Source: Thermoproteota archaeon | GTDB lineage: Archaea; Korarchaeota; JAOZGF01; JAOZFZ01 | Assembly (NCBI GenBank): GCA_027491455.1 | Contig: JAOZFL010000169.1 | Span: 1 to 41,736 of the forward strand | Length of the DNA stretch: 41,736 nt | Reading direction: 5' to 3' | In this document: in pieces, positions 1-41,736 of the stretch | Numbering within the stretch: position 1 is the stretch's first letter | Layout: the number at the start of each line of letters is the position of its first letter | Notes under the pieces: generated by a model | Seen by the model: only the letters and a program-made list of their open reading frames with translations | The model's database searches: none | Told to the model about the DNA's origin: nothing | Made by a program: the position numbers and the translations under genes

Positions 1-713
1 ACGTAAACCCTTACCCTTGCTTCATGAGCAGCTAAAGCCACCAGTGATGTCCCTATTTTATTTACAACTGCTCCATTGGCGGCTATAGCGTCTGCCCCTA
101 TCAAAACCACGTCTGCATCGGGCATGAAAAACCTTACAGCTCCATCCACTATGAGGGTAACCGGTATGTTGTTGTTGGCAAGCATTCTGGCCGTTATTAA
201 CCCCTGTTTCCTAGGCCTGGTCTCTGTGGCCACAACTTTAATGCCCTTTTGCCCGTTTCTAATGAACTTTTTATGTGCAGCTATCATGATGGATACAGCT
301 GCTGTACTGTGGCAATGGGTCAGTATGGTGCTTCCAGGCTTTATCCTTTTAGCTCCTATTTCACTGATCCTCTTAATTGCTTTAATTGAGTCCCTTATAA
401 ACCTGTCTGAGGCTTCAACGACTGTTCTCCTTAACTCCTCCACTTGGTCTGTTTCCTCGGCTTTCCTGCTTAACTTATTCATAACTATTCTAATGGCGTT
501 TGGAAGTGAAACAGCTGTTGGCCTTGTCTTTAGCATCATTAGGGAAACCTTTCTCATCTCATCTAAGAATTCACGTTTTTCCTTCACCTCCACTGTTTCA
601 GCGGCTATTTTCAGAGCAGTTGCAGCGTGTCTAGCGATTTTCCCTGCCCCTCTAATTTTCATTTCCCTTATCTCCTTGGCTATACGTAAAATTTCAGGGT
701 TAACTTCTTTCAA
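1..713 (-). CDS. eIF2B-alpha-like family protein, probable ribose-1,5-bisphosphate isomerase (3' end cut by window edge)
   Basis: Minus-strand translation gives [35 protein letters not shown]...[12 protein letters not shown]...[20 protein letters not shown]...[47 protein letters not shown], NKIGT and ETRP are aIF2B/R15Pi hallmarks. TTG start at 713 just downstream of the prs stop. Not in the ORF track because it is truncated and starts at TTG. Confidence 0.85.
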   Translation of the reverse strand, partial: [237 protein letters not shown]

Positions 714-719
714 GCTTTG

Positions 720-1592
720 TCACCTAAGTTCACGGGCTATTATACCTGAAACCGAGAAGAAACTAATTTCACTTGGAACAGTGTCTGTGCCAATCACTAT
801 GTCAGCTCCCGCCCTGTATATTTTCTTTAAGGCTTCCTTCACCAATATTGGATGTGTACATGCAGCTACGACTCTGCTTGCACCCATACCCTTCACTGTT
901 TCCACAGCTTTAGCCATTGTTTCACCTGTGCTTATTATGTCATCTACGATTAATACTTCCCTTTGCCTCAAATCTAACTTTCCACTTTCCAATTCAACTT
1001 CCTCAGGTGAAACTCTTTTCTTTCTGAAAACAGTGTTTTCTGCGCTGAGTTTCCTGGCTATCACTGAAACCCAGTTGACTGATTCATCGTCTGGGCCTAC
1101 AACAAAGGGTTTATTCATGTTTTCCTCGGCGTATTTAATGAAAAGTTCGGCAGCTGACAAGTTTTTCGCGGGGATCCTAAACTCTTTTTCTACCCCCCTT
1201 CTTCTATGTTGATGTATGTCAACGACTAAAAGTTTATTTGTGGAATCCTCTATTAACTCCTTAACCAAGTCAAAAGTTACTGCCTCGCCTGGGTTAAACC
1301 TTGCATCTTGTCTGGCGTAGGGGAAATAGGGTATGATCCCTATAACTTCTTTGGCCCCTAAATCCTTCAAAGTCTTAGCGATGAATAGGTATTCAACCAG
1401 GTAGTGGTCAGGGTTTCGATACATGGATTGAACAACAGCCACTTGTTCTCCTTCAACTTCCCCCTTAACCCTAATATATGTTTCACCGTCGGGGAACCTT
1501 TTCTTTTCGATTTCAAGCCATTTAAGAGTTTCTCCCCTCCTTTGAATCTTAGTAGCCAATGAGGTTGACGCTGAACCGCTACAAATAAGCAT
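720..1592 (-). CDS. prs: Ribose-phosphate pyrophosphokinase (PRPP synthetase)
   Basis: KRFPDGETYIRV, YFPYARQDARFNPGEAVT, and PRPP loop VLIVDDIISTGETM. Confidence 0.93.
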   Translation of the reverse strand: MLICSGSASTSLATKIQRRGETLKWLEIEKKRFPDGETYIRVKGEVEGEQVAVVQSMYRNPDHYLVEYLFIAKTLKDLGAKEVIGIIPYFPYARQDARFNPGEAVTFDLVKELIEDSTNKLLVVDIHQHRRRGVEKEFRIPAKNLSAAELFIKYAEENMNKPFVVGPDDESVNWVSVIARKLSAENTVFRKKRVSPEEVELESGKLDLRQREVLIVDDIISTGETMAKAVETVKGMGASRVVAACTHPILVKEALKKIYRAGADIVIGTDTVPSEISFFSVSGIIARELR

Positions 1593-1615
1593 TTGAATCC
1601 CTCAACAACTTTTCC

Positions 1616-2548
1616 CTATCTAAAAACCCCTCTTTTCCTGGCGATGTAGAAGATGGCTAAAACAACGATATCGACGGTTAGGAGGAAAATAAAGCTTTCT
1701 CCAAGTAGAGGCGGCTGGGACATGTTTTTATCAATGAGGAAACTGTAACTTAAATCTACTCTTGGCGAAAAGAGGACTGTTAATTTGTTTCCCCTGAAAA
1801 CCTTAAGCAGCAAATCAATTGGTTGGCTTTTCAAGATGTAGCTGTTTTCAGGGGTTTCTAGGTAAATTATTGAAGGTTCAGGAGTAAAAAGTTTCAATTT
1901 TTCAATGTTTAACTCTACCCTGCTACTGGAAATGTAGGTAAGCAGATTAGCATCTGAGATTTCCAGGTTAAATTTAATGTTTTTCCCCGATATGGTTGAG
2001 GAATAGTTGATTTCCTGTGCGTTAATCCACTCTGCTCTTTTATCTGTTACGTTAACTCTATAAAGAAGGGTCATGTAACCCCAGAAAACCTTTGACTGGG
2101 GATTAGAACGGTTTAACCTGTTGATCTTTGCATCTTCAATCATGTAATTAAATGGCAAGCCAACTGTTTGTTCAGCAAGTTTCTCTGAAGCAGATTTATT
2201 GGTTAAAATAGCGTATAAAAGGGCTTTCCACCAATTTGGCCCATAGACAAGTACATGTTTATTTCTCTCCCCATATGTTATGTAGTTAACTATTTTAAGG
2301 TTTCCACTAAGAACATTCAGCTTTTCCCTTTTCCCTTCCAGGTTAATAGTTATAAGTGTCGGTGAAAAGGGCATTTCCCCTCTAATGTAACTTCCCTTCA
2401 TCTTTACATTTACTTTTTTTCTCTCAACCCTTATTTCAGTTGATATATCTGGTATGGCTCTTTCACGGGTTTTCATTGAAATGTTGATTAAAACTAAGGT
2501 GAAAAGTAACGCTAAGATAAGAACTGAGAAAATGGTTTCATTCCTCAT
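1616..2548 (-). CDS. Hypothetical membrane protein with N- and C-terminal TM helices
   Basis: 310-aa ORF; hydrophobic N-terminus (IFSVLILALLFTLVLI) and C-terminus (FIFLLTVDIVVLAIFYIARKRG) around a beta-rich middle. Confidence 0.7.
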   Translation of the reverse strand: MRNETIFSVLILALLFTLVLINISMKTRERAIPDISTEIRVERKKVNVKMKGSYIRGEMPFSPTLITINLEGKREKLNVLSGNLKIVNYITYGERNKHVLVYGPNWWKALLYAILTNKSASEKLAEQTVGLPFNYMIEDAKINRLNRSNPQSKVFWGYMTLLYRVNVTDKRAEWINAQEINYSSTISGKNIKFNLEISDANLLTYISSSRVELNIEKLKLFTPEPSIIYLETPENSYILKSQPIDLLLKVFRGNKLTVLFSPRVDLSYSFLIDKNMSQPPLLGESFIFLLTVDIVVLAIFYIARKRGVFR

Positions 2549-2737
2549 TTTTAATCCTCTCTTTACTAAACTTCATTGAAACTCCTTTTTACAAGGGTGT
2601 TTTCAATGTTCAAGGGTCAGTATTTAGTGACCACAAAGTTTCTGCTTTTTATCTTCTGTTTTAAGGTTTATGTTTTTGTACACCCTTTTAAACATTAGCA
2701 GTTTAAAAGTTTATTTCCGGGTCTAGACTCCTTGAAT

Positions 2738-3028
2738 TCAAAGGAAGTCTCCCCATTTCTTTATTTCCCTGTAGACTGCTTTGTATTTCTTCTCTTCTTC
2801 TTTTGCTTCCCTTTCAATGTCTAGAACTGATCGACTTCTTTTGATTTTAAATCTGCAGCGGCCGTCAGGAAGCATTGCCCTTTTCACGCAGAAGCTGAAC
2901 TTACAGCTAGGCCCTATGCACTCGCCCTCCACCCATGTACACCAGGCCCTCTTCGATCTGCTCCTCATAGCTTTCTTCATACACCTGAAGAATTTACATA
3001 TGGGCAGACATGCTTCTTTGCCACTCAT
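2738..3028 (-). CDS. Small cysteine-rich protein, 8 Cys, basic; putative metal-binding
   Basis: MSGKEACLPICKFFRCMKKAMRSRSKRAWCTWVEGECIGPSCKFSFCVKRAMLPDGRCRF...; CxxxCxxxxC spacing seen twice. Confidence 0.65.
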   Translation of the reverse strand: MSGKEACLPICKFFRCMKKAMRSRSKRAWCTWVEGECIGPSCKFSFCVKRAMLPDGRCRFKIKRSRSVLDIEREAKEEEKKYKAVYREIKKWGDFL

Positions 3029-3246
3029 AAATCTTCACATCTTTAAACTTTTTTTAAGGATTAGATGTAAAGGATTAAAATCCTCATAACCAAACTAGAC
3101 TACCTCAATTCTTAACGGATTCCCGTTTACATTTGTTTTAACCTCAAACCAAAAATAAGGGTATAATTCCCCACTTGTTTTATCACCCTTCTGTTTGTTT
3201 TAGCCATGTTGTTTGCCTCGAAGAACAAGTTCTTTCCTGATTTCCA

Positions 3247-3447
3247 CTATATTTCTTCTTCCTCTTCTTCAAAGTATTCTTCTTCCTCTTCTTCCTCCTC
3301 CAATATTTCTTCTTCCTCTTCTTCTATTATTGACTGTAATATGTCTATGGCGCATTTGGGGCAATATGATTCCTCATCTATGAATGCTGCTTTTTTCCTT
3401 TCCACTTCTAAGCCGCAGCTAGCACATGTGACATATTCTTCTTCCAA
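3247..3447 (-). CDS. Mini zinc-ribbon protein with poly-glutamate tail
   Basis: TCASCGLEVE...YCPKCAID followed by about 25 residues of almost pure Glu. Confidence 0.6.
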   Translation of the reverse strand: MEEEYVTCASCGLEVERKKAAFIDEESYCPKCAIDILQSIIEEEEEEILEEEEEEEEYFEEEEEEI

Positions 3448-3658
3448 AGGGTATTAACCTCCCAAGAAGATGATTATTCAATTCGAGGTTAAGCGAAATT
3501 TAATCGTGGAAATTTAAATCTTTCGATTGTGATGGGTATCTGGAAAATTTATTTAATTATCAACAATGGTTTATTTTTCCATCTTATAGATTTTATTTGT
3601 TAACATAGTAAGCTTAGAATTGAAAATGTTTTAACTACAGAGAAATGTTTTCCAGGTT

Positions 3659-6199
3659 TTACGCGAAGGCTTCCGGATAACTCGGTATTTCTCCGATTAT
3701 TAAGGAAGCTTCTCCTTCAAGCATTTTCTTAGCTGACTCCAGAGCTCCCTTCTTAAAAAGCGGCTTGTTGTTGTTTCCACATCTATATGAGTATGTGCAA
3801 AGTGGACATCCATCCAATCGGTTGCATCTACATTTATCGAGAACAACTGCAGCTCTGCTTAAGGCTTCCTTGAACCTTTGGAAAAGTAGACGTGACACTC
3901 CACTTCCTCCAGGTGAACTGTCGTAAACAAATATGTAACCAGTGTCCCCAAGAGATACACCACCCATTTCCCTGCTCCCCCCACCAGTTAACATGTTACT
4001 GCACTCCACTAGGACGTGTTCAAGTGCATGGAAGGCCCCTTGGATTAATTCATTTATGTTAAGCTCTGTTTTTCCTTCTTTCAAGGTTCTTTGTATAGAT
4101 TGAACTGGTTGAGGGGCCTTGAAAACTAATCCATATGTGGGGAAAGAATACTCGATTGGTTCCTGAAGGTAGCTTTCCCTAACTGTTTTTCGACTGTGAA
4201 TATCCTTTAGGAAGTAGCCATCTACTACTTCCTTGATCTTTAAGCTGCAATAAATGAATTCGTTTCCATTAACACTGTTCCTTTCTATTTTCTCGATTAT
4301 TTTTGGAAGTGTGTATCTCTTTGCAATTGTAAAGTACGGATAATCTTCACCCAGCGGGACAAGCTTTGCTTTACCCCTTCCCCACTTGAATTGGAAAGAT
4401 GTGGAGCGGTAGATTTTTCCTCCGTGAAGGTAAATAGCTCCTGGAAAAAGTTCTCTTGCAGCTAAGGGCATTTCCCTGTACCCTATCCTTTTGTTGTCTA
4501 AATATATATCCACACTTTCACCTATCCCCCTTATGTTATAGTTTCTGAGCGCTTTCCTAGCCTTCATGTGGTTCGGCAGCACCTTTCCAGATTTCCTAAC
4601 TAGAAACTCTTCCTCTATTAGCTTTTCTATATAGGCTCGTAAATGTGGAAATTCATTTCTTTCAATTGGTTTATCCATGGCAGCTGATATTAATTGATAA
4701 CGGGCAATTATCGGGTTTCTAGGTTCAATATAGGCGTGATCCACATCTTTAAAGAAATCTTCAGGTTTCTCCCTGTAGTAAAGGCTTATTTGATTGTCCT
4801 CTCTTAGGGCAAGTACAGCAATACCCACTTGCCCCTCCTTCCTAGCTGCCCTACCAATCCTTTGAAGGAACCTTGTGAACCCCACTGGGAAAGAAAGGAT
4901 ACTATCTAGGTCCCCTATATCTATTCCCAGCTCAAGGGTTGGAGTGCAAACCAACACGTTTAACTGGTTTTTAATGAATTTTTCCTCAACCTCTACCCTG
5001 TGTTTCTTTGACAACCCAGCTCTATGAACATCAGATTTAATCCCAGCTTTTTTAACAGCTTTATTAAGTAGTTCAGCGTGTAAATGGCTATTTGTGAAAA
5101 CAAGGGTTTTATACCCTTTATTGATGAATCTCCTTAAAATGGACACAGTCATTCTAGTTGAACCTGTTTCCCTAGGGTAAATCATGATAACATGTAGATC
5201 TCCTCTTCTACCACTTTCCTCTCTCACAACAACTGTTTTCCTCCCGAAAAGATCCCTTGAAAACCCCTCTGGGTTGGCTATGGTAGCGGATGCACCTATA
5301 AACTGAACCCCTGGAGAAACCCTTTCGATTCTCTTTAAAATGTAGTGGGCATTGGACCCGAAGGCTCCAATGTATTGATGCATTTCATCAACCACTATAA
5401 ATTTAACCCTTGAAATTATCCTGGAGAAATCTGTATGGTTTCTCAGATGGTAATCTATCACGTCGAAATTCGTTAAAACTATGTCAGGTGGCTCCTCTAT
5501 GATCTTCTTCCTTCTGTAATACGGTACATCTCCATCGAAAACTTCAACTTTTAATCCTAAGTATTTACATAGATCCTTTAGTTTCTTTACCTGGTCTCTT
5601 GCCAGCGACTTGGTTGGATAGATGAAAAGAGCTTTGACGTATTGGTTTTTACTTTTCATCTCCATGGATATTTGAAGTATGGGCAAAGCAAATGCCTCTG
5701 TTTTCCCAGTCCCAGTGGGAGCAACAATCACGGTGTCTTTCCCTTCTAGGATGTATTTAACGGCTTCTTCCTGGTATCTGTAAAGCCTTGAAATCCCTTT
5801 CTCCTTTAAAGCTTTGATTATCCCCTGAGACAACGGTGATTCATCTATTTCCCCTCCGACAGGCATCTTCTTACCGCTGTAAAAACGGTGGAAAACTAGT
5901 TCACAGTCTGGGCTTAAAGCTATTTCCTTCACTATTTCAGGTGTGTTTTCAGGTAGATGTACTTTGTCTCTCCCCTTCAAATATTTCTTTTCCCTTTCTT
6001 CAAAGGTGTATTTCTTCTTGAACTCTTGGTATGCTTCAAACTCATCCTTCACATTTACACTTGTAAAATAATATATTTTACACTTTGGACAAGATAAATA
6101 AAAATAGGATCCTCCCCTAACCTTTTTCACTCTAAGAAGAGCTTCTTTGCATCTAGGACACATAAAAGACATTTCCTTCACCAGTAAATGGGTTTTCAC
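3659..6199 (-). CDS. DEAD/DEAH-box helicase, Hrq1/MrfA (YprA)-like, with C-terminal Cys cluster and N-terminal zinc ribbon
   Basis: Walker A APTGTGKTEAF, DEMH box, SATIANP, QRIGRAARKEG; C-terminal CRCNRLDGCPLCTYSYRCGNNN (DUF1998/MZB-like); N-terminal CPRC...CPKC. Start may be the internal Met at MSFMCPRC. Confidence 0.9.
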   Translation of the reverse strand: MKTHLLVKEMSFMCPRCKEALLRVKKVRGGSYFYLSCPKCKIYYFTSVNVKDEFEAYQEFKKKYTFEEREKKYLKGRDKVHLPENTPEIVKEIALSPDCELVFHRFYSGKKMPVGGEIDESPLSQGIIKALKEKGISRLYRYQEEAVKYILEGKDTVIVAPTGTGKTEAFALPILQISMEMKSKNQYVKALFIYPTKSLARDQVKKLKDLCKYLGLKVEVFDGDVPYYRRKKIIEEPPDIVLTNFDVIDYHLRNHTDFSRIISRVKFIVVDEMHQYIGAFGSNAHYILKRIERVSPGVQFIGASATIANPEGFSRDLFGRKTVVVREESGRRGDLHVIMIYPRETGSTRMTVSILRRFINKGYKTLVFTNSHLHAELLNKAVKKAGIKSDVHRAGLSKKHRVEVEEKFIKNQLNVLVCTPTLELGIDIGDLDSILSFPVGFTRFLQRIGRAARKEGQVGIAVLALREDNQISLYYREKPEDFFKDVDHAYIEPRNPIIARYQLISAAMDKPIERNEFPHLRAYIEKLIEEEFLVRKSGKVLPNHMKARKALRNYNIRGIGESVDIYLDNKRIGYREMPLAARELFPGAIYLHGGKIYRSTSFQFKWGRGKAKLVPLGEDYPYFTIAKRYTLPKIIEKIERNSVNGNEFIYCSLKIKEVVDGYFLKDIHSRKTVRESYLQEPIEYSFPTYGLVFKAPQPVQSIQRTLKEGKTELNINELIQGAFHALEHVLVECSNMLTGGGSREMGGVSLGDTGYIFVYDSSPGGSGVSRLLFQRFKEALSRAAVVLDKCRCNRLDGCPLCTYSYRCGNNNKPLFKKGALESAKKMLEGEASLIIGEIPSYPEAFA

Positions 6200-6503
6200 T
6201 TTTCAGTTTTAACTGTTCCAGAGGCCTCCTCCAACCAGCGGGTTTCGAGGTTAAGTAAAAGACCGGTATCGCCGAGGTAAACATTTTTACCGGTTGACCC
6301 TGGAAGGATGCAACTCCCTCAATGAAGCCCCTTAAATTCTCAGCTACTTTCCCTATGGAGGTCTTTAAAGCCTTGACTGCATAGGGGATCAAGGAGTATA
6401 GTATTGTCCCAGTGATAAAGAGGGTGAAGCATAAGGAAAATAGATCTGTGAGCAAGAGTGTCAGGAGTCTCCTCTTAAAATTCCACATGGAAAACTTCAA
6501 CAC
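6153..6503 (-). CDS. Hypothetical membrane protein
   Basis: 116-aa ORF with TM segment LFSLCFTLFITGTILYSLI, same strand and overlapping the helicase start; no family recognised. Confidence 0.4.
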   Translation of the reverse strand: MLKFSMWNFKRRLLTLLLTDLFSLCFTLFITGTILYSLIPYAVKALKTSIGKVAENLRGFIEGVASFQGQPVKMFTSAIPVFYLTSKPAGWRRPLEQLKLKSENPFTGEGNVFYVS

Positions 6504-6932
6504 CTAAAGAGATTTATACCATTCATGATGGTTCCAGCGAATACTTCATTTTAATAGTTACCCATGAAGATTTAAAACCTTTAAGGGTGAAACCTCAAAA
6601 CAGGTTAATCCTGTAACAGGTCATTGGAAAGCCTAATCTTTCCTTCACTCAGTTTATTATTTCCTCTGGACATATGTTTAAACCTTGAAAAAGTAAAGTT
6701 AAGCTTTAACTCTTCCCTCACTCTTTATCCTTCCATTTCCTTATCTTTTTCATCTCCCCTTGAAAGCTCACCATTCATAACGTTATCATAGATTCCTGCA
6801 GTTAACATTTATTATAATGAGCATTTAAACATTCCCCTAATCCATTTAAGTTGACATTACATCTTTTTACAGGGCAACTCGCTGGATCTACTGGAAAATT
6901 TAAATGTATGTTCTCTCTTTCCCATTTAAGAA

Positions 6933-6941
6933 AAGTTTATA
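6933..6941 (+). promoter_or_regulatory. Possible archaeal TATA box upstream of mtnA
   Basis: AGTTTATAG about 20 nt before the ATG at 6958; fits a near-leaderless transcript. Confidence 0.35.
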
Positions 6942-6957
6942 GGGGGAAGTATTAGAA

Positions 6958-7998
6958 ATGGTCAAGTTAAGTTTGCCGAGAACAGTGGAATGGATGGATG
7001 GAAATGTTAAAATGATCAATCAACTTTTACTGCCTTGGAAATTAGAGTACATAGTTACTGATAATTATGAAAGAGTGGCTGATGCCATTAAAAGAATGGA
7101 GGTAAGGGGAGCACCGGCAATAGGTGTTGCAGCTGCCTTTGCAATGGCATTGGCGGCTTTAAAAATAGACACGGAAGATGTTGGTTTGGCTTTAAAGAAA
7201 ATGGAAGAAGCAAAGTTGAAATTGGCCAACACAAGGCCTACAGCTATTAATCTTTTTTGGGCACTGGAAAGGATTCATCGCAAAGCCGTGAAATCCTGTA
7301 ATGTGGATGAATTAAAGAGAAGAATTTTGAAAGAAGCCATGTCGATAGCACGGGAAGATGAGGAGGTGAATAGAAAAATAGGTGAGCATGGAGAACCCTT
7401 GATAAATGATGGATCAAAGATTATCACAGTTTGTAACGCCGGTTCCTTGGCAACCAGTTACTTTGGAACAGCTTTAGCACCTATATACACTGCATGGATG
7501 AGAGGGAAGCAATTGGAAGTAATAGTTATGGAGACAAGGCCATACATGCAAGGGTCAAGGCTGACAGCTTGGGAGCTCAGTAAAGCAGGAATTCCCGTAA
7601 AAGTTATCACTGATAACTCAATAGGAATAGTTGTGGAGAGAGAAAAAGTAGATTTAGCCTTCGTCGGAGCTGACAGAGTAACAAAAGACGGATACATCAT
7701 AAATAAAATAGGTACCTACCCATTGGCCCTTGTTTGTAGAGAAAAGAAAATCCCAGTCTTTTCCTTTGCACCCACCAGCACAATAGACCCATCAAAAACT
7801 ATAAAGGAAGTTGAAATTGAGAAAAGGCCAAGTGAAGAAGTTATTTTTTTCATGAATAAAAGATTAGCCCCTGAAGGAGTGGAAGCCATCTACTATGCAT
7901 TCGATGTAACCCCGCCCAACCTGGTTGAGGGAATAGTTACTGAGAAAGGAATCCTCAGACAGCCACTAAGGGAATCTATTTCTAAACTCATTAAATAA
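6958..7998 (+). CDS. mtnA: S-methyl-5-thioribose-1-phosphate isomerase / aIF2B-family protein
   Basis: MEVRGAPAIGVAAAFAMALA, CNAGSLAT, ETRPYMQGSRLTAWEL, GADRVTKDGYIINKIGTYPLAL. Confidence 0.93.
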   Translation: MVKLSLPRTVEWMDGNVKMINQLLLPWKLEYIVTDNYERVADAIKRMEVRGAPAIGVAAAFAMALAALKIDTEDVGLALKKMEEAKLKLANTRPTAINLFWALERIHRKAVKSCNVDELKRRILKEAMSIAREDEEVNRKIGEHGEPLINDGSKIITVCNAGSLATSYFGTALAPIYTAWMRGKQLEVIVMETRPYMQGSRLTAWELSKAGIPVKVITDNSIGIVVEREKVDLAFVGADRVTKDGYIINKIGTYPLALVCREKKIPVFSFAPTSTIDPSKTIKEVEIEKRPSEEVIFFMNKRLAPEGVEAIYYAFDVTPPNLVEGIVTEKGILRQPLRESISKLIK

Positions 7999-8193
7999 AA
8001 ATAAGGAACAGTTTCAATGGACTCTGGACATTCATTTCTCCATTCTCATTTTCAGTTTAAAGCCTTAAATGGGAAGTATATTTTAAATAGCCTCCCCCTC
8101 CTCTCACCTTTCTCTTTTTATTCTTTTTTTTAAAGGAAAGAAATAAAATAGATTTCTTCACATGAAACTAATGGAAACGAGTCCAGTGGAGCG

Positions 8194-8454
8194 GTGAACA
8201 TGGCTAAAAGAGAAACTATTAGGGAGAAACTTACAAAGGTCTTGAATGGTGATAGAGAAGAAATAAACAAAGTTACAACCAACTCCTGGAGTGATGGAAA
8301 CTACTCGAAACTCACTAAAACTGAAGGGGGCCTTCTACAAGAAGTGAACCATATCTCAGAGATAATCAGTGAATTGAGAGAGAAATCAGAGATGCTTAAT
8401 AAAAGAATTCAAAGGTTGGAGGAAGCAATCTTTGGAGAATATGAGAGTAGGTAG
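8194..8454 (+). CDS. Small coiled-coil protein upstream of the ParA-like gene
   Basis: 86-aa ORF; C-terminal heptad-like NHISEIISELREKSEMLNKRIQRLEEAIF; overlaps the next ORF start. Confidence 0.6.
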   Translation: MNMAKRETIREKLTKVLNGDREEINKVTTNSWSDGNYSKLTKTEGGLLQEVNHISEIISELREKSEMLNKRIQRLEEAIFGEYESR

Positions 8455-9403
8455 ATCCCTTGTATTTGCAAATCCAAGGGGAGGAGTAGGGAAAACAACA
8501 GTGGCGTTTCTCTCCACTATTTTAATGGCAACCATAAAACCTCCAAGGGATAAAAAGAAGTATGTGTATGTGGAAATGGATTTTGGAGCTGAAAGTGCAA
8601 CTAAAATATGGGATGCCTCCTTTAAAGTTGAGGGAGAAAACACGTTGAAGGATTATCTCCTAGATAAATGTGAAATAGAGGACATAGCTTATACAAGTTC
8701 TAGAAACCCTGTTTACCGAAACATAGCTTTCATCCCCGCTGGAAAAATAACAGATGTTAAACTAAACTTATTTGCAAAATACGAAATGTATGTAGAGAAA
8801 TTGGATGAGTTAATGGATTTCCTCTGGGAGAAATCAGAGAAAATAGTGATTGATTGCCCTGGATCAGGTGGACTGAATTACTTAAGAGATTACTTGTTAA
8901 TTTTACCATTGGGGGATAGTTTTATCCCTGTAGTGGAACCAGATATTCCTAGCATAGATTCAGCTAATTCCTTGATTGATTTAGCTATGTTAATGAACCT
9001 AAATTATCCCCTCTTCATCTTCAATAAGTATGAGAAAAAGTATCACTGGATTTTAGAGGAGGCTAAAAGGAAACTTAGAATAGGAGAAACCCAGCAACCC
9101 TTCTTCACCGTTAGGTTCGACAAGAAAATAATGGAGTACTGGAGCAAACTTGAACTGAAGGTTAACGGATGCAAAGCTGTTGAAGACGTGAAAAAATTTG
9201 TCAGTTACATTTTAGAGTTACCTGAAGAGTTTTCTAAGCCAACCTGGAAAGCTAAGGAGATATTCAAGGTGATTAAACATTTCAGGGCAGTGAGACGCCT
9301 TCAACCTGAACACTTACTTAGAAAAAAACGATCAAAAAGGAGTGATGTCTCCTCCGAACTGGAAATCCTTGCAGGAATGAAAGAAAAAAGGTTTGAAAAG
9401 TGA
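8432..9403 (+). CDS. ParA/MinD-like P-loop ATPase (SIMIBI class)
   Basis: Deviant Walker A FANPRGGVGKTTVAF; YVEMDFGAES; KIVIDCPGSGG. Start may be the internal Met at MRVGRS. Confidence 0.85.
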   Translation: MENMRVGRSLVFANPRGGVGKTTVAFLSTILMATIKPPRDKKKYVYVEMDFGAESATKIWDASFKVEGENTLKDYLLDKCEIEDIAYTSSRNPVYRNIAFIPAGKITDVKLNLFAKYEMYVEKLDELMDFLWEKSEKIVIDCPGSGGLNYLRDYLLILPLGDSFIPVVEPDIPSIDSANSLIDLAMLMNLNYPLFIFNKYEKKYHWILEEAKRKLRIGETQQPFFTVRFDKKIMEYWSKLELKVNGCKAVEDVKKFVSYILELPEEFSKPTWKAKEIFKVIKHFRAVRRLQPEHLLRKKRSKRSDVSSELEILAGMKEKRFEK

Positions 9404-10188
9404 AAAGCATTAAAGTTATTATTTATTGTTTTTCTCTTTCTCTTGGGGTAACACTTGGATTAAAAGGTTTAAACACATTTACCAATGATCTGTTTATTCC
9501 GCCAATGTCTCCCCTTCCATTACCCAAACACATTTCCACCTTATCCCTTCTAACTTCAAGCTTCATCCTTTTCCTTTCCCTTGGCTACTTGAGTTTAGTT
9601 CTTCCAGAAGCAGCAATCTACTTAATAAACGGTATATACATTGGTGGGAACCTGGCTTGCCTGAAGTCTTTATCATCTATTCTCGTTTTAAATTCAAACA
9701 GCAGAGACTTGGAACCAAGCCTCAACATTTTCATTTCAATTTTCAGCTTGGGCGTTGCTTTGTTAGCTGATAGCTTGGGAGAGGAATTAAATATGAAATG
9801 GGGGCTGAAGAGATCCATGGCATGGGATCTTACCCTGTTATTTTTTCTTTTCCTCACCCCTACCTTAACTATTTACTCAATAGAGACCTCCGGTTTCCAA
9901 ATAAGGGATTTAGTTATCTTAAACTCTAGCACAGCAAGTTCCCCCTTATTTACAATATTTATCCCCCCTCTTTTAGCTATTATTAAGCACCTTTATTTTT
10001 CCATTAAAAGAAGAGTGAAACTAAAAGTTAAAATCGATCGGTCAATGGCTGAGGAGAGGAGGAGAAGAGCTTACAGAGAGCTAAGCAAAGCATTTGAAGA
10101 TTTATTTCTCGATGCAGCTCTAAAAGGTTCAGGTGATAACTGTGTTGAGAGAGGCAGATTGGTTTTTAAAGGAAAAGAAAGAGGTTAA
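9400..10188 (+). CDS. Polytopic membrane protein with basic cytoplasmic C-terminal helix, coupled to the ParA-like gene
   Basis: Several hydrophobic segments then RSMAEERRRRAYRELSKAFEDLF; GTGA overlap with the upstream stop. Confidence 0.7.
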   Translation: MKSIKVIIYCFSLSLGVTLGLKGLNTFTNDLFIPPMSPLPLPKHISTLSLLTSSFILFLSLGYLSLVLPEAAIYLINGIYIGGNLACLKSLSSILVLNSNSRDLEPSLNIFISIFSLGVALLADSLGEELNMKWGLKRSMAWDLTLLFFLFLTPTLTIYSIETSGFQIRDLVILNSSTASSPLFTIFIPPLLAIIKHLYFSIKRRVKLKVKIDRSMAEERRRRAYRELSKAFEDLFLDAALKGSGDNCVERGRLVFKGKERG

Positions 10189-10192
10189 GAGG

Positions 10193-11134
10193 TTAGAAGC
10201 CCTTTTCAAAGGGGCCCAAGTGAAAGTAAAGCTCTAAATCCATTTTCACCCTTTTTAGCTCTCCACCAATAAAAACAAAGCTGTCTCCTTTAACATCCAT
10301 TACAAAGCCGCTTAAAAACACATTTATTTCTACATATTCTTTTTCCACTCCGTTTTCATCTGTCAAGTTGTATGTGTAAACATTAATAGTTTTGTTTATT
10401 TCTAGAAGTATTTTAAGCTTTGAAAGCAGCTTACTGCTTGAATCTATACCAGTTACATTTTCAAGTATTTCAATAATTTCCCTATCCATTAAACTCGCAA
10501 CTTTATCTTTTAACTCATTTGTGGTTAGGTTAGATGTTAAGTTTGTCCATGAGAAATTTATTTTCAGGTTTTTAAGTGCTTTTAAAATTCTATATAAAAG
10601 GAAAATCCTCACTGGGTGAGTTACTGACATTTTAACGTTATGATTCAAATTGGAGTTTCCATGTTTATCTTTTATGTGGAGGTTTAACTGTATACCCACA
10701 AACACTGCCCCTCTATCTATTTCTCTACTCCCAATTGTTCCGCTAAGGATCACTTTGTTATATTTTTCATCTGCAAGTTTATGTCCTGTCAACTCCCTCA
10801 AAGTTACTTTGCAATCTGCATCCAAAGAAATCCCCTTTGATCTAAACCTCTGTTTCTCTTTTTCCATCCAACCTTGAAGTGTTTCAACCCCTAATTTAAG
10901 GTTTTCTTCAGGGTTTAAACCATTTAACGCAATTTCATTTATTTTGACATCTAGGTAATCACGTAAGCGAAGCAGCAAATGTGCAATTGTGACTTTTTCT
11001 GTGAATTCAACTCTTTGCATGCTGCCCAAACTCTTAATGTATTCTGATCTATCCACGTGGGGAGTGAAGATGAAGAGTGTTACACCTAGAATCAATATCC
11101 CAAGAGTGAAAAGGAAAGGAAATGGTTTACTCAA
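10193..11134 (-). CDS. Single-pass secreted/cell-surface protein, distal gene of the pilus-like operon
   Basis: N-terminal TM FPFLFTLGILILGVTLFIF, large extracytoplasmic region with NxS/T sites; 4-nt overlap with the next gene. Confidence 0.65.
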   Translation of the reverse strand: MSKPFPFLFTLGILILGVTLFIFTPHVDRSEYIKSLGSMQRVEFTEKVTIAHLLLRLRDYLDVKINEIALNGLNPEENLKLGVETLQGWMEKEKQRFRSKGISLDADCKVTLRELTGHKLADEKYNKVILSGTIGSREIDRGAVFVGIQLNLHIKDKHGNSNLNHNVKMSVTHPVRIFLLYRILKALKNLKINFSWTNLTSNLTTNELKDKVASLMDREIIEILENVTGIDSSSKLLSKLKILLEINKTINVYTYNLTDENGVEKEYVEINVFLSGFVMDVKGDSFVFIGGELKRVKMDLELYFHLGPFEKGF

Positions 11135-11508
11135 CTTTTAATCCCCACTGAAACATTGATTTTAACATTCAACCCATATATTTCAAGTTCATCCTCTGAA
11201 AAACTGTAAAATCCCATGCTTTGGCAGCCGAACACCCGTGTTTCATTATTGATTGACAATGTAAATGCTGTTGATAAACCAGAAGAATTAACTTCTCTGA
11301 AAAGGTTTTCTGGGTTTGAAATCCCCCAAATCACTTTTAAAAGTAATCCTTTGTAGTAAAGATTTTCAATCAGTTTATTTGATTTCTCCCTAAAAAGAAA
11401 AATTTTAGTAACTGGTTTATTCACTGGTGAAAATGTATAATAAGCTGCGAATCCTATTGCTAAAAGTAGAGCTAAAACACCATCAAATATTATTAGGCTT
11501 CTCACCAT
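11131..11508 (-). CDS. Pilin-like small N-terminal-TM protein
   Basis: MVRSLIIFDGVLALLLAIGFAAYYTFSP..., beta-rich C-terminus; operon context. Confidence 0.6.
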   Translation of the reverse strand: MVRSLIIFDGVLALLLAIGFAAYYTFSPVNKPVTKIFLFREKSNKLIENLYYKGLLLKVIWGISNPENLFREVNSSGLSTAFTLSINNETRVFGCQSMGFYSFSEDELEIYGLNVKINVSVGIKS

Positions 11509-11517
11509 TAACCCCTT

Positions 11518-11775
11518 TTATAGATGCATAAGTTTCCATTTCCTTTCCCTTTCAACCCTTACATGTGCTAGGTTAATCAAGGGAATTTCATTAATTTTGC
11601 ATTCATCACGTTTAATGGAACAATAAAATCCGGTATTCATTGAACAGTTTCTTTGAGGTTCAACCACTGGTTTTGTTTCTCTAAAAGCCGGTTGATTCAT
11701 GAAGACAGTGACTAAGAATAAAAGTGCAATTATGAAAAGTGCAAAGGAGAAGGAGAGTTCTAATACTTCATCCAT
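11518..11775 (-). CDS. Pilin-like small N-terminal-TM protein with 3 Cys
   Basis: MDEVLELSFSFALFIIALLFLVTVFM; operon context. Confidence 0.6.
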   Translation of the reverse strand: MDEVLELSFSFALFIIALLFLVTVFMNQPAFRETKPVVEPQRNCSMNTGFYCSIKRDECKINEIPLINLAHVRVERERKWKLMHL

Positions 11776-12170
11776 TATTTAACCCTCTTAGGATGTATCC
11801 AAATCGGAGATATATTTATTGTGTCATTTGGCCCCCCTATCCATGGAGTCTTTACATTAAAACCTGTTTCTAATGAGAAACATGTAGATCCAGGGGTTAA
11901 GCCATTTAAACCTGTGCTGTTTAACAAATAAATGGTTAGGGATTGATTTGACACTAAAACAATGTATTTAAAACCTAGATCCGGCAATTTAAAGGAAACT
12001 GAAATATTTTTCTGGATTGAAAACTCTATAACGCTCCTTAAATCAACTAAGAGCACTGATGAAGCAGTTTCCAACCCCCATTTATAAATGACCAATGAAG
12101 CTTTAAGTGAAACAAAAAGGCCAATCAAACCTATCAAGTAATATATTGTTATTGGTATAGCCCTATGCAC
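11775..12170 (-). CDS. Pilin-like small N-terminal-TM protein
   Basis: PITIYYLIGLIGLFVSLKASLVIYKW...; 1-nt overlap with the neighbour. Confidence 0.6.
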   Translation of the reverse strand: MHRAIPITIYYLIGLIGLFVSLKASLVIYKWGLETASSVLLVDLRSVIEFSIQKNISVSFKLPDLGFKYIVLVSNQSLTIYLLNSTGLNGLTPGSTCFSLETGFNVKTPWIGGPNDTINISPIWIHPKRVK

Positions 12171-12179
12171 TTCATCACC

Positions 12180-12572
12180 TCAACTCACCTCTATTTCCAC
12201 ATGTTCAGAATCCCCTTTTAGTGAAACCCTGTAATATCCATCTTCAGGTACCTTTAAGGTTTCAAACTTTACCTTGAAAGGGTAACACCTGTTTACAGAT
12301 GTTCCCCCTAAACAAAAAACCAATATGTACTGAGAATTGTTCTTCTGAACCCCTATTTCAAGGTTTTTTGGGAGGAAAAGGGTTAGTTCTTCTCTTCCAC
12401 CCCCTATAACAAGGTAAATTGCTTCATCCAGGTCACATGCAATTTTGTCGAGTAAGGAACGGGTTGATTTCCACTGGATTAAAAAGTAGTCTTCAGTTAA
12501 GGCATTAAGGGTTAAGAGTAGCAATGAGAATCCAAGAGCTAAAATAAGAGCTGATGTTATCACTTCATTCAT
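12180..12572 (-). CDS. Pilin-like small N-terminal-TM protein
   Basis: MNEVITSALILALGFSLLLLTLNALTEDYF (acidic residue followed by hydrophobic helix, flagellin/pilin-like), beta-rich C-terminus. Confidence 0.62.
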   Translation of the reverse strand: MNEVITSALILALGFSLLLLTLNALTEDYFLIQWKSTRSLLDKIACDLDEAIYLVIGGGREELTLFLPKNLEIGVQKNNSQYILVFCLGGTSVNRCYPFKVKFETLKVPEDGYYRVSLKGDSEHVEIEVS

Positions 12573-12587
12573 TTGTTTTTCACCGTT

Positions 12588-13277
12588 TCACCTGAAAAAA
12601 GACCAAAAGAAGTTATGGGAGACCAGGAAGACAGCTACATAGATTAAACAGTAGAAGATTGAGTCCTTCACAATTTTCGCAGTCATAACACTGTTAAAAA
12701 ATATTAAAAGGGAGAAAGGAAAAACTAGGTAGTTGTCTGACAATGAAACTTGAGTCGATGTTTTAAATGAATTGAATAAGTAATAAAGTTTTATCAGTCC
12801 CCCCAAGGTAAATGAGAAAATAGTGTTAAGAATCCTTGCTTCAATTCTCTTAACCTTAAATATGTTTTCTCTTTCCTTTTTAAGGTTTAAAAAGGAAATT
12901 AATTCATTTGAAGCATCCATTAATCTTTCTCCAGTTATTAGGTGATCTAGTTTGGAGAGTTTCATGGTTTCAAGTACTTGCTGAATAGATTTATGCTGCT
13001 CCATATCCACTTTTAATTCATCAATAACTTCTAGGAGGGTTTTCTTTCCATGTATTAAGTCTATACACAGGGATTTCACCCTTAGAATGTCTGAGTCTTT
13101 AGCTGATTCTATAAAGGATTTTTCGGGGCTCTTACCCAGAACCATGTTTGAACCAACCTTTCTGATGAAGAAAATCATGTTTTTTTCCTCTTCAATTGTT
13201 AATTTCATGTTTTCTCTCAGTATCAGTTTCTTAATGCCTCTGTACAAGGCACTAAACTTTTTTATGCCTTGAATCAT
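12588..13277 (-). CDS. Type II secretion system F (T2SF/TadB/TadC-like) platform protein
   Basis: Helical cytoplasmic domain (GKSPEKSFIESAKDSDILRVKSLCIDLIHGKKTLLEVIDEL) followed by C-terminal TMs; next to a second T2SF-like gene and the ATPase. Confidence 0.65.
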   Translation of the reverse strand: MIQGIKKFSALYRGIKKLILRENMKLTIEEEKNMIFFIRKVGSNMVLGKSPEKSFIESAKDSDILRVKSLCIDLIHGKKTLLEVIDELKVDMEQHKSIQQVLETMKLSKLDHLITGERLMDASNELISFLNLKKERENIFKVKRIEARILNTIFSFTLGGLIKLYYLFNSFKTSTQVSLSDNYLVFPFSLLIFFNSVMTAKIVKDSIFYCLIYVAVFLVSHNFFWSFFR

Positions 13278-13284
13278 TTCTTTC

Positions 13285-14094
13285 TCACTTTTGAAGGTTA
13301 AACATTTTAATTGAAACCGAAAACCAAACCACGAAAATAATGGTCAATATGGAGGGGTTTAGACTATAAAGAGACCCAATAAGTGTGATTATAAGGGAGT
13401 ATATGTATCCTAGGGTGAGGAACAAGGTAAGTTTAAGGGTTATTTCCTGGTTTATTTTCCTGTATCTTCGCTTTATACTTTCCCTAGCTGCCTTGGAAGC
13501 TAATTTCAATGATTCATACATGTTTAAATAATTAAGGGATAACAAAAGACTCTTTATCTCTTCTTTAAACGGGATTCTTTTCTCCATAATATAATTAACC
13601 AAGGAGTCGAGGGGGTGTTCCCCTCTAATATATATTTTCCTGTACAGATCTGCAAAGTCGCTGCTTATTCCTCTAAGGTTAGCTAAAGAAACATTTTTCA
13701 CCGCTGTAGTTATATTCATGGTGCTAATTAAAGATAAACCTATACATTCAATGAGGTCCACAGAGACCTCTCCGTACCTTTCAATTGTGTTTTCGTAAAG
13801 GTAATTTCCTAAACCCGGTAAAACCACAAAGTACAGGCTGAACAAGAAAAGGATTAAAGAGAGGATTATCTCTGCTCTAAGGGATAAAAAGAACCCTAGA
13901 ATAATGGTTAAGAGTGAAAAGAGGAGTATAGAGACAGCAGCTGCAGATTTAATTTCCACAGAGCAATACGGTATCCCTTTACTTTTTAAGGCAAAGTCTA
14001 ATCTTTCATCTGGTGAGAAATATCTACCCACCAACCGTGTTGAAGAAGAAATAAATTTGTCAATGGGTTTCAGCAGCCATAATCGTCTTTTCAA
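13285..14094 (-). CDS. Type II secretion system F (FlaJ/TadC-like) platform protein
   Basis: Paired TMs, cytoplasmic domain (IECIGLSLISTMNITTAVKNVSLANLRGISSDFADLYRKIYIRGEHPLDSLVNYI), C-terminal TMs. Confidence 0.75.
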   Translation of the reverse strand: MKRRLWLLKPIDKFISSSTRLVGRYFSPDERLDFALKSKGIPYCSVEIKSAAAVSILLFSLLTIILGFFLSLRAEIILSLILFLFSLYFVVLPGLGNYLYENTIERYGEVSVDLIECIGLSLISTMNITTAVKNVSLANLRGISSDFADLYRKIYIRGEHPLDSLVNYIMEKRIPFKEEIKSLLLSLNYLNMYESLKLASKAARESIKRRYRKINQEITLKLTLFLTLGYIYSLIITLIGSLYSLNPSILTIIFVVWFSVSIKMFNLQK

Positions 14095-16000
14095 CCTCTA
14101 AACCCCTAATACGCCTGGTTAATTCACTTAATGATAGGTTTCCCGCCCTTAAATCTTCAAGCATATATTTAATCTTCGAAATCTGGTCATCAAACTCCCT
14201 CTTGGTTAACCCTTGTAATTCAAGAATTCTTTTGACAGGTTTCAGCTTAGATTGATCCCTTATTGTTTTTTCAGCTCTTCCCTTTTCTGGAACCCATTTA
14301 AAGCTGAACTTAAACTCATCTACCCCTGGGTGGCAAATGGACCCCAACCTCCTAGTGACAACTGGTCCCTTAACAATTTTCTTAAGTGAGATTATTGTTT
14401 CAACGGGGTTTAAACTGAACTTCCACTTCAACCACTTCTCACTTAGTTCCTCTAAACTTTTAGAATGAGTGGTTGCCATGCTCCCTATCCCGCTTTCAAC
14501 AGATAAAATAAATGCTTCTATTTCATCGGGTTTCCTAAGCTCTCCTATATAGAGGAAATCAGGGTTTCTCCATAGAGATTTATAGATCTCATTTACTTTT
14601 ACACTTTCCCTTTCAGTTTTAATCTCTAGAGGGGGGACCTCGTAAAGTACATGTTGAACCCCGTAAGGGTTAAAATCCATTATTTCACGTACATCTTCAA
14701 TGGAAATAAGTCTTTTATCAGGTCCCAAGAAGGGTAAAAGTGCATTTGCAAGTGTAGTTTTCCCTGAACTTGTAGGTCCAGTGATCAGTATAGATGTACA
14801 ATTTTTGATTAGCCAAACAAGCAGTGAAGCTGCTTCGCTATTCAGCATCTCTTTTTTAATAAGCTCTGGAAGAGTTAATTTATGTATGTGTAAGTTCCTT
14901 ATATCCAGGGCATGTGTTGAAAGGGGAGGGGCATCGTAGCTGATCCTTGCTTTGTAGTATTTCCCAATAAGGTCTACTTTCACACTTGGCTGCTTATAAG
15001 TTATAACCCCATAGTTATCGGTTGAGATTAAGGATTCTATTTTCTTCACCAAGTTCACGTCCATTTTAACCTCTGTTAGACACTTCCCCAGCTCTGAATG
15101 TTCAATGTGCAGGTTTCTTCCATAAACTCCATAAACCTCATTTATTTCGCTTTCAATATATATGAATGGGAATATCTCCTCTATTTTAGTGTTTGTTGAA
15201 GCTAGTTCAAGTGATAAATCCTTTATTTCTTCAGATCCTAAGTTTGGTAAATATTTTTCTAGGTAGGACTTGGCAAGAGCAACCCTAGTTTCTAGTATTT
15301 CTTCAAAGGACATGTTTAAAATGTCCATTTCAGAGTTATCTAGTTGGTGCACTATTTTCTTTAGAAATAAATCATCCAACCCAAGTTTAGATGAAATCTT
15401 CTTTATTTTTAATAATGTGCTCTGTCCATTTCCCTTAAGGAAAAAGTATCCGAAAGGCCCCCTCCAATTCTCTTCTATAAGAACTAGGTTTCCTATCTCT
15501 TCTTTTTTGGTTATTTGTTCTCTTTTTTTAACCCTTAAAACTTTTCTTTTAATTACTTCCTCATAAACTTCGACACCACGTTCCCTGTAGTCATGGAGAA
15601 ACCTTTTTATTAGATGTGTTTTTCTTAATTTTTTAGTTATTTTCCTAAGGCTTTTGGACTTGTTTGATTCTTCATTTAACTCTAAGAATCCTTGGATAGG
15701 GTTTTGCTTCTGTTTTTCATAGATTCCCCTGTGGATTCCTCTTTCAGCGTCACTTAGTTTAATGAAGTTCTTTGCAAACGTAGATAGGTAATTGATTATT
15801 AATTCAAGGTCCACTTGACATGTGAATTTTGACGAGTCCAGTATTAGTTTTTTTGAATCATCTAGACCCAGCTTACCCTTCAGTATATCATTTAAAACAC
15901 ATCTGATGCATTGCAGGGCAATTGGTAATTGTATGCAATTACATGATTTAATGTTCATGCTTAGACACCACTTTTCATCTTTGAGTTCCTTCTGGGACAA
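14060..16000 (-). CDS. Archaeal type II/IV secretion (TadA/VirB11/GspE-like) ATPase
   Basis: Walker A TGPTSSGKTTLANALL, ISIEDVREI, Walker B-type PDFLYIGELRKPDE, ATTHSKSLEEL; N-terminal CNC-x9-CIRC cluster. Confidence 0.92.
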   Translation of the reverse strand: MSQKELKDEKWCLSMNIKSCNCIQLPIALQCIRCVLNDILKGKLGLDDSKKLILDSSKFTCQVDLELIINYLSTFAKNFIKLSDAERGIHRGIYEKQKQNPIQGFLELNEESNKSKSLRKITKKLRKTHLIKRFLHDYRERGVEVYEEVIKRKVLRVKKREQITKKEEIGNLVLIEENWRGPFGYFFLKGNGQSTLLKIKKISSKLGLDDLFLKKIVHQLDNSEMDILNMSFEEILETRVALAKSYLEKYLPNLGSEEIKDLSLELASTNTKIEEIFPFIYIESEINEVYGVYGRNLHIEHSELGKCLTEVKMDVNLVKKIESLISTDNYGVITYKQPSVKVDLIGKYYKARISYDAPPLSTHALDIRNLHIHKLTLPELIKKEMLNSEAASLLVWLIKNCTSILITGPTSSGKTTLANALLPFLGPDKRLISIEDVREIMDFNPYGVQHVLYEVPPLEIKTERESVKVNEIYKSLWRNPDFLYIGELRKPDEIEAFILSVESGIGSMATTHSKSLEELSEKWLKWKFSLNPVETIISLKKIVKGPVVTRRLGSICHPGVDEFKFSFKWVPEKGRAEKTIRDQSKLKPVKRILELQGLTKREFDDQISKIKYMLEDLRAGNLSLSELTRRIRGLEVEKTIMAAETH

Positions 16001-16106
16001 GGTAAAGAGTTGAGGAATATGAAAAGAAAAATTTTCCTTAGAAAAAATTTTTCAAAATAAAACTTATTAAAGAGAGAATCATATAGATAATTTTTACCGG
16101 GTTGAA

Positions 16107-16298
16107 ATGAATAAGATAGTTGAGTTTTCCCTCATTCTCTTTTTAGCTGTTTCATTTGTTTTATTGGTTTACAGTACATATATAGACAAGGAAATGAATT
16201 TTCTAACTGAGTTCTTTATAGCCCTTCAGGGATCAAAAGAGAACCTTGTAAGCTTTATAGCGAAATTTCTTTACCGATTTCTTCACTTCTCTACATAA
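16107..16298 (+). CDS. Small single-pass membrane protein, divergent from the secretion ATPase
   Basis: MNKIVEFSLILFLAVSFVLLVYSTYIDK... Confidence 0.4.
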   Translation: MNKIVEFSLILFLAVSFVLLVYSTYIDKEMNFLTEFFIALQGSKENLVSFIAKFLYRFLHFST

Positions 16299-16825
16299 AA
16301 GGAAAGTAAACAGGTTTTAGCGAGGAACACTACAGTTTCTTCTTTAATTTAGCCCTTCCTTTGACTTTTAAAGTTTTTAAGATGTTTAAGTGTTTAAAAA
16401 CCTTGGATTAGAGGCACGTGGAGATGTTATAAGTGTATTAAATGTGGTTATCCACTTCAGGGTGGATTGGTCATCTAAGTAGTGGCACACCCCTACTTCT
16501 AAATGGAGTGAAGTGGAAGCCTAAAAGGGCGATGAACAAAGGATCAATGGAAAACTTTAGAAGCAAGAAACCCATAGGTTTCAGCCATAGAGGTACCATA
16601 AACCCATTATTTCTCGTCTATAATTCAAGAGACTTAACCGTGGCCATGAAGTGAAAACGATGAAAAACTAATGAACATAGAGCCGGTAAAACCCTTAGAA
16701 GCAGAGGTCCAGCTTTTGGAAAGGGGATTGTCAAACTTTTAAATTAAGGTGGACATTCATTGAAATAATAGGGGACTCCGTAAATGCTTTTGATCACTTC
16801 TCATCATTGTGTAAGGAGAATTTAA

Positions 16826-18265
16826 ATGACGGAGAGAGAGGGAAGCATGGGTTTTCCTGGGAAAAGATATCTAATAGAAAACTTTAACCTAAACAAGGAG
16901 GAACTAGAGGATTTTATAGATTTTCTTTTAAGAACATTTATTAAGCCAAGAACCCCAAATATCTCAGATTTAAAGGTTGAAAAGACAAGTGAAGGTGCCC
17001 ATGTATCCCTCATTTACTTTTTATTCTCTCCATATGGAAAATGGGAGCTGAAAATTCACTTTGATATATCTGAAAAACTTATCGTTGAAATTAAAGGAGA
17101 TATGGTTAAACCATTAGTGAATCAACTGTTAAGTGAGATTCATGGTTTAGCCCAAACATACAAGTTAACAAAGGGAAAGGGATCCATTTACTTGAACTTT
17201 TTAGAAGGAGAGAAACCAGCTGAGGAGCTTGAACGAGCTCCGAGCGGTTACGGTGTTTTTTCCAGGAATTTAATAGGTGTTTACATGGTTATCATGGGGT
17301 TAATGATTTTTCTCTTTTTCTTCTTCGGCTTTTACGCTTTTTTCACCTTGCTTATGGTTCAATTTGGCATTTTCCTCTTCTCCGATAAGATAATGTATAA
17401 CATGGGAACATGGCGGCTGAAAGAGGATAAGAGAAACCTTTTAATGGTTAAATTAAAGGTTCCCATAGATCAATTCACCTCCTTACTAAGAAAGTACTGG
17501 TCCAAGATACCTGAGATAAAGATGAAGATGTTTGAGAAAACATCTAATTGGACCAAGAAACTCGCAAAGGAAGATGTTTTAAAGGTTTTCTGGGATTATG
17601 GGATCAATGCAAAGCTGAAAGACATTGATATATCAGCTGTAGATGTAATGGGAGTAGTGGGGAGAGCAGCTAAAAAACTTTCTATCAAAACCCCTAAAGT
17701 TTCTCTTTTAAATATTATTACACCTAATGCAGCCGCTACAGGGCCTAGTCAAAGTAAATCAACCATTGCAATTACAACGGGCTTGATCGCAATTGCAAAT
17801 GAAGATGAACTTGAAACCGTAGTAGGCCATGAGCTTGGCCACATAAAAAACAAGGATCCCTTCCTGCTCTTGCTGATCAGTATGGTCATTGAAACCGCTA
17901 GGATTTTCCTTTTCTTCACATTTTTCTATCCATTAGCTGTGCTTTATTTCTTTGTAGGCATCACAGTAATTTTCTTCTTAGCCAAAATGCTTGAGATAAG
18001 AGCGGATTTAGAGACAATAATTTGGCTTGGAAAACCACTTTACTTTGCCGACATACTCAAAAAACTTGAGTATCACAGCCCAATTAAGAGACCAAAATCT
18101 ATATTCACATGGTTTGCATGGGAAACTCATCCTCCAATGTATTTTAGGGTTAAATTAGCCGAGGAAATGGCGAATAAAACTTTTGAGAGAAAACCTAGTA
18201 CAACTTTAATGGCCTTTAAAAAGCTCATTCAAGGTTTCTTCGAAGATTTAACCCAAAGCTTTTAG
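16826..18265 (+). CDS. M48-family (HtpX-like) membrane metalloprotease with about 130-aa N-terminal extension
   Basis: VVGHELGHIKNKDP zinc motif, downstream EIRADLE, flanking TMs. Confidence 0.88.
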   Translation: MTEREGSMGFPGKRYLIENFNLNKEELEDFIDFLLRTFIKPRTPNISDLKVEKTSEGAHVSLIYFLFSPYGKWELKIHFDISEKLIVEIKGDMVKPLVNQLLSEIHGLAQTYKLTKGKGSIYLNFLEGEKPAEELERAPSGYGVFSRNLIGVYMVIMGLMIFLFFFFGFYAFFTLLMVQFGIFLFSDKIMYNMGTWRLKEDKRNLLMVKLKVPIDQFTSLLRKYWSKIPEIKMKMFEKTSNWTKKLAKEDVLKVFWDYGINAKLKDIDISAVDVMGVVGRAAKKLSIKTPKVSLLNIITPNAAATGPSQSKSTIAITTGLIAIANEDELETVVGHELGHIKNKDPFLLLLISMVIETARIFLFFTFFYPLAVLYFFVGITVIFFLAKMLEIRADLETIIWLGKPLYFADILKKLEYHSPIKRPKSIFTWFAWETHPPMYFRVKLAEEMANKTFERKPSTTLMAFKKLIQGFFEDLTQSF

Positions 18266-18325
18266 TTTATTGGTCTCAACTTTGATCCAGGATATTTCTT
18301 TCATGGTAATTTATTTAACTATGAT

Positions 18326-19594
18326 TTAAAGGACTCCGTACATCTTCAGTATAGCTATAAGGATGAAAGTGGCCATTGAATCTGAAACCGAGGCTACAAC
18401 TGGGATCACAAAGTTGTCAGGGTCCAACCCCCTCTTAAAAGTTAAAACTGCCATCGACAATGAAAGTAGTGTAGCGAAAGCGAAACCTAAAAGATTACAG
18501 GTAACTGCAACCTTGACCATGAAGCCTAATTTAACGGTTAAATTAGTGTAAACAGATAATAAGAAGCCTATTGAACCATAGATAGCGTGCATGAAGAAAG
18601 CAGCTGCTTCGACAGCTGATAAATCTACAAATAAAGTTTTCACAGCACTTTTAAAAGAGGAAACATAGCCTAAAGCTATCTTAGTTGTGGCCATTGATCC
18701 AGTAGCGCTTCCTATGTCGCCTAAGGCATCTATCAGGACAGGATACAAAATGAGAACCCCAAGATTTCCTTCAATCACTCCTCTAAACCTTGCAAGAATC
18801 ATTCCATTAAAGGATCCAAACAAGCTGGAAAAGAAAACCACAGGTCCTCCTTCTTTAAGTGTTCTTTTAAAAAGTTCTTCTCTTGAGAACCTTTTGATCA
18901 TTAATAATGCAGTTAAGATAAACAATGAACAAACAATCATGTTAAAGGCTAAAGTAGCTAGGGTGAATGATAAAACGAGGTAAATATTTACTACAAGGAA
19001 AAAAGTAACAATTACATCGTTCAAAGTTGACATTACCGGGTAAACCAGTAAGTCAGGGTCAAGTCCTCTTTTAAAGCTTTCAAAGGCAACAGCTAATGTT
19101 ATCGGAAGAGTAAAGGCAACGGCTTCGAGACACACAACTGTTGGTATAAAAATATAGAAAGGTAAATCGGGAAGTGCAGCCTGGGAAACAAATAAATTCA
19201 TGAGAAAAGAAATAAAACCTATACCAAGAGTATCCACTAATGTTAAAACCAAGATAGCGGAAATTAAATTATAGAAATCATCTGTGTTACGCCTGAAACA
19301 GGTTTTTATCTGTCCTGTGTGAAGCATTGTACCTAGTTTACCTGAGAGAATACCACTTATGTCTCCTCTAATGGTTAAAATTGGTGGAAAAATACCTAGT
19401 ATCCATGGATAGATCGCTAGTAGGCTTGAGAAGATAGCTATTAATCGACCTGAGAACAATCCCCCTGCATCGAAGGCCAAGAATAAAGCTGCTTGGAAAA
19501 GCACTGAAAGGAATTTTGAGGTAACCTGGTAAAAATTTGTTTCCTTTGCCCCATGGCAAACCACTTCCACAACGTAGCCCTGAAATGTAGCCAT
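18326..19594 (-). CDS. SLC41/MgtE-type divalent cation transporter, two tandem MgtE-like membrane repeats, no CBS domains
   Basis: PPILTIRGDISGILSGKLGTMLHTGQ and YPVLIDALGDIGSATGSMATTKIALG repeats. Confidence 0.85.
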   Translation of the reverse strand: MATFQGYVVEVVCHGAKETNFYQVTSKFLSVLFQAALFLAFDAGGLFSGRLIAIFSSLLAIYPWILGIFPPILTIRGDISGILSGKLGTMLHTGQIKTCFRRNTDDFYNLISAILVLTLVDTLGIGFISFLMNLFVSQAALPDLPFYIFIPTVVCLEAVAFTLPITLAVAFESFKRGLDPDLLVYPVMSTLNDVIVTFFLVVNIYLVLSFTLATLAFNMIVCSLFILTALLMIKRFSREELFKRTLKEGGPVVFFSSLFGSFNGMILARFRGVIEGNLGVLILYPVLIDALGDIGSATGSMATTKIALGYVSSFKSAVKTLFVDLSAVEAAAFFMHAIYGSIGFLLSVYTNLTVKLGFMVKVAVTCNLLGFAFATLLSLSMAVLTFKRGLDPDNFVIPVVASVSDSMATFILIAILKMYGVL

Positions 19595-19768
19595 GTAAAA
19601 GTTCGGCTACATAGACTGACCAATTGAATAATTTTTAAATGTTTATGTTATTCAGTTGAAAATAAAAGGCTTTTTTCAGAATACTTAGAGGCCACTAATA
19701 CCTTAGGTTTCCCTCATGAACCAGTTCCTTGCATATTTAGAGAAATACTCTAAAAGATTTATTCACAC

Positions 19769-19795
19769 AAGTTTCTCCGGGGCCCGGAGAAACTT
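19769..19795. repeat. Perfect 13+1+13 inverted repeat AAGTTTCTCCGGG-G-CCCGGAGAAACTT
   Basis: Direct reading; lies between the transporter start (19594) and serS (19896). Confidence 0.95.
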
Positions 19796-19895
19796 CTTTT
19801 CCTGGTTGCAGTTGATAACGGTTAATTAACAATGCTTTAAATTTAAAATATTGGTTTCATTAAGTTGAAGTCTAAGGGGGCTTTAATGGGGAGAA

Positions 19896-21275
19896 GTGAT
19901 TAATTTGTGGAGCATTCTTTATTACTTAAGAAATAAACCCGAGAAAATTAAGTGGTCGTTGAGAAGAAGAGGCCTGAGTACAACAGTGGTTGACGGTGCA
20001 ATTGAAGTGGATAAATCTTGGAGGAACAGCTTAAATGAGCTGCAGAGATTTAAACATGAGCATAATGTAATTTCCAGGGAGATAGCGAGATTAAAGGGGA
20101 AGGAAAAGGGAGAGAAAATAAAAGAGGCAAAAAAACTATTAGAGAAAATAAATGAACTCGAGGGGAAAGTTAAGAAACTAGAGAGGGAAAGGGAGAGGAT
20201 GCTGCTGCAAATCCCTAACTTAATAAGTGAAGATGTACCCATTGGAAAGGATGACACAGAAAATGTGCCCTTAAGGTTCTTCGGTAAACACAAAGTTTGG
20301 AGGGGATATTTAAATGCTTTCTTGGAGATGACAGGGAGACATAGAGTTGAATATGAGGTTGTGGATGAAAAACCAATGGGACACGCCGACATGTTAACGT
20401 TTCTTGGCTACGGAGACACAAGTAGAGCTTCAAAGGTCGCTGGAACAAGATTCTACTATTTATTTGATGATTTAGTCTGGTTAGATACATCACTTTTATT
20501 ATATGCCCTAGATCATATGGCTAGAAAAGGATTTAAAGTCGTTATACCTCCTTACATGATGAGAAGAGAAGCATATGAAGGTGCAACTGCGCTTGAAGAC
20601 TTTGAAACAGCAATCTACAAAGTTGAAAATGAGGATCTCTATTTAATAGCTACATCGGAACACCCCATAGCAGCTATGCACATGGGGGAAATAATTCAAG
20701 AAAAAGATTTACCCATGCTCTACACAGGTTTAAGCCCTTGTTTTAGGAGAGAAGCAGGGGCACATGGCAAGGAAACCAAGGGGATCTTCAGGGTTCATCA
20801 GTTCCACAAAGTTGAACAGTTTGTTTTCTGCACGCCCGAGGACTCTTGGAATTGGCATGAAAAACTTATAGAGAACGCCGAAGAGCTTTGGCGTGGCCTC
20901 GGTATCCCCTACAGAGTCGTAAACATATGCACAGGTGATTTAGGGGTTGTAGCAGCTAAGAAATATGATTTAGAGACTTGGATGCCTGCTCAAGGCAAAT
21001 ATAAGGAGATGGTTAGCTGCAGTAATTGCCTTGACTATCAGTCGTATAGATTGAGGATAAGATACATTAAGGGGAGCGGTGAAAGAGGATATGTCCATAC
21101 ATTAAATTCAACAGCTGTAGCTTCCACCAGGGCTATAACAACTATTTTAGAGAATTGCCAAGATGAAGAGGGAAATGTGATGATTCCCAAGGTTTTAAGA
21201 CCCTACCTTGAAATATTCAGTAAAGCTCCTCAAGACGTGATTGTACCTATAAAGAAAGAGAAGAGAACTCTATAG
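19896..21275 (+). CDS. serS: Seryl-tRNA synthetase (canonical type)
   Basis: N-terminal coiled coil; LIATSEHPIAAMH, GLSPCFRREAGAHGKETKGIFRVHQFHKVEQF, LNSTAVASTRAI. Confidence 0.95.
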   Translation: MINLWSILYYLRNKPEKIKWSLRRRGLSTTVVDGAIEVDKSWRNSLNELQRFKHEHNVISREIARLKGKEKGEKIKEAKKLLEKINELEGKVKKLERERERMLLQIPNLISEDVPIGKDDTENVPLRFFGKHKVWRGYLNAFLEMTGRHRVEYEVVDEKPMGHADMLTFLGYGDTSRASKVAGTRFYYLFDDLVWLDTSLLLYALDHMARKGFKVVIPPYMMRREAYEGATALEDFETAIYKVENEDLYLIATSEHPIAAMHMGEIIQEKDLPMLYTGLSPCFRREAGAHGKETKGIFRVHQFHKVEQFVFCTPEDSWNWHEKLIENAEELWRGLGIPYRVVNICTGDLGVVAAKKYDLETWMPAQGKYKEMVSCSNCLDYQSYRLRIRYIKGSGERGYVHTLNSTAVASTRAITTILENCQDEEGNVMIPKVLRPYLEIFSKAPQDVIVPIKKEKRTL

Positions 21276-21379
21276 AGGGGAGGCTCATTTCTAAAATATC
21301 TACATGTTTAAAAGGCTTATTTAAAGTTCCCTCGCCGAGAATAGCTGATGAAGACGAGAAAAAAGATATAATAAACCAT

Positions 21380-22429
21380 GTGAAAATTGAGGAAATAGAA
21401 AATGTTTTCATCCATGAAAAGGTAATGGAAAGAGAAACAAAGAAGCTGATCCGAGACCTCTCAAGGGCAAAATACATTTGGAACCCTGTTCCAGTGGCCC
21501 CGATTAATGAATTAGGGGTTAAGAAGTGGGTTATACTGGATGGAATGCATAGAAAAGCTGCTCTTTCAAACATGGGGTGTAAATATATACCCACTTTCCA
21601 CACTGACTACAGAGACATGAAAATAGGTAGAAGAAACTACAAGGTTAAACTGAAAAGCTGGTACAGAGTTTTAGGGGGCAGAAACGTTGAAGTTGAAGAG
21701 ATTATTGAAAGCATTAGAAACAGGTTTCAAGTGGAAAAAATAAGCGCAGAAACAGCTTTAAGATCCTTGGATCTTAGAAACACTATTTCTGTACTTGTGG
21801 TTTCTAAACAGAGCTTGGAATATTTCTTGATAACAGATCCAGTCTTGAAGGAAATGAAAAAAGATGAAAAAATATTATTTATCAACCATAGGATTGGAGA
21901 AATAGAGCTGAAACTTGAAAGGGAAATGGGGTTCACATATGAGCCGAGACCATGGAAAAAAATTAATCTTGAGAAATGGATTGATTTCGACCTAGAAGAA
22001 AAAGCCTTGGAGAAATTAAAAGGGAAACCTTACAACGAAGCCGCTGTACTAATGGTCCCAAAGGTGAAGCCGGAAGAAGTTAAAGAAGTCGCTAAAAAGG
22101 GCTGTAACGTCTCTGAAAAGGTTTTTATAAGGAAAACAACTAGACATGAAATTCCCCTAAGACCTTTCAATGTAAATGTACCGATTAAAGCGTTGATGAG
22201 CGGATGGAAGACACTTGAGCAGAGAAACGAGGAACTAAAGGAAAAGTTAATCCAAAAAAACCTTTGGATCTGGGATGACGGTGTCATACTTGACAGAGAA
22301 TATAAGGAACCTATATCCATTTTTGGACCTAAAAAAGAGAAGGGATGGATAAAAAGCGTGGCTAAACTAACAGGAAAAAAATTTTATAGGGTGAAAGATA
22401 ATTGTTACCTGTTTATCCAGGCAAATTAG
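21380..22429 (+). CDS. ParB/Srx-fold free serine kinase (SerK-like)
   Basis: HEKVMERETKKLIRDLSRAKYIWNPV, VILDGMHRKAAL (DGxHR), and C-terminal IRKTTRHEIPLRPFNVNVPIKAL, resembling Thermococcus SerK as I recall it. GTG start. Confidence 0.75.
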   Translation: MKIEEIENVFIHEKVMERETKKLIRDLSRAKYIWNPVPVAPINELGVKKWVILDGMHRKAALSNMGCKYIPTFHTDYRDMKIGRRNYKVKLKSWYRVLGGRNVEVEEIIESIRNRFQVEKISAETALRSLDLRNTISVLVVSKQSLEYFLITDPVLKEMKKDEKILFINHRIGEIELKLEREMGFTYEPRPWKKINLEKWIDFDLEEKALEKLKGKPYNEAAVLMVPKVKPEEVKEVAKKGCNVSEKVFIRKTTRHEIPLRPFNVNVPIKALMSGWKTLEQRNEELKEKLIQKNLWIWDDGVILDREYKEPISIFGPKKEKGWIKSVAKLTGKKFYRVKDNCYLFIQAN

Positions 22430-22442
22430 GTGGTGATTCCCT

Positions 22443-23678
22443 TTGGATTTGGATGAAACCCTGTTGATGACACCTGGCCCAACCTTCACCTCCCACAGGA
22501 TCCTACAGGCAGCCTCAAAACCTCTTGTACACCACAGAGAAAAAGAATTCGTAAAGATCATTAATGAAAGCTATGAAATGCTGAGGAAGCTTTTCAAGAC
22601 GGAAAACGACGTTTTCATTATAACAGGCAGTGGAACAGCAGCTATGGATGCAGCTGTATCTAACATCGTTGAACAAGGAGACAAGGTACTGTGCATAGTT
22701 TCGGGTAAGTTCAGCGACCGGTTAAGGGACATGGTCAAAAATTACGGGGGAACCCCAGTTGTTCTAGGGGTGAAGCCGGGGAAAACTGTAGACCCTAAAT
22801 TGGTGAAAGAGAAACTAGAAGAAGTTAAGGGCATAAAAGCTGTAACTATGGTTCATAACAACACATCAACTGGCTCTGTTAACCCGGTTAGAGATATAGG
22901 CGAAGTAACAAAGGAACATGACGTTCTTCTATTGGTTGACACAATATCATCCTTGGGTGGAGACCACATAGACGTCGATGATTTCCACATAGATCTATGT
23001 TTTTCAGGGTCTCAGAAGTGCTTGGCCCTTCCACCTGGTTTATCTTTCATTTCTGTCAGCCAGAAAGCCTGGGAGAAAATAGAGAGAAAAGAAAGTAAAC
23101 CGTTCTATCTGGATCTGCTGAAGTATAAGAAATCTTATCCTCAAACCCCTTTCACTGTTGCCATAAACATGGTTTTCGCCCTGGATGAATCGCTTAAAAT
23201 GTTATTTGAAGAGGGATTAGAGAAAAGGATAAAGAGACATGAAATATGCGCTGAAATGACAAGGGAAGCTGTTAAAGCCTTAAACCTAGAGCCTTTCGTT
23301 GAAGATGAAGTAGCCTCGAAAACCGTTACATCGGTTAAGATACCAAGGGACATTAATATACCACGAGAAATTCAGAGAATGTACTCTGACTCTAAAAAGA
23401 AAATGAGAGACAAAGCTTTAAGGGAAACCCTTAAAAAATATGGAGTTCTAGTCGCGAAGGGGCAGTCTTGGAAAATTTCTAGTGATGAGAAAGTTGATTT
23501 GCTGGGTGAGATATTCAGGATAGGTCACATGGGCCTAGTTACACCTAAACATATAATAACAACTATTACAGCTCTAGAACTAACCCTTAAAGAACTAGGG
23601 TTAGATGTAGAAATAGGTTCAGGCATCAAGAAAGCAGAGGAGGTCTACGAGAGAAGATTGAACGAGTTGAGGAAATAA
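22443..23678 (+). CDS. Class V aminotransferase (serine-pyruvate/alanine-glyoxylate type), candidate phosphoserine aminotransferase
   Basis: LMTPGPTFTSHRI, GSGTAAMDAAVSN, LLVDTISSLGG, CFSGSQKCLALPPGLSF (PLP Lys). Confidence 0.9.
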   Translation: MDLDETLLMTPGPTFTSHRILQAASKPLVHHREKEFVKIINESYEMLRKLFKTENDVFIITGSGTAAMDAAVSNIVEQGDKVLCIVSGKFSDRLRDMVKNYGGTPVVLGVKPGKTVDPKLVKEKLEEVKGIKAVTMVHNNTSTGSVNPVRDIGEVTKEHDVLLLVDTISSLGGDHIDVDDFHIDLCFSGSQKCLALPPGLSFISVSQKAWEKIERKESKPFYLDLLKYKKSYPQTPFTVAINMVFALDESLKMLFEEGLEKRIKRHEICAEMTREAVKALNLEPFVEDEVASKTVTSVKIPRDINIPREIQRMYSDSKKKMRDKALRETLKKYGVLVAKGQSWKISSDEKVDLLGEIFRIGHMGLVTPKHIITTITALELTLKELGLDVEIGSGIKKAEEVYERRLNELRK

Positions 23679-23702
23679 TTCCCTAAATTGAGGTGTGAGC
23701 AA

Positions 23703-24713
23703 ATGAGGGTACTCATAACTGAGCCTATACATAAAGAAGGTTTAAACATGCTTTTTAAGTTTTTTGGAAAAGAAAACATCACATACATCCCCATAGAGGA
23801 AATAGAGAGGGGTACTGGATTAAAAAAACTGGTTGAGAACATTAACCCAGATGCTTTAATTGTTAGAAGTAAAACAAAGGTTACAAGAGATGTAATAAAC
23901 TCGGCTAGGAACCTTAAATTTATCGGCAGACCAGGAATAGGATTAGACAATATAGATGTTGACTATGCGGAGAAGAGAGGGGTGGAAGTACGGAACACAG
24001 CTGATGCAGAAGCTATATCAACATCTGTCGCTGAACTCGCCATTGGAATGGTGTTAAATCTGATGAGGAAAATAACGACCATGGACTCTTCAATTAAAAA
24101 AGGTTTATGGATTAAGAGACAGATAGAAACAAGTAAACTAAAGATTCTAAATGGGAAAATAATGGGGATAGTTGGCCTTGGAAGGATAGGGAGGAAAATT
24201 GCACTGCTTTCAAAGGCTTTCGGGATGCAAGTCATGTACTTTGATGTGGCACGGAACATAGAGTTTGAGGAGAAGCATGAAGCCTCATTTAAACCCTTAG
24301 AGAAAAGTGATAGGGAAAGAGGGTTAAGGATACCTAGTGGCCTCCTTAGACGAGCAGACATATTAACCCTTCATCTGCCTTTAACCGAGAAGACAAAGGG
24401 AATTCTGGGTGAAAAGGAAATAAATGAATTGAAGGAGGGGGCAGTGGTTGTGAATACTTCTAGAGGAGGCATTGTGGATGAGAAGGCTTTATTAAAGGCT
24501 GTTCTTCGAGGAAAACTGCTTGGTGTCTGTTTAGATGTTTACAGCGCTGAACCACCAGCGAAGGGGCCTTGGTACCTGAAAAGCCTGGTAAGTCTCCCAA
24601 ATGTGGTTTGCACACCGCATATAGGTGCTCAAACAGAGGAAGCCCAGAGAGAAATAAGCGTCAAAATGGCTGAGCTCATAATTTCACGTTTCAAGGGTGA
24701 ACAAAAAGTTTAA
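23703..24713 (+). CDS. serA: D-3-phosphoglycerate dehydrogenase, no ACT domain
   Basis: GIVGLGRIGRKIA, VVNTSRGGIVDEKALLKA, LDVYSAEPP, TPHIGAQTEEAQ. Confidence 0.92.
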   Translation: MRVLITEPIHKEGLNMLFKFFGKENITYIPIEEIERGTGLKKLVENINPDALIVRSKTKVTRDVINSARNLKFIGRPGIGLDNIDVDYAEKRGVEVRNTADAEAISTSVAELAIGMVLNLMRKITTMDSSIKKGLWIKRQIETSKLKILNGKIMGIVGLGRIGRKIALLSKAFGMQVMYFDVARNIEFEEKHEASFKPLEKSDRERGLRIPSGLLRRADILTLHLPLTEKTKGILGEKEINELKEGAVVVNTSRGGIVDEKALLKAVLRGKLLGVCLDVYSAEPPAKGPWYLKSLVSLPNVVCTPHIGAQTEEAQREISVKMAELIISRFKGEQKV

Positions 24714-24719
24714 ATGGAG

Positions 24720-25709
24720 TCAAGTTGAAATTTTCTCCACTACCACTCCCCTCGAGGCAAGATTAGCTTCAAAAACAATGTACCCCTTCAATTGAAGAGC
24801 CTTCGTAACACTTCTCCTTTTGTCAGGGTCGGAAGCTAAAATAACAACGCATCCTCCTCCTCCACCACCTGAAAGCTTAGCTCCCTCAGCTCCGCTTCGA
24901 ATAGATGTGTAAACTATTTCATCCAACTCAATGGTTGAAACCCCAAGAGACCAAAGCAAACCATGATTAATAACCATTAATCTACCTGCCTCATCCCATT
25001 TACTTCTTTCAAGAGCTCTTTCTCCTTCAATTGTTACTTTTTCAATGCCTGAAGCTATTTCCTTGAACACATCTTTATATTTGAGGGAAATTTCCCTTAC
25101 CCTTAAGATCATCTCTTTTGTCGAGGTCTCTCTACCAGACCAAGCCATCAGCAAAGGTATCTTAGGGAAACCTGGTCTCCTTTTAACCTTCATCCCTTCC
25201 TTTCCCCATGAAATCTTTATTAGCCCACCATAAACAGCGCATGCAGGGCCTGTTTTACTGGCTTTCCCATGTATAAGTGTTTCCATCCTGTAAACCTCCT
25301 CTAGAAGTTCATTTAAAACTAATCTTTCACCTATGACCTCTGATACAGCTTTGATTAAACTTGCGGAAACAGATGCAGAGCTCCCCATTCCGCTTCCAAT
25401 GGGGATCCTTGAGGAAACCTTGATGTCCAGTCCTCCCTCGAATGGAAGTTTCCTTAGGAAACCTATTAGTCCACTAGCTAAAATTTTAAGTTCAGGGGGT
25501 CCTTGGCACTTCAGCGAACCATTCTTCTCCCTGCAGATTAGAGAGGAGCTGAATGCATCTGAAAAGATCCTTATTTCTCTTTTATCAATTAACTCTGCTT
25601 CCACTTTGGCTCTGACATCCACACTACAAGCAATAGCTGGTTTTCCATATAGAACCACATGTTCACCGAAAAGAAAGGCTTGAGAGGGGGATGACACAGT
25701 AACTTTCAA
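24720..25709 (-). CDS. mvk: Mevalonate kinase
   Basis: GHMP kinase: SPSQAFLFGEHVVLYGKPAIA, IPIGSGMGSSASVSASL, KLSGGGGGGCVVIL. Confidence 0.94.
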   Translation of the reverse strand: MKVTVSSPSQAFLFGEHVVLYGKPAIACSVDVRAKVEAELIDKREIRIFSDAFSSSLICREKNGSLKCQGPPELKILASGLIGFLRKLPFEGGLDIKVSSRIPIGSGMGSSASVSASLIKAVSEVIGERLVLNELLEEVYRMETLIHGKASKTGPACAVYGGLIKISWGKEGMKVKRRPGFPKIPLLMAWSGRETSTKEMILRVREISLKYKDVFKEIASGIEKVTIEGERALERSKWDEAGRLMVINHGLLWSLGVSTIELDEIVYTSIRSGAEGAKLSGGGGGGCVVILASDPDKRRSVTKALQLKGYIVFEANLASRGVVVEKIST

Positions 25710-25761
25710 TAGAAATCACCGTTAAACATAGATTAAAACGGAAAAGCGGGCTTAGAGATAA

Positions 25762-26217
25762 TTAAACAAGTTTTACCCTGCCATTTTTCTCGGAGACCCA
25801 GTGTTCCCCTTTTAAAGTTACCTCTTTCTTCCAGATAGGTGTTTCCTTCTTGATCCTTTCAAGAACTTCTCTTGCAGCTTTAAAGGCGTAATTTCTGTGT
25901 TTAGCTGCTGAAACAATGTAAAGAATGTCTTCACCTGGTGATAAGTCGTCAACTACATGTGTAATGTATATTTCTTTAACGTCTTCGTTTTCTCCAAGTA
26001 CTTCTCTCCTGATCCTTTCAAGGCTTTTAAGGGCTATTTCTTTATCTGCCTCGTAGTGAAGCCTTTTTAATTTGGAACCATCATGCCCTATCCCTCTGGC
26101 TATACCCATGAAAACCACAATCGCTCCGCATTCTTCGATTCCCTGGGAACCTCTAACCTTCATGATTAAGTCGTCTAGCTTAACTTCTCCCTTTCTCACT
26201 AATTGAACCTTTTTCAC
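25762..26217 (-). CDS. moaE: Molybdopterin synthase catalytic subunit MoaE
   Basis: GAIVVFMGIARG, LHYEADKEIA, SAAKHRNYAFKAAREVLERIKKETPIWKKE. Confidence 0.93.
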   Translation of the reverse strand: MKKVQLVRKGEVKLDDLIMKVRGSQGIEECGAIVVFMGIARGIGHDGSKLKRLHYEADKEIALKSLERIRREVLGENEDVKEIYITHVVDDLSPGEDILYIVSAAKHRNYAFKAAREVLERIKKETPIWKKEVTLKGEHWVSEKNGRVKLV

Positions 26218-26681
26218 TCTCTCTTCACCTTCCTAATGACTTTTATGGATTTTATCTCGGTTTCAGGGTATTGTCCCATGTTGTCTTTTTCATACTTCTT
26301 AACCATGTCCCAAACTGTTAACAAAGCCGTGGAAACCCCTGTCAAAGCTTCCATTTCAACCCCTGTTTTAGCTACACTTGTAACCTTTACCTCCACGACA
26401 ATTTCATCTCTTAAAACCTCGATTTTCGTTTCAACATGATCCACGGGTATAGGGTGACAGAGAGGTATAAGTTCAGGGGTTTTCTTAACTGCTAAAACAG
26501 CTGCCAACTGAGCTGCGGAGAAGACATCTCCCTTCTCCACTTTTCCCTGGGTTATCATGTTTAAAGTTTCTTTTCGAAGCTTCAACCTTCCAATGGCTTC
26601 GGCTTCCCTTAAAACCTCTTTTTTACCGCCTACATCAACCATTTTCATCTCGTAATTCAATGGATGCACCCCGCTGGACAT
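26214..26681 (-). CDS. moaC: Cyclic pyranopterin monophosphate synthase MoaC
   Basis: MVDVGGKKEVLREAEAIGRL, AAVLAVKKTPELIPLCHPIPVDHV, GVEMEALTGVSTALLTVWDMVK. Confidence 0.95.
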   Translation of the reverse strand: MSSGVHPLNYEMKMVDVGGKKEVLREAEAIGRLKLRKETLNMITQGKVEKGDVFSAAQLAAVLAVKKTPELIPLCHPIPVDHVETKIEVLRDEIVVEVKVTSVAKTGVEMEALTGVSTALLTVWDMVKKYEKDNMGQYPETEIKSIKVIRKVKRE

Positions 26682-27634
26682 TGAAAGAAGGGTTTCCTTT
26701 CCCTTATAGCTTTCAGGAAAAGCTTCTCCACCCTTTTCATGTTTCCTTCCCTTAAAGCTGAAAGAAAGTGAACATGGTTATCCGTTCTCATCAAACAGGG
26801 TTTAAATTCACCTGAAAACGTTACTCTTAACCTTTTACAGTTCATGCAGAAATCAGTGTTGTGCATGGGTTTCACAACTTCAACGATGGATCCATCATCC
26901 AGGAAATATTGTTTCCTGTGATGAATATCCCTCAAAACAATTTTCACAGATTTACTTTTTAACTCCTCCTCGATACCCCTCATGTCATAATGATAGTCCC
27001 TGTAAAAGTCGTCGTCAACATTAATTGATTGAAGCTCGATTAATTGAAGTATTGCATTGTTTTCCCTGGCAAAATTAATTGCTTCATCCACTTCACTGTC
27101 GTTTACCCCTTTAAGTAAAACCATGTTAATCTTCACAGGGTTTAAGCCAACATCTACAGCGTATTTAATCCCTCTTATCACCTTTCTCAGGGTTTCACCA
27201 GGTTTACTGGTGCCTGAAATAAACTTGTAGGATTTTTCCCTGATAGAGGGTAAACTAATGTTAACTCTGTCGAGACCTGCAAATTCCTTTAACTTAAAAG
27301 TTATTTCCTTGGTTAATAAAACTCCATTTGTAACCATTGAAACTTCATCTATGCCTGTGATTGATTTAATCTTCCCAACTATGTCCAGTATATCGCCTCT
27401 GAGAAGAGGCTCCCCACCTGTGATCTTCACCTTTCTAATCCCATACCTAGAGGCTATCTCTACAACCTTGGCGATTTCATTTGGGGTCATTGAATCTTTT
27501 AATTTATCTTTGTAACCGTCTGCATCCTCCATGGCTCCTTCTTTATGGCAATAGAGGCAGTTTAAGTTACATTTATCTGTAACAGAAACCCGTAAGTTAG
27601 TTATAGGCCTTCCATATGTGTCATAGATCTGCAA
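26657..27634 (-). CDS. moaA: GTP 3',8-cyclase MoaA (radical SAM)
   Basis: SVTDKCNLNCLYCHKEG, KITGGEPLLR, C-terminal NCKRLRVTFSGEFKPCL. Likely TTG start at 27634 after a GGAGGGG Shine-Dalgarno; the track ORF extends to 27694. Confidence 0.93.
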   Translation of the reverse strand: MQIYDTYGRPITNLRVSVTDKCNLNCLYCHKEGAMEDADGYKDKLKDSMTPNEIAKVVEIASRYGIRKVKITGGEPLLRGDILDIVGKIKSITGIDEVSMVTNGVLLTKEITFKLKEFAGLDRVNISLPSIREKSYKFISGTSKPGETLRKVIRGIKYAVDVGLNPVKINMVLLKGVNDSEVDEAINFARENNAILQLIELQSINVDDDFYRDYHYDMRGIEEELKSKSVKIVLRDIHHRKQYFLDDGSIVEVVKPMHNTDFCMNCKRLRVTFSGEFKPCLMRTDNHVHFLSALREGNMKRVEKLFLKAIRERKPFFQCPAGCIH

Positions 27635-28167
27635 TTCCCCTCCCTCGAAAAGAGAAATTGAATAAGAATATATTAAACTTGTTATAAAAAACATTTATAA
27701 TTACAATGTTAAGGGTACTGTGTAACACATCTCTTCCCAATTATGTTTCCAAGTTTTTAAAGGGTTCCCCTGGACGCAGAGATCCCTGTTAAGGTGTCTA
27801 TCTTTAAAAGGATCAACGTGGCTTGAAGGCTGGATTAAAGTGATATGGGTGAACTGATCTCTAAAAAGGAGTATTTAACCGTAACTTTCAAATATGTTTG
27901 AAGAATTAAAGGGTTAAAGACAAGTGAAGGGTTGACAAGTAGCTAAACACCGCTATAAATCTCTACCTTTAGATGGGGGGGGTTTACTCCAACCTGGCAT
28001 TTTCTACCACTCGATAAAGAGGTTCCTAACAGATCCATAGAGAATTGCAGATCGTCATGAGAGGAGTTGAAGGAAGCTTAGTCTGGCAAAGGAAGAGCTA
28101 ATGAAGACCTCAGTGTGCCTGAAAGAGGCTTTAAACTTATGAAATCCAAAAGCCTTATATATTAACT

Positions 28168-28193
28168 CCCCCTATTAATTCCTTAAAAGGGGG
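28168..28193 (+). promoter_or_regulatory. CCCCCT/AGGGGG inverted repeat in the AOR 5' region, just downstream of a TATA-like CTTATATATT
   Basis: CCCCCT (28168-28173) and AGGGGG (28188-28193), 14-nt AT-rich spacer. Confidence 0.4.
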
Positions 28194-28209
28194 TAATGGA
28201 GACAAGTTT

Positions 28210-30111
28210 ATGAGATGGAGGGGATACAAAGGAAAAATACTGAGGGTGGATTTAACAAAGTGTAAGGTTTTCAAGGAGGAGTTAAGGAGAGAACTTGTAC
28301 ATCTATTTCTTGGCGGCAGAGGGATATGTTCAAAGCTCCTCTTCGACCTTACACCTATGGGTGTAGATGCCTTCGCCCCAGAAAACGTTTTAATAGTGGC
28401 AACTGGTCCGTTAACAGGGACCATTGCACCTACCGCGGGGAGATACCATGTTTCCTCAAAATCTCCATTGACCGGTGGATTGGGCTATGGAAACTCAGGT
28501 GGATACTTCGGCCCAGAACTTAAATACGCTGGTTACGATGCATTGATTGTTCAAGGCAGATCAAAGAAACCAGTTTATCTCTTCATCTCTGATGAAGAAG
28601 TTTTGCTTAGAGATGCAAAAGATATTTGGGGTAAAGACACATTTGAAACAGACAGAATCGTTAAGGAGGAAATAGGGGACTGGGAGGCCCAAGCGATTTA
28701 CATAGGTCAGGCTGGAGAGAGAATGGTGAGATTCGCAGCTATTATCAACAATTACTTCAGAGCAGCTGCAAGAACAGGGATAGGGGCAGTTATGGGTTCA
28801 AAGAAACTTAAGGCAATCGTTGTCAGGGGAACAGGCTCTGTTTCAATTGAAAAACAAGGGAGATTCATGAAAGCTGTTAAGGAGGTGTATCACAAGATAT
28901 ATAGTGACCCAACTTATCCCTCTCTCTCCAGGTATGGTACTCCCTTCCTTGTAGATCTAGCTTATCTTGGAGGGGGATTGGCCACTAGAAATAACCAGAC
29001 AGGGATATTTGAGAAATATGAATCCATTTCCTCCCATATCTTTAAGGATAGATATGTTGTTAAATCAAAGGGATGCTTCGCCTGCCCCATACACTGCGGT
29101 AAATATGCAGCTGTGGAAACAGGTAAATATAAGGGTACATGTGGAGGAGGCCCTGAATATGAGTCAATTGTTTGTTTAGGCTCAAAAACGGGTGTAGGGA
29201 AACTGGATGCAGTCATCTACGCGAACAAACTGTGCAACATGTACGGCTTAGACACAATATCAACGGGCGATGTCATAGCGTTCGCAATGGAATTGAGGGA
29301 TAAAAAAATAGTTATGGATAAAGACACAGATGAAGTCAGGTTGAAATGGGGAAATGAGGAAGCTGTTATTGAAATGATAAGGAAAATAGCTTTTAGGGAA
29401 GGCTTCGGGAACATATTGGCGGAGGGATCAATGAGGGCAGCTGAGAAAATAGGTGGAGAGGCAAAAAAGTATGCTCTCCATGTTAAAGGTTTAGAACCAC
29501 CAGCATATGACGTTAGAACTGCAAAGGCTTTTGGTTTAAGTTGGGCAACAGCGACCAGAGGAGCAGATCACCTTGCAGCTCTTCCCAACTTCGAACTTTT
29601 AGGGTACCCACCAGAGAAGGGAGTTGAATGGTTCGGGTCACCCAAAGCGGTTGACCCTTACTCCACAGAGGGAAAACCTTACATGGTTGTGTGGCATGAA
29701 AACTTTGCAGCCGCAGTGGACTCAGCTATCATATGTAAATACACAACTTTCTCAGCTTATGCAATAAAACCAAGGGATTTAGCTGAGATTCTGTCAGCAG
29801 CCACAGGGATGAATATAAATGAGGCATGGATAATGGAAACAGGTGAAAGAATATTTAACCTAGAGAAACTCTTCAACTTAAGGGAGGGCATCGGGAAAAG
29901 AGACGACAAACTACCCGATAGATTCACAAAGGAACCCTTACCAGAGGGACCAGGAAAAGGGCAAGTGGTTGAATTGGATCAAATGCTTCCAGAATACTAT
30001 AAACTGAGGGGATGGGACCCTGAAACAAGTATACCGAGAAAGGAGAAAGTGAATAAATTGGGTTTAGAAGATGAGCTTACTCTTATAATGAATAGGAGAG
30101 AAAAGCTGTGA
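28210..30111 (+). CDS. aor: Aldehyde:ferredoxin oxidoreductase family tungstoenzyme
   Basis: YKGKILRVDLT, GGRGICSKLLFD, TAGRYHVSSKSPLTGGLGYGNSGG, CFACPIHCGK, later Cys AIICKYT. Confidence 0.95.
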   Translation: MRWRGYKGKILRVDLTKCKVFKEELRRELVHLFLGGRGICSKLLFDLTPMGVDAFAPENVLIVATGPLTGTIAPTAGRYHVSSKSPLTGGLGYGNSGGYFGPELKYAGYDALIVQGRSKKPVYLFISDEEVLLRDAKDIWGKDTFETDRIVKEEIGDWEAQAIYIGQAGERMVRFAAIINNYFRAAARTGIGAVMGSKKLKAIVVRGTGSVSIEKQGRFMKAVKEVYHKIYSDPTYPSLSRYGTPFLVDLAYLGGGLATRNNQTGIFEKYESISSHIFKDRYVVKSKGCFACPIHCGKYAAVETGKYKGTCGGGPEYESIVCLGSKTGVGKLDAVIYANKLCNMYGLDTISTGDVIAFAMELRDKKIVMDKDTDEVRLKWGNEEAVIEMIRKIAFREGFGNILAEGSMRAAEKIGGEAKKYALHVKGLEPPAYDVRTAKAFGLSWATATRGADHLAALPNFELLGYPPEKGVEWFGSPKAVDPYSTEGKPYMVVWHENFAAAVDSAIICKYTTFSAYAIKPRDLAEILSAATGMNINEAWIMETGERIFNLEKLFNLREGIGKRDDKLPDRFTKEPLPEGPGKGQVVELDQMLPEYYKLRGWDPETSIPRKEKVNKLGLEDELTLIMNRREKL

Positions 30112-30141
30112 CCTTAAAATTTATCCTTATCAACTAAGCTC

Positions 30142-31011
30142 TTAGAACCATTTACTGCTGTAAAGCTCCTTTCTCATAGCTTCAAGTGGAACATTGCCCA
30201 TATTCAAGTATTCTGCAGCCGTTAAAACTCTTTTACCAATTTCCTCAGCCTTCAAGTAAACCTCTTGAAGATCCATTTTAAATGTAAGGGATCTGATGAG
30301 ATGATGATCAATTATCAAGGTCTCAGAGGCTTCAGATTCTTTAATTATCCTTAATAAATTTCTCTTAGCTATTTTTAAGTGATTTTCATTCAGTTTTGAA
30401 CCTATAAGGTAAGTTGCAGGGCCATCAACAATTATCGTTCCAGCTTCCTCGCTCAACATATATTCAACGGCTTCCTCAACCAGTGGGCCTTCTACATCAG
30501 ACGTGAACAAAACCTTTCTCCCACTGTGTTCAACTGTCACCATTAATACATAGCCTAGAGGAGTGTTCTCCTCTCCATGTGGAAAGGGCTCTGAAAACTT
30601 CAGCTTTAAGCCTCCGAAATTAAATGTTTTACCGTCAGCATACAGAAATTTGCTTGTTAGATGCGCTATTCTCTCCTTAAAGAGCCACCCTCTCCTCCTT
30701 TGACTTTGATTTATCTTTTCATCGATTCTTTTAGCTAAAACTATTTTCCCTTTGTAGAGTTTATCGCTACATGAATAATGGTCTCTGTGGTAATGTGTAA
30801 CCGTTACTATCTGGGCTTTAGCAGCTTCTTTCAATAATTTTTCCCTTGTCTCAGCTAACTTTCTTTTCTCTACTTCATGTGGAGGTAAACCATATCTATA
30901 GGGGCCAAGTGCAGCCCATGGATCTATAAGAACTGTTAAACCTCCAGCTTCAACCTTTACAGAAGATGATCTAACCCCTAGGGAATCAAAGGAAAGAGGA
31001 ATAATTCTCAT
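30142..31011 (-). CDS. Metallo-beta-lactamase-fold hydrolase, UPF0282-like
   Basis: VTVTHYHRDHY (HxHxDH variant), FTSDVEGP, LIIDHHLIRS. Confidence 0.85.
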   Translation of the reverse strand: MRIIPLSFDSLGVRSSSVKVEAGGLTVLIDPWAALGPYRYGLPPHEVEKRKLAETREKLLKEAAKAQIVTVTHYHRDHYSCSDKLYKGKIVLAKRIDEKINQSQRRRGWLFKERIAHLTSKFLYADGKTFNFGGLKLKFSEPFPHGEENTPLGYVLMVTVEHSGRKVLFTSDVEGPLVEEAVEYMLSEEAGTIIVDGPATYLIGSKLNENHLKIAKRNLLRIIKESEASETLIIDHHLIRSLTFKMDLQEVYLKAEEIGKRVLTAAEYLNMGNVPLEAMRKELYSSKWF

Positions 31012-31041
31012 TTACATCGCTTCAAACCTTTAGCCTCTCTT

Positions 31042-31800
31042 TCATCTGAAACTTCTCACCTTCAACCCTTTCCATGTCCCAACATATACTTTTCCCGGTT
31101 TAATTGTGAATATGCCATTCTCGATTACACCGGGTATGCTGTTGATTTCCTTTTCCTTGGCTTCAGGATCCTTTATCGGACCTAGATCAACATCTAAAAT
31201 ATAATTGCCATTATCGGTTACAAGGTTTTCCCCGTTCAGCTTCCTTACCTCTGCCTTAAAGCCTGATTTATCAAAGTACTCCTTTGTTTTCATCCATCCG
31301 TACCGAAGGGTTTCAACTGATACCTTTCTCTTTTTACCTATTAAATCACTTATCTTTGTTTCGTCGACAACTATGAAATATTTTAAGCTGTGAAAAGCCA
31401 CTATTTTCTCTCTTGCCAAAGCAGCTTTCCCTCCTTTTAACATGTAACCCCTATCATCGATTTCATCGGCACCATCAACTGTTAAATCAATGGCTTGGGC
31501 CTCATTAATATCTATTATGTCTAGTCCTAGTTTTCTCGCTAAAATTTCAGTCTCAATAGATGTAGGAATAACTTTAACCCTTAACCCCTCCCTAATTTTA
31601 GCCGCCAACCCAAATATGAAATATTTAACGGTTGTCCCTGTACCTAGACCTATTGTTTGTCCATTCTCAATGTTTTCCAAGGCTCCTTCAGCTGCCTGCT
31701 TCTTCAGATTTTCAATGGACAAATTGGACTCCTCCAAACTTACAAGGATAACTGTTACGGAGACATGGGGATTAGAGAAAAGTTTAAGGTTGCCTCTCAT
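31042..31800 (-). CDS. rpiA: Ribose-5-phosphate isomerase A; true start probably downstream of the annotated Met
   Basis: GQTIGLGTGTTVKYFI, DLTVDGADEID, LKGGKAALAREKI, VTDNGNYILDVDLG. Confidence 0.92.
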   Translation of the reverse strand: MRGNLKLFSNPHVSVTVILVSLEESNLSIENLKKQAAEGALENIENGQTIGLGTGTTVKYFIFGLAAKIREGLRVKVIPTSIETEILARKLGLDIIDINEAQAIDLTVDGADEIDDRGYMLKGGKAALAREKIVAFHSLKYFIVVDETKISDLIGKKRKVSVETLRYGWMKTKEYFDKSGFKAEVRKLNGENLVTDNGNYILDVDLGPIKDPEAKEKEINSIPGVIENGIFTIKPGKVYVGTWKGLKVRSFR

Positions 31801-31820
31801 ATATGTTGCTGGGTTCCAAG

Positions 31821-32510
31821 TTAAACTTCCTCTTTACCTTCAGGTTCCTCTCTTTTCGCTTCCTCTTGAACAAACTGATCCATCATCTTTTTAGCTTCAT
31901 CTTCCCTGATTAATATTGAATCTGCACCTATAAAGCTGGGTTGGAGTATTTTCACCTTTACCCCGACGATCCCTGGTTTTAAGAGGCATTGGTCCTTTCC
32001 TTCATCCACAAAAACTTCTTTTGGATAACCGCTTTTAATCATTTTTCCCTCTCTGAATTTGACAATCCTTGACCTCTTACTTATCAGTTTACCTGAAATT
32101 ATTATCTCGGCTCCTACAGCTCCGGATGCCATTATTCTTCTAAAGGCGACGTTTGCAGCGGACCTGTACCTTACTCCTCTGAATATTGCATTGGCGATTT
32201 TGCTTGCAACAACTCTAGCTGAGAGAGAAGGTTCATCCAGTTGTATAACTTCTATTTGAGGGTTTTCAAGCGAAAAATCGTCTTTAAAAATAGTTGTTAG
32301 GTATTTAATCGTCTGTCCATGTCTCCCAATGACCAAGGCAGGTCTCTCAGCTGTTATGTGAACACGGGTTCCAAGAGGAGTTTTAACTATGCTGACACCA
32401 TGATATCCAGCCCTCTTCAACTCTCTAACTAGGTATTCATCTAGATTTGCATACACTAGCCCTTCCTGAATGAAATCTTTAAGCACAGATTTTTTCTCTG
32501 AAATTTCCAT
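31821..32510 (-). CDS. rps3: Ribosomal protein uS3
   Basis: KH domain (GVSIVKTPLGTRVHITAERPALVIGRHGQTIKYL), FRRIMASGAVGAEIIISGKL. Confidence 0.94.
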   Translation of the reverse strand: MEISEKKSVLKDFIQEGLVYANLDEYLVRELKRAGYHGVSIVKTPLGTRVHITAERPALVIGRHGQTIKYLTTIFKDDFSLENPQIEVIQLDEPSLSARVVASKIANAIFRGVRYRSAANVAFRRIMASGAVGAEIIISGKLISKRSRIVKFREGKMIKSGYPKEVFVDEGKDQCLLKPGIVGVKVKILQPSFIGADSILIREDEAKKMMDQFVQEEAKREEPEGKEEV

Positions 32511-32520
32511 CCCTCCCGTT

Positions 32521-32982
32521 TCATCGTTCCTCTAACACGGCTTCAATATGAACTAGTTGCCTTTCCTTCGGAGTTGATCTTCCCATCGCCCTATAAAAAA
32601 TCCGTTTCATTTTAGGGCCTCTCTGAGCTATTAAATGTTTAACCCAGAGTCTTTCCAGATCCAGGCCCTTGTTCTCCGCGTTTGATTCAGCATTTTCAAT
32701 AACTCTTAAAATCTGTTTGGCTGCCTTAACAGGGTACCTTCCAGCCGGCCATCCTTTAAGTCCTTTTCTATGACCTACATTTAAGTTAAACCTTTTAAAG
32801 GGCACAGGTTCTTTCATCTCTATGACGTTGTTCAGTATCTTTTTAGCTTCATCTATATGTCTCCCCCTTAAATAGTTACATACTTCACGTGCATGTTTAA
32901 TGGAGATATTTAGATCTCTTCCACTAGCTTTAACCATTTTCTCCTCGTTGAAACTAATCACGGAATACTTGAAGTTAGGCAT
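32521..32982 (-). CDS. rpl22: Ribosomal protein uL22
   Basis: GRYPVKAAKQILRVIENAESNAENKGLD...GRSTPKERQLVHIEAVL. Confidence 0.94.
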   Translation of the reverse strand: MPNFKYSVISFNEEKMVKASGRDLNISIKHAREVCNYLRGRHIDEAKKILNNVIEMKEPVPFKRFNLNVGHRKGLKGWPAGRYPVKAAKQILRVIENAESNAENKGLDLERLWVKHLIAQRGPKMKRIFYRAMGRSTPKERQLVHIEAVLEER

Positions 32983-33247
32983 AGTTACTCACTAAAACTG
33001 TTTCTTTATCTCCTTTCATGAATTTATAAGCTTCGTTAAAATTAAATGTTTATTTGTACCTGCAACTAGGTTATCTATGTTACGAATATGGAAACAAGGG
33101 AGGAGGTAGCTGAAAACTGTATCTTTTGATTCAGCTTCCAGTTTAACACCCAGGTTTAAGTGGAGGCTACCTTTATACCTTCCTTTACTCCCATCTAATA
33201 AGCATCCTCGTATATCGAACCTCCACACATAACTTTTAGGGTAGCAC

Positions 33248-33348
33248 AGGGGGTGGAAGGTAACTCACCTGTCACAACCCCCTAAAGGGCCTCAATGAAC
33301 AGGGAATCCTCCATCGGAGCCTCCTCCTGTCATCGGCTTACGGAGGCC
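33248..33348. ncRNA. Candidate structured ncRNA, two stem-loop domains, strand uncertain
   Basis: GC-rich island in AT-rich intergenic DNA: helix A 33248-33254/33277-33283 with inner 33258-33261/33267-33270; helix B 33288-33293/33343-33348 with inner 33299-33303/33326-33330 and 33309-33312/33316-33319. Confidence 0.45.
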
Positions 33349-33591
33349 ATAACTATAAATAAACATTTTCTTTCATCAAATGAATATAAAAGACATCAGT
33401 AGATTTAAAGATACTAATTTAATGCAACTATTTACAAGACTTAGTGTAGAAAAATTTATAGTTGAAGGGTTTATAAAAATTTTTACTTTGTGTAAAATAA
33501 ACTCAAGACTTAAATGAATCGAGAAGCTACCCTTTACTTAATGGTTTAAATTTGTCTCCTTTTTATTTTGAAGATTTCAGGTGATTTGAAG

Positions 33592-33687
33592 ATGGATAAG
33601 TTTTTCCCCTTAATTCTCTCAATAGCTGCACTGTTCCTCGTCTTATTCATCTTGATGAAGAACTTTCCAAGGGAAGAAACTGACTAG
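33592..33687 (+). CDS. 31-aa single-TM micropeptide upstream of cofE
   Basis: MDKFFPLILSIAALFLVLFILMKNFPREETD*, below the ORF-track size cutoff. Confidence 0.35.
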   Translation: MDKFFPLILSIAALFLVLFILMKNFPREETD

Positions 33688-33707
33688 GAAAACCCGTAAT
33701 ATTACAT

Positions 33708-34505
33708 TTGAAAGGGAGAAGAATGAAGGCAATGAAAGTATACGGTTTAAAAACAAGGTTAATAAAAGAGGGAGATGACATCTGTAAAATCTTAATTCAG
33801 TCCATCTGTGAAAGCGGTTTGTCACTTAAAGATGGAGATGTACTAGTTGTCACAAGTAAAGCCGTCTCAACGGCTGAGGGGAGAATTGTCCACCTTGAAA
33901 ACATTAAGACAAGGAGAGAAGCAAGGGAAATCGGGGAAAAGTACTCTTTAAAACCTGAATTCATGGAGTTAATAATGAGGGAGGCAGATGAAATATTGGG
34001 AGGGGTGAAAGGAGCTGTTTACACCTACAAAAAAGGTTTGTTAATAGCTAACGCAGGTATCGATAGTTCTAATGCACCGGAAAACTGTGTGATTCTACAT
34101 CCAGTTGATCCCCATCGAAGCGCTGAAGAAATAAGGAGAAGAATCATGGAGGAAACCGGGAAAAAGGTCGCGGTCATTATAGCTGATAGCAGAGTTCAGC
34201 CAAGTAGAACTGGAAACGTTGGGTTTGCACTCGCTGTTTCCGGTTTAGATCCAGTGATAGATGAGAGAGGTAAAAAAGACATTTATGGAAAGGAGATGAA
34301 GCTGACCAGAAGAGCCGTGGCAGATAACCTGGTCTGTGCAGCTGAACTTTTCCTTTGCGAGAGAAACGAAATGACCCCATTTGCTTTGATAAGGAATGCA
34401 CCTATTAAACTGGTTGAAAACGCTGACAATGAAAAGATGATAATCAATAGAAACGAAGACATCTTCTTTGCTGGTTTAAGGGAATACTTCAAAAGGAAAG
34501 GCTAA
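33708..34505 (+). CDS. cofE: Coenzyme F420-0:L-glutamate ligase
   Basis: DGDVLVVTSKAVSTAEGR, NAGIDSSNAPENCVILHPVDPHRSAEEIR, SRVQPSRTGNVGFALAVSG. Confidence 0.94.
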   Translation: MKGRRMKAMKVYGLKTRLIKEGDDICKILIQSICESGLSLKDGDVLVVTSKAVSTAEGRIVHLENIKTRREAREIGEKYSLKPEFMELIMREADEILGGVKGAVYTYKKGLLIANAGIDSSNAPENCVILHPVDPHRSAEEIRRRIMEETGKKVAVIIADSRVQPSRTGNVGFALAVSGLDPVIDERGKKDIYGKEMKLTRRAVADNLVCAAELFLCERNEMTPFALIRNAPIKLVENADNEKMIINRNEDIFFAGLREYFKRKG

Positions 34506-34700
34506 ATTAAGAATATTTGCTCTTAACATCAATACATATTTTACATAGCTTTACATTGTTGCTGAAATCTGGAAAGGAGAGAAAAAAATTTCACCTTGCT
34601 ATAAGGTACTGGATAATAATCATTAACCTTTAAAAACATTGTAAATATTGAAAAACATGGCTCCTTCAAACATGTAAAGGGTGTTGTTTCTCCAATTTTT

Positions 34701-35282
34701 GTGTTTTTGTGGGGATTTATTTTGTCGATTGAGGAAATTGAAGTTAGGGTTCAGAACATTGTAAGTTCAATAGATCTGGGCAGGCCCTTAGATCTAAAGT
34801 ACATAGCTGATAAATTGGAACCTGAAGGAGCGGAATATGACCCAAGGAACTTTCCAGGTCTGATTTTCAGATTGAAGAAACCTAAAGCTGCCTTCCTCAT
34901 ATTTGGAACCGGTAAACTGGTCTGTACAGGCACTCAATCAGAGAAAGAAGCTTATAAAGCCCTTGAAAGAATAATAAGCAAGCTTGAGAAAATAGGGATC
35001 AAGGTCAGTAAAGAACCTAAATTGAAAGTTGAAAACATAGTTGCATCAGTGGATATAAAAAGACAAATAAACCTAGAGAAAGCAATTATAGAGCTTGAAG
35101 GATCCAACTATGAACCTGAACAGTTCCCTGGATTGATATATCGACAGAAAAACCCTAAAGCAACTTTTCTACTGTTTAGAACAGGTAAACTGGTCTGTAC
35201 TGGAACAAAGAAACTTGAAGAAATATATAAAGCTGTTTATAGGGTGAGAGAAGAATTAGCAGAAAAAGATTTATTCCTTTAA
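34701..35282 (+). CDS. tbp: TATA-box binding protein; probable TTG start near 34722
   Basis: Two TBP repeats: YDPRNFPGLIFRLKKPKAAFLIFGTGKLVCTGTQSEKEAYKAL and YEPEQFPGLIYRQKNPKATFLLFRTGKLVCTGTKKLEEIYKAV. Confidence 0.97.
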   Translation: MFLWGFILSIEEIEVRVQNIVSSIDLGRPLDLKYIADKLEPEGAEYDPRNFPGLIFRLKKPKAAFLIFGTGKLVCTGTQSEKEAYKALERIISKLEKIGIKVSKEPKLKVENIVASVDIKRQINLEKAIIELEGSNYEPEQFPGLIYRQKNPKATFLLFRTGKLVCTGTKKLEEIYKAVYRVREELAEKDLFL

Positions 35283-35296
35283 AAGATAATTTAAAA

Positions 35297-36379
35297 GTGA
35301 TGAAAGGGGGATTTCTCCATTTAAAAGTGAATGTTTCAATGAGGGTTAAATATAGGGTAAACAAACTTTTAGGGGGAAAAGGAACTCTAGCTGTGTTCAC
35401 TCTGTTGTTTATGTTGATACAGCCTTTCCTAGTCCAGGGAACAGTTTTTCCTCAGCCAAGAACTGGTTACCACATCAAAGAGGCAAGGGTTAACATCGAC
35501 TTAGCAGACCCCTCTCTTAACGTGGAAACCTGGCTCTTTGTACAGTCAGAAACGAATAACCTGTCAAATTTCACCGTTTATCTGCTCGCGATCAACCCAA
35601 CTAACATCTCAACCAACGTGTATGGTTACTCCATAGTTAAAATGTTTAACCCATTCTTGAAGGTTAATCAAACATTTATTAAATTAGATGTTAGAGAACA
35701 ACTCATGAAGGGGGAAATAACCAAAGTGAGGGTTTCATTTGCCTCTAAGGAATCAGCGGTTTATGAAACATATCTTAGGAGGCTTAACATAAGTGATGCT
35801 AGCTGGAAAGAATTAGTTTTCATGTTTTTCACCCCGAACATATCCGTTTACAAGCTTAGCATTGAGATACTGATGCCTGAGAAATCATTTTTGAAGGCTC
35901 CCCCTAATTTCCCGCCTTTAATGCCATGGCCCACTATTAATTACACAGTTGGTACAAGGGAGAAATATGTCTGGGAGTTCAGAAACATCACAGACTATGA
36001 AATAGTCAGGGTTTATTACTATAAACAAAGAAAACTCGTTAATGAAGGTATAAACAAACCAAACCAAAATGTTTTTTGGCCTGTCGCTGCTTTAGCAACG
36101 GTTTCAGTGGCTGTAGCTTTGACAGCGTTGTTCATGGTGATCGGGAAAAGAAGAGAAGTAATTAAAACCATGCTTCTCTCACCCGAGGAAGAGAAGCTGA
36201 TCAGGATCCTGAGAGAGGAAGGGGGAAAAGTGGAACAGAGGGTACTTCCGTCTAGGATGGGTTTATCTAAATCGACTATTTCAAAAATAGTTTCCAGGTT
36301 GGAGGGCAAGGGAGTGCTTAAAAAACAGGAATATGGACGTACAAACCTGATCGTTCTGAAAAGAGAAATAAAAGTTTAA
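35297..36379 (+). CDS. Membrane-anchored winged-helix transcriptional regulator with extracytoplasmic sensor-like domain
   Basis: Signal/TM TLAVFTLLFMLIQPFLV, glycosylatable ectodomain, TM VFWPVAALATVSVAVALTALFMVIG, C-terminal MarR-like wHTH EEEKLIRILREEGGKVEQRVLPSRMGLSKSTISKIVSRLEGKGVL. Confidence 0.8.
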   Translation: MMKGGFLHLKVNVSMRVKYRVNKLLGGKGTLAVFTLLFMLIQPFLVQGTVFPQPRTGYHIKEARVNIDLADPSLNVETWLFVQSETNNLSNFTVYLLAINPTNISTNVYGYSIVKMFNPFLKVNQTFIKLDVREQLMKGEITKVRVSFASKESAVYETYLRRLNISDASWKELVFMFFTPNISVYKLSIEILMPEKSFLKAPPNFPPLMPWPTINYTVGTREKYVWEFRNITDYEIVRVYYYKQRKLVNEGINKPNQNVFWPVAALATVSVAVALTALFMVIGKRREVIKTMLLSPEEEKLIRILREEGGKVEQRVLPSRMGLSKSTISKIVSRLEGKGVLKKQEYGRTNLIVLKREIKV

Positions 36380-36396
36380 CTTGAAGGTGTACTCCC

Positions 36397-37080
36397 ATGC
36401 AGGAACTTAAACCTCCAATAATAATCCTAAATTTCAAAACTTACCAGTTGGCAACAGGTGGAAAAGCAGTTAAATTAGCTAAAATAGCCGAAAAAATCTC
36501 AGCTAAAAGGGGGATATACATAGCTGTGGCCCCTCAAACAGTGGATATATACAGGGTAAGTAAATCCGTGAAGATACCTGTTTATGCTCAGCATATAGAT
36601 CCGCTTCTACCTGGAAGAAACACAGGATACATAACGGCTTATGCAGTTAAATCTTCGGGTGCAACAGGGGCTATACTTAATCATGCAGAGCATCCTTTAC
36701 TTATAAATCAGATAGAAGAAGCAATAAGAATCTGTAGGGAAAACAAACTGATCACCTGTGTATGTAGCAGAACGTATGTGAGTTCAAGGAGTCTAGCGGT
36801 GTTTAAACCTGACATGGTGGCTTTTGAACCACCAGAACTAATAGCCACTGATAGATCTGTATCAACAACTAAACCTGAAAGTTTAAGGATGGCTATTGAA
36901 GGAGTCAAAGCCATGGATCACTCCATTCATGTGCTTTGCGGCGCCGGTATAAGGGAAAACAGCGATGTTGTGGCAGCTTTAAAACTGGGTGCAGAGGGGG
37001 TTTTGCTTTCCTCTGGATTCGTGAAGGCAAGAAACCCTGAAAATTTCCTCAAAAAACTCACAGAGGAGCTAAATGTTTAA
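36397..37080 (+). CDS. tpiA: Triosephosphate isomerase (archaeal)
   Basis: ILNFKTYQLATG, VYAQHIDPLLPGRNTGYI, LNHAEHPL, VAFEPPELIATDRSV, CGAGIRENSDVVAALKLGAEGVLLSSGF. Confidence 0.95.
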   Translation: MQELKPPIIILNFKTYQLATGGKAVKLAKIAEKISAKRGIYIAVAPQTVDIYRVSKSVKIPVYAQHIDPLLPGRNTGYITAYAVKSSGATGAILNHAEHPLLINQIEEAIRICRENKLITCVCSRTYVSSRSLAVFKPDMVAFEPPELIATDRSVSTTKPESLRMAIEGVKAMDHSIHVLCGAGIRENSDVVAALKLGAEGVLLSSGFVKARNPENFLKKLTEELNV

Positions 37081-37094
37081 GGTATACGCTACTG

Positions 37095-37640
37095 GTGTCT
37101 AAGTTGAGTGAAACAAGTAAAAGACACAAGGAAAAGGCCCCTAAAAAAATCTCATTCGGCGTTTTAACTGTAAGTACATCTAGGTTCCATAAGTGGATTG
37201 AAACAGGTGAATACGTAGATGAAAGCGGTGATTTATTCAGTGAAAAAGCAAGGGAAAATGGACATAGCGTAATCTTGAAAGCGGTCTTGCCAGATGACAG
37301 AGAAACAATAAAATCCACCATTAAATATTTATTTAGGAAGTATAGAGAACAGTTGAACTGCATAGTTTTAATAGGAGGCACAGGAGTTTCGCCGTTAGAT
37401 GTTAGCATAGAATCTGTGAGGGAAATAGCTGACAAGGAAATCGAGGGGTTCGGAGAGTTTTTCAGAGCTAAGAGCCTCGATAAAATAGGTACCAGCGCCA
37501 TTTTAACTAGAGCAGGGGCCTTCACTTATCTGAATAAATTAATCTATGTTTTACCTGGGTCACCAGATGCTGTTTCAACAGCCATTGAATTTGTTTTCTC
37601 TGAGACAGGGCATATTTTAGCTCATCTGTCAGAGGATTAA
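37095..37640 (+). CDS. moaB: MoaB/MogA-family molybdopterin adenylyltransferase
   Basis: FGVLTVSTSRF, DESGDLFSEKARENGH, LIGGTGVSPLDVSIESVREIADKEIEGFGEFFR, VLPGSPDAVSTAIEF. Confidence 0.9.
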   Translation: MSKLSETSKRHKEKAPKKISFGVLTVSTSRFHKWIETGEYVDESGDLFSEKARENGHSVILKAVLPDDRETIKSTIKYLFRKYREQLNCIVLIGGTGVSPLDVSIESVREIADKEIEGFGEFFRAKSLDKIGTSAILTRAGAFTYLNKLIYVLPGSPDAVSTAIEFVFSETGHILAHLSED

Positions 37641-37858
37641 CGATCTAACTCGATTACCAAGGAACAGAAAAAGGGAAGACTAGGGGAGGCTGTAAAGAGT
37701 TTTCTAGGTGAAAATAGTCGGCGGGGAGGAAACAAATGTTCGTAGAGTCAAAGAAGCATAAGTGCTTTTTCTAGAAGGTGGTGAAGAAAACAATGTACAA
37801 GGAAAAAGAAAACATTGAAGTCAAAGTGGAGATGATTAAGCCTCTATCCCCCTTCTTC

Positions 37859-37881
37859 AGATCCTTGTTTCAAAAGGATCT
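37859..37881. repeat. Inverted repeat AGATCCTT-N7-AAGGATCT
   Basis: 8-bp perfect arms, intergenic between moaB and the DUF72 gene. Confidence 0.6.
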
Positions 37882-38020
37882 ACATCAATTATTATACTAG
37901 AGGAAAAATGATTTTTAAATCTTGTGGTCTTATGGGAAAATTAGATGGCAAGAAAAATATTAAAAGGGATGGAAAACTAGACATGTCCAGTTTTCCAAGT
38001 TTTCCCTGGGTGATTCTTTT

Positions 38021-38758
38021 TTGAAGGTAAAAATTGGATGCTGCGGTTTCCCTGTGTCCAAAGAGAAGTACATCAAGGAATTCAATCTCGTTGAGGTTCA
38101 GAGAATTTTCTATAAGATGCCTAGAAAGCAAACTTTGATTAACTGGGTAAATCTGGCGAAGAAACTGAACAAAAATTTCGAGTTCACTGTTAAGGCCTGG
38201 CAAACCATTACTCATCCCCCTACAAGTATTACTTGGAGAAAAGCTAAATTAGTGGTTTCTAAGAATAAAATTGATAAATATGGTGGCCTTAAACCAACAG
38301 AAGAAAATTTTGAGGCATGGGAGAAGATAATTGAAGCATGCAAAACGTTAAACTCAGTGATAACTGTTATACAAACCCCTCCCAGTTTCAGGCCAACAGT
38401 TGAAAATATAAGGAACATGTATGACTTCTTAGGATCCGTCAAAAGGAATGGTTTAAAGTTAGCCTTCGAACCCAGAGGAGAATGGGTGAAACAACCAGAA
38501 AAAATAAAAAAGGTTTGCGAGGAACTTAACCTAATACATGTAACTGATCTACTTGTTTCTAAGCCTCTTTCAACAAGTAGAATTATTTACACTAGGCTTC
38601 ACGGTTTGGGTCCAAGAAAATATTACTATGAATACACAAGTGAAGACCTAACCAGGTTAAGGGACACAGTTGAAAAACTTGATTCAGATGTAACCTATGT
38701 CTTATTTAACAATGTCAAAATGTATTATTCAGCTAAGAAATTCATGGAGATTACCTAG
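38021..38758 (+). CDS. DUF72-family protein
   Basis: KIGCCGFPVSKEKY, NFEFTVKAWQTITHP, TPPSFRPTVENI, LAFEPRGEW, YTRLHG, VLFNNV. Confidence 0.88.
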   Translation: MKVKIGCCGFPVSKEKYIKEFNLVEVQRIFYKMPRKQTLINWVNLAKKLNKNFEFTVKAWQTITHPPTSITWRKAKLVVSKNKIDKYGGLKPTEENFEAWEKIIEACKTLNSVITVIQTPPSFRPTVENIRNMYDFLGSVKRNGLKLAFEPRGEWVKQPEKIKKVCEELNLIHVTDLLVSKPLSTSRIIYTRLHGLGPRKYYYEYTSEDLTRLRDTVEKLDSDVTYVLFNNVKMYYSAKKFMEIT

Positions 38759-39116
38759 TTTTATTTTTTAATTAAATCGGAAAATTGATGAATATCTTTT
38801 ACTTCCATTATCTGAATTGTGAGGCCTTTGATTTTTCAAGTCTTTTCAAGGAATTCTTCTTTAACTGATGCCGATGTTTTCCTCAAGTATCCTTTAATGG
38901 AGCCTATGGATTCATCCACGTTAGGAGCGCTCATGCAGTAAACATTTTCAAAAATATATGTAGAAATGTTAGACATATTTCAATCCCTTAGAAAATAACT
39001 GTTACATTGCTTTCCTTGAAAACAAGAAAATTCCAGTTGAATCAATTAGCTAGTTTCTATGGATTTCATTCTGTCTTATCAATGTTTCCTTCTTAAAACC
39101 ATGTTTAAGGAACATT

Positions 39117-40028
39117 TCATTTTTCAGCCCCCCTATTTTCCCTCATGAAATGAATGATCCACTTGTCTAGTGGAACAGTTTTCCTTCTATATCTTTTAAA
39201 TTTGTGTGGGTAGCCGCCAACTTTATTTTGGGCTTCCTTAACGAGTGAATCAGCTTCTCCGGTAATGTAATTGTCCCAGTCAGGGTAGTGCTTGTACATT
39301 TCAATAGATGTCCAGTCTAAGCTGAAATCTTCCAGTTGATCCGGATTCAAACATACAGCCACTGAGTCGAGATCTCTATGGAGGCTTAAGATCGATGTGG
39401 CGACAGCTTTGGGGTTTACCCTGTTCTCCACTTTAAGTTTTCCAGCGTTAAATTTACATCTTACCTCATGGATTTTCCATCTGGTTTTCTCCACTACATA
39501 TTCAACTACCGAGTATGCAATGTCAAGTGGATCCATTTTCCCATAAACATCTTCCGAGATCGACTTCGGGTGCAAATGAACATGGCACCCGTTGCCACTC
39601 CACTTGATGATAACAGACCTTGAAACTCCTTTGCTCTTAAGGAAATTGGTTATTACTCTGCAAGCTGCAATTGTAGCCGTGTATTTTGCTCTTTCATTGT
39701 CAATGTCCCATGTTGGCAGGGGGAAGCATGTATTTGACGGATCAGTTACATCCCATGTGTTTTCCAGCTTCTTGTATCGGAGAATTGAGACGTAGATTGT
39801 TCTCGGCTTTAAATCTATGTGTTCATTGATGATCTTATTTACATCGTTTTGTTCTTGGATGTAGAGAGGTTTTTTCCCTCTTCTATATGAGTATCTTATA
39901 AATACTTTTTCCCCTTTTTCGTTTTTCTCTTCGCATTGAAGGGCCAGCCATCTTCCCTTCGAAAACCTAAAGATTTGCTTCTGCACATTTTTATCATTGT
40001 AATGTTTCAACACCTTCTCGTAATCCAT
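39117..40028 (-). CDS. Archaeo-eukaryotic primase (AEP)-superfamily-like protein
   Basis: PTWDIDNE (motif I-like DxD), IIKWSGNGCHVHLHPKS (motif II-like SGxGxH), ATSILSLHRDLDSVAV (motif III region SLH-K/R). Confidence 0.65.
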   Translation of the reverse strand: MDYEKVLKHYNDKNVQKQIFRFSKGRWLALQCEEKNEKGEKVFIRYSYRRGKKPLYIQEQNDVNKIINEHIDLKPRTIYVSILRYKKLENTWDVTDPSNTCFPLPTWDIDNERAKYTATIAACRVITNFLKSKGVSRSVIIKWSGNGCHVHLHPKSISEDVYGKMDPLDIAYSVVEYVVEKTRWKIHEVRCKFNAGKLKVENRVNPKAVATSILSLHRDLDSVAVCLNPDQLEDFSLDWTSIEMYKHYPDWDNYITGEADSLVKEAQNKVGGYPHKFKRYRRKTVPLDKWIIHFMRENRGAEK

Positions 40029-40044
40029 TTTAGGTCCTCCTGGA

Positions 40045-41736
40045 CTACGGTATTTCTTTATTTTTCTCCTCCTTAGACTTAAGGATCTTTTCTGTGACGT
40101 GGCTTGGCAGCGCTACATCTTCTTTTCTCCAAGCAGGTGACTTTAAAACGAGGCCTACTTTGTTCTCGATTGAGATTTCATACATTTGTAGGCTGTGAGG
40201 TGTTTGCCTCATCTTCTCAATTAATATATACCTCCTAAGTTCCCCCTGTCTCACATAGCGTCTGAACCTTATGATTCCATCAGCGATGTGTTCCAATCCG
40301 AAGCCGAAGGCGTCACTGGTGTTGTGGGCAACTGCTCCTATCGCTCCACATATGAAGTTTTCTCGGTCTGGAACCGAAACATCGTAAATGAAGTGGGCTT
40401 CAGGTTTTTCATTTACTGTTTCATCGACCTCGATGAAACCAATATCCCCCCTAACAATTTTCTTTAATTCATTGATCATTCTAAGAGATTTTAAGCCCTT
40501 CACTGTTGGTTTGATCAATGCTTCCCTTTTACTTTGCTTAACTAAGCCTAATTCCCTGAAAACTTCAATCATTTTTTCCAATTTATCCTCTTTAATCCTA
40601 AGTTTTAAGGAGAGTTCTCTAATTTTTACTCTTTTCCTTTCATAGAGAAGTTTTAGAAGTTCTGTCTCGTTATTAAACCTATTTAAGTAATTTAAGGCTT
40701 CTCCTCTGCTGAGAAGCCCATTTTTCAAATCGTCTATCGACTTGTTTTCTTTCCACCTAAGAGACTTAACTGCATCTTTAATAAGTTTACTGGGTATTAT
40801 TTTAGGTTGAAGCTGCTCAAACTGTGTTCCTTGGACCTGACCCATCAACTCCTCCTTTAATGAAGAATCTGCTGCACTTAAATCCTTATCACCATATGAA
40901 ACCTTTTTTGCCTTGAATAAAGATTTAAAAGCTGGATAAATAACTATGTATTCTCCATCTTTTATTTTTCCAGCGTTTTTCAGCGTTATTCCATTAGAAG
41001 GGTTAAACACGTATAAGCTGTGAGAGGGAGAAACTCTTACCTCTTCTCCATCTTTTAACTTCAGCTTTACAATTTCCCCTCTGATTTTACTCCGGATAAT
41101 AAATTTAACTGGTTCTAAGCTAACTTTGTAGGTTTTTAAATTCAATGTAAATGTTTTGTAGTTGCAATGCCCTATGTTAAGGGTTCCCTCATCCCCTGGA
41201 GAGAAGAACTTGTCCACGAAGACCCCTATAGGCATTGTTTTTAAGCTTTTATTGTCAGCGATGGCTATAGGTTCGTTCCAGTCTACACTTGTAATTGCAT
41301 ATTGGCTCACCATTAGGATTGTGAATCTCCATTTACTCAGCACTTTCTTCACGAAGTAAGAGTACTTCCTAGCCATCGCCGGTTTATCTAGCCAGAAAGC
41401 ACTCATGGAATCTATTACTAAACGGGCGTCTCCATATCCAAGTTGTTTTTTCGCCGCTATAACTTTCTGAACTAATTCCTCAGGGTCTAAGCTGTTTAGA
41501 GACCATGGATCACCCTTGACCTGCATGAGGGCATCGATAACCAGTAACTGTTTCTTTTCTATGCCTTCCCTTAGATTAAGGCTGAATTGATCTGCTTGGT
41601 TTAAAATAGATTCCTTCGACTCTTCAGTTGTGACGTACACACATTTGTCCCCTAATTTTATACCTTCAGAAATAAAGTGTAAGCAGAAAACTGTTTTACC
41701 GGTTCCAGGTTCCCCGGTAACAGCTACAAGGAAACC
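40045..41736 (-). CDS. KaiC-like RecA-fold ATPase interrupted by an in-frame intein (5' part of gene outside the window)
   Basis: Reading past the track start to the edge gives GFLVAVTGEPGTGKTVFCLHFISEGIKLGDKCVYVTTEESKE (Walker A); ARLVIDSMSAFW; exteins rejoin as SQYAIT/TSDAFGFGLEHIADGIIRFRRYVRQGELRRYILIEKMRQTPHS. Confidence 0.93.
   Translation of the reverse strand, partial: GFLVAVTGEPGTGKTVFCLHFISEGIKLGDKCVYVTTEESKESILNQADQFSLNLREGIEKKQLLVIDALMQVKGDPWSLNSLDPEELVQKVIAAKKQLGYGDARLVIDSMSAFWLDKPAMARKYSYFVKKVLSKWRFTILMVSQYAITSVDWNEPIAIADNKSLKTMPIGVFVDKFFSPGDEGTLNIGHCNYKTFTLNLKTYKVSLEPVKFIIRSKIRGEIVKLKLKDGEEVRVSPSHSLYVFNPSNGITLKNAGKIKDGEYIVIYPAFKSLFKAKKVSYGDKDLSAADSSLKEELMGQVQGTQFEQLQPKIIPSKLIKDAVKSLRWKENKSIDDLKNGLLSRGEALNYLNRFNNETELLKLLYERKRVKIRELSLKLRIKEDKLEKMIEVFRELGLVKQSKREALIKPTVKGLKSLRMINELKKIVRGDIGFIEVDETVNEKPEAHFIYDVSVPDRENFICGAIGAVAHNTSDAFGFGLEHIADGIIRFRRYVRQGELRRYILIEKMRQTPHSLQMYEISIENKVGLVLKSPAWRKEDVALPSHVTEKILKSKEEKNKEIP
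40321..41289 (-). other. Intein (323 aa, Ser1, C-terminal His-Asn, Thr+1)
   Basis: Block A SVDWNEPIAIADNKSLKTMPIGVF; block B VRVSPSHSLYVF; block F FIYDVSVPDRENFIC; block G GAIGAVAHN|T. The codon boundaries at 41289 and 40321 were checked. Confidence 0.92.

Follow-up and report, generated by a model that had tools for sequence, protein, structure and literature searches.

A locus in the 41,736-nucleotide stretch of korarchaeal DNA analysed here (the window) probably encodes a highly diverged Tad-like machine for short-pilin filaments. An eight-gene operon on the minus strand encodes an assembly ATPase, two short membrane proteins, and four small and one large single-transmembrane proteins; a cassette on the plus strand encodes a coiled-coil protein, a MinD/ParA-family ATPase (ParA below) and a membrane protein. 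We consider it fairly likely that the operon specifies a diverged Tad/Epd-like pilus machine, that its filament pilin is encoded elsewhere in the genome on contig C121, and that the MinD cassette acts on the machine.

ORF mapping found the reading frames where an earlier sequence-only reading had put them, and their coordinates bore out its convergent layout with a gap of 4 nt (10189-10192) between the stop codons of operon and cassette. The features, with their main basis in brackets, are:

14060..16000, minus strand: secretion/assembly ATPase of the TadA/GspE2/FlaI superfamily (PF00437, PDB profiles, tree)
13285..14094, minus strand: T2SF269, first platform protein, short and T2SF-like (iterated profile)
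12588..13277, minus strand: p229, second platform protein, short and T2SF-like (profile, weak T2SF match)
12180..12572, minus strand: p130, minor-pilin-like, with a conserved GGG...F.P core (homologues)
11775..12170, minus strand: p131, minor-pilin-like (homologues)
11518..11775, minus strand: p85, small leaderless protein with an N-terminal transmembrane segment and Glu at residue 6 (slot conservation)
11131..11508, minus strand: p125, minor-pilin-like (homologues)
10193..11134, minus strand: p313, large protein with a single N-terminal transmembrane segment (iterated profile)
8194..8454, plus strand: cc86, small coiled-coil protein, likely ATG start 8200 (heptad pattern)
8432..9403, plus strand: MinD/ParA-family ATPase, likely ATG start 8441 (PF13614, minD_arch)
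9400..10188, plus strand: TM262, polytopic membrane protein whose C-terminal tail is basic (homologue in genome G001)
16107..16298, plus strand: s63, small candidate pilin-like protein whose residue 6 is Glu (tentative)

Downstream of the platform start, the operon genes are separated by only -4 to +15 nt. The order ATPase, platform, platform, p130, p131, p85, p125, p313 is kept in G001 and G002, and G024 retains part of it (G000 is the genome of the window; G001 and so on are the other genomes compared). With the exception of the 85-aa gene, all operon genes have significant homologues in G001, in identical order. The p85 slot is occupied by proteins of 69 aa in G001, 50 aa in G002 and 49 aa in G024, all weakly similar and all with Glu at residue 6. 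Because G001 repeats the genes in the same order, the arrangement is not due to chance.

The ATPase matched PF00437 at 2e-17, above the cut-off, and PDB profiles of the GspE2 type (2oap, 6e-36), FlaI (1e-31) and CpaF (7e-24). It carries an N-terminal CxC...CxxC motif, and its probable start is ATG 15958 (Met15), which matches the start of the G001 homologue. In the tree it fell into a deep, long-branched and separate clade with 17 other ATPases of the phylum (support 100/99). Five CpaF proteins formed a group of their own (99/92) with which the window ATPase, lying in an archaeal clade, did not associate; in this tree it falls outside the TadA/CpaF clade. Nor did it group with the FlaI branch, which we take to be M. 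jannaschii FlaI, when the tree was examined for an archaellum affinity. A search of the genome contigs with the ATPase as query returned no match.

Direct Pfam searches assigned neither platform protein to a family. Iterated profiles tied them tentatively to bona fide T2SF proteins all the same, as the sequence-only reading had called them: the T2SF269 profile reached a 643-aa L054 protein that itself matches PF00482 at 3.3e-23. By hhalign, T2SF269 resembled the N-terminal half of a two-domain T2SF protein (E 1.9e-4) and p229, weakly, the C-terminal half (E 0.006), both at low probability; the p229 profile gathered 19 members at E<1e-3. Two adjacent short platform genes are present in the window, G001 and G002, with a weak sequence match to TadB/TadC. 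With its two separate short platform genes, the operon bears out the earlier proposal that it is Tad-like and serves an archaeal type IV filament.

Most of the small proteins resemble minor pilins without a leader and have a putative pilin fold; a leader scan found leaders mostly absent from them. The most widely conserved of them is p130, with members in about ten further genomes, G004 and G038 included. Homologues of p131 were found in G001 (8.1e-12), G002 (6.7e-5) and G024 (8e-5), and of p125 in G001 (2.7e-9) and, by profile, in G002 (0.014). The G002 protein in the p125 slot has a class III-like leader, MNKKG/ISIITLD. An iterated p313 profile collected 12 members, G004 among them. Profile comparison detected no mutual kinship among p130, p131, p125, p85 and p313. 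AF2 single-sequence models were uninformative for p313 (pLDDT 44) and for p130 (pLDDT 45), the latter showing a long N-terminal helix followed by strands.

The window contig indeed lacks a class III signal and a prepilin peptidase, as had been noticed, but the genome does not. On contig C121 of G000 lies the gene for a short pilin whose class III signal is canonical (KRGRKG/ISEV), and contig C59 encodes an archaeal A24 prepilin peptidase. Both of these parts of a type IV filament system are encoded outside the window, as a putative cognate set. Stand-alone short pilins with a class III-type signal occur in G000, G001, G002 and G017. In seven relatives the A24 peptidase gene is part of the operon or next to it; in G000 it is at another site. 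The pilin of one relative, tested for the Flp type against PF04964, scored below the cut-off (E 0.017).

Could the operon power a short secretion or uptake pseudopilus and no surface filament, with the leaderless small proteins serving as a membrane base only? It contains no major pilin, its small proteins mostly lack leaders, and its four small and one large proteins resemble a pseudopilin set. However, in six other genomes (G009, G011, G028, G008, G023 and G038) operons of the same ATPase clade contain or adjoin the gene for a leadered short pilin, and a matching pilin is encoded in the window genome itself. We therefore regard a pseudopilus as unlikely, and a filament built of the C121 pilin, whose identity as the subunit we infer, as the better reading. 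A little less likely still, some of the small components and the in-operon filament subunits of G003, G004 and G006 might be pilins that are 'born mature', with no leader cleaved. The start Met would replace the leader glycine, and the pilin glutamate would stay at residue 6 (Glu5 after Met). If so, assembly of the filament or its base would in part dispense with prepilin processing, and a lineage-specific MinD would place the structure.

The three cassette genes are tightly packed: cc86 overlaps the ParA start, and TM262 shares 4 nt with the end of ParA. The best 28-residue window of cc86 has 7/8 hydrophobic a/d positions (shuffle mean 5.5), and in G024 a 62-aa coiled-coil ORF (8/8 a/d positions) lies immediately upstream of ParA. 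TM262 has no Pfam family; the only homologue found is in G001 (E 1.8e-10), downstream of ParA there. A 264-aa membrane protein behind the G009 ParA, alike in position and size, was rejected as a counterpart since it shares no sequence similarity.

The ParA start, ATG 8441, is closely preceded by GGAG. The protein matched PF13614 (1.5e-8, above the cut-off) and archaeal MinD (minD_arch, 1.9e-9). Its P-loop, PRGGVGKTT, retains the P-loop Lys and has Arg in place of the first 'signature' Lys. GG.GKTT, D50 and D141 are invariant in A2, which places the protein in the MinD/ParA superfamily. Seven members in the phylum score at least 250 bits and the next best 89 bits, and a contig search with the ParA alignment returned distant relatives only; judged by its sequence, the window ParA belongs to a phylum-restricted MinD-like family. 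A C-terminal amphipathic membrane anchor is suggested in G016 and G022 and is not clear in the window protein.

As an alternative identity for this ATPase we considered a strict TadZ/CpaE orthologue. Its P-loop is atypical, it is linked to a Tad-like operon, and hhalign matched it to bacterial CpaE at 96.5% (E 8.8e-10). Yet archaeal MinD is far closer (99.9%, E 1.9e-33), the CpaE match begins only at about residue 149, and the protein starts at the P-loop with no N-terminal receiver-like domain. Unlike the CpaE examples, it also retains the lysine of the P-loop. Orthology to TadZ/CpaE is accordingly disfavoured and very improbable.

The association of the cassette with pilus genes recurs. The ParA family, one copy per genome, adjoins pilus genes in three of four lineages and in three different arrangements: beside pilus genes in f1, where in G001 its orientation to the operon is reversed; within a second pilus operon in f3-g7; and next to a short-pilin ORF in f5. 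Adjacency to the operon thus outlived an inversion between G000 and G001. G131 has a parallel operon of MinD, coiled coil, ATPase and platform genes.

These findings bear on the alternative that the pilus operon is real and the ParA cassette an independent locus, positioning for example some other cargo, with the adjacency incidental. The cassette lies on the strand opposite to the operon. The ParA family is found in 7/29 genomes and is missing from most genomes that have the ATPase, including G004 (1,590,757 bp). The sequence-only reading had named occurrence without the pilus operon in relatives as the result that would speak against it, and this holds in part: in G017 the gene stands alone on a 6.9-kb contig without a pilus gene. 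Generic MinD genes near pilus ATPases also occur outside the clade, at about the rate expected from their density in the phylum. Because the 29 genomes contain some 160 AAA_31 matches or more, and 76 to T2SSE, several pairs within 10 kb are expected by chance, and we discarded generic proximity as evidence. Against independence stand the linkage of a single-copy family in three lineages and its persistence through the inversion. An independent cassette is a possibility of some weight but improbable on balance; the MinD/ParA protein probably places or recruits the pilus machine.

How the system would work can be sketched by analogy. For a Tad/Epd-like archaeal type IV filament, the minus-strand operon would supply the inner machine: the assembly ATPase, a platform split in two, and mostly leaderless minor-pilin or base proteins. 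The filament subunit would most likely be the C121 short class III pilin, cut by the C59 A24 peptidase. The plus-strand cassette most likely acts on this machine. The MinD-like protein may dimerise at the membrane in an ATP-dependent manner and bring in or position the base, or restrict how many bases form, in the manner of TadZ/CpaE, FlhG or haloarchaeal MinD4, with cc86 and TM262 as its adaptor or anchor. All of this positioning by ParA we infer.

Archaeal T4P clades 1 and 4G have linked FleN/MinD ATPases (arCOG00589 / arCOG05608); clade 1 has a TadC-like platform made as two genes, and in Pyrobaculum/Thermoproteus 4G includes small helical cytoplasmic proteins as well (Makarova et al. 2016, PMC4858521). 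The window system resembles them in its assembly ATPase, TadC-like platform, several single-transmembrane minor pilins and linked MinD-family ATPase. It differs in that its ATPase belongs to a separate long-branched clade, its platform and small proteins are unrecognised by Pfam, and its ParA family, among the sequences compared here, is phylum-restricted. A MinD-superfamily partner is also known in Epd-like archaeal pili and bacterial Tad, where it is TadZ (Denise et al. 2019, PMC6668835). With these the window shares two single-domain platform genes, a short pilin and a MinD-superfamily partner; unlike Tad, its ATPase lies outside the CpaF group, secretin, CpaB and TadE/F/G were not recognised, and its MinD-like partner has no counterpart of the CpaE receiver domain. 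Haloferax MinD4 and bacterial FlhG/FleN are MinD-family ATPases that govern where a surface machine is placed or how many copies form. The window protein is likewise a MinD-family ATPase but belongs to another sequence family, with its gene by a pilus operon and accompanied by a coiled coil and a membrane protein.

The linkage suggested for a ParA positioning ATPase in an archaeal pilus system was thus seen, but the idea itself had been published (PMC4858521, PMC6668835): the MinD-pilus pairing is already described in other archaea, and the lineage studied here has a divergent branch of its own. No paper on pili of Korarchaeota, whose surface machinery is almost undescribed, turned up in the literature searches. 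A pilus system with platform and pilins beyond the standard families broadens the known range of archaeal filaments and adds to the kinds of machine that go together with MinD-type ATPases, and the compact cassette of coiled coil, MinD and membrane protein suits testing whether archaeal MinD proteins place pili.

Profile searches found no significant match for s63. This 63-aa ORF is divergent from the operon, and G001 likewise has a 66-aa ORF with an N-terminal transmembrane segment divergent from its ATPase.

We checked the open reading frames of contig C3, which at 41,736 bp is the entire window and belongs to a 2.2 Mb draft genome in 223 contigs (G000) whose family is a deep lineage beside genome G004. 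Every gene of the sequence-only reading, which proposed a Tad-like pilus operon convergent with a ParA positioning cassette, was found at its coordinates:

16000-14060 (ATPase) to 11134-10193 (p313), minus strand: eight-gene operon, spacing mostly at most 15 nt or overlapping
8194-8454, plus strand: coiled-coil ORF, overlapping the ParA ORF
8432-9403, plus strand: ParA-type ATPase, overlapping both cassette neighbours
9400-10188, plus strand: polytopic membrane protein, overlapping the ParA ORF
3659-6199, 6958-7998, 16826-18265, 18326-19594 and 19896-21275: ordinary flanking genes

Four nucleotides separate the end of the cassette from the last stop codon of the convergent operon. Two starts probably lie later than the ORF calls: the operon ATPase would begin at ATG 15958, as its G001 homologue does, and ParA at ATG 8441, which a GGAG within the coiled-coil gene shortly precedes. 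The flanks carry nothing unusual: an MrfA-like helicase, an eIF2B/MtnA-type protein, an M48 peptidase, an MgtE-type transporter and a SerRS-like protein.

The minus-strand operon very probably encodes a type IV filament machine. Its ATPase matched T2SSE at 2e-17, and the closest solved structures by profile were the archaeal GspE2-type 2oap (6e-36) and FlaI (1e-31), then CpaF (7e-24). In a 49-row tree it grouped with 17 other ATPases of the phylum (support 100/99). Next to this clade stood a pair from a different archaeal family, f15 (G038 and G060; 100/99), beyond which the G131 ATPase joined at 99/98, a looser placement with long branches; five bacterial CpaF proteins formed a group of their own. 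The ATPase N-terminus (window 15860-15958) has a CxC...CxxC motif that G001 and G024 share and of which G017 has a related form; it was not seen in the ATPases of the family f3 sequences inspected. Genomes of f3 genus g4 (loci L045, L047, L049, L058 and L060) have the clade ATPase with one platform gene of ~313 aa, apparently reduced versions, much like the 4D loci with two components in Makarova 2016. The p130-type set was not found near the clade ATPase in these five loci, where an adjoining gene starts like an SMC/RecN-type ATPase.

Neither platform protein matched Pfam on its own. An iterated profile built from the first gathered the equivalent genes of other operons and reached the two-domain T2SF proteins of G000. 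In profile comparisons, both of low confidence, the first gene resembled the N-terminal half of two-domain T2SF (E 1.9e-4) and the second the C-terminal half (E 0.006), as would be expected had a two-domain ancestral platform been divided. PMC6668835 puts forward such a split for Tad and Epd-like systems. G001 preserves the order ATPase-platform-platform-p130-p131-p85-p125-p313, and so does G002 apart from an inserted A24-type peptidase gene; G024 has a similar order but one longer platform gene instead of two. The most conserved small component, p130, occurs in about ten further genomes, including G038 of another phylum. A literature search of partial coverage, and so no proof of absence, gave no paper on korarchaeal pili; new here are the lineage-specific ATPase clade and its diverged components. 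G000 also has two further ordinary archaeal pilus loci (L055 3305-17267 and L054; contigs C53 and C159), with two-domain T2SF proteins of 633-644 aa and leadered pilins.

The sequence-only reading had noted neither a class III signal nor a prepilin peptidase. This describes the window, which has no peptidase and mostly no leaders, but not the genome, where a pilin lies on contig C121 and an A24 peptidase, bearing the C-terminal domain typical of archaea, on contig C59. Within the same ATPase clade, G009, G011, G028, G008, G023 and G038 encode a short pilin-like protein (60-96 aa) inside the operon or next to it. A profile of these proteins found a stand-alone gene on C121 (3.2e-7) and others in G001, G002 and G017. 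The C121 protein carries NRKRGRKG/ISEVASEALLIATSISLF, by its sequence a textbook archaeal class III signal.

L204 2732-3004 (G000 contig C121): stand-alone short pilin
L204 2392-2721 (G000 contig C121): 110-aa three-TM protein, coming after the pilin gene

G001 has a similar pair, and G022 has both ORFs near each other. The C53 and C159 loci could also use the C121 pilin. A24-type matches lie within the pilus locus in seven relatives (3/7 under the Pfam cut-off); the pilus loci of the window's family gave none.

A simple motif scan found the small window proteins mostly leaderless, with weak matches in p131 and p125. A clear leader, MNKKG/ISIITLD, is present in the G002 protein that occupies the p125 slot; that protein's profile match is just 0.014. 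A Met start with Glu at residue 6 is found in p85, in the proteins that take its slot in G001, G002 and G024, in s63 (a candidate 63-aa pilin-like ORF) and in small proteins encoded within the operons of G003, G004 and G006. It is as though the start Met of these proteins occupied the position of the leader's glycine. This leaderless-pilin pattern, also new, might speculatively mean assembly without processing. Applying established type IV filament knowledge to the gene content, the ATPase would power the split platform, which would pull processed short pilins out of the membrane into a filament; the leaderless minor-pilin-like proteins may initiate or anchor it.

By hhalign, the cassette ParA matched archaeal MinD at 99.9% and bacterial CpaE at 96.5%, and its sequence identifies it as a MinD-type ATPase; CpaE has a receiver-like domain, whereas the window protein does not. 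The P-loop lysine and switch aspartates are kept, and the first 'signature' lysine is Arg, Ser or Gly. This phylum-restricted, variously linked family, new here, is sharply delimited: across 297 archaeal genomes, seven members, all in the phylum, scored at least 250 bits and the next best 89. The G024 homologue (L083 7526-8968) has an intein-like insert in its P-loop (GGG-CVDGD...VIHN-TGCTS); minus the insert, it has Cys at the P-loop lysine position and would resemble CpaE-type proteins.

The seven members represent four lineages. In f1 (G000, G001) ParA adjoins the pilus operon, with its orientation to that operon reversed between the two genomes and, in G001, with a 568-aa two-TM protein in between. 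In f3 g7 (G016, G020, G022) it lies within a second pilus-type operon, the G020 contig stopping before the ATPase, and in f5 (G024) ParA and a similar coiled-coil ORF lie beside a short-pilin ORF (5.2e-7). No pilus gene or the like was found near ParA in f4 (G017). ParA is linked to pilus genes in three of four lineages and stands alone in G017. At ~2.6 T2SSE genes per genome, any given gene has ~3% odds of lying <10 kb from one, a rough, post hoc estimate of chance that the observed linkage exceeds. For MinD genes in general, proximity to a pilus ATPase is no evidence, and a MinD neighbour is occasionally present at other archaeal pilus ATPases too.

We consider it rather likely that the cassette serves the operon's machine. 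Its linkage and family suggest that the MinD-like ATPase, coiled coil and membrane protein may collect at one membrane site and recruit or count machines. Makarova et al. 2016 (PMC4858521) report that clade 1 and clade 4G pilus loci of archaea carry FleN/MinD ATPases, predicted for other clades as well, sometimes in the pilus operon and more often separate; in Pyrobaculum/Thermoproteus, clade 4G further includes small cytoplasmic proteins that are helical. TadZ has been linked to these archaeal FleN/MinD proteins (Denise et al. 2019, PMC6668835). A parallel to the window cassette exists in another archaeal family: G131 (L137 3965-10020) has an operon of MinD (NRGGVGKTT), 88-aa and 233-aa proteins, an 84-aa coiled coil, a 747-aa ATPase and a 620-aa polytopic protein.

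Follow-up and report, generated by a model that had tools for sequence, protein, structure and literature searches.

The KaiC-type ATPase gene at one end of the window (that is, the whole stretch of 41,736 nucleotides that was analysed) is interrupted by an intein that has a Hint splicing domain and no detectable homing endonuclease, and that carries a winged helix-turn-helix (wHTH) segment directly before the C-terminal half of the Hint domain. The analysis established the anatomy of this intein, the absence of LAGLIDADG from it, the equivalence of its wHTH slot to that of related inteins, and the existence of empty sites in orthologous genes. It is probable that the intein descends from a LAGLIDADG intein with a wHTH accessory domain (ACD) between the endonuclease and Hint-C, and that it lost the LAGLIDADG core and kept the wHTH.

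The intein and its host gene

The host gene belongs to the KaiC_arch_4 family (NCBIfam TIGR03881), and its product P0001 (563 aa) contains the 323-aa intein P0002 in the same single open frame; P0001 is open at the 5′ end only because the contig stops at position 41736. The earlier note had placed an intein at 40321-41289, and these coordinates were found to be right; the strand, which it left unstated, is minus. Table 1 gives the parts of the intein and of the gene around it.

Table 1. Features of the intein-containing KaiC locus in the window
Feature	Position	Strand	Evidence or remark
KaiC_arch_4-type RecA-fold ATPase, host gene split by the intein	40045..41736	(-)	TIGR03881 1.4e-94; 5′-open
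N-extein, last residues ...ILMVSQYAIT	41290..41736	(-)	
Intein, 323 aa, Ser1 to His322-Asn323	40321..41289	(-)	Pfam Intein_splicing 5.1e-20; empty site in 16 orthologs
Hint-N, blocks A and B, aa 1-122, block B His90	40924..41289	(-)	intein_Nterm 30.7 bits, cut-off 24.5
Linker, aa 123-204	40678..40923	(-)	LAGLIDADG slot in relatives; no detectable similarity to any domain
Winged-helix segment, aa 205-280	40450..40677	(-)	ACD position; FeoC 1.3e-4, HTH_45 0.007-0.027
Hint-C, blocks F and G, aa 283-323	40321..40443	(-)	intein_Cterm 19.0 bits, cut-off 15.6
C-extein, starts TSDAFGFG..., stop codon included	40045..40320	(-)	
Next gene downstream of KaiC	39117..40028	(-)	Homolog after KaiC in G001, apparently also in G010 and G014

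The splicing blocks A, B, F and G named in the earlier note were recovered by profile models, with the Pfam Intein_splicing match reaching 72.3 bits against a cut-off of 35.8 and both NCBIfam models (intein_Nterm and intein_Cterm) scoring above their curated cut-offs. The residues Ser1, His90, Asp303, His322-Asn323 and Thr+1 were read directly, and nucleophiles are present both at residue 1 and at the +1 position of the C-extein. Block B is VRVSPSHSLY, with SxxH in place of the usual TxxH, block F is FIYDVSVPDRENFI, and block G is AVAHN, followed by Thr+1. The intein is expected to remain able to excise itself from KaiC, through an acyl shift at Ser1, transesterification to Thr+1, and cyclisation of Asn323.

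The exteins had also been claimed to rejoin as SQYAIT/TSDAFGFG (the slash marks the junction), and it was found that genome G001 (L031/L063), which belongs to the same family, has this spliced sequence without interruption; its site reads SQYAITTSDAFGFG, an exact match to the predicted product of splicing the window gene. A survey of orthologs, which the earlier note had proposed, covered 29 genomes of the phylum and gave a KaiC_arch_4 gene in 19 of them, 3 with an intein and 16 uninterrupted (G001 and 15 others), so that the conserved host site lacks an insert in the orthologs, and the exteins restore it precisely. In the profile search of contigs for KaiC, the best 80 matches favour uninterrupted genes, so intein frequency cannot be read from it. 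A profile built over the whole intein for the contigs showed no conserved stretch. In the open-licence literature, the words KaiC and intein co-occur in only one paper, which concerns Y-family DNA polymerases.

The gene directly after KaiC encodes a 303-aa protein without a Pfam match, and the two genes form a conserved pair, with the same order in G001 and apparently, as read by eye, in G010 and G014. Because a homolog of the downstream gene follows KaiC in these genomes, the locus looks like ordinary chromosome, which supports the assembly as well as the chromosomal setting. Elsewhere in the window (11131-16000, minus strand), a T2SSE-type ATPase gene adjoins membrane-protein genes, an arrangement resembling archaeal clusters for type IV pili or secretion, with profile support for the ATPase only. 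A phosphoglucomutase/phosphomannomutase gene of the same genome (L129:4816-7845, contig C43) contains a 533-aa intein with LAGLIDADG_3, and this enzyme seems an unusual intein host.

Two other KaiC_arch_4 genes, those of genomes G010 and G014, contain 540-aa inteins (L061:1483-3102 and L062:4375-5994, respectively) that are inserted one codon downstream of the window site, the insertion reading QYAITT/SITG...CHN/SEAFGFG in these genomes and QYAIT/S...HN/TSDAFGFG in the window. They share with the window intein the host protein, the loop, and a short wing-like stretch of the type ...GLI...LTEKG... before Hint-C, whereas they carry LAGLIDADG_3 (3e-16 and 2e-16, respectively) and are only distantly related to it (20 and 22% identity). 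The two insertions, at points three bases apart, would seem to be separate entry events, or may reflect a single lineage that shifted by one codon. The entry of one KaiC loop at two such positions bears on how inteins reach new sites. No intermediate with a half-degraded LAGLIDADG was found at this KaiC site.

The winged-helix segment and the missing endonuclease

The absence of LAGLIDADG was observed as the earlier note had proposed: there was no Pfam match to LAGLIDADG in the window intein up to E=10, the dodecapeptide pattern is absent, and aa 118-203 scored no better than their own shuffles against a hidden Markov model (HMM) of LAGLIDADG inteins. There was also no match to HNH, GIY-YIG, or any other homing nuclease in Pfam and NCBIfam up to E=10, the exception among the nuclease searches being a weak overlap, below cut-off, of the wHTH with a model of an ssDNA exonuclease C-terminal domain. 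The window intein is thus neither a LAGLIDADG (DOD) homing intein nor a homing intein of the HNH, GIY-YIG, or other types; it is an endonuclease-less (mini-) intein, in which the Hint domain is accompanied by no homing endonuclease domain, and it exceeds the smallest minis in size owing to the linker and the wHTH, the matched Hint halves lying 163 aa apart.

The wHTH that had been read at 40456-40668 was recovered by several models. The FeoC-like wHTH model gave 22.5 bits against a Pfam cut-off of 21 (1.3e-4), and HTH_45, RuvB_C and HTH_27 matched the same stretch more weakly; as judged from these profiles, the agreement of several wHTH models on one stretch, each weak alone, is more than would be expected by chance. 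When the window intein and the MCM and topoisomerase VI-B inteins described below were combined, by their C-terminal halves, into one profile, it matched the Sso10a winged helix 1r7j (1.3e-5) over columns 39-80, which correspond to the wHTH and the following helix and not to Hint-C. Therefore, an HTH-type domain occupies the slot before Hint-C, with its fold class assigned from profiles only. AlphaFold modelling had been called for in the earlier note. AlphaFold2 without an alignment yielded a mean pLDDT of 36 for the full intein; the wHTH was its best-modelled part, with the order helix-helix-helix-strand-strand-helix, which fits a winged helix, and segment 196-290 alone was modelled as one long helix. 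Such runs are too poor to add weight on the fold, and we regard them as uninformative.

The wHTH contains no stop or frameshift that would disable it, and no second copy or donor was detected in the same genome up to E=1. The window intein was found as a single copy in one genome only, and no relatives were found in viral contigs.

Relatives of the window intein were found in two other host genes. Two MCM inteins (L098:4208-5725 and L246:2519-4096) and two topoisomerase VI-B inteins (L064:4825-6501 and L247:1681-3348) have the order Hint-N, LAGLIDADG, wHTH, Hint-C, and in the MCM intein L098, LAGLIDADG_3 matched at 3.1e-8 and HTH_45 at 2.5e-6, above the Pfam cut-off. These four have in common with the window intein the type of Hint-N, the wHTH slot, Hint-C, Ser1, and the His-Asn end, whereas they contain LAGLIDADG, which the window intein does not, and lie in different host genes. 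Hint-N (aa 1-117) aligned to the inteins with both wHTH and LAGLIDADG at an hhalign probability of 98.8. An HMM of the four relatives aligned to aa 1-117 (2e-23) and to aa 182-323 (1e-16, columns 419-558), and the model columns 118-418, which are the LAGLIDADG part, were skipped, so that about 300 columns in the relatives stand against an 80-aa linker in the window intein. The stretch IIPSKL...LLSRGEALNYL (aa 165-202), within which the second block of this alignment starts, resembles the usual sequence after the second LAGLIDADG repeat and is not significant alone. In a Pfam scan of 83 archaeal inteins, a sample assembled by likeness to the window intein such that the counts are not natural frequencies, LAGLIDADG_3 was found in 71 and HTH_45 in 5 (the four relatives and the window intein), the window intein being the only one of these 5 without LAGLIDADG.

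In tblastn, the best matches of the window Hint-N were to MCM inteins (1e-16, 34% identity), and aa 218-323, Hint-C included, matched the MCM intein L098 (8e-10). With the Hint-C columns removed, the likeness of the wHTH to the four relatives was weak: hhalign gave P=6e-4 in local and 0.0035 in global mode, and the HMM score of the wHTH was beaten by 7 of 2000 shuffles (rank 8). A tree of Hint domains grouped the window intein with the MCM inteins at 83% under LG+G4; under the better C20 mixture model, the position of the window intein, which has a long end branch (1.64), was not resolved (AU p=0.37). It is well supported that the slot and the fold class are the same as in the wHTH-bearing LAGLIDADG inteins, and common ancestry of the window wHTH and the wHTH of the relatives is likely. 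By eye, several other inteins (L126, L019, L131, and others) seemingly have a repressor-type HTH before Hint-C, and an intein in a HerA-like ATPase (L065:3515-5263, minus strand) has a stretch resembling a wHTH that precedes LAGLIDADG instead of following it.

These comparisons change one part of the earlier note and strengthen another. It had described the wHTH as present instead of LAGLIDADG, and this does not hold: the wHTH normally sits beside the endonuclease in the MCM and topoisomerase VI-B inteins, and because it is an accessory domain there, it is not an endonuclease replacement. The suggestion that the intein is a remnant gained support, as the LAGLIDADG columns are the only ones left unmatched when the window intein is aligned to the wHTH-LAGLIDADG profile. 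It had also been allowed that the insert might prove to be a degenerate LAGLIDADG or part of the DNA-recognition region of a DOD intein; the latter applies in part to the wHTH, and a degenerate LAGLIDADG was not detected.

Origin and possible role of the winged-helix segment

The ancestor of the window intein would have been an archaeal LAGLIDADG intein in which a winged-helix accessory domain separated the endonuclease from Hint-C; the LAGLIDADG core would then have been deleted while the accessory domain stayed. Having no endonuclease, the window intein presumably can no longer home by itself, and its wHTH would most likely be a relic that today fills, or gives stability to, the endonuclease loop joining the two Hint halves, parallel to the retained loops and degenerate endonucleases of other thermophile inteins.

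A different origin, the capture of a transcription-factor wHTH by a mini-intein without an endonuclease, independently of the LAGLIDADG inteins and as a loop or DNA-binding appendage, would agree with the weak likeness of the wHTH to that of the LAGLIDADG relatives once Hint-C is removed, with its AT-richness (a GC content of 0.31, compared with 0.36 for the intein overall and 0.42-0.44 for the exteins), and with a proposal that accessory domains are taken up from transcription factors (PMC8966425). However, the slot, the continuous alignment, and the Pfam HTH_45 model are all common to the four LAGLIDADG inteins, the low-GC stretch is short and could be due to chance, and the lack of a second wHTH copy in the same genome argues against a recent local donor, so that we consider capture unlikely. 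It is less probable still that the likeness to a wHTH is only apparent and that the segment is a degraded stretch of endonuclease or DNA-recognition region; several wHTH models coincide on it, the wHTH of the relative L098 exceeds the Pfam cut-off, and the full-length AlphaFold model, though poor, gave the winged-helix order of elements there. The weak individual Pfam scores and the single long helix modelled for the segment alone speak for this reading.

The earlier note had further raised a new homing type; for this, an unrecognised nuclease would have to reside in the wHTH or in the 80-aa linker. The linker does lack a recognised domain, but the searches up to E=10 matched no kind of nuclease motif, whether LAGLIDADG, HNH, GIY-YIG, or another, and this idea thus received no support; a homing nuclease would ordinarily be longer than about 80 aa, the wHTH is ordinarily explained as an accessory domain, and we regard the proposal as highly improbable. 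The third suggestion, a regulatory intein whose wHTH binds DNA or a ligand and times the splicing of KaiC, or which acts as a DNA-binding protein after excision, is compatible with a deletion origin and a capture origin alike. It draws on the intact reading frame of the wHTH and on the RadA intein, whose host likewise has a RecA fold and whose splicing is controlled by ssDNA and a vestigial endonuclease loop (PMC5790916). Yet the isolated accessory domain of TliVMA seemingly makes no contribution to overall DNA affinity (PMC8966425), and the occurrence of the window intein in one genome only, with the site empty in the same-family genome, speaks against a long-conserved switch; we therefore think regulation doubtful. 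If the wHTH were in use, it would constitute a splicing switch derived from an accessory domain whose homing endonuclease has been lost, which we hold to be similarly doubtful.

Returning to the loss of the endonuclease core as the probable history, the unusual point seems to be that the wHTH outlived its endonuclease, and the window intein seems to represent an uncommon stage of a life cycle already known for mobile elements and no new kind of element. In the homing-cycle model, the endonuclease degrades and vanishes after fixation, and here the core is gone and an accessory domain of the DNA-recognition type remains. If this deletion history is right, intein modules can be lost separately, and the window intein offers a natural experiment on whether splicing benefits from an accessory domain alone. 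The survey also brought to light winged-helix accessory domains in archaeal MCM and topoisomerase VI-B inteins.

Comparison with known inteins

Accessory domains have been described in solved endonuclease inteins, and it was proposed in the same work that inteins acquire them from genes such as those of transcription factors and that the endonuclease decays after fixation of the intein (PMC8966425, 2022). The accessory domains of TliVMA and PI-TkoII are HTH-like, and that of TliVMA joins the endonuclease to Hint-C (PMC8966425), so that the window intein has in common with them an HTH-type domain and, with TliVMA, its link to Hint-C. In contrast, TliVMA and PI-TkoII keep the endonuclease domain, PI-TkoII has a domain IV in addition, and their HTH was likened to the phage 434 repressor and not described as a winged helix (PMC8966425). 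Sso10a (1r7j) resembles the window intein over the wHTH columns of the profile, whereas it is free-standing and not part of an intein.

The MjaTFIIB, RadA and CDC21 inteins share with the window intein a lost or degraded endonuclease, and no HTH domain is reported in their retained loop in the accessible portions of PMC6801210 and PMC5790916. The leftover loop matters for splicing in some of them: MjaTFIIB splices only with its endonuclease domain or, in place of that domain, a long linker (PMC6801210), and splicing of the RadA intein in native exteins depends critically on what was once its endonuclease loop (PMC5790916). Taken with the accessory domains of TliVMA and PI-TkoII, these findings make a structural role for the retained accessory domain of the window intein plausible and a regulatory one possible.
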